From Lutjanus erythropterus (lineage: Eukaryota > Chordata > Actinopteri > Lutjaniformes > Lutjanidae), in the NCBI GenBank assembly GCA_020091685.1, contig CM034598.1, positions 20,692,745 to 20,756,744 on the forward strand: a DNA stretch of 64,000 bases, read 5' to 3'. This document shows positions 1 to 64,000 of the stretch, piece after piece. Under the pieces are notes generated by a model. That model was not told where the DNA came from. It made no database searches and saw nothing but the letters and a program-made list of their open reading frames with translations. The translations under genes and the position numbers were made by a program. Numbering within the stretch: the stretch's first letter is position 1; each line of letters opens with the position of its first letter.

Positions 1-1443
1 ATATACGTTTGTATTTATTATGTTGTTTATAGGTAACTTTTGGGGTTGAGGTATGCACCACTTGGAGGGTGGGTAGCGTTTTATTTACAATTGTTTAATG
101 ATTACTGTGTGATTGCAAATTGGTGTCTTGTCATTTTGTGGAGACAAGTTTGAGAAGAGAAAAAAATCCTTCTTAGTCAACTTTGTTCCATTCACTGCAG
201 TCGAGTTCACAGTACTTTAACTACTCCTCTGTAACTACAGTTACACCAGAAATACTACCAATCAAAAATCACCAAAAGACTTTTGAATTAGAGTTTCCCC
301 TTGAAAAGTGTATCTATGTATTTTAAACCAAAAAGTTTAAACAGGATACAAGGGATAAAAACGCCATCTGGCTTAAATCTGGATACTCATGTCTCTCTCT
401 CAGGGTTTGAAAGTCAGCCTGAAACAGGACATCCAGCCAGCTGTTACTCTGACAACTGGAGAGTGGTTGTTTAGTGCCAGTGAAACTGGGTGTGAAGTTG
501 GCAGTGACAGGCTAAAACTAACTCCAGTGCCACCGCCATCACCCAGACCATCAGCAGTCTATCTGAGGGGTTAAAGTCGAACGAACACTGTGTCCAATAC
601 TGTTTTTATCCACTTGAACTTTTCATATCTGACCCTCAGTGCAGAGCAGAAATTACTCAGCCCACTCTGACAGCAGAAACACGCCAATATGGAGACCAGC
701 AATCATCTGTATTCTTCTCCTTTGACAGTGGACAGAAACAAGATGGTGCTGACCATGGTGCTGAAATGTAACACCTGGATTACAGCTGGAGGACTCGTGA
801 ATAAATAGTGGACACAGACCTCTGGGTCTGAAAAGTGAAGCCAATGCAGAAGTACCTTAAACTAAAAGTTTGTTCTAATCCACCAGTTACAAAAAGAAGT
901 CTGCATGATCATTATCACTTTGTAAGTTATGGTCCCATTTAGAGGAAAATAAATGATAAAGCAGGGTATGCTTTATCATGTGGCTACCTTGTAAGTTACC
1001 ACAATGTGTCCTTGGGATCTTAAACAGGATAAAGGGGGTAGCAATGCATATCCTCCCCAACTGCACCCACTTCTCCAAATATGGTCACTTTGGTCCAAGT
1101 TGGAATATCTGAACAACTACTGAACCAATTGCCATTGTCATCAATTGCCAGACAAGAAATATGGGGAGAAGAAAGGTGTGGAATGCAGCAGCTTGAATCT
1201 ACCCATGGTTGTTGTACTAACATGATATGAATCTTAAGTCCTATTCGCAGAGGAATCGTATCACCAGGGGACCTGTGATTTAGAAATTATCCCCCGCACA
1301 TCTGTGTTTCGTATGATGTATATACATAGGATAAGAGAAGTCTGTATTTTACTTGAATTTACTGACATTATCCCTCAGATATGATGTCAAGGCTGTGCGT
1401 AACATTAACGTTTCGGAAGTGGAGCATCTGTCCTGCAGCGACA
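1..1443. other. Intronic DNA, no gene recognised
   Basis: This stretch is presumed to lie in the large second intron of the minus-strand testican gene. A repeat-like segment around 640-830 carries a doubled ATGGTGCTG motif that recurs at about 10.6 and 25.7 kb. No exon matching the next testican block (the DDY-x-W and Cys-rich region) was found on the minus strand. Short open frames here show no family resemblance. Confidence 0.4.
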
Positions 1444-2062
1444 TTAAAGGAATAGTTCACTCAACAATGAAAATTCGGTCATTATCTACTCAACCTCATG
1501 TCAAATGAAGGTCGGGTTCAGCTTTGTAGTCCACAAAACACAGGAAAACAGCACTGCAGAATCTCCCAAACAATTGAAGTGAATGGTGACCAGTTTTCAA
1601 GTGTAAAAAAACAACGGAATCAAAACATAAAACACCTCCATTCTGCTTGTCTGGTGTAATCCAAGTCTCCTAAAGCCAAAACAAGCCAAGTTGACTAAAA
1701 ACTGTCATTTACACCGTGTTTTTAGCCTGAATCTTCACTGTAGATCTTTAGCTTGAAGCCATGTTCATACACACTGTCTGAACTGGGTGTGTGTCTTGTG
1801 AAGGTGTGCAAACGGCATGTCTGGACTTTAGGAGACTTGGATTATGCCAGACAAGCAGTATGGAGGCATTTTCTGTTTTCTCCAGTTGTTTTTTTACATT
1901 CGAAACCTGGTCACCATTCATTTACATTGTTTAGGAGATTCTGCAACACTGTGAAATTCCAGCAGTGTTTTGCAAACTAAGAAAATAAACCAGTCACTCA
2001 ATCGGTATGAGGGTGAGTAGATAATGACTGAAATTTCATTTTTGGGTGAAGTATCCCTTTAA
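1444..2062. mobile_element. TTAA-flanked foldback (non-autonomous DNA transposon), copy 1
   Basis: A TTAA stands at each end (1444-1447 and 2059-2062). Inside lie matching inverted ends: AGGAATAGTTCAC on the left against AGGGATACTTCAC read from the right. Pairing extends inward imperfectly for about 250 bp per arm; the 'gtctcctaaag' segment of the left arm pairs with 'ctttaggagac' of the right arm. The element is therefore a long imperfect hairpin of about 619 bp. TTAA target sites are typical of piggyBac and Kolobok-type elements. The 'AAAGGGATAGTTCACCC' type of end is very common in fish genomes. No transposase is present. Confidence 0.8.
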
Positions 2063-5000
2063 TAATATAGTTTAGAGTCGTTTTGTCAACTTTGTCTGTT
2101 ACAAACATACACAGTTACAGCTCACCTTCTCTGTCATCAACACTCATTTTAAACATTAATAAAGCTTCACTGCACAACTGTTGACTGTGCTGAGCTGTTC
2201 ACCATGTCATGAGCCACAATCAAATTTCACACATGGTAAGACAACAGAAAACAGTTAAAGATTAAAAAAACAACCACAAATTATTGGCATGCTAGTTTGC
2301 CGGGGACTAATATTATCACAGGACCTTTGTGTTTAGTTAAATATGGTAGGTAATTTGTGGCTGAATTTTTTACTTCACAAATCACAGACATGTTAGATTC
2401 ATGGAAGGGTTAAGACCACCTCTGCAATTATTACAAATTACTAGAGGCCCCTGGGTAATACCAGTCCTGTGTAAGTAGGTCTTCAGACCACTAGACAGTG
2501 AGAAAGCCTAATATAAACAGCTCTTCACAGAAGAAGCAGCAGTCTCTCTGTAAAGTAGCTTCAGTTTCACTTATTTCTAGTAAGTTTTAGGAGAAACAAA
2601 CACTTTCTAACTACATTGCCCAGAGGACTATTGGTTTAACTGTCCACACACACAGAGCCTACAGAGTATCCATGACTTAACATGCAATATTCACTAAACT
2701 GCTTGAGGCTCAACTACTCGTTGCCATTACCTACAATTCCCAAGAGCTAGTCTGTCATAAACAAGAGTGCAGCAGGGAGTTACTTAGCTGCAGAGAACTA
2801 CAAAATGATGCAGTAAGGAATATGGAAAGGCACTAAAAGCTACAAGGAACAGATCTGCCACATCTTTGTGTCAATCTCTCCCTCCCTCCTCCCCTCCTCT
2901 CTCCCCGTCTCTCTCCCAGGAGCATCACATGAGCTGCAGTAGCAGAAACCTCCTGAATTATTGAAGCAGGCAAGACATCTCTCAAACCCGCACACACGCG
3001 CTCATACACACAAACAGTAACTGTATCCCTGCCCTCAGGGGGAAAATGAGATAATGACCAATTCAATCTGACATGGTTTTAGAGACCATAAACATCAGAG
3101 TGAGAGAAAGAGAGGGAGGGAGAGGAGAGATGCTGACACTGATCGAAAGGAGGACTGGGGAGGTGTGAAAAAGAGAAACAGACTGCCCATGATTTATTTC
3201 ACACTGTGACAGTCAGGGTTGGGAGGGCTACTTTCAGATGTGATGTGAGCAAGGCTGCCTGCTTGTAAATAAAATCTTCTGCATTACATAATTGATTAGA
3301 CTTCCCCCCGAAACACAATACATAGCCAGATTTATTCAAAAGAGCGATGCGTAATTTGAATGCTGTTTGTAAGATCATCTGCATCAGCTACCGCGATGGG
3401 CGAAGCAATGATTGCGTCCATCATCTCAGTAACAACGGCTGTGATTACAGGGAACAAGCGGCGGCAGACACATACTATCAATCAAAGCATGAAGCTGCTT
3501 TCTAAATCATAAGATAGCCTATAACCTCATTACATGATAGTGAAAAGAGGAAAATGCTGGCTCAGTGTGCGACAGCAACATATTGCAAAATATAAAAGAC
3601 GATTATTATGGCTGGAAAACAAAATGAACAATGATAATTGATGTCTGTCTCATGTTCAAGCGGTTATAGATAATGGATGGATGAATAATTGTCTCATGTT
3701 CACATTCCCACTGATCAGTCTGTATTTATTATGATGCACAGTATGTGAAAAGTTAAGTTAAAGTTAAAAGTTAAGGTAAGGATCTGACTTTTATTTAAGG
3801 CCAGAGGTCTGGAACAAAATAACAGTTAGATTATTTAAGTGTTGTTCACCATTTCTATGTCCAGTATTTCTGGACGGACCTGATAAATGGCTCGGTGACG
3901 CAAGACAGCCATAGTCCCCCCAACACTATATAAGCCCCACAAGCTGATACACGAGTGTCTCCAACCCCCAGCCTCTGTAACGTTTACATTAGATGTAGAA
4001 ATTATAGCAAATTTTCCACAGCAACATTAATGTTTGAACTCGGCAGCAACAGTACACAACACTCTGTTCAGCAGCTAATATCGCTATGACAATATTGTCA
4101 ATGACGGGGAAATACGGCAAGCCATTAAAACCAAATTCATCTGGGGGCAGGATCTCTGTGATTGATCTCCAGCTACTGTTAGTGTAGCAGTATAGCTGGA
4201 GATCACTCACAGCATGCACTGCACTGTATATCCACCAGCAATGTATTGATCAATAAAAAATGTATTTCAAAATAGGAAACATCACACTTCATAATGCCTT
4301 GTATTCATAACATGAGGTTCCAGATGCAGATCTTGGTCTGAACTTTGAGAAGTCCTGTAATACATCGGGTTTAAATGAACTGGATTGACTAAAATACAAT
4401 TTAAACAACTGTTATTTATTAAACTTTAAAGATGGCACCCATTCAGTCCAAAGAGAACTGCTCACCTGGCACATACAAGAAATTTGTCTAGCCTCTAGTT
4501 CCCACACATCTTGATGACATTGTAGGTTTTTAAATCACTTTTCTCAGCTCAAGGAAAGTTTTACAAATATAAAACCACTACACATCAAATATTCATACTC
4601 ATAATTGACCTTGTTTGCAGTTTGAGGTGTCTGTTAACAGTTTTACAGATGCCTCTTTTATAATGGTAATGGCTTTTATAATATAATGGTGGCTTATGGG
4701 AAAAATGCTTTTTTGGCTGCAGAGGAATTTTTTGTTGCAATACCACAAGTAGCCGCTGGGAAAAACTTGAGGCCAGCTTGGCAGTAATGCCCTGTCTAGG
4801 TGCCATTATATGTCTATGAATTAAGGTGGTTAACATAGTAAACATTATACCTGCTAAACACATTAACTTTTTCACTGTAAAGATGCTGATGTAAGCATTT
4901 AGCTGAAAGACCCAAAAAAGATAATCAAAGAAAGAGACACCAAACAAAAGATTATCTTGCTTACCCCACTCCTAATTGCTTGTAAGTCCAAGCACTACTA

Positions 5001-5648
5001 GACAACTCATCCTTTTTTGCTGTCAAAAATCATGAATCATCTACATCTGAAAATACCCCCTTTAAGCTCTGATTTTTTTTCAAACAAGAAAATGTGATCA
5101 CAGAGTTTATCTTTATTGCTGTGTAAAAATATGTACTTTGATTCCAGATGTCTACTGGGTTTTATTCCAGGGTCATCTTCTAAAATAAAAAAGGTTTGAA
5201 GCAAGAGAAGCAATGAATTAAAGAGCAGACAGCTGGTGTGATCTCAAGACCTAACACTCCCAACACAACAATAACACCGCCGTGCCAACCGGGACTTTCT
5301 ATTTGGCAGAGTAACAAGCAGGCAAATAAGGCTGCTATGGCTCATCTCCACTTGTAGATTCAACTTATAAAACAGATTACAAAAAGACAAATCAAATGCT
5401 AGCATGTGGAGAGATGTAGAGGGAGCCAAACCCCGAGGAAGAAACATCTGATCATACACCATCGCGCAGTGGGGGTGACGGCTTTACTAATGGCAGTGGC
5501 AGCAGAAACACTCATACAAACACATACGAAACCGACATACATACGTCTGCATCTTCACTCTGATATGCAGACACGATGATCAAAACAAGCTACACATGTT
5601 TTATGGATGAAACTATACACAATTTTGTTCATAGGCAGGCTTTGACAT
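2063..5648. other. Intronic DNA without recognised gene
   Basis: No exon or RNA gene is seen. A short tract at 3655-3700 (GCGGTTATAGATAATGGATGG) resembles the 3' tail of fish LINE/SINE copies. One hairpin lies at 4159-4210 and is listed separately. The minus-strand frame at 4585-4947 has no recognisable domain and falls in AT-rich sequence. Confidence 0.4.
4159..4210. repeat. Short perfect-like hairpin
   Basis: GTGATTGATCTCCAGCTACTG at 4159-4179 pairs with the segment 4188-4210, whose reverse complement reads GTGAGTGATCTCCAGCTATACTG. The loop is about 8 bases and the stem about 20 bp with a small bulge. It may be the centre of a decayed palindromic element, or chance DNA with no RNA role. 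Confidence 0.6.
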
Positions 5649-5652
5649 ACGC

Positions 5653-5659
5653 ATGCACG

Positions 5660-5704
<45 letters not shown>
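5653..5704. repeat. (GC)n(AC)n microsatellite
   Basis: Alternating CG steps (GCACGCGCGCGCG) run directly into an (AC)n tract. About 50 bp of uninterrupted purine-pyrimidine alternation is a classic Z-DNA-prone arrangement. Confidence 0.95.
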
Positions 5705-5706
<2 letters not shown>

Positions 5707-5979
5707 AATATCCTCCCCTTCCATCAAAACCAGCTGTGAAAATCCTACAATATTATGGACATGTGTTGACAGAAAGCTGGCTGCCTGTCATTAGTGTAAT
5801 GCTGATTTTCTAACAATGGCAGCAGACATCCATGAAAATGAAATATGGTGGAAATATAGCATAGACAGCTTGAAGCCATATGGATCACTGCTGAGTGCAG
5901 GGTAATGACGTGTGATAACACTGGAAATAAAATGAATGAATCTCTGAAATGATTAGCCAAACAATCAATCAGAATCCAT

Positions 5980-6090
5980 AGAACAGTGTTTCCCAGTCCT
6001 GGTCCTCAAATGATCAGGTTGTTATCAGGCTTCTGCAGAGGCTTGATGACGAGCTGATCATGTGAATCAGGTGTTCAAAGTTTCACTGCA
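5980..6090. repeat. Interspersed repeat fragment ('tttcccagtcctggtcctc' type)
   Basis: The text GTGTTTCCCAGTCCTGGTCC, followed by a spacer and AATCAGGTGTTC, matches from memory a widespread fish repeat end found near many DNA-transposon relics. No ORF or terminal duplication is visible. Confidence 0.4.
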
Positions 6091-6337
6091 TGTGCCACTT
6101 TTTTCAGTTTCAGATCACTGTAAACTTAACTGAACTGAAGTTCTGTGGTATGAGACAGAGAGCCAGTGTGAAGAAAACTAATCAAAAAGAAAAAAAACTA
6201 ATCATTAGTTGCAGCCACATTATAGTTATGTTAAACATACACTGTGTCGATATTAGATTTTTTAGCAGAATATCCCAACAGATGAACAAAGAATATTGTC
6301 AGTAGGGGTGAGATATGGATAAAATCTTCTGTCTTGT

Positions 6338-7205
6338 CATAGTTTAGCATGTTAGCATGTGAAATGCTAATACTAATCAGCACTAAACCCAGCTGAGGCT
6401 GGTGGGAATGTCATTACTGTTGTAGGTATTTGATCATAAATCAAAGTAAATCATATTGGCCTGATGAGGGCGCTCAATGAAAACTGTGACCCCTCAACTT
6501 TGCTAACATACAGCGATTGAGCTGACTCAAATGGAGAGAGGATGAAAAATTTGTCCCACTCCTGCTTTTGTTTATTTTCTCTGCTGATGAGTAAGTTATT
6601 TATTCATAACGTGCACAATCTTCTGATGTCAGACTTGTTTCTATATAGCTGGGAGACAAGTTACATACTTGTAAGTCCCACCAGTTCCCCGTACCGATCA
6701 ATCAATCAGTCCTTTTTGAGGATAACCCTGTAAAAAGGGGTGGTGTCTATCATATAAGATGTGCTGCTATTCAAACCAGTAAATTTGTCTCACCAGGTTG
6801 ACTGCTGACTGGAGGGAAAACAGAAAACTCCAGAATAAGTGTTTTTTCTAACAATCGACATGTCAATTAACCTGTTCGTTGACACATGGTGCAGGTTTGG
6901 ACATCTTCATTGGGAAAATGTAAAACAACCCGATGTTCACTCAATTCCTCGATCAAATTGCTTCTAGACTTGAATATTTGTGTAAAATTTCATAGTGATC
7001 CATCCGAGAGTTTTAAAGAAATTTGACTAAAAACGCCAAAATGTCAACCTCATGGTGGTGCTAAAGGAAAAGTCACTGGGATTTATCCTCTGGGAGCCAT
7101 AAATGTCTAAACAAAACTTCATGACAATCCATCCAATAGTTAAGGAGGTGATCCAACAAACCAATTGACTAACAGATTGACATTGCCATTCCTACAGTAG
7201 ATTGT
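6338..7205. repeat. Unclassified teleost interspersed repeat, two fragments
   Basis: Segments at about 6338-6530 (AATACTAATCAGCACTAAAC, GGGAATGTCATTACTG) and about 6965-7205 (AATTTCATAGTGATCCATCC, CAACCTCATGGTGGTGCTA, GACATTGCCATTCC) match a very common fish repeat. Internal units such as 'CATGGTGGCGCTAGAGGAAAAGTCA' normally recur within it. The intervening 430 bp do not match and may be an insertion or a diverged part. No coding capacity was seen. Confidence 0.55.
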
Positions 7206-7608
7206 GTCTCTAATGCCAATACTGCTATAAAGCAGTCCTGCCCATTGATGTGAAATATTGCCTGCAATTATGCAACATATCCAGAGACATTAAAGAGATA
7301 GCTACCTGAGGATAAACACAGACAAAGGTAATAATGCTGGAAGATAAACATAAATATTAGTAGGCGATCCAATACTCTCACAGAATAAGAATAAAGACAG
7401 GATTTTGTCTTTCAGTGAATGTGTATATAAATATATAACTGGTAGACAACATTAGTTTTTTTTTCCAGTGGTCTGAGGGTGGTTTCTCTGTCTTCGTAAA
7501 TCTTTAAACAACAGCAGCAAATCAGACAACATCTCTTCAAAAGAATCAACAGCTTAGCAGGAGAGCTTCATATCAGCGCCAGATAGACTGACAGAAAGAC
7601 AATCCCCA

Positions 7609-7610
<2 letters not shown>

Positions 7611-7649
<39 letters not shown>
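7611..7649. repeat. (GA)n microsatellite
   Basis: An uninterrupted AG/GA run of about 38 bp. It is the first member of a cluster of dinucleotide tracts (7611-8300) that includes (CA)n at 7692-7719 and a longer (CA)n at 7957-8004. Confidence 0.95.
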
Positions 7650-7652
<3 letters not shown>

Positions 7653-7950
7653 TTTGGAGGGGCTGCCATGACAAAGCTGACTGAAACATGGACACACACA
7701 AACACACACACACACACACGTGTATTGATGATGGATTCCACATTTCTCCCATCCTTCCATCCTGCGTCTGTCCATCTGTTCTGCCCACAGTGATGATGGG
7801 CTTCACATTAAAGCTCCTCCTCTTCCTCTTTTCTCCCACCATCTCTCTTTTTTCCCCCCCGTTTCCTTCTTTCTTATCACGAGCCAACATTACACTGGCA
7901 ATCCCATAGCTTTCCCGCTTTGTCTGGCTCTCTCTCTGTTCTACCCTCCA

Positions 7951-7956
<6 letters not shown>

Positions 7957-8004
<48 letters not shown>
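7957..8004. repeat. (AC)n microsatellite
   Basis: About 24 uninterrupted AC units preceded by ATATAT. The opposite strand creates a spurious CVCV open frame. Diffuse TG-rich sequence continues at 8078-8280. Confidence 0.95.
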
Positions 8005-8006
<2 letters not shown>

Positions 8007-8299
8007 AAAACCTATTTATCCTGGTCATAAGGGACAGCGACCTTTGACTATCCAGTGACCGAATTGTCCTCCGGTGTATTTGTGTGTGTGTGTGCTTACA
8101 TATGTGTGTTTGTGTGTGTGTCTTCCCGTTCTTTCACACTCTTATTGATTACATCAAGGCTCCAATCAGGGTTACCAGGCCCTGTAAATTTACTGATCGA
8201 TCCCTCCGAGAGCCTCAGGGTGGATGGGAAGCCGAATGTGTGTGTTTTTGCATGTGTTTGTGTAGACATTCACACACATGCAGAGACAGCACAACGAGA

Positions 8300-11200
8300 G
8301 ATACGTGAAAATTTTCCACCAGTAAGTTTAAAGAGGCACCACATGACACAGAAAATATGCGCTTGCAGCTGGAGCTATGCATTCCCTCTCCACACATACA
8401 GAACCACAATCCTTCAGAGCAGAGATCAGAATCAGCGTTTTCTCATTTGAAATCAATAGCTCAGAGTAAGAAATATGCACACAGAAAAGGAGAGCACGGA
8501 AAAAGAAACAGGATGAAAGAGAAGAGCAGAAAGCGTGAGAGAGAGGGGAGGTTTATTTTGAAGGGCACTGTTTCATCAGGAATTAGTCGAGTATAAAACG
8601 AGAGGAGGGAAGAGCCAGGAGAGAGTGGAGGTGATAAACAGCATGACGAGAAGCTACAGAGGCAGCTTAAGAGGAGAAAGAGAAATGGAGGATGGAGCAT
8701 GGGGAGAGATAAGAAAAGAATGACAGCTGTTCAACCAAGTCTTCACTTAATTGACAGAAATACTGTAAGTCCGCTGGCGAGTATTCGCTCAGAAAGTTTG
8801 TATGTATGTGTGAGAGGAGGTGAAGGTGACTCCATGGTTTGTCTTCTTGTCTGAGCTGCTTCACTCAAACCGCACCCTGCCCCCTCCACCTCAGCTGTAC
8901 GACCAGCCAATCAGGACACACACATACACGCCGGGGAGCAAACATAGATATTACTGAAGCCGGGCAGTTCATTTGGATGCAGTGGGGGGCTCCCAGGTGT
9001 GAATGTGTTCATGGCGAGGCAGAGTGAGGCTGAAAAAGAACGTGAAAGCTCAGCAAAACCCGCTCCTCCATAAATGCAAGAGGGGAAAACATGTAATACA
9101 AGTCACCACACCAACAAGCCCTGAAATGAAAATAATAGTGTCGCTGCAGCTGCTTCCATTGCTGAAAAAATAGTAACTCAAAGAAATTCCTGTACACACA
9201 CATACAAACACACGCACACACTATTAGTGGACTTTTACTAGGATTACTAGGACTGTGATGTATGGATTTTTTCTTACTGCAGTGACAAAGCGGCATATTC
9301 CTGCGGGATGGTGGTTTACCACGTCTGCCCAAATAATTATGTTTTATTGGACTTAAACGAAGAACACTGTCACAAGCTTTAAGGAATAGGGCAGTGTGTC
9401 AGTGTGTACCACATGCAAGTGAAAGAGATCAAGTATAAGACTGCTGCTCAGAGTAGAGTAGAAACTTAATCTTAGCAGTAAATTGTCAGTCTGGCAGTAA
9501 ATGTACAGTTTATGTTACAGTGTATGAGTTAATAAATGCTGCAGCTTCTCAAGACCAAGAAAATTTCCGTCTGTTATTTCTTAACTGCTGGAAAAGGGAC
9601 ATTGTCTTAACACAACCACACAAACACATTTGCCAAGATTTTCAACCTGCTACAAAGTCCACCAGCTAATAAACAGACTGTCGGGAGATGGTGTGCATTT
9701 ACACAAATAGGCCTACACAAGGAAGAATATGCAGCACACATTCGATGTCCCTCACAAATAGGATTTAGTGTCTTTCTGTAAATCTGACAGCATGCAAACA
9801 GGGTGGAAAAAGGAATTTCAGCAGGAAAAGAGAGGAAAGCAAGGGAAAGCAGGGCAGGGACAAGAAAACCCTCTTTTAGGAGAAACAAACAACGCGCTCA
9901 GGAGAGTGAAAACAACTTTTACCCCTCTCGAGGATAAAAGTTGAGGCTGTCTGAATAGCAATGACAGCTTTTCTGTCACTGTTTGCACGGAGAGATTCTG
10001 ACAACAGACACAAGAGAGGGGAGGAGACAAAACAAAATGACAGGAGACAAAATGAGACAAGATTACACAAGATGACAAGACCTCAGACAACACTGGGGCT
10101 GGATACTGTTTGAAATTTTTAGATACAAGTATTGGTATGATACGTTTCAGTGTGTTCTCACTCTAAATGTGTTAAATGTGGCAGTTAGGTCAGTGCCGCT
10201 GTATGTATATGACACTGACGGTACCCCTTTAGCATCACCTGCACATTTATCATTACTAACTCGACTGTGGACAGTAGGCAGTTTGAGGAGGATGCCATTC
10301 TGATCTGTAGTGGAGTGAATGGGGGAGCAGAGGGTACGGTTGTCCCCTGCCCATGGATCTCTCTCTAGTTACAAAGAAGCCACCTGGGGCTCAATCTGCC
10401 TGACTGAACATGCATTTATTAGTGTTTCTTAATAAAGTCTCAAAAAAGAAACCCCTGATAAAAAAAAACAAAAAAACAGTCACATTCACATTTGCCTTCT
10501 CTCATTAGTTGCCAGTTCAGTCTGTCTTTTGTTTTTTTATCCTTTATCTGAATGAACAAATTATTGATTGACATAGTTTGAAAAACAGCAGGTTGCTGTA
10601 TGATGACAAATCCATGGTGCTGTCCATGGTGCTGAAATAGCACACCTCATTTTAATTCACGTCTTGCATCTCCATAAAGTCTATGGGTTGCATGAGGGCC
10701 CACTACAGGTGCTCATTAAAGACCGGGTAGAATTTCAGTCATTTGACTGACCAAGCTGCTGCCACTGACCAAGCTGCTGTGTTCAGTACTGATAACCTAT
10801 TTTTGGATACCTTTCTAAAAAAGCCTTTTATCAAAAATAAAACTGAAGTAAACAGTCCATGAATCTGACACTGAACTTTCAGTGCTTTTCATACAACATG
10901 CACATTTTGGTCACGATATGAAGGACAGGGGTTCAATACCCTGAGACAAGACAAGATGAGATGAGTCAAGCTTGTGTGTGGATCAGTGTCCACAGACCCA
11001 CACTGAAATCTCCAGTAGTTCTGATGATCAGCACTCTAAACACATTCTCAACATGGATCAAACTCATGCTGATGTTATACACTGACTCTTCTTACTGTGC
11101 CTTTACCTCAATACAAACTGCCCAATAATTTCCTCCTTACACAACATAAATCCACCAATAATAGACCTGCTTAGGCCATAATAGCAGAACTGGCTTGAAC

Positions 11201-13930
11201 CAGCCAGCTCAGCAATCCACAGACCACAATATGTATTAGCAGACTTCACTGCTTTATAAAAAAGCAATTACACAAGGAGCTTTTCAAACTGTTATTATCT
11301 GCTGTTAAATAATATATCAATCTTATGACTTTGCCTTCCAATAAACTCCACAATATTAAAAATAGTTTTGCTGCAAATTACCACAAAGCATTTGTTCTTT
11401 TCCCTGCAGAGACCGCATAAGATTGAGGTCAGTGGTTTTGACACATAAAGTGAACGAGGTGAAGTAATTAGGCACATAATTTAGGCATAGTGAATGACTA
11501 TAATTATCAGGTAAAATTGTGTCCATTACTCTAAGAACACTTCGCCTCAGATTCACCCATCTTACAAATATATCGACTGTAATTCTGTCTGCCACCTAAG
11601 GAACAAACGCATTAGCAGCAGCACCGTAAAGGGCCAACTTGGAAATCACTGTAGTCATACATTCATGTACCATGGCTTCAACCATGCATGCTGGTGTTAC
11701 AAAATTTGGACTGGGTATTTAGATCTTCTGTTTTACTGCTGCTGTATCTACCACTGTTCCAGCTGGACCCCTCATATTCACTTTTGTCCTGACCAGAATA
11801 CTTTGATGTTGCCAACAACACGAGGCAGTTGCAGGCTTACAACAACTCAGTGCTGCATACAAATGTGTGTATATTCACTGCAGCTATACCACATTTGCAT
11901 AAAAAGCTCATGAAAATTAAAGCACTGATTGTAACCTAAGGAAAATGGAAATACCGCGAGCACAAATTATGGCAACAAGTGATTTGGCAAAAGAGCAGCA
12001 AAGGTGGTTAAGCAAATTTAAGGATTAAGAAACTATTTAATCGGACAAAAACACTCAGATATCCTCTAACAAGTTGAGAAAACCATTCATATAGCACATT
12101 GGAAACAAATACACTGCACTGAAAAGTAAGGAGTGTGGAAACTTTTCCACAAGACTACTCATCATGTTTTAGACCAGATCCAGACAGTTAGACAATTGTG
12201 GCGTGTGTGTGTGTATGTGTGTGTGTGAAGAATTGCTCTAGCGCAGCTGGCATCAGTCTGAAGCCAAGGCAGTGCGTCATTTATTCCACAAATGTGTCCT
12301 TTTGTTTCTGAAATTCATGTCTGCATCAAGTATACAAGTAAGTAACAAAGACATTGGCTTGGTTTTGATTGCAGTGCAGAAAGTGTTTTTGAACTAACAC
12401 AATGTGACAGTAATGAGGGACAGTTTTTCACTGCACTTCACTGTCTTCCCTCAATACGAGTGGACTCCCAATACAACTGTCTCTGCCTGCATTACACTTA
12501 TCTTTCAACTCATTACAGTCGTTATTAGGAGTGCAGCTAGGCAAAATAATAAATCAAATCCTATTTTCCTTATGTTTCCACCTGAACTTTGACTGTTAAA
12601 CTCTTGCTCCGGCTCCCCTGCCAAGAAATGGACGCTCATACATTATGCAGGAGGGAGCAAGTGGCTCATCAGGGATGCAGAGTGAAACATGGCAGGCAGA
12701 GGAGAACAGCAGAGAGGAGGAGTCACTGGTGGGGTGGGGGCATGGGGGTGGTGTGCGGAGGAGAGGGCTACGGCTGAGGAAGCACAGGGTCATCCACCCC
12801 TCCAGAGACAGATGAAGAAAATGAGCGGAAGAGAGGAGTGTGGAGGAGAAATGTGGAGTTCATGTCTCAATGAGAATTAAGGGGAAGAGGGTGAGATTGA
12901 CTGAGTGACAGATAACAACCCTTCATATCCCTGTCCTTTTTAATTCATCCAGTGTCACCTGAGTTCATCTCCATTTACTGTGAAACTGTGCTGATTTGAT
13001 GTTATAATCTGCCACCAGATTTTAATCCTTTGTTATCCTTTACATCCTGTACACGTGAAGTGCCGTAGCTGCTGTAGCGCTGGCAGTTTAAAAAGCTAAA
13101 AAGACAATGAAGAGGAGATTGGCCGGGGGAACAGGGTCAAATATGAAGATTCTGCAAAGTAAGCTTGAGGTAATTATTATGCTAAAGCTTGCCTGTGTGT
13201 TCTGTGTCATTTTAAATCACTTCACTGACAACCACTGCTGCCTCATTTAGCTACTTGTTTGCAACCACCCATTTAAGACATGTAAAAGCTTCAAAATTCA
13301 AGAGTCAGGTGTTTACTGACATATGTTATGGCAGAGATCAAAATGTGAAAATCTCTTAAGCTTGTATTAACAGCAGGCCTTATTTAAAGGCACCTAGCCA
13401 AAAGCCCAATGACTTCAAGGTGAGGGAATGGGAAGCGCTAATATGCTAACTCATTTAGATGTTTTAGCACTCATTCCTGGAACATTTTACTGACCAAGAA
13501 AGATTCCCCTGCTTGTGAAGCAATGCCAGCAGCGCCTACACATACCATGTACTGCACCCCCATGTTGCCCTCACCACCCTAGGTTATAGCCATTACTTTG
13601 TTGGCCAAAACATAGTGTTGGGTGACAAAAATACTCCTCTAGCAGGCTAGCCAGAGGTGGAGACTAAAAATCCAAGATGAATTGCTTATAATTCTTTCTT
13701 AACAACAATGACATCACTGGATGCAGGAAGAACATCAGATTTTGCAGCTGGAAAACTAAGCTTTCTCAGTCAAATGTAGCACACTCTGAGGAATTTAACT
13801 GACAGCATTTACCCTCATCACTGCCTAGACATCCACATGGAAAGTGGTGAATTTCCCTTTTAAGATCAGCCTTCATATTTGGAAGCTTGCAAGAACGGTC
13901 GTGTTATAGTTTGAGGCTGATTCATACAAA
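8300..13930. other. Intronic DNA, no gene recognised
   Basis: A purine-rich plus strand covers about 8455-8720 and gives long proline/serine/leucine-rich shadow frames on the other strand. A repeat-family segment with a doubled CCATGGTGCTG lies at 10610-10640. A (TG)n-rich run is at about 12200-12228. Segment 13386-13862 begins TTTAAAGGCA and ends TTCCCTTTTAA, so it may be a further decayed repeat, but no convincing paired arms were seen. No testican exon was found. Confidence 0.4.
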
Positions 13931-14111
13931 ACTACATTTTCGAAATCCAAAGTCTTGCTGTCTGTGATATTAAAGGATTTGGTGACGGAGAGGGGAGGAG
14001 AGAAATGAGTAAGAAAGAAAGGAGGAGGAAGGAGGACACAAAACAAAAGACAGCCAGCGTTGCAGGAGACAAATTACGACCAGCAGGTTTCCCTGTGTGA
14101 TAGAGCAGACA

Positions 14112-14138
14112 ATACACACACACACACACACACACACA
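14112..14138. repeat. (CA)n microsatellite
   Basis: About 13 CA units, followed by degenerate CATACATATACATA. Confidence 0.95.
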
Positions 14139-14361
14139 TACATATACATAAACACAACAGCAGCTCCTGCATTCGGTTGGAAGCATTGCTTGAAATATTA
14201 AACATAAATGTCACAGCCTTTTCCCCCCATCCATGGCTCCTCATCTCCCCTCCTTTCCTTCCCTCCTCTTCGCTCCTGTCCTCCGCCCCCTACACTGACA
14301 GTTTCCTGTTAATGAGTTTCATTCGTACGGGAGACCACAGTGAGAAATAAATAGTGGGCAG

Positions 14362-14362
<1 letters not shown>

Positions 14363-14414
<52 letters not shown>
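14363..14414. repeat. Compound (CT)n(CA)n microsatellite
   Basis: About 17 CT units run directly into about 9 CA units. The compound type is frequent in fish and is likely length-polymorphic. Confidence 0.95.
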
Positions 14415-16805
14415 TGCAGGTAGTAGAGCCCTGACTGAGTGTACACAGACATGACTAATACTAGCTCACATCACCGCTCCAGTACTGTATGGGGAAGACC
14501 AGCTCTAATAAGGCCAAAGTTAGCCCCCTGTCTACTGAAATCTCTAGAGGACATGTTAGCAGGCAGCAAAGGACATGATGGAAACAGTACAGTATCAAGA
14601 CTGAGAGGCAACACTTATGCTATTGTCATCATCAGCCTGATCAAAACTGGTTAAACATTATTGTCATTCTCCAGTTAAGACCAGAGTCAAAGCTTTCAGT
14701 AAAATTTGGGAGGTTGAATGATTCTCCGAAGAACACAAGATTGTTCTGATTGATCAAAGAAAAAATGACGTTCATAGAGTATTAAGACATCTCAAGAGGT
14801 ATCAGCAGGTCATGCAATTTCTAACAATAAATCCATGCTTTGGAAATAAACAATAATCTTGAAAAGAAGCTGAGGCTATCTCAATACCAACACAGCACAG
14901 CAGGAGCTTAAGTCATTATGTTCATGACGCACTGGATTCAGTGTGAAAGCAACCAGCCTCTCTAAAGCTGGAGGAGAAAGTTTGCTTTTGGTGCCACTGG
15001 GAAAAAATGTAATATCCTTTAAGCACAAAGTAATTCAAGAGGTCTGAGACAAAACTCCTTCTCTTGACGGTTTCCAGGCCTTTACAACCCATGACGGGAC
15101 ACTTTGGTGAATCACAGGTCGGTAAGACAGTTGATTGCAGATTTTTATTTCCAGGTTGTTTCAGTCCAAGCCAACAACCTAAAACATTGTTATGACCTGG
15201 GAATGAAACTGAGCAATAAACCATCCTACAGATGTTTTTCTCCAGAATCCTTAGTGCGCCTTTAATTTCCCATGAATATCTGTAAGGTTCACACGGTCTG
15301 GCAGCATCACACATATTCTGCTACAGCTCTTCACTGAAGCTATACAACGTTTACACTGAATGAAATATTCAAAAACAAGACTTGCGTGTTTTATACTGTA
15401 GCTGCACCATTTCATTAAAGCAGATAAAGACTTGCACATCTTTTAAATTTCCTCAAAATTCAGCTGGATATATTTGGTATCTTTGACAACATGAAGGCCC
15501 CCACTACCAAATATAGTTCTGTGGGCTTGAACAATGTAGCTGCACAGCACCTGGCTGATTCTGTACCTTAGTTCTTATATGACAATAATTGCATCTGCAT
15601 GTTGGTGTCACCGCAGTTAGCGTTTGAGAATCGTGCTTAGACTTCAGAGTGGCTTCCAGCCTCTTGACATGAAGTACCTACTGTATTCATAGGCCTTTTT
15701 GTAGTCAAAGCTTAAGAGTATTCATAAAAGCAAGCAGATTTCAAAAAATGACTAAAATCATAGACAATCATGGTTTACACACATTGAGCACAATGAGTCA
15801 GCTGGGCTACAGTCAGCAGTGAAGCTACCATGGCTATTTCTGAAAAACAAAAACAAAAAAACAATATGCCAGATATCCCTGAGGACGAAAGCCTTGATGA
15901 TTCTCTGTAATGGATTAAAAATGATGCATATCTGAACGACACAGGCCTCTGTACTTCAATATACACTGTACTGTATGTTTCTTTTCCCAAGAAATAATAA
16001 AATGTCCTGTCAGGTGAACAAGAAAAGCAGAATCACCAAACATAAACCATTACTGCAGAGGTTATTTTATATGTTATGAAATACAACAAGTCACAGACTC
16101 AGTTCTTTTGATTCTGACTAGAGTAGATCAGTGGGTGAGGTCCCTCAAGGGGGTCACAAGATAATTTTTCAAGAGTTGCCAGATGGTTGTGGAGACTAAA
16201 ATACAATATCGTGGCGAGCTGCACAGAATGAAAGCTTGGGAGCAGTTCTCAGCTCTATCAGCCCCTCAGAAACATTCAGAGACAAGCCCTCAAAAATGCA
16301 AAAACACATCTGGTCTCATGAAATGTAACAACCACCTCACTATGGTTAAAACTACTATTACTCAGTACAGCAAGCATGAATGAGGCTGTAGACTAGGAAA
16401 TGGTCCTTACATCACATCACCTGTAACAGGGATATAATTTGCCTTAAAACAGATTTTATTTGGTGTATATCACGCTGACATTCTGTTGGAGCAGATGATC
16501 AATTAAAAGCCCGTTGCTGGGGCTATTTGAAACAGAATGAAATGACGAAATGTCAACATTGGCAAGGAAAAAAACTGTCAGTTTGGTTGGGAAATCCTTC
16601 AGTCCATCAGTCAAAATCATGAGCCATCATGATTTTTTTTTTTTTCCCCCATCATATGCAGATATGCAGAAGTAGGATGTTAACTGTCTATGAGTCTGCT
16701 TTTCTTTCAACCAGGGTCTGAACCTGCTGAGTCTCTACAAGGTGGATTATGCCTGCTGGCAAGTGCTCAAGTACTCACAGGGTGTATCAAGGGCGTAGTG
16801 CGCTC

Positions 16806-16808
<3 letters not shown>
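14415..16808. other. Intronic DNA, no gene recognised
   Basis: No repeat with clear boundaries and no exon-like segment with family resemblance is seen. The minus-strand frame at 14922-15314 (130 codons) has no recognised domain. Its composition fits AT-rich noncoding DNA. Confidence 0.35.
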
Positions 16809-16847
<39 letters not shown>

Positions 16848-16873
16848 TTTCAGACAGACACACACACATAGCC

Positions 16874-16921
<48 letters not shown>

Positions 16922-16971
16922 GAAGCTAATTACGATGCCCCCTCCACACACACACACACACACACACACAC
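16809..16971. repeat. Three (CA)n tracts beside the testican splice donor
   Basis: Uninterrupted (CA)n tracts lie at about 16809-16846, 16876-16919 and 16945-16971. On the coding (minus) strand these are (GT)n runs beginning about 36 nt after the GTGAGT donor of the first coding exon. They lie within the first 200 nt of the second intron. Confidence 0.95.
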
Positions 16972-17007
16972 TTTGGCTGGATGTTGTGTCTCTCAGTGTC
17001 AACTCAC

Positions 17008-17142
17008 ATCTCTGAATCTGTTCCAGGGTCTGTCCTTGTTGTACTGAGCCACGGTGCTCAGCCATTTGTCGTTAGTGTTACCGGAGACCTCCGTGTGTGT
17101 GCTCAGCAAGAGAGCCACGACAGGTAGCAGAAAGAAGAACAT
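17008..17142 (-). CDS. spock1: Testican (SPOCK family) first coding exon, N-terminus with signal peptide
   Basis: This exon encodes the first 45 residues of a testican, a secreted calcium-binding heparan/chondroitin sulfate proteoglycan. Residues 1-21 form a typical signal peptide: a short start, a hydrophobic core FFFLLPVVALLL, then polar residues and a small residue before cleavage. Residues 27-45 read WLSTVAQYNKDRPWNRFRD. This matches the conserved testican N-terminal block and is closest in spacing to SPOCK1; SPOCK2 and SPOCK3 carry one or two extra residues before WN. The exon ends in phase 0 at a strong GTGAGT donor (intron begins at 17007). Upstream there is a pyrimidine-rich acceptor ending TTCCAG, with AAG just before the ATG. 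The frame upstream is open but lacks any ATG, so this start is well supported. The linker between signal peptide and WLST is shorter than in human SPOCK1. The follistatin-like, EF-hand and thyroglobulin exons are not in the window. The family call is firm; the paralogue is less certain. Confidence 0.85.
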
Positions 17143-17145
17143 CTT

Positions 17146-17694
17146 CTGGAAGCAAACACAGAGAGAAACAAAGACAAAAAAACAGAAAGGGTGTAAGACG
17201 GGAGTGAGAAAACAGGAGGAGGAGAGGAGGCTGCAGCAAAGTGTGTTAGAAGACCAGACAGAAGTGAGACTGTCCACTTTACACAACACAGAACTCTCGT
17301 GTTGTGACGCATCAAAGGGTCAGAATGTCACAACGGAACGTTAAAAGATTCAAACGGAACCTCAGTTAACGACTGCACGCGCCGCACAGTGCTCATTTTT
17401 TATCAACCCTTCCTCTAATCGGATTATAAACATTGGAGAGTTGTCGCCGCGGCAGATGGGGCACCGCGAAACGATTAGCTCGCGAGCTTCCCCTCCGCCA
17501 ATTTAAAAAGCAATTAGCGGCGTCAACACAATTGCCGCCCCCACGGAGCTTTGTCTTGGCTTTCATCCGCTTTCTCCTACGTCTCCTCCGTCCTCCTCGG
17601 CGCCGCGAAAGTAGGTAACTACACACTTTCATTTTTTTTTTCCAGTTTGTTTTTCTTTGGTAAAAGCGCCACAGTGCCTCGCTGCTGCACCTAC
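17146..17694 (-). other. First intron of the testican gene
   Basis: This intron is delimited by a GTAGGTG donor at 17694 and a TTTGCTTCCAG acceptor ending at 17146. At 549 bp it is short for a family known for very large introns. Its middle is CpG-rich and contains no further coding sequence. A long minus-strand frame across 17393-17866 is a compositional artefact of arginine/glycine-type GC-rich codons. Confidence 0.5.
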
Positions 17695-17960
17695 CTGGGA
17701 TAGTTTGTTGGCGTCCAGTTCCGATTCCCGGGGGAAAAATAAGTCCACAGCCCCGGGCACTCCGGTGGCACCCGACTGCTTGTAGGATTGACGGCAAAAG
17801 GGAGCTGCGAGGATGAGCGGACCGGGAGCTTTCTCCTCCTCCTCCTCCTCCTCGGTCACCAGACACCGCCTCCTCTCTCTCTCACACACACACACTCTCT
17901 CTCTCTAACCGTGTCATTGATTTTCAGTGGGGGGATTTTTTTTATGTTCACACCAGAGCC
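17380..17960 (-). promoter_or_regulatory. CpG-rich promoter region of the testican gene
   Basis: In a window that is otherwise AT-rich, this stretch is visibly enriched in CpG (clusters at about 17440-17620 and 17690-17830) and spans the proposed leader exon and first intron. A minus-strand TATA-like CATAAAAAAAA sits at about 17936-17946, roughly 30-50 bp upstream of the likely transcription start. CT/CA dinucleotide runs at 17875-17906 lie at the likely start. Composition and position suggest a CpG-island promoter; no individual factor site is claimed. Confidence 0.5.
17695..17905 (-). other. spock1: Non-coding first exon (5' UTR) of the testican gene
   Basis: On the minus strand this GC-rich segment ends at a good donor (CCCAG then GTAGGTG, intron from 17694), which pairs with the acceptor at about 17146 to give a 549-bp first intron. 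It contains no ATG in any frame, so it would be a clean leader that loads ribosomes at the ATG in the next exon. The frame continuous with the signal peptide is open from the stop at 17905-17907 onward but has no start codon. A (GAG)n triplet tract lies near its 5' part. The 5' end is a guess placed downstream of a TATA-like CATAAAAAA (minus strand, around 17937-17946). The exon is inferred from splice signals and composition; transcript data would settle it. Confidence 0.55.
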
Positions 17961-18590
17961 CGAGCAGGATTTGGGAGCCGTGTCAAAGCGCTGTTCTGGG
18001 TATACCAGACACAAATTTAATGTTAGTCATGCGTCTCTGTTGTGGAATTCAAGCTCGTGGCCACCATAATAAATACAATTAAGAGACGCAAAGCGCAAAA
18101 TCAGCGCTGTGGTGGAGCGGCAGCAGCAGCGCTTTTTTTTTTAACACAATGGACAGAGGCAGGATCACATAAAAAAAAACAAAACGCAGTTTATGAAAAT
18201 ACAACTCATAAATGGGACATATTACCAGGACGTTCATTTTGAGGGAAAATGTAACGACATATGTTTAAATATTTAATCTGTGATCCTTTAGCTCTCTCTG
18301 GGGTTTGGTTTGGCAACACTCTTGCTTCTCTTTCTCTCTCTCTGCATAATGTGTGTCTGGATGTGTGTGAAGTTCAGTGAGAAGCTTGTGTCTGCTGTTG
18401 CAACACACACCTTTCAGTGTGGCACATTTTGTTAGAGCACAAGTGACTCAGTGATTATTAATACCAGATCTCTCAAACTTTGACATATGTACCCATATTT
18501 GTCTACAACAAATAAAAGTCACTTGGACTACTACACAATCAGAGATTATGTGAGATAATGTCAAATACAAAGAGGTCTGTTGATACAACC

Positions 18591-18622
18591 TACCCTACTA
18601 CTGGGGTAAGTTGTAACATTAG
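18591..18622. repeat. Inverted repeat, possible transposon end
   Basis: ACAACCTACCC, a short spacer, then GGGGTAAGTTGT forms a near-perfect inverted repeat. It lies on the 3' side (minus-strand sense) of the zinc-finger relic at 18824-19000 and could be the terminal region of the same element. Confidence 0.35.
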
Positions 18623-18744
18623 CTGGGAATAGATGTAACAATGCAAGGTAATTGGTTAAATTACAATCCATACTATACAGTTTACATAAGAACTAAATAA
18701 TAAACTGTAAAATAAAATGAACCACTTAAAATTGCAAAAAAGAC

Positions 18745-18747
<3 letters not shown>

Positions 18748-18800
<53 letters not shown>
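18748..18800. repeat. (TG)n microsatellite
   Basis: About 26 uninterrupted TG units. It falls just past the end of the zinc-finger relic on the minus strand. Confidence 0.95.
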
Positions 18801-18801
<1 letters not shown>

Positions 18802-18823
18802 ACTGTCACATAAGGGTTCAGTT

Positions 18824-19000
18824 ACTGTCACAGTTGTGGCAAATGTAACTAGATGGCTGCCCCTGGGGTGCAGGCTTTGTGGATCCAGAACTGACAACAT
18901 GCACACTTGACCCTCACTTCTTTTTGCCTTAAGTTTGCAAAGTGTTCCATGCACAAAATGCAGACAAATGCATTATTAAAATGAACTGTTACAACTACCC
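18824..19000 (-). pseudogene. PHD-like zinc-finger relic, probably from a pogo/Tigger-type transposase
   Basis: Minus-strand translation shows a CILC pair, then KCACC, then WIHKAC. The spacing is Cys-x2-Cys, 15 residues, Cys-x2-Cys, 4 residues, His-x2-Cys. The final pair of the finger (YICHNCDS, coded by 18824-18850) is in another frame, after an in-frame TAG following CTPGAAI. The Cys4-His-Cys3 order and the CHNCDS ending resemble the C-terminal finger attached to pogo/Tigger-like DDE transposases in fish; that link is from memory. No helix-turn-helix or DDE core was seen nearby, so only the tail survives. The frameshift and stop mark it as dead. An unrelated PHD-finger pseudogene is the alternative. 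Confidence 0.5.
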
Positions 19001-19049
19001 CAACCATTAGATATATAACTGTTTTAACATGTGGGCGCAAAGGTACCAT

Positions 19050-22000
19050 GAAAGGAAAGCATCAAATTAAACCAGAAAAACTGCTACTGTAGGTTAAGTA
19101 AGTCAAACCTTGTATCAATAATACAATGAACGCTTTTATATTCTATGAAACTTTTTTACTTCTACTCAACTGCATCACACAAATATTGGACTCATATTTG
19201 TCTGACAGTTTTGTTGTGTTTAAAGATTAAGTGTTAAAACTAAAAGTTTTAGTGACTTTAGTAAACCTTTTAAAACCCTCTGGAATAGCTGGATAATGCA
19301 TTGTCATGAAGCTGAAAACAGGGCTGTTATTCATGCACCTTGAAACTTTCTAGAGATATGTGGATCTCTCAGGACAGAGATGCATACAAACAAGATATGA
19401 TCTTATAGAATATGGTGCAGTGCTGTAGATAAAACCGTATATAAAGTAGTTAAAATTAGATCAACCTTGACATCTACACCAGTAAAAGACAACATACACA
19501 TTTATGCAGCAGAAATATCCAAAAACATAATATATAATAGTAAGACAATGTCAGGAACTATTTTACTATGTAATGACTTTTACTTTTCATACTTTAAGCA
19601 CATTTAGCATTTTGATATTACATACTTTTACTTCAGTAAAGCTTTAAATGCAGGACTTACTTACTTGTAGTGGAGTGTTTTCACAGTGTGCTGTTTGTAC
19701 TTTTACTGAAGTAAAAGACCTGAATACTTTCTCCATTGCTGCTATTTGGTTCTGTCGAGTCTGTTCTGTGTACCTGTGTTGGCACAGAGAACGGCAGGTG
19801 TGTTGCAGAGTTCCTCATCTACCTCAGTCTCACATAAAAGTTTATCCTACTCCAACTATTCTGGCTGACATCACAATTGTCTTTTGTATTCCTTGCACTT
19901 TTGGAAAGTAGCAGTGGGGTTAATTTAGTTGGAAACAGTCGTTTCTTTAAAATAAAAAAAAATCTTAAAAATTATGTATTCATTGTAACTTGCTATGTTG
20001 CAAAACTCACTGCCCTTGTAAGAAAATGTTTTGTTTTTGCCAACACTATACTATCTATATATCTATATTTTACTGTGCTGTTTTAATGAATCTGGATTGT
20101 TTTGTTACCCAACACTCAGTACTGTTTCCTCCAGGAAAACTAAACCCAACGGGTTATGGGCCTACTGCAGTTTTTCGTTTTATTTCCTTCTTCTTGGTCC
20201 AGAGTCAGAGCTCATTAAAAATGAAACAGGTTAAAGACAAAGAAGTTATACACACTAGTTTGCAACTGTGTTTGCTGCAGTGTGGATTCAAGTGACACAC
20301 AAAACTTTTATTCATGAAGTACTGTTTTTGTTTGTTTGTCCGCATTATATAAAGCCAGAGTTTGAAACATTAATTGGGTGGAGATGGCTCATCATGAACA
20401 AGCCTTTACTTGTATTTTGGTGCCTGGTGGTGTTTTCAAAATGCACAAATCATGATTGTTCTAGCAGGCCTGTGAGGTTTAAAGAGGCACACACTGCAGG
20501 CAGAGGAGCTGTTCAAGATAGTGAACTTCACCTGCAAAGTTAAGAAAAACATTTAACACATGAGAGACTATATTGTTATTATTTTTAATTTTACCAGGAT
20601 TACAATTTGATAACATAAAAATGGTTGTAGTTCTAGTGCTTGAATGCATCCTGGATCAGTTTATCTGTGCATGTCATTCCATATATACTGTATAAATGAG
20701 CTCTGAATGGTATACTGGTAATGGTAAAACCTGATTGACCTGAATTAGATAGGATTATACTCCACCTTGCTTGAGGGGACACAAAAATACAAATTAATGA
20801 TGAGTCAATCATGAAGTAATGGTGCATTCTTAGTGGCAACCAAGAATGATTTTAGAATAATCATTAGATGCTGTTGTTAACACGGTGTTTATCCTTGTGT
20901 TTTTATGTATCTCATAATTAGCAGATTGTGACCAGTGGTGATATTTTGTCCTGATCTGCATTAGTCCGTCTCTTCTATTCAGTCTTTTGTGACAGATACA
21001 ATGTGTGACAAGCTGAGACAAAGTACTCCAAGGCCACTCGTGAAAAGCATTCAGCTGTGGCTGCATATGCATGAGCATCTACAGGATCAACTTTAGCTTA
21101 GAATGGATGTTATAGGAGAAAAAGAAAAGAAAAAGGGGAAACTCACGGGTGGCCCCATGAAGGCTGATACATTTGGCTTTCACTAGAAATGTGCAGTTTA
21201 TTGAATGAAACAAAACAATATGAAGGCTGTAACTGCATTCGGTATTACTGCTCTGCACCATTTGTGTTTTTTCAGTAAGCAACCGTTAACCATGCATGAC
21301 TGAAAGAGGATGCACTGATTTTCACGTCCAATAGCTCCAGACCTTTTCTTCTGGTCACTGCTTGACTTTACCAGACAAAAATAATGACAAAGACAAAACA
21401 ACCAAAACAAAGAAAACCTGCAAAACATTACATTAAAGTTGTTTTTTAATTGACATTGGCTGGAGAAGATTGGAATCCACAAAATGTCATATTTTGTTTT
21501 TTTTAATCGAGAAAGTTGCTTACATTAAGGTTTTATATTGAAGTCTTGCTTTTATATGTGCAGTCATGTTCATGCTACAGTATTAAGGAGAAAACTTTTT
21601 TTCAAATCTAGAAATACTTCACAATTATCTGGGCTTCTGCTTGTTTTTGCAGTGTTTTAGTGACTAGATCCATACTGGAGGTCAGTCACAATGTCTGGCA
21701 GCCCACAGCACCTTGTGGGGATTTGAGGACCAGAAATCCTGAAATGCATTCCAAACAGCATTTTTTCTTTTTACTTTAAGTACATATTGCAGCTGCCTAC
21801 AGTGCATGTACTGTTGTATGCAGTATGCAAACAACTAGAACGTGTTACAGCATCACAATACTGCATCATGAACTTTGACCTTCTCGCTCACATATCAACA
21901 CAGTCCACTGTGTGTAATTTGAAGTAAAAAAGAAGAAGTGTGTGATTTGGGATGCAGCTAATGAGCTGTCATCTGTTCTCTCCCGGCAGCTCAGTCAGTG

Positions 22001-22750
22001 TGATGCGTCTTCTGCTACACAGGGGATTGTGGGTCAGAATCACCAGAAAATTGTGCTGTTTTGCCCTCTGCAAAATGTGAATGGCTCAAGTGGGACATCC
22101 TGGTTTGTCTGATGTACTGCATTTGACATACTATGCATTACTATACATACTAAATCTTTTTCTGGCGTTGGAGGTATAAGTATTGCATATTAGACCTTGT
22201 TGTTATTGCCACAAACCTTTTGTGAAAAAACACACTCACTGGGTTTGGCAACAGCCACATCAACATAAAGTTGAAGGATGGAGGCGAAGGTCTGAATGAT
22301 GCAGACTAATAATGAGACTTGCCTCTTTAAAAACATGTTTCTCACTTATTGGCATCTTGTACTGTGAAGGACTGTGTGAGTGGTGGAAGTGGAAAGTCCA
22401 ATAAGCAGCTTATGAGCTGAATGACTATGAGACACTTGATTTTGACATTTAGAAGCTCTTATGAGACATTTATATGCAGTATATGTTAACAGTTATGTAG
22501 CCTGTGTTAAATGGGCACTCTGACATTTACAGTAAATCTGGGTAAAGTTGGGACACTTGTCTCAGTCTTGGGAATGAGATCGAGCATTTGTCCTTCAGCT
22601 ACTGCCAAATGGCTTATTTACATTCAAGTTCACATTTTTAGCTTTTTAGCTCCAGTCCAGTGAGACTCTACACTGTGCATAACACCAATAAAGATACATT
22701 TGCTCTGAGGTGCTGGTAAGATATCATTAGGTACTGTTTAACATTAATTA
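19050..22750. other. Intergenic DNA upstream of the testican gene, no gene recognised
   Basis: This AT-rich sequence has no supported gene. A segment at about 20456-20540 (ACACTGCAGGCAGAGGAGCT) recurs at about 25665. Sequence around 21780-22150 with CATACTATGCATTACTATAC resembles a common fish MITE-type repeat, but its ends are unclear. Open frames around 20000-20540 overlap in several frames and show no domain. Confidence 0.35.
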
Positions 22751-22754
22751 ATTA

Positions 22755-22833
22755 TTAAAATACTTTAAAGGTAAAGGGGCAGTTTGGATTATTTGAAGTG
22801 GAGTTGTATGAATTAATTATACACAGTCAGTGT
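22755..22833. repeat. Older interspersed repeat, left part (split by a hAT insertion)
   Basis: AAAGGGGCAGTTTGGATTA through the 8-bp GTCAGTGT matches from memory the start of a common fish repeat. Its continuation (GACACGCCCCCAGTTTGGAG) appears at 23570 onward. The two parts become continuous if the hAT element and one copy of GTCAGTGT are removed. Confidence 0.55.
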
Positions 22834-23569
22834 TAGGGGTGGGGGAAATTTCCGATTCTTAGATGCATCGCGATTCGGACGTGGACGAATCTGAATCGAT
22901 TCACAAACGTCCAAATTTCGATTATTTAAATCTGTTAATTAAAGTGATACAGAAGCTTCTAAATAATGCGGAACTAAGAAGCGCGGTACGCGTCATCGCC
23001 GGGACACTTTGGGACGCGCACCTGGAGCGACACGCGCACAGCGGAAAACAAACATGGCCGACCGCCAGCCACCTCGCCGTGAGATCCGAACAGCTCCTTC
23101 TAATTTAAAAGCAGCTGTGTGGAAACTCTTCGGCTTCGACAACGTCGACGGCGGACGCGAACTGGACAAGAGCCATGTTTTATGTAAGCTTTGTCGAGCT
23201 AAAATAAAATACTTTGGCAACACAACAAACATGAGAAGCCACGTAACTCGATTCCACCCGACAGAGGAGTCGGGGAGACGGCAGGCTGCTGTTGCTGCGG
23301 CCACTAGTGGCTAGTGTTGGAACTGTCCAGTTTGCAAACATTTCCAATAGTTCAATAAAATATAATGGAAATGAATTCTTATTACAAAGGCGCTGTTTTT
23401 AAAAAATGCAAGTGATGAATGTTTATTCAGTGAGACAAAAAGAAATGTGTTTGTGAAAAAGTGCATCAATATACATAAAGATGCATCAATAATCGTTTTA
23501 TAATCGAATCATAGCCCCTGAATCGTAATCGTAATCGAATTGGCAGGTGCCCAAAGATTCCCACCCCTA
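22834..23569 (+). mobile_element. Non-autonomous hAT element (736 bp) with BED-finger ORF
   Basis: The termini are inverted: TAGGGGTGGG at 22834 and CCCACCCCTA ending at 23569. An exact 8-bp direct repeat GTCAGTGT flanks the element (22826-22833 and 23570-23577), which is the target-site length of the hAT superfamily. Subterminal regions are rich in AATCG/CGATT motifs and GATGCATC, typical of transposase-binding ends. Inside, a CpG-rich leader (about 22977-23043) precedes a short BED zinc-finger ORF, with an AATAAA at 23354-23359. The DDE/RNase-H and dimerisation regions of a hAT transposase are absent. An intact TSD and ORF argue for a fairly recent insertion. It sits inside an older repeat. 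Confidence 0.85.
23054..23314 (+). CDS. BED-type zinc-finger protein encoded by the hAT element (86 aa)
   Basis: The ORF begins at an ATG in good context (AACATGGCC) and encodes 86 residues. Residues about 18-70 form a BED finger: aromatic pair in AVWKLFGF (W23, F26), then C44-x2-C47, 15 residues, H63-x4-H68, with the NTTNMRSHVTRFHP segment typical of hAT/ZBED proteins. BED fingers are the N-terminal DNA-binding domain of hAT transposases. The rest of the transposase is missing and the frame ends after a short alanine-rich tail. If expressed, it could bind element ends without cutting. An upstream in-frame ATG at 23009 would add 15 residues; 23054 is preferred for context. AATAAA lies 40 bp after the stop. 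Expression is unknown. Confidence 0.7.
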   Translation: MADRQPPRREIRTAPSNLKAAVWKLFGFDNVDGGRELDKSHVLCKLCRAKIKYFGNTTNMRSHVTRFHPTEESGRRQAAVAAATSG

Positions 23570-23720
23570 GTCAGTGTATTTGTAGATGTCGGGCGACACG
23601 CCCCCAGTTTGGAGAAGCAGAGAAGTCCATGAGCATGGAAGCTAAGCAGCGTGCTGCTGTGAACAGCGTCAGCAGCAAAACATATTTTAGCCACTTGAAA
23701 AAGACTCATCTCTAAATATC
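23570..23720. repeat. Older interspersed repeat, right part
   Basis: This continues the repeat interrupted at 22833, from GTCAGTGT through CGACACGCCCCCAGTTTGG and CAGCAGCAAAACATATTTTA to AAAAGACTCATC. The order of motifs matches from memory a common fish repeat. The right boundary is approximate. Confidence 0.5.
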
Positions 23721-23724
23721 TGTT

Positions 23725-26375
23725 TAAATGTACACTATAATGTAGAATATTTCATAACATGTATAGTAGGCCTATAGATGACAATTTAAATGAATCCTAA
23801 ACAGTTTTATCTAAAGTACTGAAAATACTGATGCTAATGACAAATATAGTTACAGAAAATACCGGAGAAAAAAGCTGACTCTCTGATATGGTGCAGAACA
23901 TAGTAACATTATGTAGCACAGCGATGTATTGACATTTTGTTAACTAATAGACACTATGGTTGGATTGATGAATGTGTTACGATGAGCATCAGAGGTGAGA
24001 AGGGTTTTTTCTTGTTGCCTTTGATATTTTACTGAACCACATGCATTCAAACGTCAGGAAAAATGCCTCAGTATGAGATGTAACCTCAGGATATTTTTAC
24101 ACTTTTGAATTGAAAATCTGATGTCATATACATTCATCATTTTTGACCACTGCTCATTATTATTGTGTTTTTATAGCAGCTTAGCCAGAGACTCACCACT
24201 CTCCGAGTTCAAAGGATCCAACGCAGGCCCACTTCAGTCAGATATTCCCCTGATTTCCTCTCCCTTTTTTTTCTCTATAAATCCCAGCATCCACCGGGGG
24301 GCCTCTGGAAGATGAAGGATGGGTGCAGCTGCAGGGGGGCAAATTTTGAATAATAAAGATCAAAATATATGAAACAAAGCAAAGGGGGAGCAGTGTCCCA
24401 GCAGTAAATTTTCTGTCATACATGCGCCACATTGCAAATGCAGATGGTGAAAAGGAAAAGAAGGAGGGGGGCAGAGGAGGAAAACAAGAATGATGAAACG
24501 AGATTAAAGTTGTGTGGTTGTGAGTGTGCGCATGTGTAGGTGTGTTGGAGACAAGAGAGAAAGAGAGGGGAAGTGTGCGAGAGATGTTTGAAAGTGAGCA
24601 GTGGGGTGTGATAGACTGTTTCTTAATGAGCTATGTGTCTGTAACTTAACTTGTGCATGAGAACTTCAGTTTCACTTGAGTGACTCCAGAGAAAAGCTTT
24701 GTCAGTCTGCCTGAAAATGGACCATGATCATAAAGCATATCAGCCTCCGAGATGATATCTGCCTGGGCTGTCCCACTGTGCGAGGTGGAAAACGTTGCAT
24801 TTCCATCACCACAACAATTCACATTTCTGCCGGGTACTCTCGAGGGCATTCATAAATCCAATCATACATCTGACGTTCCACATAGGATGAAAAGAGAAAA
24901 CTCATAGAGCATGAAACCCACCAGCAAATGGGATAAAGAGTATAAATGTCTCAGCATCCCGATAGATGTTTTTGTACGGATCCTAATCAGTTCCTCATCA
25001 AGGACTTCAGTGACAGTACACAGAATATGTTGTTGACTTGCCCAATCTAAAAACAGGACTAATTTAGCATCCAAATAATAATGGGATAATGTGCAGCATG
25101 TAAACAGATGAAATCAGAACAGACATCGGACTCTTTTGGAAACAACCTTCGATCAGCTTTGATGTTTTCTTCGTGTCGTTGGGGCACTTCTGCATTTATA
25201 TGTCATCTTTTTCAAAGCAAAGCCCTTTTTTTGTCATTTCCCTTAATATCTCTGTGTGAAAAGCTGGTTTGTCAAGGTTTGGCAAAGTTCTTCAGGATCG
25301 CAGCATTTCTTTGTTGAGCTGAAAAAGAAGTCTTGAGAAGGGAAAAAATTGTAGAAAACTGTATGAAAACAGCTTAAATAATCTAAAAAAAGAGGATGTG
25401 TTTATGCTTTGTTAAGGCTTTTAATTTTCTTTCCTCATTGTGACAATTTTTCTTTTATTTTGAGGCACTGGGATTTACTTCTTTTTTTTTTTATCATGTC
25501 CTGTGTTGTCCAGTAAGCTTTGGAGGAAAGCCTGAGTTAGAGAGTCCAGTCACGCAATTTTTAATCACTAACTGGCATGCTTGTCACATGAACATGTAGA
25601 AGCATTGTTGGTGTCTGTTGATGCTTTACAGGACTGTGCAGCGGCTGCGAGGTTCAGTGAAGCAGATATAACACTGCAGGCAGATGAGCTGTCCATGGTG
25701 CTGAAAGTTGTCCCTTAACACGTTGCAACAGAAAAAAAAAGCCATAAAACAAATCAGAAACTCACTGACATTTGTCTGGCTTTTAACAAAAAATGGGAGA
25801 AACTGGAGGAGGGCACTCAGCACAAACTGATAGATGCACGATGGAGATTTGTTTTGAATTAACTTTTTTGTATAGTATAGTCTCAGTTTTATATTATCCT
25901 ATTCATAGATCGGATCCTGAATGTCCCAGGGGAAAGTATGGCCATTCAGAAGGTTAATGTTTTGGAATAGAGCTGATTAGATCCACTGCCAGTAACTGAA
26001 TTTAATTCCAACAAGTCACCACTGTCATGTTCAAGTTTCAAAAAATAGTCTCACCACTATGAAATGGCTTCTATGGGGACTAACATCATCACACATGAAT
26101 ACAGTCGGGCTATTAAATCCACAAGACTCTCAGCTGTCCGTCAGATCCAATTCATGTAATTCCAATACTGTTTAGGGACCCCAGTATGCAGGAATATTCA
26201 AATAGAACAGGTGAAAATAAAACATTTATAACAGAAGACTGTATGATGTCTTGCGTACCCATAAAACCCATTTTCATCCAGATATTATTTAGCCCCTTTC
26301 CACCTTGACATGGTTGATACCAATTAATGTCTTAGGTAATCTAGTTCCACATGATTTTAAAAATGAGCCCACCAC
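23725..26375. other. Intergenic DNA, no gene recognised
   Basis: No exon or RNA gene is supported. A repeat-family segment at about 25632-25720 contains CACTGCAGGCAGATGAGCTG and CCATGGTGCTGAAA, shared with other sites in the window. Purine-rich sequence lies around 24440-24600. Confidence 0.35.
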
Positions 26376-26380
26376 TTTTT

Positions 26381-26490
26381 GGTATGGTAGCTCAGTTGGT
26401 AGACCCCATGTACTGAGGCTGTGAGCCCTCTGCAGCGGCCATGGGTTTGACTCCCGCTTACAGCCCTTTGCTGCATGTCGTCTTAGACAA
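26381..26490 (+). repeat. tRNA-derived SINE-like copy
   Basis: A box-A-like TGGTAGCTCAGTTGG (about 26385-26400) is followed about 45 bp later by a box-B-like GGGTTTGACTCCC (about 26443-26455), then CAGCCCTTTGCTGCATGTCGT. This is a familiar fish SINE layout. It is not a tRNA gene: there is no cloverleaf-consistent spacing and the acceptor stem is absent. Confidence 0.65.
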
Positions 26491-26621
26491 AATATAATCA
26501 GCGAGCTTTAGAAGTACTAGTAGGTGGATATTTTTTGCACATTTAGACACAACCAGGCTGTTTCCCTATTGCCACTCTTTATGCTAAGCTAAGCTAACTG
26601 GCTGCTGGAGGCCATACAGAC

Positions 26622-27307
26622 TGAAGATGCACTGATTTAAATTTTCTTGACCAATTTTGATTTTTTAAGGGTCTGACCCACCGATTCTGATTTTGTCTGA
26701 TTCTGATTTTCAGTCTTTCTAAGAAGTATGATTGACAGAATTCACAAACATTTCTTGTCAAATTGAATATCACTTCTCATTGTATTATTATATTAAAATT
26801 ATGTACTAGAGAGGGCACAATCTCCTGCAAGATCTTGGGGACATGATTTCATGTGATCTGATGTCAACAATCTGGAGACTGAAGCAGTGCAACAGTTTGC
26901 TGTAGTAAAGCTTTGCGGTTAGAAAATCAGAAGAAGTTAAGTGAGTCTGGATGGGAAAATATTGGTGGAGACACATCAACACAGGTTGTTTATTCTTCAG
27001 CCAGAACAGGAGGTGAGATTTTAACTTTATGTTTGTGAACAGCAGTCTGCTGCTGGCTAACATTAGCCTGAGGGGTTAGAAAGTTTACCATTGTTCAACA
27101 GCACCGTCAGCTGCTCAGCTGCTGCATATTCATGTAAACTGTCTATGTTCACTTTATTTTGTTCGTGGAATCTATTGTTAACGCGTTACAGTCAGTATGT
27201 CTGTTGCATGCATGACGTGACAATTGCGTGGAGTATGTGTGTGAATTTGACCAGCACACTGAAAACTGTCCAGTTCTGGTCTCTGTCTGGTCTATCGGGG
27301 CATCCCC
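26622..27307. mobile_element. Decayed hAT-like non-autonomous element
   Basis: The left end AGATGCACTGATT and the right end TATCGGGGCATCCCC are imperfect inverted repeats of the 'GATGCACCGAT' type seen in fish hAT relics. The subterminal region repeats GATTCTGATTTT. No matching 8-bp duplication is visible. A truncated copy of the left part recurs at about 58933-59040. Confidence 0.45.
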
Positions 27308-28238
27308 AATACACACATGAGACTGTTAACAAAGTGAAGGAGTATATTTTCCCACAACTTGAATCTCAGGCGGGCAGGTGAGGTTTAATGGAGGACTGCG
27401 GGCAGAGGAGCACTTTTCATGAAGCTGAAGGCCCCCAAATCAGAGAATGATTGATTGACTGTCTGATTTTTATCTTCAAGACAGGAGAAAGAACAGTGGC
27501 ACCCTAATGCAGAGGACAACATTAAACATTTCTCCAGCCTTTATCACGGGAAAACTGTGGGTACCATCTGAGCAGAACCACTATCTGAAAAATATGCTTT
27601 CTAATCAATGATTATTACAGCAGGTAAATCATGAACAGTCATCCAGAAAATAACAAAAGAAGCTCTGTGGTATATTGTAGACCTCTGTGGGAAGAAGAGA
27701 GAGAATAATTACATGCACGTAATGTAGATACAATCCCGTCACAAACTGCATCAAAGAAAAACACCTGCGCACCATGCCACCAAAGTTTAATAATAAGAAT
27801 ATATATAATAGCAGAGGAAAGAGAAAGTTTTTATATGTTGACTCTCCAGACTCTCACATCTAGAGATCTGAATCAAGGGTGTAAGATATAACATTTCCTC
27901 TAAAGTAAAAATGGTAGTTTTATCATGATGAATATGTGTTCTAGACCCTGATAGACATATTCATAAAAAATGGTGTGTCTTCCCTACCTTGTTGTAATGT
28001 AGATTCTAACATATGGGATGATGAATTTGATGTTTTCATATATGTTTCTCTGTGTACCCCTTTCTAAGTAATTTATTGATTTGTTTTGAGTATTTCTTAC
28101 CCTTGTTAGTTAAGATGGTTAACCATACCTGCCATCCTACAGCTTGTCAGCCTATTGAGGGGCATGATGTATAAATATGGGCGTGGCTTCCATTGTTCAA
28201 ATGTTCTGACCTGAAGATCCAAGTGAAACCACTGAGGG
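27308..28238. other. Intergenic DNA, no gene recognised
   Basis: A short segment at 27380-27420 (GAGGTTTAATGGAGGACTGC) resembles the 20.46 and 25.63 kb repeat segments. Otherwise nothing recognisable. Confidence 0.35.
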
Positions 28239-28672
28239 TGTCATGGTTTAGTGTTTTTGTTCAGTCATTTCCTGTTTTATTTTGGTAGGAGCCCTCTTGT
28301 GTTTTCCTTTTGTTTAATTTACCTCCTGTCTTTGTCTTTTCCCCCACCTTTTTGATTGCTGATTAGTTTCACCTGCCCCCGATTAGCCTCCCTGTGTATT
28401 CAGTCCATGTGTGTTCCTCCTTTCAGCTGTCAGGTCGTCTGTGTTTGCTCACCAGTCCTGCATTTTTTCCACCCTGCTTACTGCTTTCGTTCTGGATTAT
28501 TCTTTGTTGTTTTGGGACTAAGCTTGTTTTTTACCTGAATTCCTCAGCCACCTTTTGTTATTTCTGTGTTGCTCTGCTTTCTTCTGGATACACCTCCAGC
28601 ATGCCATTAAAGTTTTCCTTTGGTTCATTCTACCTTGTCCTGAGTTTTGGTCCACTTTGTAACCTGTTACAT
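28239..28672 (+). repeat. T-rich interspersed repeat, possible solo LTR
   Basis: The segment starts TGTCATGGTTTAG, ends CCTGTTACA, and carries ATTAAA near the 3' end (about 28604), so it has the TG...CA form of an LTR or the 3' tail of a retroelement. The pyrimidine-rich plus strand resembles a frequent fish repeat. No short target duplication was found, so the LTR call is weak. The overlapping open frames at 28356-28735 are composition artefacts. Confidence 0.3.
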
Positions 28673-28909
28673 ACAACTGGGATGTACAACTTGACATCAC
28701 CTCTAATGTCATTACGTGGCTTTGTTAGATACTGATTGGTCAATTACAGCTAAGGTCTGTTATTTCTGTATAACAGACTATGAAGAGTAGGCTGTTGCTA
28801 TCGACGCAGTTTTGATCATAGACTCTGGAGGAGCAACAACATCATTTTTAAATCAATATTTTGTCAAATCATTAATATATTTTTTTGAAAAGTAACCATG
28901 TAATAAGTG

Positions 28910-29050
28910 AGATAATGTACGGTGAGTGGGTCATTGTTGTGAAATAAACCCCCTCATGTTGATTCAAGACCATTCAACTTCGCCTTGGGGTCTTGCATCA
29001 CCCTGTCGGGGTTTATTTCACAATAAGGACCTGCTCGCTGTACATTATTC
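28910..29050. repeat. Long imperfect hairpin (foldback MITE-like)
   Basis: The left arm 28910-28971 pairs with the right arm 28988-29050. For example TGTGAAATAAACCCC on the left matches GGGGTTTATTTCACA on the right, TCAAGACC matches GGTCTTG, and AATGTAC matches GTACATT. The loop is about 16 bases. Stem arms are about 60 bp with scattered mismatches. Similar palindromes are dispersed in fish genomes (from memory). Confidence 0.75.
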
Positions 29051-30022
29051 CTTGCGTAGAACATTAGGAACATATTGCAGGATATGGGCTCCTTGGCAAA
29101 ATTGCATGAAATAAACCAGCTAAAATCTCTAGCCCAACATGATGAACAGAGTCTCTGATATTGATACACAAAGAGAAAATATTTAGAACCAGAAGAAAGA
29201 AAGCAAAGAGAAGGGAGAGTCAGCAAAGGTAAAAGTCTAAATTCTTCTATAGTATGACATAATCTATTCCTCTATTAAGACAGACGAGATACAGACAGTG
29301 AGGTTCTGGCCAAGGACAGTAAAGCTAGTGAATAGATAAAAACTGCAAAAAAAAGGGGGAAAAATTGGATGTAGAAAAACATTTCAGGGGCTCTCACAGT
29401 ACTGTACTCTGCTGCAAGTGTTGTGTTCAGGGTTTAAAGACTCCTGAGATATACCCAAAAGAGCAGAGGACACATAAGAGGAGGAAACAGTTTAGTTTAA
29501 TAAACCAGCAATGACACAGAGAGGTTATCTTCTTACAGCAGCCCACTGTTCGAGAGGACACAACAGAAAGAGAGATGCACTGCAATGCAGCACAGCACCA
29601 AAAGCTGCTGGGCCTCCCTCCAGGGTAGCAGTGAAGAGGCAACATGCAAGGTCACCAAGGTTTCCTGACTCGGGCATTTAGGAGAGCCATTCTCAGGAGG
29701 TGCTTCTCACCAGAGACCGGGATCAGACACTGCAGGACCCCAGGGAGGGATCTTTGACACCATGTCAGAGCTATTATCTGCAATGACGCAGAGCTGCACC
29801 CTCTTCACCTTCTTCTCATGCGGACAACTTTGAGGGCTATTTTCTCCCATCAGCAACTTTATTTCTGTTACTTTGCTTAATTTTACTTAATTTTATGTGC
29901 CATGTTTCTACTCCTGAGTAAAAAAAAAGGCATGTTCGCATTTGGTTTGTTTTGTTGAGGTAAAATGAACTTGAAATTGTGGTTGCGATGCTAAGCAACC
30001 ACCCTACATAGTCTGAGTTTTC
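29051..30022. other. Intergenic DNA, no gene recognised
   Basis: No coding or RNA feature is supported. The short minus-strand frames show no domain. Confidence 0.35.
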
Positions 30023-30855
30023 TTAAAGGGATATTCCACCCTAAAATCAAAAATGTTTCCTTTTGCATGTAGTACTATTGATCCATCTAGATTGGTTTAG
30101 CAATGTCTGCCTTCTCTCGAATACGGTGGAACTAGATGGCACTTGGCTCAAAGTGCCAAAAAAAACCCCAAAAATACTGGTTACTCAAGATAGTCCACTT
30201 TGTTGTAAGCAGTTTCACGTAGGAACTGCTTTCTTTCTATGGTAGAAAGAAAATAGATCCACAAGCTGAATGCCGTCTAATTCGGCCACAGCCGATTCTC
30301 ATTCGCATGTCTTTCATTTTGCTACTATAGTGGCTGTATTGATTCAATGTAAGCCCATCCTTCTCAGGTGACATCATATAAAGAGCACGAAAGTCTGCAT
30401 TTAGAGAAGGTAGGCTGGACAGATAGGTGAAACAATCACAGAGACGTCCCGGGAAGACCGTTGTTTGTGTCTCTGGTGAAACCTAAATGTTATCTAAAGT
30501 TTTAAGGTGCATAACATTTTGTACATCATGTGGCTTGCAACTTACTTCCTGCTTTTCCTAAACCTAACCAAGTAGTATTGCCTAAACCCTAACCCAACTG
30601 TGACACAATATCAACCACATGTTAAGCCAGATGTTAAAAGGGCTCTCTGGCAGCATCTCATACAGCTGCTCTACTTATGCATCAGTATTAGACTCAGTGA
30701 GGTGAGGAGATGCAGATGGGTGGGACAAAGACTTCAGTATTTGACAAGGTAGGATTAGAATGGGTTGTGCATAATGTTCAAGAGAAGGCAGACATCTACA
30801 CTACAAGTAAGAGGAAAATACATATTTTTGGTTTTGAGGTGAACTATCCCTTTAA
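30023..30855. mobile_element. TTAA-flanked foldback element, copy 2
   Basis: TTAA occurs at 30023-30026 and 30852-30855. The inverted ends are AGGGATATTCCACC on the left and AGGGATAGTTCACC read from the right. The inner arms also pair: GTCTGCCTTCTCTCGAA on the left and, from the right, GTCTGCCTTCTCTTGAA. The ends match those of the element at 1444-2062, so both belong to one non-autonomous family. No transposase is present. Confidence 0.75.
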
Positions 30856-31877
30856 GTGAATTTACAGGGTGCTTTCTTATTGGTGTGAATACAGACAGAC
30901 AGGTGATATGGCCATGAGCTCAAATGCTAAATTAGATGTGTTTGTCTGATTTGCCAACCATTTACTCCATAATGTCATGGAACACTTTTGAAATGGTCCT
31001 TGTCTGTTATTTTTGATAGAATAAAACAGTTTCAGCCTTGAGTGACAATCAGTATTTCTTTATTTCTGTGCTTGTTAGATCACCAGAGAGGAAAGACACC
31101 ATTATAATACACCTTACTTGGATTTGTTGCTAATGAAGAAGGATAATAGGTCACTTAAACTTTCCAGTCAGAAATGAGTTACAGGCAAATAGGTCATTGT
31201 TTCATATCTTGTTTTCTTTGTTATAAGGCACTGTGAACTGAATAAATCACAAATGCTAATGTATGATTTTTTGATTTGGGGGGTGATCCAAAATAAAGGT
31301 ATAAACATATACCCTCAGTATATTTACCATAAGATAAAGGGTGTTGTCTACCCACAGTGACAGAGCGGAAATTCTGCTGCTGACCACAGTGGTGGGCTCA
31401 CAGCCGCATCAGAGTGGGAAGAAAATAGATTACCCTTATCAAGGTTTTCTCAAAGGAAAGTTGCAGCCGTGAAAGCTAATTACACTCTGGATCCACAGAG
31501 AACAACTATAAAACCCACTGATCCCTTACATTTTATTATCTCTGAACTTTGCTGACAGATATATGTGCACAATCTTTACTTAGTTTAATTTTGTGTGTAA
31601 TCATATCATGAGGTGTGTGAGAACATGTACAGTGTGTTTTAATGTGTAAATACCACTACAGGCAAAAGAGGTGGAGGCATTGTTGTGGCTTTAGTGACTT
31701 TACTGCCAACTAAAAGAGTGAATGCAGAGGAGCAGCAGATCCCCATCAGGAAACAAATGGTGAAGCACCTACTGCAATGCCACCACAACTGCCTGATGCA
31801 ACCACCTGAGATTTATAAGGTTTACATTAATGTGACTCCCACATACAGAGCAGTCAAAAAACAGAGTAACTGCCTCA

Positions 31878-32241
31878 GAGTTGTATGCCTCTACCAACCA
31901 GTCAAGTTACAGTTCGCATTCATATCTGTTCAGACTCATATAATGTATATAGTGAAGGAGCTTAATATGGAACGTACCACTATATTGACCTGTAACTTTT
32001 AAGGATTTTAATAAAAGGCATTAAACGTATTTTAGTGAGGTCACAGTGACCTTGACTTTGACCTTTGACCACCAAAATGTAGTGTAATGTAAGTTCATCC
32101 TTGTGTCCAAGTGGACACTTCTACCGTGTTTGAAGAAATTCCCAGAAGATCTTCCTGTGATATTGTTCACCAGAATGGGATGACTTGAAAACATAATGTC
32201 TCAGACCGTGGCTGTCGCCAGCACGTAGCCATAAAAAAGGG
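31878..32241 (+). repeat. Unclassified teleost repeat ('tgaccttgacctttgacc' family), copy 1
   Basis: It begins at about GTTGTATGCCTCTACCAACC, contains GAGGTCACAGTGACCTTGAC, and ends GGCTGTCGCCAGCACGTAGC followed by an A-run. This order is a very common fish repeat of unknown class. A second copy lies at 50233-51260. Confidence 0.65.
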
Positions 32242-35200
32242 GTTTTTCAAGGTTTCTCAAAAACTGTGAACACAGAGCCCAGTAGTATTCCAGATTAACT
32301 GTGGACAAGCTCCAGGTCTGTTGATCACGCACAAATGCACGCAAGTTTGCATGCACATAATTATAATAATAATCAAAACAGAAACATCAAAACAAAGAGA
32401 AGCACGAGACTAAAGCCCAAAAGTAAGAGTGTGTAAGCAGACAGTGTCCACACATTATCTCTGCACAGAGCTGCTTTAATATGATCAAATTAATGCTAGA
32501 GAAGAGCTCCCTCAACTCCTCCAAACCTGTGTCATATTTGCAGATACTGTCAGTCTGAATCAGCCTCTTTCACTGCTCAACAAATCACTCAAACATTTGA
32601 CACTGACAGAGTCTGACTTCCAATTAAAAAGACTTTTCTCCCTCTCTGTCTATCAATCTATCTCTATATGTCCTCTCTTTCATTTTTTTCCCTTTTGTTC
32701 AGGTCAAAATAATCCATGAGGAGTGCTCTCCGCTTCGTATCAACCCAGTCAATCTGAAAGATGAGTTCTTGGCATGCTGATCGAAAATGTATTTATATTC
32801 CAGAAGGAGGCGTTTAAGATTCAACTAGCAGTTTCTCAAAGTTCAAGCACAGCCTGACACACCAATCCTTTAGGCAAGACAAGTGAAATAAAAGAATAAT
32901 AAATTGGCATATGTGTCTACAAAACTGCATATCTGAAATGATTGGCCCTTGAACTATAAAAGAGGCAACAACTGCCAGTATGTAAGTTATTTAGAAGAAG
33001 AGTGGGTAGAGAAGGTGATCTCTGTACCTTTCAACTCATCCCATGTATGTTTTATCAAGTACAATATACAGTATACGTATAAAATCCTATGATTAAAGAC
33101 CTGACTTAGTGTCCTTGAGGAGGTCTATCTCACAAGGGGGAAGGGATGTTTCATATTTCTTTAGCTGTTCATTTGCATTTTGCAGCAACAGCCAGAGAGG
33201 AAAACACTCAGGATACAGGAGATGGTCAGCGCTGTTGTTTCACACCTGGGCCCTGCTGCATACAGCTGAACCACACAGGAAATCCAGCTGCCTCTGCCGC
33301 CTGCACACAAGCTTGTTATTGTCAACACTTCTGGCAAATCAGCCTCTCCATACAGTTATACGTCAGTCGGGAGAGACTGATACAAAGAAGGCCTTGAAGA
33401 GTAATTAAACAAATTCATTTGAAAAGGTTTCAGGAATTCATTGTTACACACTCCGAAGCAATGTGTTTGGCTTTGTCAGCCGACTATTTTAGTCCAATAA
33501 AAGATAAGTGTTGTCTTCAATCTGCTTTGTCTTCTTCGTTGCCTTCCTCTTCTTCTTCTTATTATTATTATTATTATTTACCAATCACTATCATTATCAT
33601 CATCATCATCGTCGTCTTAACTCTATTCTTTTCTTCCCTTGTGTTTGTTTCCTTTTTGTGTTCTGTATTTCCTCTGTGTGCACTGTGTAAAGCACTTTGT
33701 GTTGTGTGTAAAGTGCTACATAATAAAGTTATAAATAAAGTTATATATAAATAAAGCTGAGTTGAGTGCAGTTGAGTTGAGCAGATTTAGTTGTTGTCCA
33801 GTGTACACACATGTATTAAAAGACTTGTCACAGATTCCCAGTGGAAGATTCCCGGATTGCATAATCAGAAAAGAAGCCAGTAGGGGACATTTAATTATTT
33901 TTAATAGTTATTCTGCAGTCTCATGTCATTCGAGCAGAATGAAAATAAAACCCACAGCCCTAAGGGTAACATCTTAAAATGATCTTATTATGAAGGTGTG
34001 CTTTCAATTGTCCTGTGACAAAAATGCATCGACAACCTGTCAATTTTTCATAAACTCTGAAAAGATTTAAGCCGCTTTTTCAAAGATTTAAGTCCTAGTT
34101 GATTTGGTGACAAGTCACTGGGGGTCAGAGAATGTGGGGTTTAATGTTACAGGTCCCCAAAATTGGGAGCCAGAAAACAAACTATTCTTGTTTTAATAAA
34201 GAAGTCAGGCAATAATTTTCCATCACTCTGTGAGCAACAGTGATCTAATTTTATATTGCACATGGCACGCATCTGCAATCAGCAGGCACAGTGAAAGGAG
34301 TTGCTCCATCTCGATCCATTACTATATATAATATACTATATTTCAAACTGACCTACTGTTAGCAAATGGCTGTTTAATGAAAATAACTATTTGTGATGAA
34401 CGATAGCAGTAAGTGCTAAGCTCAATGACAAACACGTTGCATTTTCTGTGACCACTTTACAATAAAGGTCAACTCTTGTTTCGGCAGTTAAATGAATAAT
34501 TTTCCAGCAATGTCTGCCACAGATGGAGACAGTTCGTAATATTGCAAATATATAAATATTGTTATGCTTTCATCAGTGGGGCCATGGGCTCATTCACCAT
34601 TGTGTTACTTCATTTAGTGCACGGCGACTTCATAGGCATTTATTTAAATGAATATCTAGAGATTGCATTTAAAATTTAGTAACAGCTCATTTTAAAGGGT
34701 TTTATTCGCTTCGTCAGCTACACATATCTGAGCCTAAGGAGTATGTATTTCTTCAACTAATTTGGAAACTGAAAATCATCAAATTGAGAATGATGACACT
34801 CTGCAGGTCGTGTATCAGAATACTTTTTTTTGTCTCTTTATGGCTTTCTCACATCCCTTTCTTGGCCTATTTGAGTGTTTTTGGTATATATTTTCACGTT
34901 TCCTCCACAACTATCACCCACCACAGTCTCTCTAGTTTGTTCTCAATTCTTTCAAGAGTCAGAATATCCAGTCTGTCACCCTCTCTTCTTTTATTCCACT
35001 CCTCTTTGACTCTTTTTCTCCCCATTTTTTCTTGCTCCCACAAATCAAAATTGTTCTTACTGCACTCCCTCGTCTCTCTCTCTTCACTTCCCCCTACAGC
35101 TTTAAAATCCTGAAGTACGTCTCTCGTTCATTCTCTGCGTTTTTTTCATCGTCTGACTTTATATCACTGCCCCGTCTCTCAATCGCCCCGCCTCAGCTCT

Positions 35201-36950
35201 CTGTAGACTTTGTATCATGGCTCAGGATGAGTCTCAGAGCACCCCTCTTATCTGTTCCTCTCGATGTGACCCAAATTATTTTGGACAGGCACATCATGGC
35301 TGCCTGTGCCAGAGGTCCTTTTGTTGGGCAGTGATTCAGAAAGCTGTAGTTGAAAGCATTCACGCACTGAGAGGCACGCAGCTACAATGATACTACACAG
35401 GGAAACAACACAGCCTGTTAACTGTCTCTCTTTGAGCTCCACAGCAGGGTCAGGCAGGTTTTTACATTAGATGTCAGGCACACAAACAGCATCCAAGGGC
35501 AGTGGAGAGGTTTCATGGGCTGAACGGTCACAGCACAACTTGTATTAGGCTGCTTCTGTCAGTACAGAAAACATGTCTGAATTGCAAAAAAAAAAAAAAC
35601 TAATTTTATTTCAGGTTATTTTGAAATCATGGAAGCTTGAGCCATGAAATTTCTGTGGGAGAAAATGTGCAGAACATGCTGGTTAAAAAGACCAAGAGGC
35701 AGAGGCAAAAGGAGAAGAAAGGACTGACCAGGTGAGGAGTGGAGTCTGCCAGGATCTGTTATGCACCATAAATATCTTCTGTGTTAGCAAGATTTAGAGG
35801 GAAAGATAAACTCTACCTGGGGCAGTGACTTAGATCCTCCATATTCTCTTATCACACACTGTGAAATAACTTTCTACACACGTAGAAACACACACAGGGT
35901 GTGAAACCTAATCCCCACCTTCTGTTACCACAGCAGCCACCTGTGGAGATGCCTTCCTCCTGCCCTCATTGCCTTCTGCAAAAAAGACCCCAAATGAATC
36001 ACTGGTGAAGGGAGAAGAGAGAAAAGGGAGACAAACAAATGAAACACAGACAGGGGGTGCCAGGTTGGCAGCTTATCAGCATCGAGTAGCTTCAAAACAA
36101 CACATGAGGCTGGAAAAAGACACAAGCTTCTGGTGAATACATATGATGGTAAAGCAACTGTTAAAACAAGGATAAACAAGTGAGACTGTTGCACAGTATG
36201 AAAACAGTGGAGTAGCCAAAGAGCAGCTCATAACAATGGTGGAAAGTAACTGATTACATTTGCTATCGCTAGACCCACTGGCATTAGAAAATGAAGAAAT
36301 GAAAATGAAGTTTGGTTTGGATTAAAGAGCAGCAGACCACCAGACCACCCCAGGAGGAGTGGAGGCAACTGGGAATAAGGGTCATACTACAGCTGCTCCC
36401 GGCTAATGTCCAACCAACAAAATAATTTAACTGACGAAATGGGCCAAGAAACAGGAAATAAGAGACTGTTGTGTCACATCCTAGGTCAAGGTGTTGCAAC
36501 CGATTGGTGGATCTTACTCCGAGCTGATGGGATGCAACACCCGAGACTCCAGCAGGACGGGGAGAGGTGTGTTTAGATCACTGATGCTTTGTGCACAGTC
36601 ACAGTGTGCACAGTGTTGATGATGTTTTCCTGATGTGGAACTTGTAATGTGAAAATGTTAATGCAAATTTAAAAGATGTTCTACAGAGTTATGTCCTGGG
36701 TGTGTGTGTATTCACGGCAAGAGCAAGATATAGCAAGAGGCTCTTTTGCCAGGACGCCATTGTAAATGAGAATTTTTTCTTAATGATTTGCTGTTAAAAT
36801 AAAGGCAACATAAATAAAAAAAAATTATATGTAAAAATACTGTGTACATTGTTTTATTATTATTATCATTGTTTTATTTTACTTTTGCTTTATATTTTAT
36901 CGTCCTCTCAGATTCTCAGTAATTCTCTACTTCCATTCTCTGCTCCTTTC
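32242..36950. other. Intergenic DNA, no gene recognised
   Basis: The stretch includes (TTC)n(TTA)n and (ATC)n runs at 33547-33616, a repeat tail at 33670-33780 (AAAGCACTTTGTGTTGTG, ending in GAGTTGAG units), and an A15 tract near 35586. Pyrimidine-rich plus-strand sequence at 34800-35180 yields a serine/leucine-rich frame of no evident meaning. No gene was recognised. Confidence 0.35.
33547..33616. repeat. Trinucleotide microsatellite cluster
   Basis: (TTC)n is followed by (TTA)n to about 33579, then an (ATC)n run ending in CGTCGTC. It causes a spurious poly-Tyr/poly-Ile open frame. Confidence 0.9.
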
Positions 36951-37124
36951 TACTTCTACTCCACAACAGTTCAGACAAACATAGAAGAGAGTGGAGATAT
37001 GTGCTGAATTTTTTTCCCCTTCTTTCCTACATATCATGACCCGTCAGACTTATCTTGTGACCCACTGGAATCCACCAAAAAAACAAAAAAACAAAAACAA
37101 AATCAGTATCTCATACAAACCTAC

Positions 37125-37152
37125 GTTGAAAACCTGAACTATCCCCTTAATA
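37125..37152. repeat. Lone right end of a TTAA-type foldback element
   Basis: CTGAACTATCCCCTTAA matches the right terminus (GGTGAACTATCCCTTTAA) of the elements ending at 2062 and 30855. No matching left end was found nearby, so this is a truncated copy. Confidence 0.35.
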
Positions 37153-39180
37153 GGTTTTCTGTAGAATTAGTACTAATTTTAAAAATTTTAAATACATTTA
37201 GCTGCACCTTTAACTATACAGGATCTTGATTGCAGGATGTTTTTTGCAATGGAGTGTTTTACATTGTCGTATTGTTACTTTTGATCCAAAACCTTCTTCC
37301 AGCAACGTTTGAAATATTTCCACTTTGGCCCTAATGTGGAGTAGACTATCACTAACCCCACTGAAGAGAGGTACAGATATTTGTTAAAACAAGTGTTTTG
37401 AATCAACAAATTACAACAAACCACAGTAGTTCCAGCTGAAGTAAAAGGTGGGTTTTTTGCCCTTTTAAAGTAAGATGTTATCAGAAAATATAATGGTGGA
37501 TTCACGGATCAAGCTGCAGTAAATCAGCCCATAACTAAAGCAAAGCTACAGTTTCAATAAGAGCTGCATTACAGCATCAACTATAGGGATGTAAAAGGCT
37601 CAAGAAGAGAGATCTTAACTGGAAGGTCACCAGCTCCAATCACCGGTCAATGGCTTCTGACAGAAGCTGCTGCAATCTACAGTAGAGGTGTTTCTGTAAC
37701 TTGAATGAAATAATGATTCCACCCATAAAGGCAGTGGCCATAAGAACGGGTAATAAAAAATCAAGCAGCATGAAGGACAAAAAAGCAAGCTTCTGACAGG
37801 GAGGTTGCAGGTACTCTTACAGGGATGTAAGTGAAATTAAATCAGGTTAAAATATCAGCGGGGTGGTGCTGCAGAAGCCTGAGAAGTTTGTTCAAATTCA
37901 CCGAGCAGGTGATAGAATCAGAACTGCAACAGTGGATGAAATTTAAAAAAAAAAATACCAAAGACATCCTTGAGCATGATGTTTTTGGCCTTGTCAAGAG
38001 TTTGAGACGCAGAAAGATATGTTAGAGTCCAATCTGCTGTAAGCCTGTAATAGATGTTTAATGGTGGTGCTCCTGAGCCAGCCAAGGCCACACTTGAATA
38101 CATGGTAAGCCATAGAAAGAGGATCTATTGGTTGGCATTGAACAAGTCAGTATAAATAGATTTGAACTGAGGTCGTTTTGACTTTAAATACTGTACAATA
38201 CAGTGCAGTATAGTACATTCTTCATCTTTGATGGGCTAGATTGAGCACAAAGCTGCAACATTAAATCTTATGCCGTTACATGGCAGCCCTGTATTGCCAA
38301 GTGCTGCATGTGTGTGCTATTTGTGTGTGTGTGGCCACAAAGAACAGCTCAGGAGAAGATATTGATTAGTGCCATAGGTCAAATATCAAACACTGGATTG
38401 TGTTTAACTCAGATCAATAGAGGATGACACAGCTGGAAAAAAAAACAAAAAACAAAACAAAAAAAACAACAGAGCTGAACACTGGAGTGACAACACTGAT
38501 ATCAGTGTAGACAGATGTGACGTGCTTTTAATCGCTCTCTTGTATGATTCAGGTTTATCATAGCATTTTGCATTGTTCTCAGTCTGAATATTGAGTCTTA
38601 AAACCCAGAAATGAGTTGGCATTTTTGCATCTCCTGTTCCCTCATCTCAAAGTGAATATGTTTTTTGAATGGGTTTTGGTTAGATGTTTAAAACAAGGTC
38701 TGCAGTTAACACAAGGTTGCTGGGGACATTAAATGACATCATGTCGAACACTGGTCACTCAGAGGCATTGATGTTGAAATTATGCGACTATTTTGTTGTT
38801 TGTTTATAACCTAATGTTAGCTTGTTACTTCTGGCAATTATATTTATGCCTCAAAAATCATAAAAATATAATACATTTTATAAATATCTTAAACTTTTGT
38901 TTGCCACAGAGCTTATTTTCTGCAGTAATCCCAAAGACAATGGAAACTTCCTACAGAAACCACTTCCCTAAACAAAAACAACAACAACAACAACAAAAAA
39001 ACAATCCCTGCAGCCCTCGATAATAATGACAAAGTATGAAATGACAACTGTTACAGCCAAACAACCAATGCTGGATCAACCCTTTTCAAGATTTAGAGAA
39101 AATGCTTGAAAAAAGTTTTAGGTCAGGGGCTCACAATCAACAAAAAGACATATAACCATGAATTAAATCACAATCAATTC
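37153..39180. other. Intergenic DNA, no gene recognised
   Basis: No exon or RNA gene is supported. (CAA)n lies at 38972-39001. The remainder is AT-rich with no clear repeats. Confidence 0.35.
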
Positions 39181-39189
39181 CATAAATGA

Positions 39190-39740
39190 ACATGAGCAGT
39201 TGAATTAAAAAGTATCGACAGTCTCTTTGGCATTATTTGGATATAGCCATGGGAAGGAAAGAGTTTTTGTAAGCTCTCTTTGTTGGCTAGAGGTGCTCTG
39301 AAGCGGCTGCCTGATGGGAGCAGCTGAAAGGAGCAGTGAAGGAGGTGTGAAGGGTCCTTAGTGAAGGAGTCTGCCTTTCTCTTTACTGCACAACTATAAA
39401 GCTCTGAGAGTTGGGGTTGAGTGGTGCCAGTGATTTTGGTCGCATTCTAGATGATTCTTGTGAGTTTCTTTTCTTGCTTTTCTTTGTGAGGAAATTGTAC
39501 CAGGATGCAATGTTGAATGTGAGGACTGATTGGATGAGTGACCAGTCTACTGCAGTGAAAATGTCCTCCTCAGCAGAAGCATGTGCTGTTTGGCCTTTTT
39601 GTGTACCCTGTCCACAGGACAGGTGGTGGTTGATGTCAGTACCTGGGAACCTGTTCCACCACCTGACCCTGCAGCCTGGGTGGTCCAGAGTCTGGGGTGT
39701 CAGGTGTCTGGTTCCACCCTTCAACACAGCTCCTTAGTTG
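39190..39740 (-). pseudogene. LINE ORF2 C-terminal remnant (Rex1/CR1/L2-like)
   Basis: The minus-strand frame contains SLIQSVLTFNIASWYNFLTK, which matches the reverse-transcriptase C-terminal segment of fish non-LTR retrotransposons of the Rex1/CR1/L2 type (serine-leucine-x-FN-x2-SWY). Further 3' on the same strand, degenerate frames read LLPSG-like and FLPMAI-like segments, as expected for the ORF2 tail (about 39195-39330). Frameshifts and stops interrupt it. The 5' part, with endonuclease and catalytic FADD motif, is absent, as in typical 5'-truncated LINE copies. Confidence 0.7.
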
Positions 39741-39839
39741 TACTTGTGTTCTGTTGAGGGGAGCTCAGTAGGACCCCAGTGTTTAAAACAATGTTGCTGG
39801 ATTTAAAACGTTTCACTCTGACATGTTTGAGTCTGTCCA

Positions 39840-39905
39840 GGGCGGCTGTGGCTCAGGAGGTAGAGTGCATTTGAATCTACAGTGTACTTAGACTGTACTC
39901 CCTCC
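39840..39905 (+). repeat. Truncated tRNA-headed SINE fragment
   Basis: GGCGGCTGTGGCTCAGGAGG at 39841 equals the box-A head of the fuller copy at 42175. No box B or tail follows. Confidence 0.5.
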
Positions 39906-40254
39906 CTGCACCCTGAAGTCAGTTAAGGGACTTTCCCTGGACAAAATTACTCATTCCTGCAAATTCATGAACACTGGCATCATTCCTCTTGTCTAGTCTG
40001 TAAATGTAAAACACCTAAAGTACTTTATGCTACAACTATGGAAATCTTACATGACTGAAACTAATTACTGAGTGAAACAAAACAAACAAAACTAAAACTG
40101 ATATGTTACAGAACTTATTCTATCACACTGTAGGCAATGTAAGTTGTGAATAAATGTGATTTGATTAATTACAAGATATATGATGCATTGGAAAAGATTT
40201 AATTTGCAGATTATTATATAATCTTGATCTTCTTTAACCTTTATTGATTCAGGG

Positions 40255-40536
40255 AGAGTTCACTGAGAGTGATGGTCTCTCTTGCAGGAGCGTCCCGATC
40301 ACGTGCACACAGTTATACACGTTCACACTGACAGTACAGCCACAGCTTAATCTGTCGGCCACCGGAGCATTTGGAGTTAAGGGCATTGCTCAAGGGCACT
40401 TCAGTGGTGGTAATGAGGGAGGGCCAAGTGCTGCCTTTCACTTTTCCCCCAGCAGATTTATCCTGCTGGTAAGAGGATTGAACCAGTGACCTTTCTCTAA
40501 CCTTAGCTAACCTTTAGGCCACCATTGCCCCTACCG
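40255..40536 (-). repeat. tRNA-headed SINE-like repeat
   Basis: On the minus strand it starts GGGGCAATGGTGGCCTAAAG and has a box-B-like GGTTCAATCC. The plus-strand text GGCATTGCTCAAGGGCACTT is the complement of the usual 'aagtgcccttgagcaa' block. It ends near TTTATTGATTCAGGGAGAG. This is a common fish repeat layout. Confidence 0.55.
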
Positions 40537-40789
40537 TTACTAATTGTTACGGATATATGTAAACTATATAAGAATATAAAATCTATGAAAATATTAAGAT
40601 GAATTATTTAAGTAAATTAAACATTCAGAAATCAAATTCTAAGTTGTTAAATAATTTTAAATTAACAATAAATGTAAAATACAAAAATATTTATGGGATA
40701 TAAAACTCGTCTTTAAGCTCAATTATTTGATTTTAGCACAATTACTTATGAGTAATCTTGCTTGTCAACTTGAAGCAAAGCTAAAATAA

Positions 40790-40995
40790 TAAAATAATCT
40801 ACAGATTATTGGTTCAGTCTCCAACTCTTCCAGTCCAAATGCCGAAGTGACCTTGGGCAAGATACCGAACTCTAAGTTGCCCCCGATGGCTTTTCTGTCC
40901 GTGAGATTGTGTGAGTGAAAGGGTGAATGGGACGAGTAGTTGTAGAAGTGTTTTGAGTGCACAAGCGCTACGTAAATGCAAGTCCATCCATTTGT
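40790..40995 (+). repeat. SINE-like copy with conserved 3' tail
   Basis: A box-B-like GGTTCAGTCTCC is followed by GCCGAAGTGACCTTGGGCAA, AAGTTGCCCCCGATGGC and the tail GCGCTACGTAAATGCAAGTC. It belongs to the same family as 42175-42400. The box-A head is missing or diverged. Confidence 0.65.
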
Positions 40996-42170
40996 CCTTT
41001 AAAAAAATCCATAAACCCAGTGTTGTGTTGACTTGTTGTCTGTGGAGGCAGTGCAGGAGTGTGTTTATATTTACCGTATTAAAAACAGATTAGGTTCATG
41101 AATGAAATCCTGATTAATAGGTTTGGAGATTTGGGGGCCCAGAATTTGTTACTGCGTACCAAACCCCTTACACGCATCAAGCCCTCTGTGCCTCTGGGTT
41201 CCAGCAAGCACTGAGCCTACAGTGGACTATATAGTCAATTTACTCCAAAAACATGTAATATGACTGAAAACAACTATATTTAGGTATATACACTATATGA
41301 GCGTTATATAAAATAAGGTTTTATGACAGGGCCCAAAGATTGAAATTCCTAATAAAATGTCCAACTATACTGCAATTCATATGAAGTAAACCAGGCGTTT
41401 TGGAGGCCTCTGGGAGTCTTGGGCCCCAGGACATTTGCCGGCTTGTCAATCCAGCCTTGCTAACAACACTATCACTCACTCAATCTCCCAGAATGTCTCT
41501 TTCATTTCCCAGACCTGTAGCAAAAAACAACAAAAGAGACTTTAATTTTTAACTGGACTTATACATTGTAGTTACCATTTAAGTGTATATTATATTACTT
41601 AACCTTAAAGACATCTGAATGAAATACTATGTGCTGTAGACTAAAATGTGATGTTTTTAGGTGTCGATATTATCAAGCCTTTTAGAAAGAAGTGCTCGTG
41701 CAGGTGTTGCCCTGGTAACCCATTGTTTTTGGATGAGGATACAAAGAGAGGTTTGGTGAGAATGGATGCTCTCAGCGGGGTTCAGTGTTATAAGGAGTAC
41801 AGAGAAATTTAATTGTATCATTTCTCATGAAACTTTGTGAGCTGTGTGTTTTCAATGCATCCCCACAGTTTCCAACTCACCTGATGATTTTATTGCATGC
41901 GCTTTGAAACCACAACAAAAAAAAAAAAATCACAGCAAAGTATTTCTGTAAAAGCATCAGTGAGCCTCTTCTATCAAACCAACAATAATGATTAACCCTC
42001 AGCTTGCATCTATGGCTCTTATTCATCAAGCAGAGACATCAAAGTAAGTAGGTTTTGAGGTACTTATACTTTACTTGAGCATTTCCATTTTCTGCTATTT
42101 TATAACTGCACAATTCAGAGGCAAATATCGCACTTTTTACTCTGCCACATTTATTTTAACTCAAGTTATT
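40996..42170. other. Intergenic DNA, no gene recognised
   Basis: Sequence at about 41130-41460 with GGGGGCCCAG and CTTGGGCCCCAGG resembles a decayed DNA-transposon piece, but no ends could be fixed. Nothing else is recognised. Confidence 0.3.
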
Positions 42171-42174
42171 TCCT

Positions 42175-42400
42175 GGGCGGCTGTGGCTCAGATGATAGAG
42201 CAGTTTGTCTACTGATCACAGGGTGTGCAGTTTAATCCCCACCTTTGCCTGGTCACATGTCGAAGTGACCTTGGGCAAAATACTGAACCCAAGTTTTCTC
42301 CCCAGCTGCACAGGATACACGAGCATGTGCATTCCAAATTGCTGGTCCCAAGCCCAGATAAATGAGGTTGCGTCAGGGAGGGCATTTGGCATAAAATAGC
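42175..42400 (+). repeat. tRNA-headed SINE-like copy
   Basis: GGGCGGCTGTGGCTCAGATG (box A) is followed by a box-B-like CAGTTTAATCCCC at about 42228-42240, then GTCGAAGTGACCTTGGGCAA and AAGTTTTCTCCCCAGCTGC. It is the same family as 40790-40995 and 39840-39905. Confidence 0.7.
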
Positions 42401-43670
42401 TCACACTAAATCAAATATGTGGATCCATGATGTAGTTGTGTCTGGAATATACAATGTTAATCCACTTCTTTCGCTGAGAAGCCAGGTTGAGCGTCACAGT
42501 GAGCAGATGATCTGCTGTTGGGGCCGCTAACAGGAGCAGCCTAAAGAAGAAGCTAGTTATTCAGATTAATAACACAAAAATGCAATCAACATATTCACAG
42601 TCTCACTCTTTCTCTCTTTCACTGCTGGAAAGTTGACATATTTCCACTGTTTATTGCCTCCTGTCTGCACGTGCAGCTCAAGATAATCATAATTTCAGCA
42701 TTGCCAGGTAAATTTGATGGATTTTGATGCTTATAATAGCCAACTGGTCATTTATGGTCTGGAGAGGCCAGAGCATAAATGACCAGTACGAGACAGGTAG
42801 TAAGACACAGTAAGAAAAAAGAAGTGGTTTAATGTGTGTTTCAGACACAACTATGTTATTTTGGAGGAGGGACTGTGTGATTTTGATAATGTGGTCTGAG
42901 CTATAAGTCATGTCATGCTATTAGTGTCGAGTTTATGTTAAGTTGGCCGCTGTGCCACGTTCATGTATCTAAAGAATACTTGTTGTGGCCTCCAAAACTT
43001 GCCTGTTATGCTCTTAAACCATGGCACTATGAAAAATATTGCACATAAGCAAATCTATAAACCTCTTTACACAACAAAACTCTGCCTTTTTATTTGCATT
43101 GCATTATATTTGAGCCAAACCATGTTTAATACATTTAGGTATTTATAGACTGAGTATTTGGAGAAGAAAGTGTGAAGAAAGGTGTGGTACATTATATGTC
43201 CTATAATATAACATTTTACGTACTTTTGCTGTACTATTAGTATGTAATGCTTTGTAATGTTAGACTGCAAGAGAGGCATTTTTCTTCTTTACTTGCTGTT
43301 GTAGTGGGACATTTCTGGCATTAAATGGGACAGCTTCCTTTTTTTCCAGCATGGCTTGTGTTAAATGAATGAAGTGCATTGTAATGAATTATACTGAATG
43401 GACTATATGGTTGTTATCAGGACAAGGACTTTTACTTACTGAAGGCTGCAACTGGCAATATTCCATACTAACATAATACTGTAATCAATCAGGATTTATG
43501 AGTAAATCTGGCACAACAACCAGTGCCTACATGCTGTTTCAGCTCTGTTGTCCCACATGTCCTTCATCATTCCATGTTTATCCCTTCATTCCCCTCCCTT
43601 TGGTCTGTCCTTAGTACAGGCTCATTATTTTTTGTACCTCTATCAATACAGATGGATCTGTGTCTTCTTG

Positions 43671-43676
43671 GTGTGT

Positions 43677-43709
<33 letters not shown>
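43671..43709. repeat. (TG)n microsatellite
   Basis: A TG run of about 38 bp with two C interruptions in its left half. Confidence 0.9.
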
Positions 43710-45831
43710 CCTTGACATGCATATTTCTGCAGCTCCCACGTGTGTTGAATAAAATGAAAATGTTATGTGTTTAAGACCTGTATTTCGAACAAGGAGCTAG
43801 GACGAATAGACGAAAAACTATATAGAACAACTTACGATACTGAACTTTGAATCTTTACATTGTTCCGTTGTTGCAATGATTGTCAATAATTTTTGCAGAC
43901 AAAATCGTGTGTTTGAAATAGGAAATAATTCAGAGAGTGCATCTGCCAAAGCTGTGCAACCACAAAAGTTGTTTTTAACTTTAACAATAAAAAAAATTCA
44001 ATCTGCACAGTGACACAGCCATAAGAAACAGATGCCATGCACCTACCTTTAAAGTAGCCTAATATTTCCCAAAACTGCTTATATGTAATCTTGCTTACAT
44101 TTGCCATATTGTATTGATATCAGAAAAATCAGTTTAATTAATATTATGGTATGGATTTCAGCCATATCCTCCTGGGTTAATTGTGCTGTGGTATAGTGCG
44201 GTTTTTGCTAGTTGAGTGAAATTGCATTCATTCACAGGCCAGTGAGACATCTTTGCATTTTCTCCTGTGCTGTTGACCGCCCAGAGGAAGGCAAAAGAGA
44301 CAAAGGAAATGGGAGAAGGGCAGATAAGCCAGAAAGTGCGATAGCTGGACAGGGCAGTGATGGATATGAAAGTTGTTGACAGCACATAAATGGGCGAGAC
44401 ATACGGCAAAGAGAAGAGTGTGTTAAAAAAAAAAAGATGGGGAAGTTTGACTGACAAACACCCTCAGTAAGAAAATAGGTGTTGTCAGCAAGCATGAAGC
44501 AGAAATACTTAATCTGCATGATATTTGACAGCATCAACTCTGACCTGAAAGACCCTGCATCCTTATGCATTATATACAATTTATTTACTGAGGCAGTTTG
44601 GTCAAAACAGAAGCAGCAGGGAGGGCTACACAGCAGGGAAAAAATATGGATATATGGTAAGATTGAGCATATTGGGCATTCTCATCAAATTCTAATCAAA
44701 GATGACTATAAAGCATATAAAATGGGAAAATAACAGGAAGTTGAAAGGTAGAGAATCAAATATATTGATTAGACGGACACTGGAACACAGGCACATACAA
44801 CTTGACAAAGTGCATTTACAGTAGATACACTACAGTGATAGTTAAAAAGAGGGACACTATGCTGATTTATTTGACACAGATAGGAAGCTCAAAGTTGAAA
44901 CAGAGAGCCAAGACTGGAAATCAGTGTAACACTGTTGACACAGTCCAAATCTGGAAATAGATCTTGTTTCTTCTCACTCATCCACTCCCTTAACACCCAC
45001 AGCCAAGCTCTCAGCAAACCAAACATATAATTATAGTTTCTACTGAACAAAGATGGGGAGGAATTAATTAGGTAGCAGTCAAGTTGGTAAAACACTTCTC
45101 TGTTACAGTATTGGTCTCTGTTCCCTCCACCATTCAGCCGTAAAGTAATGAAGGTGAGAATTAGATAAAGAGAGAGCTGTCATTAATTGGCAGAAGATTT
45201 TTGAACTTCAGGCTTCATATATTTAGAAAACACATAAAGACAGAATACTGATGTGTGTGTGCATAGAACCTGAGCCACATGTGATGCTGGATTACTAATT
45301 ACTTCTGCTACATCATAGCATTAACATACTTTTAATGACATATATGCTGTGTTAAGTTTTCTTGGTCTCTCTAGAAGTCAGAAGTATTGACACAATGAAG
45401 TCAAGTAAAAGTGATCTGGTTAATGGCAGGTATATCTCCAAAGTTGTTCAATCACGTCATAGCTCTACTTCTAGCCATCCACTGAAAAATCCCACAGTGA
45501 AAGAAATGTTGGGGCTACTGAGCCTATCCAATACTAATTATCCTCACCGGTCCGATACTGGCCAACATCACTGGATCGGAGAGAAAAAAACATAATCCCA
45601 TATGATCCTTTACCCTAAATGAAACTTTGAACCACAGATTATAACATGACAACAGATATTCAACCCGAGCAAATGAGAAGAGTGATGAAAAGAAGACAGC
45701 ACTATGAGTAAGTGAGAGGAGGTGGGGCTGTGTGGCATCTGGTACTAGAGTATCCATACTGAGAAAAATGAATATGGAAAGCATTTCAAATGCTCAGTAT
45801 TGCTATTAATCGATATTTTTGACAACACAGA

Positions 45832-45878
45832 TTGACAGATAGACAAATAGATAAACAGATAGACAGACAGATAGGCAG
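45832..45878. repeat. Degenerate (GATA/GACA)n tetranucleotide tract
   Basis: Units of GACAGATA, AATAGATA and CAGATAGACAGA repeat with substitutions. Confidence 0.8.
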
Positions 45879-48800
45879 TAGGGCTTTTGTCACTCCTAAA
45901 AGCTAGAGAACTTCCTATCAAAACAGAATGCATATTCATGATCTCATGAGATAAAAAGAAGAAAAGATGAAATAATATGAATATAGATAAAATAACATGA
46001 ATTGTTCATAATCCCCATGGGGAAATTTGGCTCATCGTCTCTGCATCACTCAGCATCTCAGAGGGAGGCGGAGGAGAGCAGCATTAATATGGGAAATACA
46101 TTCTCTCTTTTATTCTCCTCCTGTCACTCTCAAACACACACACAGAATCTGTTAAGATACAGCGGATGGTATACAAACAATCAGCTACGGATCTACTAAC
46201 CAAGATAATCCCACCCTATCGATGTGTTGGTAGCGATGTGTGCATTTGATTGCAAATATCAGATTAGGGTTCGTTTCTTTGGTACCTCACTGCACAGGTT
46301 TCTCCGTTCTTTAGTAGTCAATACAGGAACAAATTCCTTCTCTCTTCCCATTTTACCTTCCACACAAGTCAAACGTCAAACACACACACATGAATTCAAA
46401 TTATATTAGGACACGTGCCAGCCCATATCACAGACAGCACACAAGAACACACACACACAAACACGCACACATGCACCAACACACACAAAAGAACAATAGA
46501 GTCTGTTACTCCCCCATGTGGGAGAGAGGAAACCGGTAACCATAAAAATCCATTCTTTCTCTGTGTACTTCTTTTAGATTGTATTTCTCCTTTCAGAATC
46601 TCTCCATCCATCTGCTGAAATCCTATTTTCATGACAAACAATACGACACACACACTCACTCTGTCACTGCTCCCTGTAGCTGCCAACGAGGCAGATGAAG
46701 GAGGAGAAGGCGGGAAGAAAAAAAAAACAAAAACACAGTGAAGGGGGAGGTGACAAAATGAGTGGAAAGCATCAGAATTGCCAGACAATTTGGATTTTCC
46801 ATTTGGGATATTCTTATGCAACCATTCTGCAAGATTTATTGCCAGTGCAGAAAGAGTGATGCTGCTGTGGAGTGAAAAGTGTAGAAGTCAAGGTGGTGAC
46901 CTTAAAGGCCCTTTTCTGACTTAAATTCGACAAACAAACCTAGTGAATGAGCTGCTGTCCTGCTGGATGAGAGCTAATCCACAGCCACTTGAAGAGAATA
47001 ACCAACCATTCAGCTGACAGCACTACAGCCAAAATAAATCAGGTAACTGGATACAGAGACCATGACGTGTGAAAATGTCAAGTTTACTCAACAGGCGGCA
47101 TCTGTGGTCCGGCAAAAGGAAAAAAGGTTGGGAACCACAAATGTAAATTATATGTATTGTTTTGAACACATGGTATCAAGAAGATATCAAAGTGTGAATA
47201 CTTTTGACAAACTTAGTGTGTGATTGATGACATCCAAAGATTTTTGCACAAATCTAAATGTGCAGATGCTTTTTTTAATTCAGTGCAAGCGGCCAAGTGT
47301 TAACAACAGCTGGCGATTTCAAATCTTCATCACTGTTTCACATTTTGTGGATGTGTTGCTTTATTGCTGTTTTTGAACAGAACAAATCCAGTTTTGTAAA
47401 GTGGCTGATAAACTTTGTCAGGCACATACATAACAGACGTTGGTTTAAATTTGACAGTTTGTCTTTAATGTTAATAAGCATGACAACAGTATGTTCTTAT
47501 CATACAACTTTTGCCAGCTGTATGACAAAAGATGTGTCAGACTCGTCAGACTTCCTTGATGTTCTTTCTGTTGCCCTTGAAGTTAAGAAAGAGTTAAATG
47601 GAAGTGTGGTGCATGCCACCAGGATTTATATCTGTAAAGGTCATGTTTACATCTGTGCCATGCCTTGTTCAACGGAAGAGAGATCAGATTGTGTGCCATC
47701 AAGTGTGCGAATAATTATGAAGTTTGAGCAGCCTTTGAAAATGAAAGCAAATCTGAGTGATTATGAGCACGATCCTTTTAAATTATAACAATTGTTAGCC
47801 TCTAATAGCCTTTAACACAAATATAGAACAAAATCTCACTTATTTGTTTGCTTGTGTTTGTTGTTCATTCTTTTATTAGTGTTGCATATCCTCTTATTCC
47901 CCCTCTAGGCATTTGAAGGTGAGGTCTGTTTCAATATGCGCATAAAGAAAGACGGTGAAACGTGCTGCAGAAGTTCAGACAAATATACCCACAGACAAAC
48001 ACACCCTCACATACACACCTATGGCCTACTGGGCCCGTTTTAGAAACAATTTGCGTGGTATGGATATTGATGTCATTGGTCCCAGTCTGAATCATCTAAT
48101 TTTAAAGACTTGACAATAAAAAGCCCCAGTACAGTATTTATATTTTCCTACATAATGCAGGTGCACCTCAGACGTGTTGCCTGTTACTTAGTAAATGTGA
48201 TCCAATTTAGGTATTTTAGAAAGTAAATAGCTCTGCACTGAGAAAGTAAAGTAGGCATTTCCTGGCCGTTTAAAAAAAAAAAGAAAGATCTGCCATGGTA
48301 TTTTTTTTTTTAAAGTGACCTATAACTTCTGATTATAAAGCCAGTTGAATTCAGTCTGACAGATTTAATAATAGCTCCAGGAAAGATTTATCTAATCAGA
48401 CTGTCATTGTCTGAAAGCTGTAATATACAGGTCTGTAGATGAATCCTGAAACAAGCAGAGGGCAGGCCTCACCCACTTGTCACTGAAAGTCTACTACAAC
48501 AAACTTTATGGCCAGTTTCAAATAATTAATTGATCCAGGTCTCTGGGGAACTGTCAGCAGACTGTTGCCTGTCATTTGTTCTGTGGGGTTTCTTCTTCCC
48601 ACGGCGGCTGTATTTAAACAGTGACAATTTTCTTATGGTTTGTTTGTCTGTGCTCTCATTAATCAGCAAAGGCTTTAAAAAAACTTTCCTGTCACTTTCC
48701 TATTGAGTTTGTGTTTTCATGATTCATACTTTTCTGAAATCAACTTGAAGATTTCTTCATCTTCTTCCTCTGCTTCCATTTCACCCACTTAAGCCTCTAT

Positions 48801-50232
48801 TTCAATTCACCAGTTAACACAAAAGGTAGAATTTGTAAATTCTACGCCAAAGAGACTATGATTTAAACCCATTTAGTCACTGTACAACAGGCACACATGC
48901 ATACAAAATTAAATAAGTACAGTAACTACCAACTTTGTGTAATTAAAACGACTTTTTGACGGTCATAAACTTTTAACTCAATGACTAAAACAAAAAGGTA
49001 AGCCAAAGTGCACCATTTCACTTGTTTCATTTTCCTCTACAGTACAGTATAAAAAAACGACTCACTACCATCATACCATCCATCATTCTGTGCCCTTTTA
49101 GCAACAATCTGTTTAATAGATTGTACATTTAGAATTTTAGCACTGTCATATCATTTTGGGACATGAGAATTTGGCAAATGTGATTGCAAATTATTTCCAT
49201 TTTAATATTTTAGATGGATTCAATTACAATAGCGTAGATGTGAGGAAAGCAATGCTAAAATGGTTCCTTTCCCACAATATGTTAATAACACTATTATAAC
49301 AGAAAATTTGCAAACCACACCCAGCTTTAACTACTTCAAAAGGTACAGTAATTTAACAATACTTCTCTCCTCTTGGGTAAGTGTGACCTAAGAAATTGTG
49401 TGGTAAAAAAATCCAATTACAATATCCGTCCGAGAGAAATAATGAAAATTCAAATGGGTTATGTAAATTCTGCCTGTTAAGTGGCTGGGGACAAGTGTGC
49501 AATTGTGCACAGGCGCACACGCGCACGCATATTAGCCGTTTTGCTTCTTCAACACTTTCATTTTCAATATTCTAATCTGAATCCATCATTTCCTCCCTGT
49601 CACCTCTTTGATAGCACCGCTAATGTTGCTTAATGAAATTTGTTGACAAAGGAACGGCGCCCTGTCCTGTTCTCAACATATTGAATTAGCTGTCTGGAGA
49701 GGGAAGGAGGCGAGAGAGAGAAAACCCAGAAGATAGATGACCTCTCCCAGTCACTGTCAGCAGCACACTGAGAAGAACTTCTGAGACTCTCTTCAGGTCT
49801 CTACCTCACTCTCCGGGTTAATATGGTTTCCATACACTGCTCACTGACTTAATGCAGCATGAAAATAGATGAGCGAAAAAGGAGAGGAGGAGAAAAAGAG
49901 TGTGAGAGGAGGTGAAGAAAAAGAATGGCACTGGGGGACAGGCAGCAGGTAAACAGTAAAAACAGAGCAGGGGATGAAGAGGAGATGAGGGCGAGTAAGG
50001 CAGGACGAAGATAAAAGAAAACGATGAGTGGACAAGAGAGATAGAGGGCCTAATGAGAGGGAGAGTCAGAATGAAATATGAGGGCAGAACGTGAGAGATA
50101 GCAGCCACGAGAAGGGGGGAGACGAGAATAGGAGTGAGACATAAACTTGGAGAGAAAGCACCAGAGAGAGATTCGGGGGAAATGGTTTGGAAAAACAGCC
50201 ATGACATGAAATAAACTAGAATTACTGCCTAA

Positions 50233-51260
50233 CGGTTGTATGCCTTCGGCAACCAGTCAAGTTCCGGTTTACATCCATGTCTGTAAATTATGTGTAATGA
50301 AGACATTGAAGGAATTTAGTAAAAAATATTAAATGTATTTTTATCACTATATTGACATTAATTCCAGTGAATATTTTACAGTAAGAAACATGCTGTCTGC
50401 ACAGAGATTATTTTTACAGAGGAATACAGAGGACTGATAGAGAGCTTCAAGTTTTCTTGTTATGATGTCACAGTGACGTTGACCTTTGACCTTTTGGATA
50501 TAAAATGTCATAACTTAATCATATTGTCCTTTAGAGAGACAAAGTCACGCCGCTTCTGGTGGACTACATGGGACCTGAGGTTGGAAAAAATATGAACTGT
50601 AATCAATGATGAGAGACAAATTATTTTTCTATCCTGTTTGAATTGTGCCAGGAATTACACTATATTTGTCAATTTAAAGGTCAAGAAAGTCACAGTTTGT
50701 TTACTATCAGTGATTAGAAAGACTACACACCCAGATTTCACATAAGTCTGCTGAAGCTATGATTCCTGTGTGTTTTCGTGGTGGGATATAGTTACACAAC
50801 AATGGGTCTCACATGTTCTTTCTCTTCACGGCACCAAGAGTTGCTGGTTGATGTTGGTGGCATATATTGAGCAAGACAAGAGATGTAGTTCACTGCGCCA
50901 TTTCACACAAAACTAAGCAAAACTATGACAAACTTATGACAAGCTGAGACTTTCTGGAATTGTATTTTTTAAATTGACAAACAGCATGTGTGTCATTTGT
51001 GGCACAGTTCCAATGGGATCAAAAAATAATCTGTCTCTCTCTTTAGGATCCCATGGGACATACCAGAAGGGGGTGTTGCTTCACCTCTCTAATAGACATC
51101 TGTGTTGAAATGCTGTCAAAATTAGAGTATGAATTCTTGAGTTAAACATGTATTGTAAGTTCTTGAGATGTCCCAATCTCAAGAATGACACATTCACAAC
51201 AGACGGACAACCTGAAACAATGATGCCTCCGGCTTCAGCTGTCGCCGGCGAAGGCTTAAA
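50233..51260 (+). repeat. Unclassified teleost repeat ('tgaccttgacctttgacc' family), copy 2 with interior insert
   Basis: The left part, 50233 to about 50520, starts GTTGTATGCCTTCGGCAACC and contains GATGTCACAGTGACGTTGAC. The right part, about 51150-51260, holds GACGGACAACCTGAAACAAT and GGCTTCAGCTGTCGCCGGCG. About 630 bp between them have no counterpart in the 31.9-kb copy. They may be a later insertion, or the two parts may be separate fragments. Confidence 0.55.
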
Positions 51261-53210
51261 AGAATTGTTCAGAAAAAAGGCAGAAGGAGAAGAGGAATGA
51301 CGGCTGAAGAGGAGCGAGAAAGCATCAGATTTGGTCTGTGAACTCCCTTGACATGGGAGCACTTTCATATTAATAGGATCTGTAGTATAAAGGGTCAAGG
51401 TCGTGTGTGTATATAATTGAGGGTGATAAAATAAATCGAGCTGGGGCCTCATCTCTTTCATAAAGAACAGCTCACTAGTGAGGCCACTTGTGATTTTAGA
51501 CGGGGCCTGAGGGACTCGTTAGTATACCAGTAAACTGAACCTATCCACTGGATATGCATTGATGAGAACTGGCTTTGGCTGGTTGTCATTCACATCACTG
51601 TGACTATAATACAAGACTCTCTTACCCTACTGGTCCTATTTATTCTGCTTCTTCTTCTTCTTCTTCTCTGACCATTCCATGGGAATAGTGTAATATCACT
51701 GTGATCGTCTTCCTGCTCCTCGCCTTCCTTTAAACCACCAGGGTCCTTGACACTTCAATCTACCGCTCCCTTCTGTCCTCAGAATGGATGAGGTCACGTA
51801 AAGATATATGTGAGAGAGGGTTTGTTGGTAAAAGAGGAGGCATTTTTACTGTTAGGCTGAGATTCCTTCATCATTTTATCATAATAAAAATGACAGAAGT
51901 GGATGGGAAGGGGGCAGCAACAAAGGAGTGACAACAGACGATAGGAAGAGTGGGCTGAGATAAAATAAAAGGCGGGTTGGAGAGAAGCCTGAGAGGTTAG
52001 GTAAGGTAAAGACAAACTTTAAGATTTCAGGAACCAAAAGTAAGTAAAGGCGGCACAGCACACAATAGGATGGGAAAACATCTATTCTATCATTCACAAT
52101 AGAGTTGCACAACAACTGCACATGAAATCTAAAATAGCTTCACTGAATAAAATAGCTTTTTATTTACAAAGCAAGTTGAAAAGCTACCTGCACTGCGAGA
52201 GGGAGAGGAGGCAAAGTGGTGCAGACAGATGAAAAGCATGATAAGAGAAGGAAATGAAAAGGAGCAAGAGACCTCTCAACTCGGAGGCGAAGGTGGCTAG
52301 AGCAGCCTACAGTATCCCATGAACACTAGCTTTCAGCATGTGCTGATGGCGGCTGCCTTCCCTCAGTACTTATTTCTGACAATAACACTGACAATCAACT
52401 TAGCATGGCCTGTCTGCTCTGCTGTTGTGTGCCTGATCTTTTTGTAGCTGTCTTTTTTTTTCAGAAACTTACTTACTATTTTTAATTCAGTTAAATATTA
52501 AACTTCTGTTGTTGCATTCAATCAATCTGTATTTTAATGATAGTAAGCCTGTTCTCCTATAGCTTCAACTGAAGCGTGTTCAACACATGTGTGTACAGAG
52601 CTGTGGATTTCTTTGGCCAGAAAACGCTGTCATGCATGGATTGTGTGTGTTAATACATATGTACACATACACACAAACAGTGTAAAGAGCTGCAGAGGGG
52701 ATTAGTATCAGGCCTGTGTGTGTCTTATTAATAAGCTTGTTGTGCACTGCTGCTGGATGGATGGATGGACTATTTTCAGTGCGCATATGCACTGCCCTTT
52801 CAGTAATGTGTTAAATGCCATCCTGCTGTGATGCTGTCAAAACCAGCTGCCACTTTCCCTAAGAACCCCCCCCACCCGCCCACCCCTCCTTACTGTCAAG
52901 CACATTTCTGAGAAGCTCAGAAACATCTGGCATGAACTGCTTCACAGTGCAAGAGAAAGGAAAAGACAAGAACCACATCATAGAGAAGCAAAGTGGGTGG
53001 AGCCCCAAGTTCCTGAGGTATCTTTTTCCCCACTGTAAGTTCTCATTTCAGCAATGTTTCTACAATGATAACCTCAATGTGTCTCCACGTGGCATGTCAG
53101 GGGTCTCCTGGGTAATTAAACAAAACACTAAGGTTGTGTTTTCTGTACGTTTTGCAAATGACTCTCAATATTACAGCACCCATGAGCCTCAGTGGCCTTT
53201 TCTATGGAAA
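51261..53210. other. Intergenic DNA, no gene recognised
   Basis: (TTC)n lies at 51648-51668, a C-rich tract at about 52866-52888, and a short (ATGG)n at 52753-52768. No exon is supported. The 98-codon plus frame at 52932-53228 has no recognised domain. Confidence 0.3.
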
Positions 53211-53339
53211 ACACTGTCGAAGCTGTGAAATAAATTTGAGCATATTGTTTCGTCTTTGCAATCAGTGCATGAACAGTTCATCATTGTTCCTGAATTGATA
53301 CAAAACTGAACCAGAGTACAGATGTCAGCTGATTCTACC

Positions 53340-53520
53340 ATTGCTATTATTCTTTGAGTAAAACTTATGTGTCTGGCAGATGGCCGCCCACCATTACCCA
53401 AGAGCCTGGATCCATTCGAGGTTTCTGCCTGTGTGTAGAAGTTTTTCCTCACCACAGTCGCCTCAGTGTTTGCACTTGGTGGAAAAAATTGGGTCTAGTT
53501 AGTGGCAACTGTGAAGGTGA
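53340..53520 (+). repeat. Fish interspersed repeat tail
   Basis: GGATCCATTCGAGGTTTCTGCC, AGAAGTTTTTCCTCACCACA and TTGGGTCTAGTTAG occur in order. This matches from memory the widespread fish block 'cgaggtttctgcctgttaaaaggaagtttttcc...ttgggtctc', here diverged. No boundaries were defined. Confidence 0.55.
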
Positions 53521-54349
53521 AACTGTGAAATGTTGTTGACGAAGACCTTGTTGTGAAAAAGATCAGGACTTCTGCTTGGCCTGTGGAATTATTTTGGATT
53601 CAGGAGAGATGACATGTTTCAAACACAAGAACTGTTTAAAACAGGACAAACCGTTGTGGCAACTTCCAGAGCAAATATGCTACTATGCACATTTCAATTT
53701 TTTTTGTATACAACAAGTTGTCATGTTGTCAGCACAATAATTTTATGTGCAGCCTAGTGCCTTTGACACTGAAATTGAATCATGCAAGATCTAAGTTAAA
53801 ACTTTAATGTGAAATAAAAATGGATCTCGTTTTTGTTAAAACAGGCTGATGACTTTATGCACGTTGTCACTGTGTGAAAAATGAAAATCCTTTTAACTGC
53901 TAACTAAAAGAGTCAAGATGTAAAAAAGAAAAAAAACACAGCATTTTGGCTGTTTCATGATAGACCAAAGAACACCACCCCACCCAAAATTAAAGAATAA
54001 ATTTAAGGGATGTAAGGGTCAGTTTCTCAGGGAATCAGTTTACAACCACAAACACAACTTTTGTATATTATCTGTACTTCTGACAATAATGTCATTTCCT
54101 TGGCATCTTGAAAGCTGGACACCATTATTAACTGTTACTATAAAGAAGACATTATTGTTTTATGTTTCAAGACATCTTGAACTATTAATTTTTTAAATTG
54201 AATGTTGTACCAGACACCAGTTTTGATCACTGAAAGAATACTCTTTAGTTTTCTCAGGGTTATGCTAGTGATTTAATTCGAGTATTTCTTTTATGCTGTG
54301 TGTGCTTGCTACACGGTTAACAGCAGCAATAATTCTTAAAATGTTGAGC

Positions 54350-54600
54350 CAAAACAGACCATTACGCAAATATTAAACTTACACTGGCTCCCAGTGACCA
54401 CCAGATTTAATTTTAAAGTTCCTCAATTAGTTTGTAAATGTCTAAACACACTAGCATAATTATGCAGATCAAATATAATTATCTGACCTCCTTGTTCAAG
54501 TGCTTTGAATCAGCTGGTCCTGACATTTTACTCTCCTAAGAAAAGAACAAAGTGGTTCTGGAGGCATATTTTAGCCTCTGGAACAGAAACACTGAATCTC
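54350..54600 (+). pseudogene. LINE reverse-transcriptase C-terminal remnant
   Basis: From 54379 the frame reads LHWLPVTTRFNFKVPQLVCK followed by CLNTLA. This is the well-known 'LHWLPV...RI.FK.L.LVFK.LNGLAP' block of fish L2/CR1-like LINE ORF2. Downstream, decayed frames keep an SDLL-like piece and a WN-like end. Stops and frameshifts are present and the rest of the element is missing. Confidence 0.7.
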
Positions 54601-57596
54601 AAATAAAAAAGAAAAAAAAAATCACTTTACTCTCATATTCTATAAAAGTCATTCGTGTTTTATTTTATTTTTCTTTTACAGTAAACAACATGTTTTCATA
54701 GTGCTTTGGTAAGAAAACTGAAAAAAACATGTTTTGATACAGTCTAACATTTCACAGATCTGTGAGGAATGTTTGTTTGCAAATTTCAAAGGTTTAAATT
54801 AGTCTTTTAAATAATCATTTTGTGAATCATTATAACTCTTCGTTTCTAAAGCCCTCATGAGTGGCGCAGGTGGGAAAACAAGTTTCCAAGTGACTAATTA
54901 GTTTGATAGATTTGTCAGGAAAGAGAAATCCATTTTATTTCAAATCAAAGTGACAAGAAGTCATTAACCAAAATAATCAGAAGGATAGCAGTTAAAATAT
55001 CAGATCACTAATCTGAATTAAAGTATTTACAAAATATTAAGTAATCACACACAAGGCTAAATAAACAAGAAAATGAAAAGCTCAAGTAACGCTCTTAGCC
55101 AGGAAACTTCTCAGCACCAACATTGTTTTGCTAATAGACTGTACCTGACAGAGCTTAAAACTTTTAAAACACCAGCACAATTTAGGTTAATAATACCCTT
55201 CAAGTTTTATGTTAAATGGTTTGAGAGGACTGAACATTACTGGTCTTCTCATCACTGAAAGCAACGACCTCAGACAACTTTAAACAGTGTCGATCTTAAC
55301 AACCTCTCCTCCCACCTTTACTGTCATATCTCATGTCATTATGTGGACCACCCTATGTGGATGCACACAAAAGTTTAAACCTCAGGTGTCCTGTGCATCT
55401 CCTTTACTAAACTAATGAAATTATGAAAGATGGAGGGGACATTGTTACGTCACACTGCAGGAGGAGGGCTGTCTCCTCTCATAGACAAAGCAAACGCGTA
55501 ACTTAGGTTTCCATTTTTAGATCAGGCCAATTGTTCTTCAGTTCTTCTGTCTATCAAACACACTGAATAGAACAGAAAAAAAGAATGTCAGAAAATCAGG
55601 AAAAAGGGGGCGAGGATCAAAAGAAGAATAACAAAAGACATGTCAGTTTTTTTAAGCATGAACAGCTTCATAAGGACTATTCTTTCTGTGGCACCACTGG
55701 CAGGCATCCAAGACGGCAGAGTTCAAAGCAGCTTATTGACTCTGACCATTGTGCCATTTCACAAGGCTAAAAGCACAAACTCACATTCAGGTGACACAGA
55801 ATGGAAAAAAAAAACAAGCTTGGTGGAAGAAAGAGAGGCGATGGCAACAAAAGAAGCGGAATTGGTCTTATTGAACACATGAAGTACAGATGAAAAAGAA
55901 ACAGGTGGAGATCAAGCTGACATCAGGCAGTGGGATCTTGATCTGGGGTTCTGTGATCCTGGTGAACTTTTTACTGTACACATGTACAGACTGGAATAAT
56001 TTAATAGTGTTCATTTTTGAGAGAAGGTGAAAATCCACAGTTGGCTGACAAATGATGAGCGTACAGGTCAGTGGATGCTCAGAGTCTGTGGGATAACACA
56101 GGAGCTGGGTCTGTCTGTGGTTCTGCCAAGTGAGAGCAGTATACGGACGCCTTGGTGGCAAAATGTGGATGAATATATTTGTTCAGTGCCTTTTATTGGG
56201 CAACAACCTCCCACTTATGTGCATATTGTCAATAAAGTAAGCTTGAAGCAGAACTGCTTCAGGCCAATCGTCAAGCAGATTGGTTTTGTTTACTCCTGTT
56301 GGACACCTCACTCAATTTTCATGTCCGGTGCTTTCACCTCTAACCTGTTGGGTTTTGTTCAAATGGACTGTGGCACATTTTTTCAGGTTCATGTGGTTCA
56401 CTTGGGCTGGTATGGAAGCTGTCATTCAAACTCTGGTGTGGACAAAATAACTGGACAAAGGCCGCTGAAAAAAGTGGATCTCATTCCTCTTTGAAGTGGA
56501 ATCGATTTGTCACTGGTGTGATAGCAGACGAACCAACCCAAGGATTTTGTGACAGCAGATGTGTGACTTTTTGTGTGATTTCAAAAGTTAAACTAATAAA
56601 TACATCTGCTGAACCTGAAATGTGTTCAAGAAGTGAACATATAATTCATCTGTATAAGCCACGTAGATATTTATGCAAATCATTCAGTAACACATGTGCA
56701 TGTAAACGCAGGTATTTCCCCTGATTAATAAGTCAAAATCTGTTAAAACGGCTGTGCTTGTATCCTCCCGTGTTCTTGGTTAGTTCCTCAGGTCCACTGA
56801 AAAAGTGTCACAGTAATCCCACAGTAATAAGCCTGAATCTTTACTGTACAAGACGCCTTCTGTTTGTCCTGTCTCTACCTGTTACTCATTCATAACATGC
56901 AGCCATTTGCCAGATAATGATCATAATCAGTTGTTTCTTCGTGAGCTCTTTGACTCCAGGGAACATAAATATACACATCAGAAGAATCTAAGAAGACCTT
57001 GACCTGAGTACTCTAGACATCTTCTGAAGTCAGTCACGCGATGAGAACCGTTTCTAGTGATGAGGCACCAATAAAGCAAATTTAAACAGTTTTAAGTACT
57101 TCAGTCAGAAAGCATGCTAAAATGTCAGTATTACTTATTTTTTGTCCTGTTCAGCTTTACCACAGACTCTCATTGAGGAGATGCTGAGTGTGAAGGAAGC
57201 GTGTTTTCAGTTGATGTTTCTCTAAGAGCACATGGAGAGCTCCAGACTGGTAAATGCCTCCTCATTCATGTGGAATAGTGCATGCAGGCAGAAAGTCGCT
57301 CCTTTCCCAAACTGTCAAAAGGTGTGAAAAGTGATAAGTTGGACAGCCACACACTGGGATTAGACAGCAACCCTCCTCTTAATTTAAAGCTAAAAAGTTA
57401 TTTTTGTAAATGCGACATTTCTCATAGTCAGAGTGCTCAAAAGGTTTGAAGCTCTGGCTGTGGTGACTCTGACAGCCAGAGACATTCATTTTTTTTGCTT
57501 GTTTTCTGCTTTAAAACAATGGGAATATCTTATATTTATCACAAATACCTTAATCATATGATCTCCACTTCTGTAGCTTTAATAATGTCTGTTCAG

Positions 57597-57628
<32 letters not shown>

Positions 57629-58930
57629 AAGTTTGCAGAGGGATGCTTATGACACAGATCAATAAACGTCTGTTCAAGCTCTCCAAAATTTTTTAGAAAA
57701 GTCATTTAGATAAGCACCAATTATAATTCATTAACAATGTAGATCAATGCACATCCATTCAAGCACAATCTCCAATTCTTAAACTCTACACCCATCTGAG
57801 CGTCCATGTGGTTTGTATGAATCACATGATTTCTCTATTCAGCTGCTGAGCTGAAATGATAAAGTAAATTTTCATTACTTCACAGCAATTTCACAGCTCC
57901 TTCTGTTCTCCGTGGTGGTTGCCTTGACTACGCTATCGGGGGGGGGTTTAAATGAAGTAAGGTCTTCTGTTGTTGATAAATGAGATGAGAGGTTGCCAAA
58001 TAAACAGTGGAGTGTGTTTGCGTATTTGTGTGTGTGCCTGTGTGTGTAATGAATGTGATGATTCTTCATCAGAGGCTGTGAAAAGACAGCGTTCACAACA
58101 GCTCAACTGATAAGAGAGGAAGAGGGTGGAAGAAGTCAATGATGTGGGTTGAGAGTGTGATGTGCTTGTGTGTGTGTAATCACCATATGATGGTGTGACG
58201 GCAGCTGCAGAGGGACAGAAGTACTGATGCGAACACACACACGCCAATGATCTGTCTGACCACTGTCCTTTACTAGGTTAATTTGGTGATTGACAGCCCT
58301 GGGGTGCTGTAATGATGGAGTGGACGGACGCAGATGGCAGTGAGGTGGCAGATCTCTAAAGTGGAGAAAACCTTTAACTAGACTTCTGGTGCAAATCTCG
58401 CTTAATAGACACAAAAATTACACATGTAGTTCTCCTAATACAAGGCAAAAGACTCCGTGATTCTGCCAGCTGTAATTAAGCACTGGGGCATTTGGTATGA
58501 ATGCTTTATTTGGTTATTAAATCATTTAGGCTGGTCCCATATTTCAGCATTTTTTGAGAAATGAAATTCACTTTCTGTACCTTAATGACTTTGCTGCAGT
58601 TTAAACGACGTGTGTGTGTGCTGGGAGTGAATTTATTTCAATTAAAGTATAAAATGATTACCCCTGCCCCCTTACTATTTATTAAATAATAGTTGGATAA
58701 AATATCTTTTGACACAGAGGTGCCAAAGGCTCTATTAGGCAAGTGGTTCAGAAGTCTGCTTGACAAATTGTTTTATTTATTACTGAATATCAATTAATAA
58801 CAAAGTAAGTGGAAGTAGTACGTAGAGTTTTTTGAAGGATGATAGGCTGTGGTAATTAGTTTTGTGATTACCTGATTTGCCTTAGCTTTTATGTTTTGTG
58901 CAAGCGCAGGAGGCGGAGGAGGGGTTGTCG
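54601..58930. other. Intergenic DNA, no gene recognised
   Basis: A T27 tract lies at 57597-57623. Plus frames at 56027-56494 (155 codons) and 55585-55882 have no recognised domain, and frames of this length are expected by chance in 64 kb. TG-rich sequence lies at 58010-58180. Confidence 0.3.
57597..57623. repeat. Poly-T tract (27 bases)
   Basis: A pure T run followed by AAAACAAG. It could be the poly-A end of a minus-strand retrocopy, but no retrocopy body was recognised on the appropriate side. Confidence 0.9.
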
Positions 58931-58932
58931 GT

Positions 58933-59280
58933 AGAGATGCAGCAATTGCACTAATTTTCTTTGCTGATTCAATTTTTTTTATGGTTCTGACCTGCTGATT
59001 ATGATTTTCAGTCTAAGAACTATAAATGACAATACACAAGTTTTTTTGTAACTTTAGTGTAGTGTATATGAACATACATTTAAAAAGTCAGTGTGGCTCT
59101 GTCACACCACATATAGACACCAAAGGACACACTGATAAATGAGGACAATTAAGTGTCTCCAATTCACCTAACCTGTACGTCTGATATGAAGAAACTGAAC
59201 GCTGACAGATTTGAGCCCAAGACTTCCTGCTGTGAGGTGACAGTACCAACACTGAGTCACTGTGCCTTCTGGACACCAAA
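58933..59280. repeat. Composite of two repeat fragments
   Basis: At 58933-59040, AGAGATGCAGCAATTGCACT with a degenerate GATTATGATTTTCAGTCT resembles the left part of the hAT-like element at 26622. At about 59120-59275, TCCAATTCACCTAACCTGTA and TGCTGTGAGGTGACAGTACC resemble the common fish block 'caccaattcacctaacctgcatg...gctgtgaggcaacagtgcta', with its middle deleted. Confidence 0.5.
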
Positions 59281-59720
59281 ATCTGAATGAATATTATACA
59301 GCTATGTGAGAATTAGACCCAACTGTCCACTTACTAAACAAATAAACTATGCTAAAATGTAAAAGATTAATGCAATCAAAAAGTGAGGCATTAGTATTAA
59401 TAACTTTGTGTGGGTGTTAATAATGAAAGATAATATCTGGAGGGGGAATTCTTGTTACAGTTTGCATTTATTTCTCATCAGTTTAGCCGTATACAACATT
59501 CAAATGTATCATAAATGCATTCATGTAGTAATTGCAAGTATGCTAGTATATATATACATAAAGATCTTCAGGTTTGTAGGAATCATTACAAATTATCTGA
59601 AAGCACAAAAATGAAATTTAGCATGGAAAAATGACTCATATGCATTCATGTGTGGATGCAGTTAAAGCCCCTTTATCTAAAATGTCAATGTGATACAATC
59701 ATCTGTGTAATCTTTCAAAG

Positions 59721-59909
59721 TTACTGTTTGTAGAAATACGAGACAATCCTGGGAAGACTGTTGCACTTTATGTGGCTTTGTGCCCTTTCATTCCAGGGTC
59801 CTTGAGTGGATCTGTAGTTGAAGCCACATCCATAGTGATGTGTCACGTTGTCATTGAAGTAAAACTTTCTCAAATCGTACACAGAAGGGCTTTGACTGCT
59901 GGTAACCAT
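59721..59909 (-). CDS. Unidentified small ORF or exon (62 aa)
   Basis: I do not recognise this product. The frame has 62 codons, starts at an ATG in good context (CTCCATGG) and ends at TAA. Composition is rich in Tyr, Phe, Asn, His and Arg without low complexity (for example KFYFNDNVTHHYGCGFNYR and GPWNERAQSHIKC), which looks more protein-like than other short frames here. Just upstream is a pyrimidine-leaning stretch ending TTATGTGGTAG, and another AG lies within the frame (ACCAGCAG). A GTAACT near the stop could act as a donor. So it may be an internal exon, a last exon or a tiny single-exon gene. No signal peptide or membrane segment is seen. The nearest supported neighbour is the apolipoprotein L relic 2 kb away on the same strand, with no evident link. 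Confidence 0.3.
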   Translation of the reverse strand: MVTSSQSPSVYDLRKFYFNDNVTHHYGCGFNYRSTQGPWNERAQSHIKCNSLPRIVSYFYKQ

Positions 59910-60547
59910 GGAGCTACCACATAATAAAAAGCAATAAATGGTAACTTCATTGAATATTCAAGTCATAGTTTGGAGGATTGTGCTGTACATTGTTAGAAAA
60001 TGTCAGTTGATTTGCATTTTTTGCTGTGTTTACTAACAGAGCCAGATATTCAACAGTGCAAAAATAATTAATAAGCACACAACTGTAAATGGCCTCTTTT
60101 TCAGATGTGATGTTGTAAAACATGAAACATGTGAAATATACATTGTTTAACTTTACAATAAACATGTTTAACCTTGAAATAAACATGTAACAGTTCTTTA
60201 ATGAGCACTATTTTGAATAGAATTATTGTTGACAATCAAATCAAAGTGTAAAGCTATTATGATATGGTATGAATCAGTATAAAGAGTTGAAGAAAGATAC
60301 TAATTTGTCCATGACTTGTTTAGAATAATTGGTCATAATAGTTACTTTAAAGGTGCTCGACCTTGTTTTTTTTTCTTTGATTGATCTCATTACAAATAAT
60401 TTCATCATTGAAAACCAGAACTTCCCTTTTTGATTTATTATCAGTTGTTATCAAAGATGGGATGTGAAACTAACTTAAATGCATATTCTAAAAGCATCTT
60501 TTAGAATAGATAATCACATTGACTTCTCTGAGTTCAAAAGCCTGTTG

Positions 60548-61290
60548 TTTAGGGCTGAACAATTTATTAGTATATTAAATTGCAATATGGCCAAGTGCAA
60601 TATTCAAATCAAAAAGGTAAAACGTCTCACAACATACCATAAGAAATGAAGAATTGTGGTTCTACAGAGATGCCCAGGCCTACAAATCATAATTATAGTC
60701 TCATAATATCTCATGATACAATTTCATCTCATAATAATTGAACACAAATGAAGAAATACAATCACAATAAATTACAAGACACACACTAATAACAAAAACA
60801 AGCACAGTGCAGACAACAATAACGGCCATGGTTCCAGTCTCAATCATATTTACGAGTTCAATAAGGTTATTGCATTTGTTATGAAAGATTTTTTATAAAT
60901 GTTCTTGTTTGCTGCAGCAGCTTTATAGCGTCTTCCTGAGGACAGTTTTATGCATTCTCTAAAAATGGGATGAACAGGCTCAGATGCATTTTGTTGGGCT
61001 TTTTGTTCAACTGTGCTTTACATATACATTACACCTGTTTCTGCTTTTTATTTTCTCTTAATTTTACTAGACATGAGCACTGGTCAGTGGATGCACCCCC
61101 CCCCCCGGAAGCACAGGAAATTATATTCTCTAGACACAAGGGTAAATGTTTGGTACAAGCTTCTAGCAAAACTTCAATTTTTTACCATTCCCACTCAAAT
61201 CGTGAATCATATTGCAATCACAGTATAGGTCAAAATAACTGCATATGCCATTATTCTGACGGAATGTGATTAAGATATGATTAGTAATTC
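60548..61290. mobile_element. Decayed hAT-like element
   Basis: The left end TAGGGCTGAACAATTTATTA, followed by AAATTGCAATATGGCCAAGT, is the common 'tagggctgcacgat...gcaatatggcc' fish hAT end. The right part (CAAATCGTGAATCATATTGC, then GGTCAAAATAACTGCATATG) matches the usual subterminal text, but the expected terminal GTGCAGCCCTA is not seen here. A stray copy of that end is at about 63515-63526. Confidence 0.45.
61096..61106. repeat. Poly-C tract
   Basis: Eleven Cs. The tract is prone to length error in sequencing and forms a spurious Pro run in open frames. Confidence 0.9.
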
Positions 61291-61921
61291 TAGGGGGTAT
61301 GGTTAAAAAAATATAAAAATGATCATGCAATTTTTTCTCTGGGATCTGTTTTTAACTAGTAGTTCACAATAGATGGGACAAATGTCAACTCATAAAAACA
61401 GCACAATTTGCAGTACTCTAGAAAATAATGTTGTACTAAGTAAGTGATTCATTTTTGTTTCAGAGCTGGAATTATCATAGGTAACGTTTGCAGTAATATT
61501 ACCATATTTGTCATGCTCTGCCACTTTTTTTCCCTTCAAGTGAAGAAGTAGAATATTTGGAGTTTGCATGGTCTGTTTTTTAAGCACTTGGTACCTTTTT
61601 CTTGTGGTTTTCTGCTGTGTCAGCAGAGGGAGAGACACGGAGAGATGCTCATATGTACTGAGTGCTATGTAATGTTCTCAACATGATAAAAACTATTAAT
61701 AAAATAGTTAGAAGATAAATGCATGTGCATGTTGTTGCTCTGACTATGGAAGAGGACAAAGTAAGTAATCCCCAGTGATATTGCTTACCCACGGATGCTG
61801 TGATCCCACATGATCTGAAAAGATGCAGCTCATCATGACATAACTTCACAAAATTTGCCTGCATGCCTACCATGTAAAAAAGAGTACAAACCTGTGAAAA
61901 CACTGTGCCCCCTACTGATAA

Positions 61922-62624
61922 TTATCTGGTGCTGGCAGTGGGATAAAATAATTCCATATCTTTCCATTCTGGCTCATTCTCTGCCTGAAGTGAAGGGGTA
62001 GATGAGATGATCCCCTTGAGCTTATCCAACATTTCCCCGCAAGTAGTCTGCTGCCCGCCTGATTGATCTGACAAATTTCATGATCTCAGATCTGACTCGA
62101 GTGGCATTTGAGAAAGACTTTCCCCGTGTCTCCGATTTGTCGAACTTGACCTCTTGCATCAGTGACCTGGACACTACTGCATCTTGGTCAGAGGTGAACA
62201 CAAAGCCACTGGTTTCAGTCTCAGACACTGACTCAAAACTAGTTGCACCTCTTTCCTCTGCTGCCTTTGCCTGTCTAATGTGGTGTATCTCTTTTGCATC
62301 CATGGCAACGAAGAAGATATCAGCTGCCACAAATAAACCAAAAAGCACACCTGTTACCTCTGCTGCACGTACTGCTCTGGATGCTTGTGCTGCAATCTTG
62401 CCAATATTGACGGTTTTAACGAGTCAAACCAGTTCAGTAATGCCTGTGACAATAAGAGAGGCTCCCAGAGTGAAGGGGGACAGTATCAGACCCACTATAG
62501 ATGTAATCCAACACTCCAACCACTCCCCCTGCCAGACTGCTGATGGTGGCACACGTTCCAAACCATCTGCCACATTCCTCAGGTTGTTCAACTTGGTCTG
62601 GAGTTCATTCGCAGTTGTTTTGCA
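61922..62624 (-). pseudogene. Apolipoprotein L-like pseudogene (last large exon)
   Basis: The minus strand begins after a T-rich tract ending GATAG, which makes a plausible acceptor, and reads KTTANELQTKLNNLRNVADG. After a frameshift near 62550 it reads ATISSLAGGVVG, then returns near 62505 to ITSIVGLILSPFTLGASLIV. These are the amphipathic and glycine-rich channel-like blocks of vertebrate apolipoprotein L. An in-frame TGA follows at 62424-62426. It then continues with KIAAQASRAVRAAEVTGVLF, a hydrophobic helix and FFVAMDAKEIHHI. A third frameshift near 62040 separates the tail EMLDKLKGIISS, which ends at TAA (61922-61924). Apolipoprotein L proteins are secreted or intracellular lipid- and membrane-binding proteins of innate immunity. 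Several disablements make this copy non-functional unless the assembly is wrong. Earlier exons were not identified. Confidence 0.75.
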
Positions 62625-62645
62625 CTATCAAAAAAAAAAAAAAAA

Positions 62646-64000
62646 TCATGGACATTGTCAGCTGAAAATTTGGCGCCTAGAGACAGTTATTCAATTAAAA
62701 AGTTAAAACCCCCTGAAAAACTTGTTTTTGCTAATCTCTACAGGTTTTCTCACCTTGCTGAAGTGATAGACAGGTGTTCTCTAGGACTGTATGACATCAC
62801 TGTTGGGTGTTGTACACTTTTGACCACAAAACTACACCTACCAACAATGCAGGGTGCGACACTGCCGTTCATTCTGATGTTAAGGTGCTCTTTAAAGAAG
62901 ATCTGTACCATACAGGTCAAAGCTTCAAAGCTTTGTTCATAATGCTGGTATTTGAATTCTAAATAAACAGCTTTTTTGTTTTGTGCATGTCTAAACACTC
63001 TGTTTAAACACAATACTTATGCAATGCTGCAGATAAATATTAGGTTAGTGTGTGATATAGAGGAAGGGAGGAAGTGAAACTTAACCCACAGGTCTGAGTC
63101 AGCAAATGTGTGGCCCTTTTCCGCATAAAGTTTCTGTTGTATCCAAAGCTTTGTTTGAAAACTCTCAACAGAAGCAAGGAGTGTAAAAAACTGTATCTAT
63201 AATTTGGTACAAACGCACTTTAAGGCCCCAATTGATCAAGAGAAGCACAAATTATATTTTAAGAAGCTACATGCCTATACAGTAGTACTGTATTTTGTAA
63301 GTCTTGGAAAAGAAGGTTTAATCTGTAATATATGAACATAAACGAACAATTTTGGTAAAAACTGGAATAAAAATGTCCAATTCCAATATTTTGCTTTTGA
63401 GCCCTGAAAGTGATAAAATGTAGGCCTAGTAAAGGGTTTTCAGACTAGTATAAATTTAATTTAATACACAAACTTGTTTTGATGCCGTTAATCTCTCTGC
63501 TTATAGAAAAATGGCAGAATAGTGCAGCCCTATGGAAAGTTGTCAAGATAAAAATTAAAAGTTGGACATATACACTGTAAAAAAAATATACATGATATTT
63601 ATGCTGTTTTATTTTTGTCTGTTGTCTCCTTTGTCTCTCTCACCTTTCCAGTCTACCTTCACTTGTCTTGTTCAATAGAGGCAAAAGCCTCCAAAATAAT
63701 ATAAAAAAAACTCCTCTTTAAATAAGATCATTTATTATTAATTATTTTTCATAATCTGAGCAGATGGATAGAGCGACTCTTTGCACAGAAAGTTAATGAA
63801 ACTTGGGATCTTAGTATTATTTTGTATCTATACAACACATCAGATGTGTGCTTTTGACTCATGGCCCAACAGTAAGTTTCAGTTTTGGCTCTTGAAGGGA
63901 AAAAGTTTGTCCACCCCTGATTTAGATTTTACAAACAGTCCATGTTCCTTCACAAACAGCAGTGAGCACAAGTTAAACCTGCCTGTTGGACGTCCCGGAA
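62646..64000. other. Intergenic DNA upstream of the apolipoprotein L relic
   Basis: No exon is supported. An ETS/IRF composite-like GGAAGTGAAA occurs at 63070-63079. A hAT-type end GTGCAGCCCTA lies at about 63516-63526, and GTTTGTCCACCCCTGA at about 63906-63921 resembles another transposon end. The remainder is AT-rich without recognised structure. Confidence 0.3.

Follow-up and report, generated by a model that had tools for sequence, protein, structure and literature searches.

A probably inherited BED zinc-finger exon in a short non-autonomous hAT element family of Lutjanus erythropterus

Described relatives and the structure of the window element

A target preference of the form nTnnnnAn is a mark of the Ac family of hAT transposons, and ZBED1 retains most of a hAT transposase without transposon ends. 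In the accessible parts of the published accounts, the BED domains of Hermes are described as binding subterminal repeats, with insertion at 8-bp nTnnnnAn targets (PMC10368747), and Buster elements as using nnnTAnnn targets (PMC3517528). The Mar and BuT2 MITEs of Drosophila are presented there as shortened hAT derivatives, mostly below 1 kb, with short inverted ends, 8-bp duplications, and a recent amplification (PMC3517528, PMC3942097). Outside the hAT superfamily, KP and other non-autonomous P elements are described, in the parts of the reports consulted, as deletion products in which the N-terminal DNA-binding domain survives with its frame open, in KP a THAP domain within a 207-aa repressor (PMC7776569, PMC12393704). 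A search of an open-access literature collection found no BED-only non-autonomous hAT element among titles or starts of abstracts, within the terms searched.

The window analyzed in this study, a stretch of 64,000 nucleotides corresponding to C8:20692745-20756744 of the 938-Mb Lutjanus erythropterus genome, carries a short element whose features are listed in Table 1. A first-pass annotation, made from the letters of the window, had described here a hAT element with matched terminal sequences and an exact 8-bp duplication, and the element, its 10-bp ends and the duplication were all right to the base. Its statement that the ends are rich in AATCG also held, as 10 AATCG/CGATT words were counted in the outer 276 bp of the element vs. 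a mean of 1.80 by shuffling, and 0 of 2000 shuffles reached 10. In agreement with the CpG-rich leader reported earlier, the CpG observed/expected ratio of the leader was 1.68 and that of the whole element 1.32, while the flanks (2 kb each) gave 0.21 and 0.39. The high CpG content of the element fits a young insertion in which methylation decay would not yet have gone far. Elsewhere in the window, CA/TG dinucleotide repeats lie at 16809-16919 and 18749-18800, Rfam gave no match to the window at gathering scores, and Pfam gave nothing at E 0.001 for the 10 ORFs searched out of 28 with at least 110 aa.

Table 1. Features of the window element (positions in the window)
Feature	Position	Strand	Evidence or remark
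Non-autonomous hAT element, 736 bp	22834..23569	+	Genome search, end pairs
Target-site duplication GTCAGTGT, left	22826..22833	.	8/8 identical to right
Target-site duplication GTCAGTGT, right	23570..23577	.	8/8 identical to left
Left terminal inverted repeat TAGGGGTGGG	22834..22843	+	Exact 10-bp match, reverse complement of right end
Right terminal inverted repeat CCCACCCCTA	23560..23569	+	Exact 10-bp match to left end
Left subterminal AATCG/CGATT words (n = 5), presumed transposase-binding sites	22853..22923	+	Binding presumed from Hermes, accessible part of the account (PMC10368747)
Right subterminal AATCG words (n = 5)	23491..23537	+	Word count
CpG-rich leader, presumed remnant of parental promoter / 5′ UTR	22960..23053	+	CpG observed/expected
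86-aa ORF, presumed inherited exon 1 of ZBED1-like hAT transposase	23054..23314	+	ATG 23054, TAG 23312-23314
Internal deletion junction region	23312..23325	+	L046, L047, L096 hold ~125 bp extra transposase-like sequence there
AATAAA, presumed remnant of parental 3′ UTR	23354..23359	+	40 bp beyond stop

The 86-aa ORF begins with an ATG in the context AAAACAAACATGG, with A at -3 and G at +4, so that the good start context noted earlier was recovered, as was the AATAAA 40 bp past the stop. An intact BED finger had been recognized in this ORF, and it was supported by a zf-BED match of 39.3 bits (cut-off 20.6); the four zinc ligands, C44, C47, H63, and H68 (C-x2-C, H-x4-H), all align with Cys/His residues of ZBED1 (PDB 2ct5) at identical spacing. 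BED was the only domain detected in the ORF, and nothing pointing to dimerization was found in it. The stop at codon 87 is atypical of the family, as another base stands there in 27 of 33 copies, and most copies without this stop continue to 98 aa; 33 of 40 copies (the window copy and 39 others) entered this comparison, and seven indel-bearing or truncated ones were omitted.

Ten changes distinguish the window copy from its neighbours, five of which are common to the older copy L041, two of these five being found in most older copies as well. The five shared changes cluster within ~100 bp at window 23079-23180 (element positions 246-347), and this patch may represent gene conversion, template switching, a mosaic, or retained ancestral letters. 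With the patch set aside, the ORF of the window copy shows one nonsynonymous change (Ser35Arg) and one silent change, the latter also present in L099.

Compared with the described systems, the window element resembles Hermes in its BED finger, in the concentration of short repeats in its ends, and, at the level of its family, in 8-bp nTnnnnAn targets; Hermes, however, is described in the accessible text as having a full transposase, a CCHC finger and an AAGT word (PMC10368747), whereas the window element has a CCHH finger, a putative binder, and an AATCG word. Like the Mar and BuT2 MITEs, it is a shortened hAT derivative with short inverted ends, 8-bp duplications and recent amplification; those MITEs are characterized without coding capacity in the available parts of both papers (PMC3517528, PMC3942097), while BED exon 1 is readable in a minority of the copies of the window family, and Mar uses Buster-type nnnTAnnn targets (PMC3517528) instead of nTnnnnAn. 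With KP it has in common that a DNA-binding domain is present and the rest of the transposase interrupted, but it belongs to another superfamily and encodes only 86 aa, with BED only. ZBED1, in contrast to the window element, is a domesticated host gene by the account available in part (PMC3606216).

Copies in the host genome and the search for a parent

Genome-wide, the 3′ end pattern (≤2 mismatches) gave 85 matches and the 5′ end pattern (≤3 mismatches) gave 84, while the reversed control patterns of both ends gave 0. Pairing the ends produced 74 elements of 289-1863 bp, most commonly 736/737 bp (30) and 717 bp (14), and none of the 74, the longest of 1863 bp included, was autonomous-sized. 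The earlier assignment to a non-autonomous hAT element that retains an N-terminal BED exon was upheld.

Sixty-seven copies were fetched and cut, chosen by similarity to the window copy and not randomly; the similarity searches scored the best 40 of 373 and the best 150 of 758 candidates, which biases the set toward the window copy. Exact 8-bp duplications flank 55 of these 67 copies (35/40 in the first set and 20/27 in the second), and all 55 differ from one another, indicating that these copies are true transpositions rather than copies of chromosome blocks. Segmental duplication as the source was thus ruled out for the 55 copies. When the duplication motif was analyzed in 60 of the 67 copies, omitting seven with imperfect duplications, the targets favoured nTnnnnAn, with T at position 2 in 40/55, A at position 7 in 39/55, and both in 26, while nnnTAnnn occurred in 4. 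The family therefore shows the Ac-type hAT features of 8-bp duplications, 10-bp inverted repeats and nTnnnnAn targets.

A BED-like stretch was found on the same strand within 2.5 kb of 79 of the 85 3′ ends, using 87 of the best 150 of 758 candidate matches. For an exon-1 remnant, the view that its retention is unusual was accordingly not sustained, since one accompanies nearly every 3′ end; among the fetched copies, most of these remnants are damaged. Copies whose BED match falls into the '1-67' or '1-68' class lie mostly outside the fetched set and may or may not have the fourth ligand; another unfetched copy, at C6:928134 (BED match 1-86), might be intact. Two short elements gave no BED match. 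One of them, L112 (C13:29810508-29810796; 289 bp), consists of ends only, retains just 146 bp on the left side, and has an exact 8-bp duplication, and the other (C4:452706-452996; 291 bp) is known from its ends only. The family thus shares with MITEs its small size, near-identical copies, kept ends and lack of transposase, and departs from them in coding capacity; because the CCHH ORF is readable in 12 of 66 copies, 'internal-deletion derivative' is preferable to strict MITE.

The first-pass annotation had suggested looking for a full-length parent element in the host genome, and this search yielded only a probable remnant on C21. In L046, L047, and L096, the ~125 bp of extra transposase-like sequence at the end of the window ORF is interrupted by stops in each copy, and part of it matches a single locus on C21 with 94% identity over 49 bp. 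Downstream of the 49-bp match, this locus carries a hAT-type transposase core, which is frameshifted and in which Pfam DUF659 scores just under the curated cut-off (31.8 vs. 34.7). It was the only close transposase core found, as among the best 150 of 286 candidates the next-best scoring relative is 51% identical and none exceeds 58%. None of the ends of the element family was present in the parts of the C21 locus read. On the basis of the 49 bp and the protein context, the C21 core is probably what remains of the parent itself or of an element closely related to it.

No 3′ end among the 85 lies within 5 kb of any of 91 transposase matches taken from the best 150 of 286 candidates; one, on C9, is 5.2 kb from a transposase match, which by strand lies beyond the 3′ end. 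A full-length parent was thus found neither by transposase proximity nor by end pairing, searches that would miss a parent whose ends had diverged further. Separately, a hAT-like locus at C8:6266652-6267155 (in L116; C8:6.27 Mb) has a 537-aa open frame with a BED finger and a transposase core. This ORF was rejected as the parent, its core being 52% identical to the C21 remnant and the 4.4 kb read around it containing no family ends.

Fate of the finger and substitutions in the ORF

The BED exon is present, wholly or in part, in 66 of the fetched copies, a tally that leaves out L112. Of these 66, 12, the window copy included, have the ATG and all four zinc ligands, and in 54 the finger is broken or the start missing. 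A genome-wide scan for the finger core gave 63 matches, 24 of them with Phe for the second Cys, and the 24 Phe copies among the fetched ones are these same 24, all of which hold the frame open. Fifteen further copies (717-718 bp) carry the same Phe together with a 19-bp deletion that destroys both finger and frame. In the maximum-likelihood tree, built from 63 of the 67 copies, the 39 Phe copies stand on one side of a branch with support of 99/96, and the 15 frameshifted copies are nested among them, likewise with support of 99/96, in a bootstrap that had not fully settled. By parsimony, the second zinc Cys would have been replaced by Phe once, in one ancestor of both of the largest bursts, with 39 surviving insertions afterwards. 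Two more finger-broken types, L013/L017 and L093/L094, have two copies each.

The mean pairwise difference was 2.35% in the Cys47 group, which comprises nine copies, three of them broken at other sites, but only 0.55% in the phenylalanine group (F47) and 0.38% in the frameshifted group. Since the lowest differences and the largest counts both belong to finger-less groups, the youngest and largest bursts are finger-less. These results speak against the earlier proposal that the element spread as a competitor of full transposase, as 54 of 66 copies have lost the finger or the start and the two biggest amplifications follow the loss of a zinc ligand.

Selection on the ORF was assayed in 48 of the 67 copies, in groups of 9, 24, and 15, by comparing variants with the commonest letter of the subgroup, with weights set according to the mutation spectrum observed; shared variants were counted once, without a tree. 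All 48 copies pooled gave 24 nonsynonymous (N) and 15 silent (S) variants and 1 stop, with P = 0.15 for a silent excess and an implied omega of 0.67. The nine Cys47 copies gave 13 N, 9 S, and 1 stop (P = 0.155 for S excess; implied omega 0.59), the 15 frameshifted copies 4 N and 0 S (P = 1), and the phenylalanine and frameshifted groups combined 10 N and 8 S (P = 0.125). In the 24 F47 copies, 5 N and 8 S were counted, a nominal silent excess with P = 0.016, uncorrected and in one of five overlapping groups. The density of variants was not reduced in the ORF, with 40 in 258 bp vs. 61 in 478 bp outside.

Neutral decay of the ORF in other copies, which the first-pass annotation had named as the finding that would refute its functional reading, was therefore partly obtained: for the pooled copies, neutral change could account for the N:S ratio, while the silent excess of the F47 group opposes a simple neutral reading and is possibly a matter of chance. 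Nor does this excess favour the finger hypothesis, since the copies that show it have lost one zinc ligand.

Origin of the ORF and alternative explanations

The window element very probably arose by internal deletion from a ZBED1-like hAT transposon of the Ac type, and its BED ORF would be an inherited one that is intact because the copy is young, not because it is needed. Deletions would have removed the catalytic and dimerization parts of the parent and left both ends. The AATCG subterminal words are observed in the retained ends, and by analogy with Hermes the parent transposase presumably bound them via its own BED domain. The parent transposase, acting in trans, would then have moved ~85 copies to new sites, for which 8-bp duplications are observed in fetched copies, and the 86-aa BED ORF would be exon 1 of the parent carried along. 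That many copies still hold the exon would follow from several deletion types having started downstream of it, perhaps on account of a cis requirement for the left end. The mostly neutral-looking change and the finger-less bursts argue that the window ORF owes its integrity to the youth of the copy rather than to any need of the element. To judge from the sequences, the intact finger is most likely a leftover and not a working product. The family thus illustrates that a domain ORF found intact in a young copy of a transposon is weak evidence of function, because sister copies show that the domain was lost before the largest expansions.

It is possible, though not quite probable, that the BED exon region was kept for sequences required in cis for transposition, or merely as a part outside the deletion-prone middle, its coding being irrelevant. 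Among the deletion types examined, several retain 400-480 bp at the left, and Hermes requires ~220 bp of each end according to the accessible part of its description (PMC10368747). Against this stands L112, which has an exact duplication with only 146 bp on its left, along with the 291-bp element seen by its ends; to judge by L112, an element can do without the exon, provided that this copy was not shortened after insertion. Retention for cis sequences or by deletion position may be part of the internal-deletion explanation rather than its opponent.

That the miniprotein is a KP-like repressor, which would bind to the AATCG ends, keep full transposase from acting, and be what the element was favoured for, is very unlikely. 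The 12 copies out of 66 that retain both finger and ATG, the good ATG context, the AATAAA, and the subterminal words would suit it, and so would the repression ascribed to truncated DNA-binding transposases of the P element in the consulted sections of two papers (PMC7776569, PMC12393704) and the isolated Hermes BED domain reported, in the available part of the source, as crystallized on subterminal repeats (PMC10368747). However, 39 copies descend from an ancestor already without one zinc ligand, the Cys47 group shows no significant constraint, no full-length element was seen for present competition, and the ORF holds only BED, with nothing for dimerization. As the main explanation, a repressor or competitor was rejected because of the finger-less bursts and the lack of significant pooled constraint; a weak or past repressor effect of the miniprotein may exist or have existed. 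KP, the nearest functional precedent, would be comparable with the window element only if the latter is expressed and binds; in addition, unlike KP, the amplified copies of the window family have lost the binding domain.

A variant that we consider highly improbable holds that the older CCHH miniproteins were self-limiting repressors and that the Cys-to-Phe break released the 39-copy burst, which would give hAT elements a natural equivalent of KP. A functional miniprotein would correspond, among hAT elements, to the KP repressor of P elements, and if the Cys-to-Phe change did release the burst, a loss-of-function experiment would already be recorded in the genome. The matched CCHH and F47 copies offer a ready test of hAT repression by isolated BED fingers.

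Domestication of the window copy as a ZBED-like host BED gene is extremely improbable. In its favour, the ORF is intact and ZBED genes are described as derived from hAT transposons (PMC3606216); against it, the transposon ends and the duplication are intact too, sister copies are many (85 3′ ends in the genome), the ORF changes outside the L041 patch are one N and one S, and constraint is significant neither in the pool nor in the Cys47 group.

In a set of 5.8 billion proteins, one relative of the miniprotein was found, a 72-aa BED fragment. This ENA protein lies on a contig of 617 bp; it covers 78% of the window miniprotein with 84% identity and stops just short of the fourth ligand, as does copy L100.
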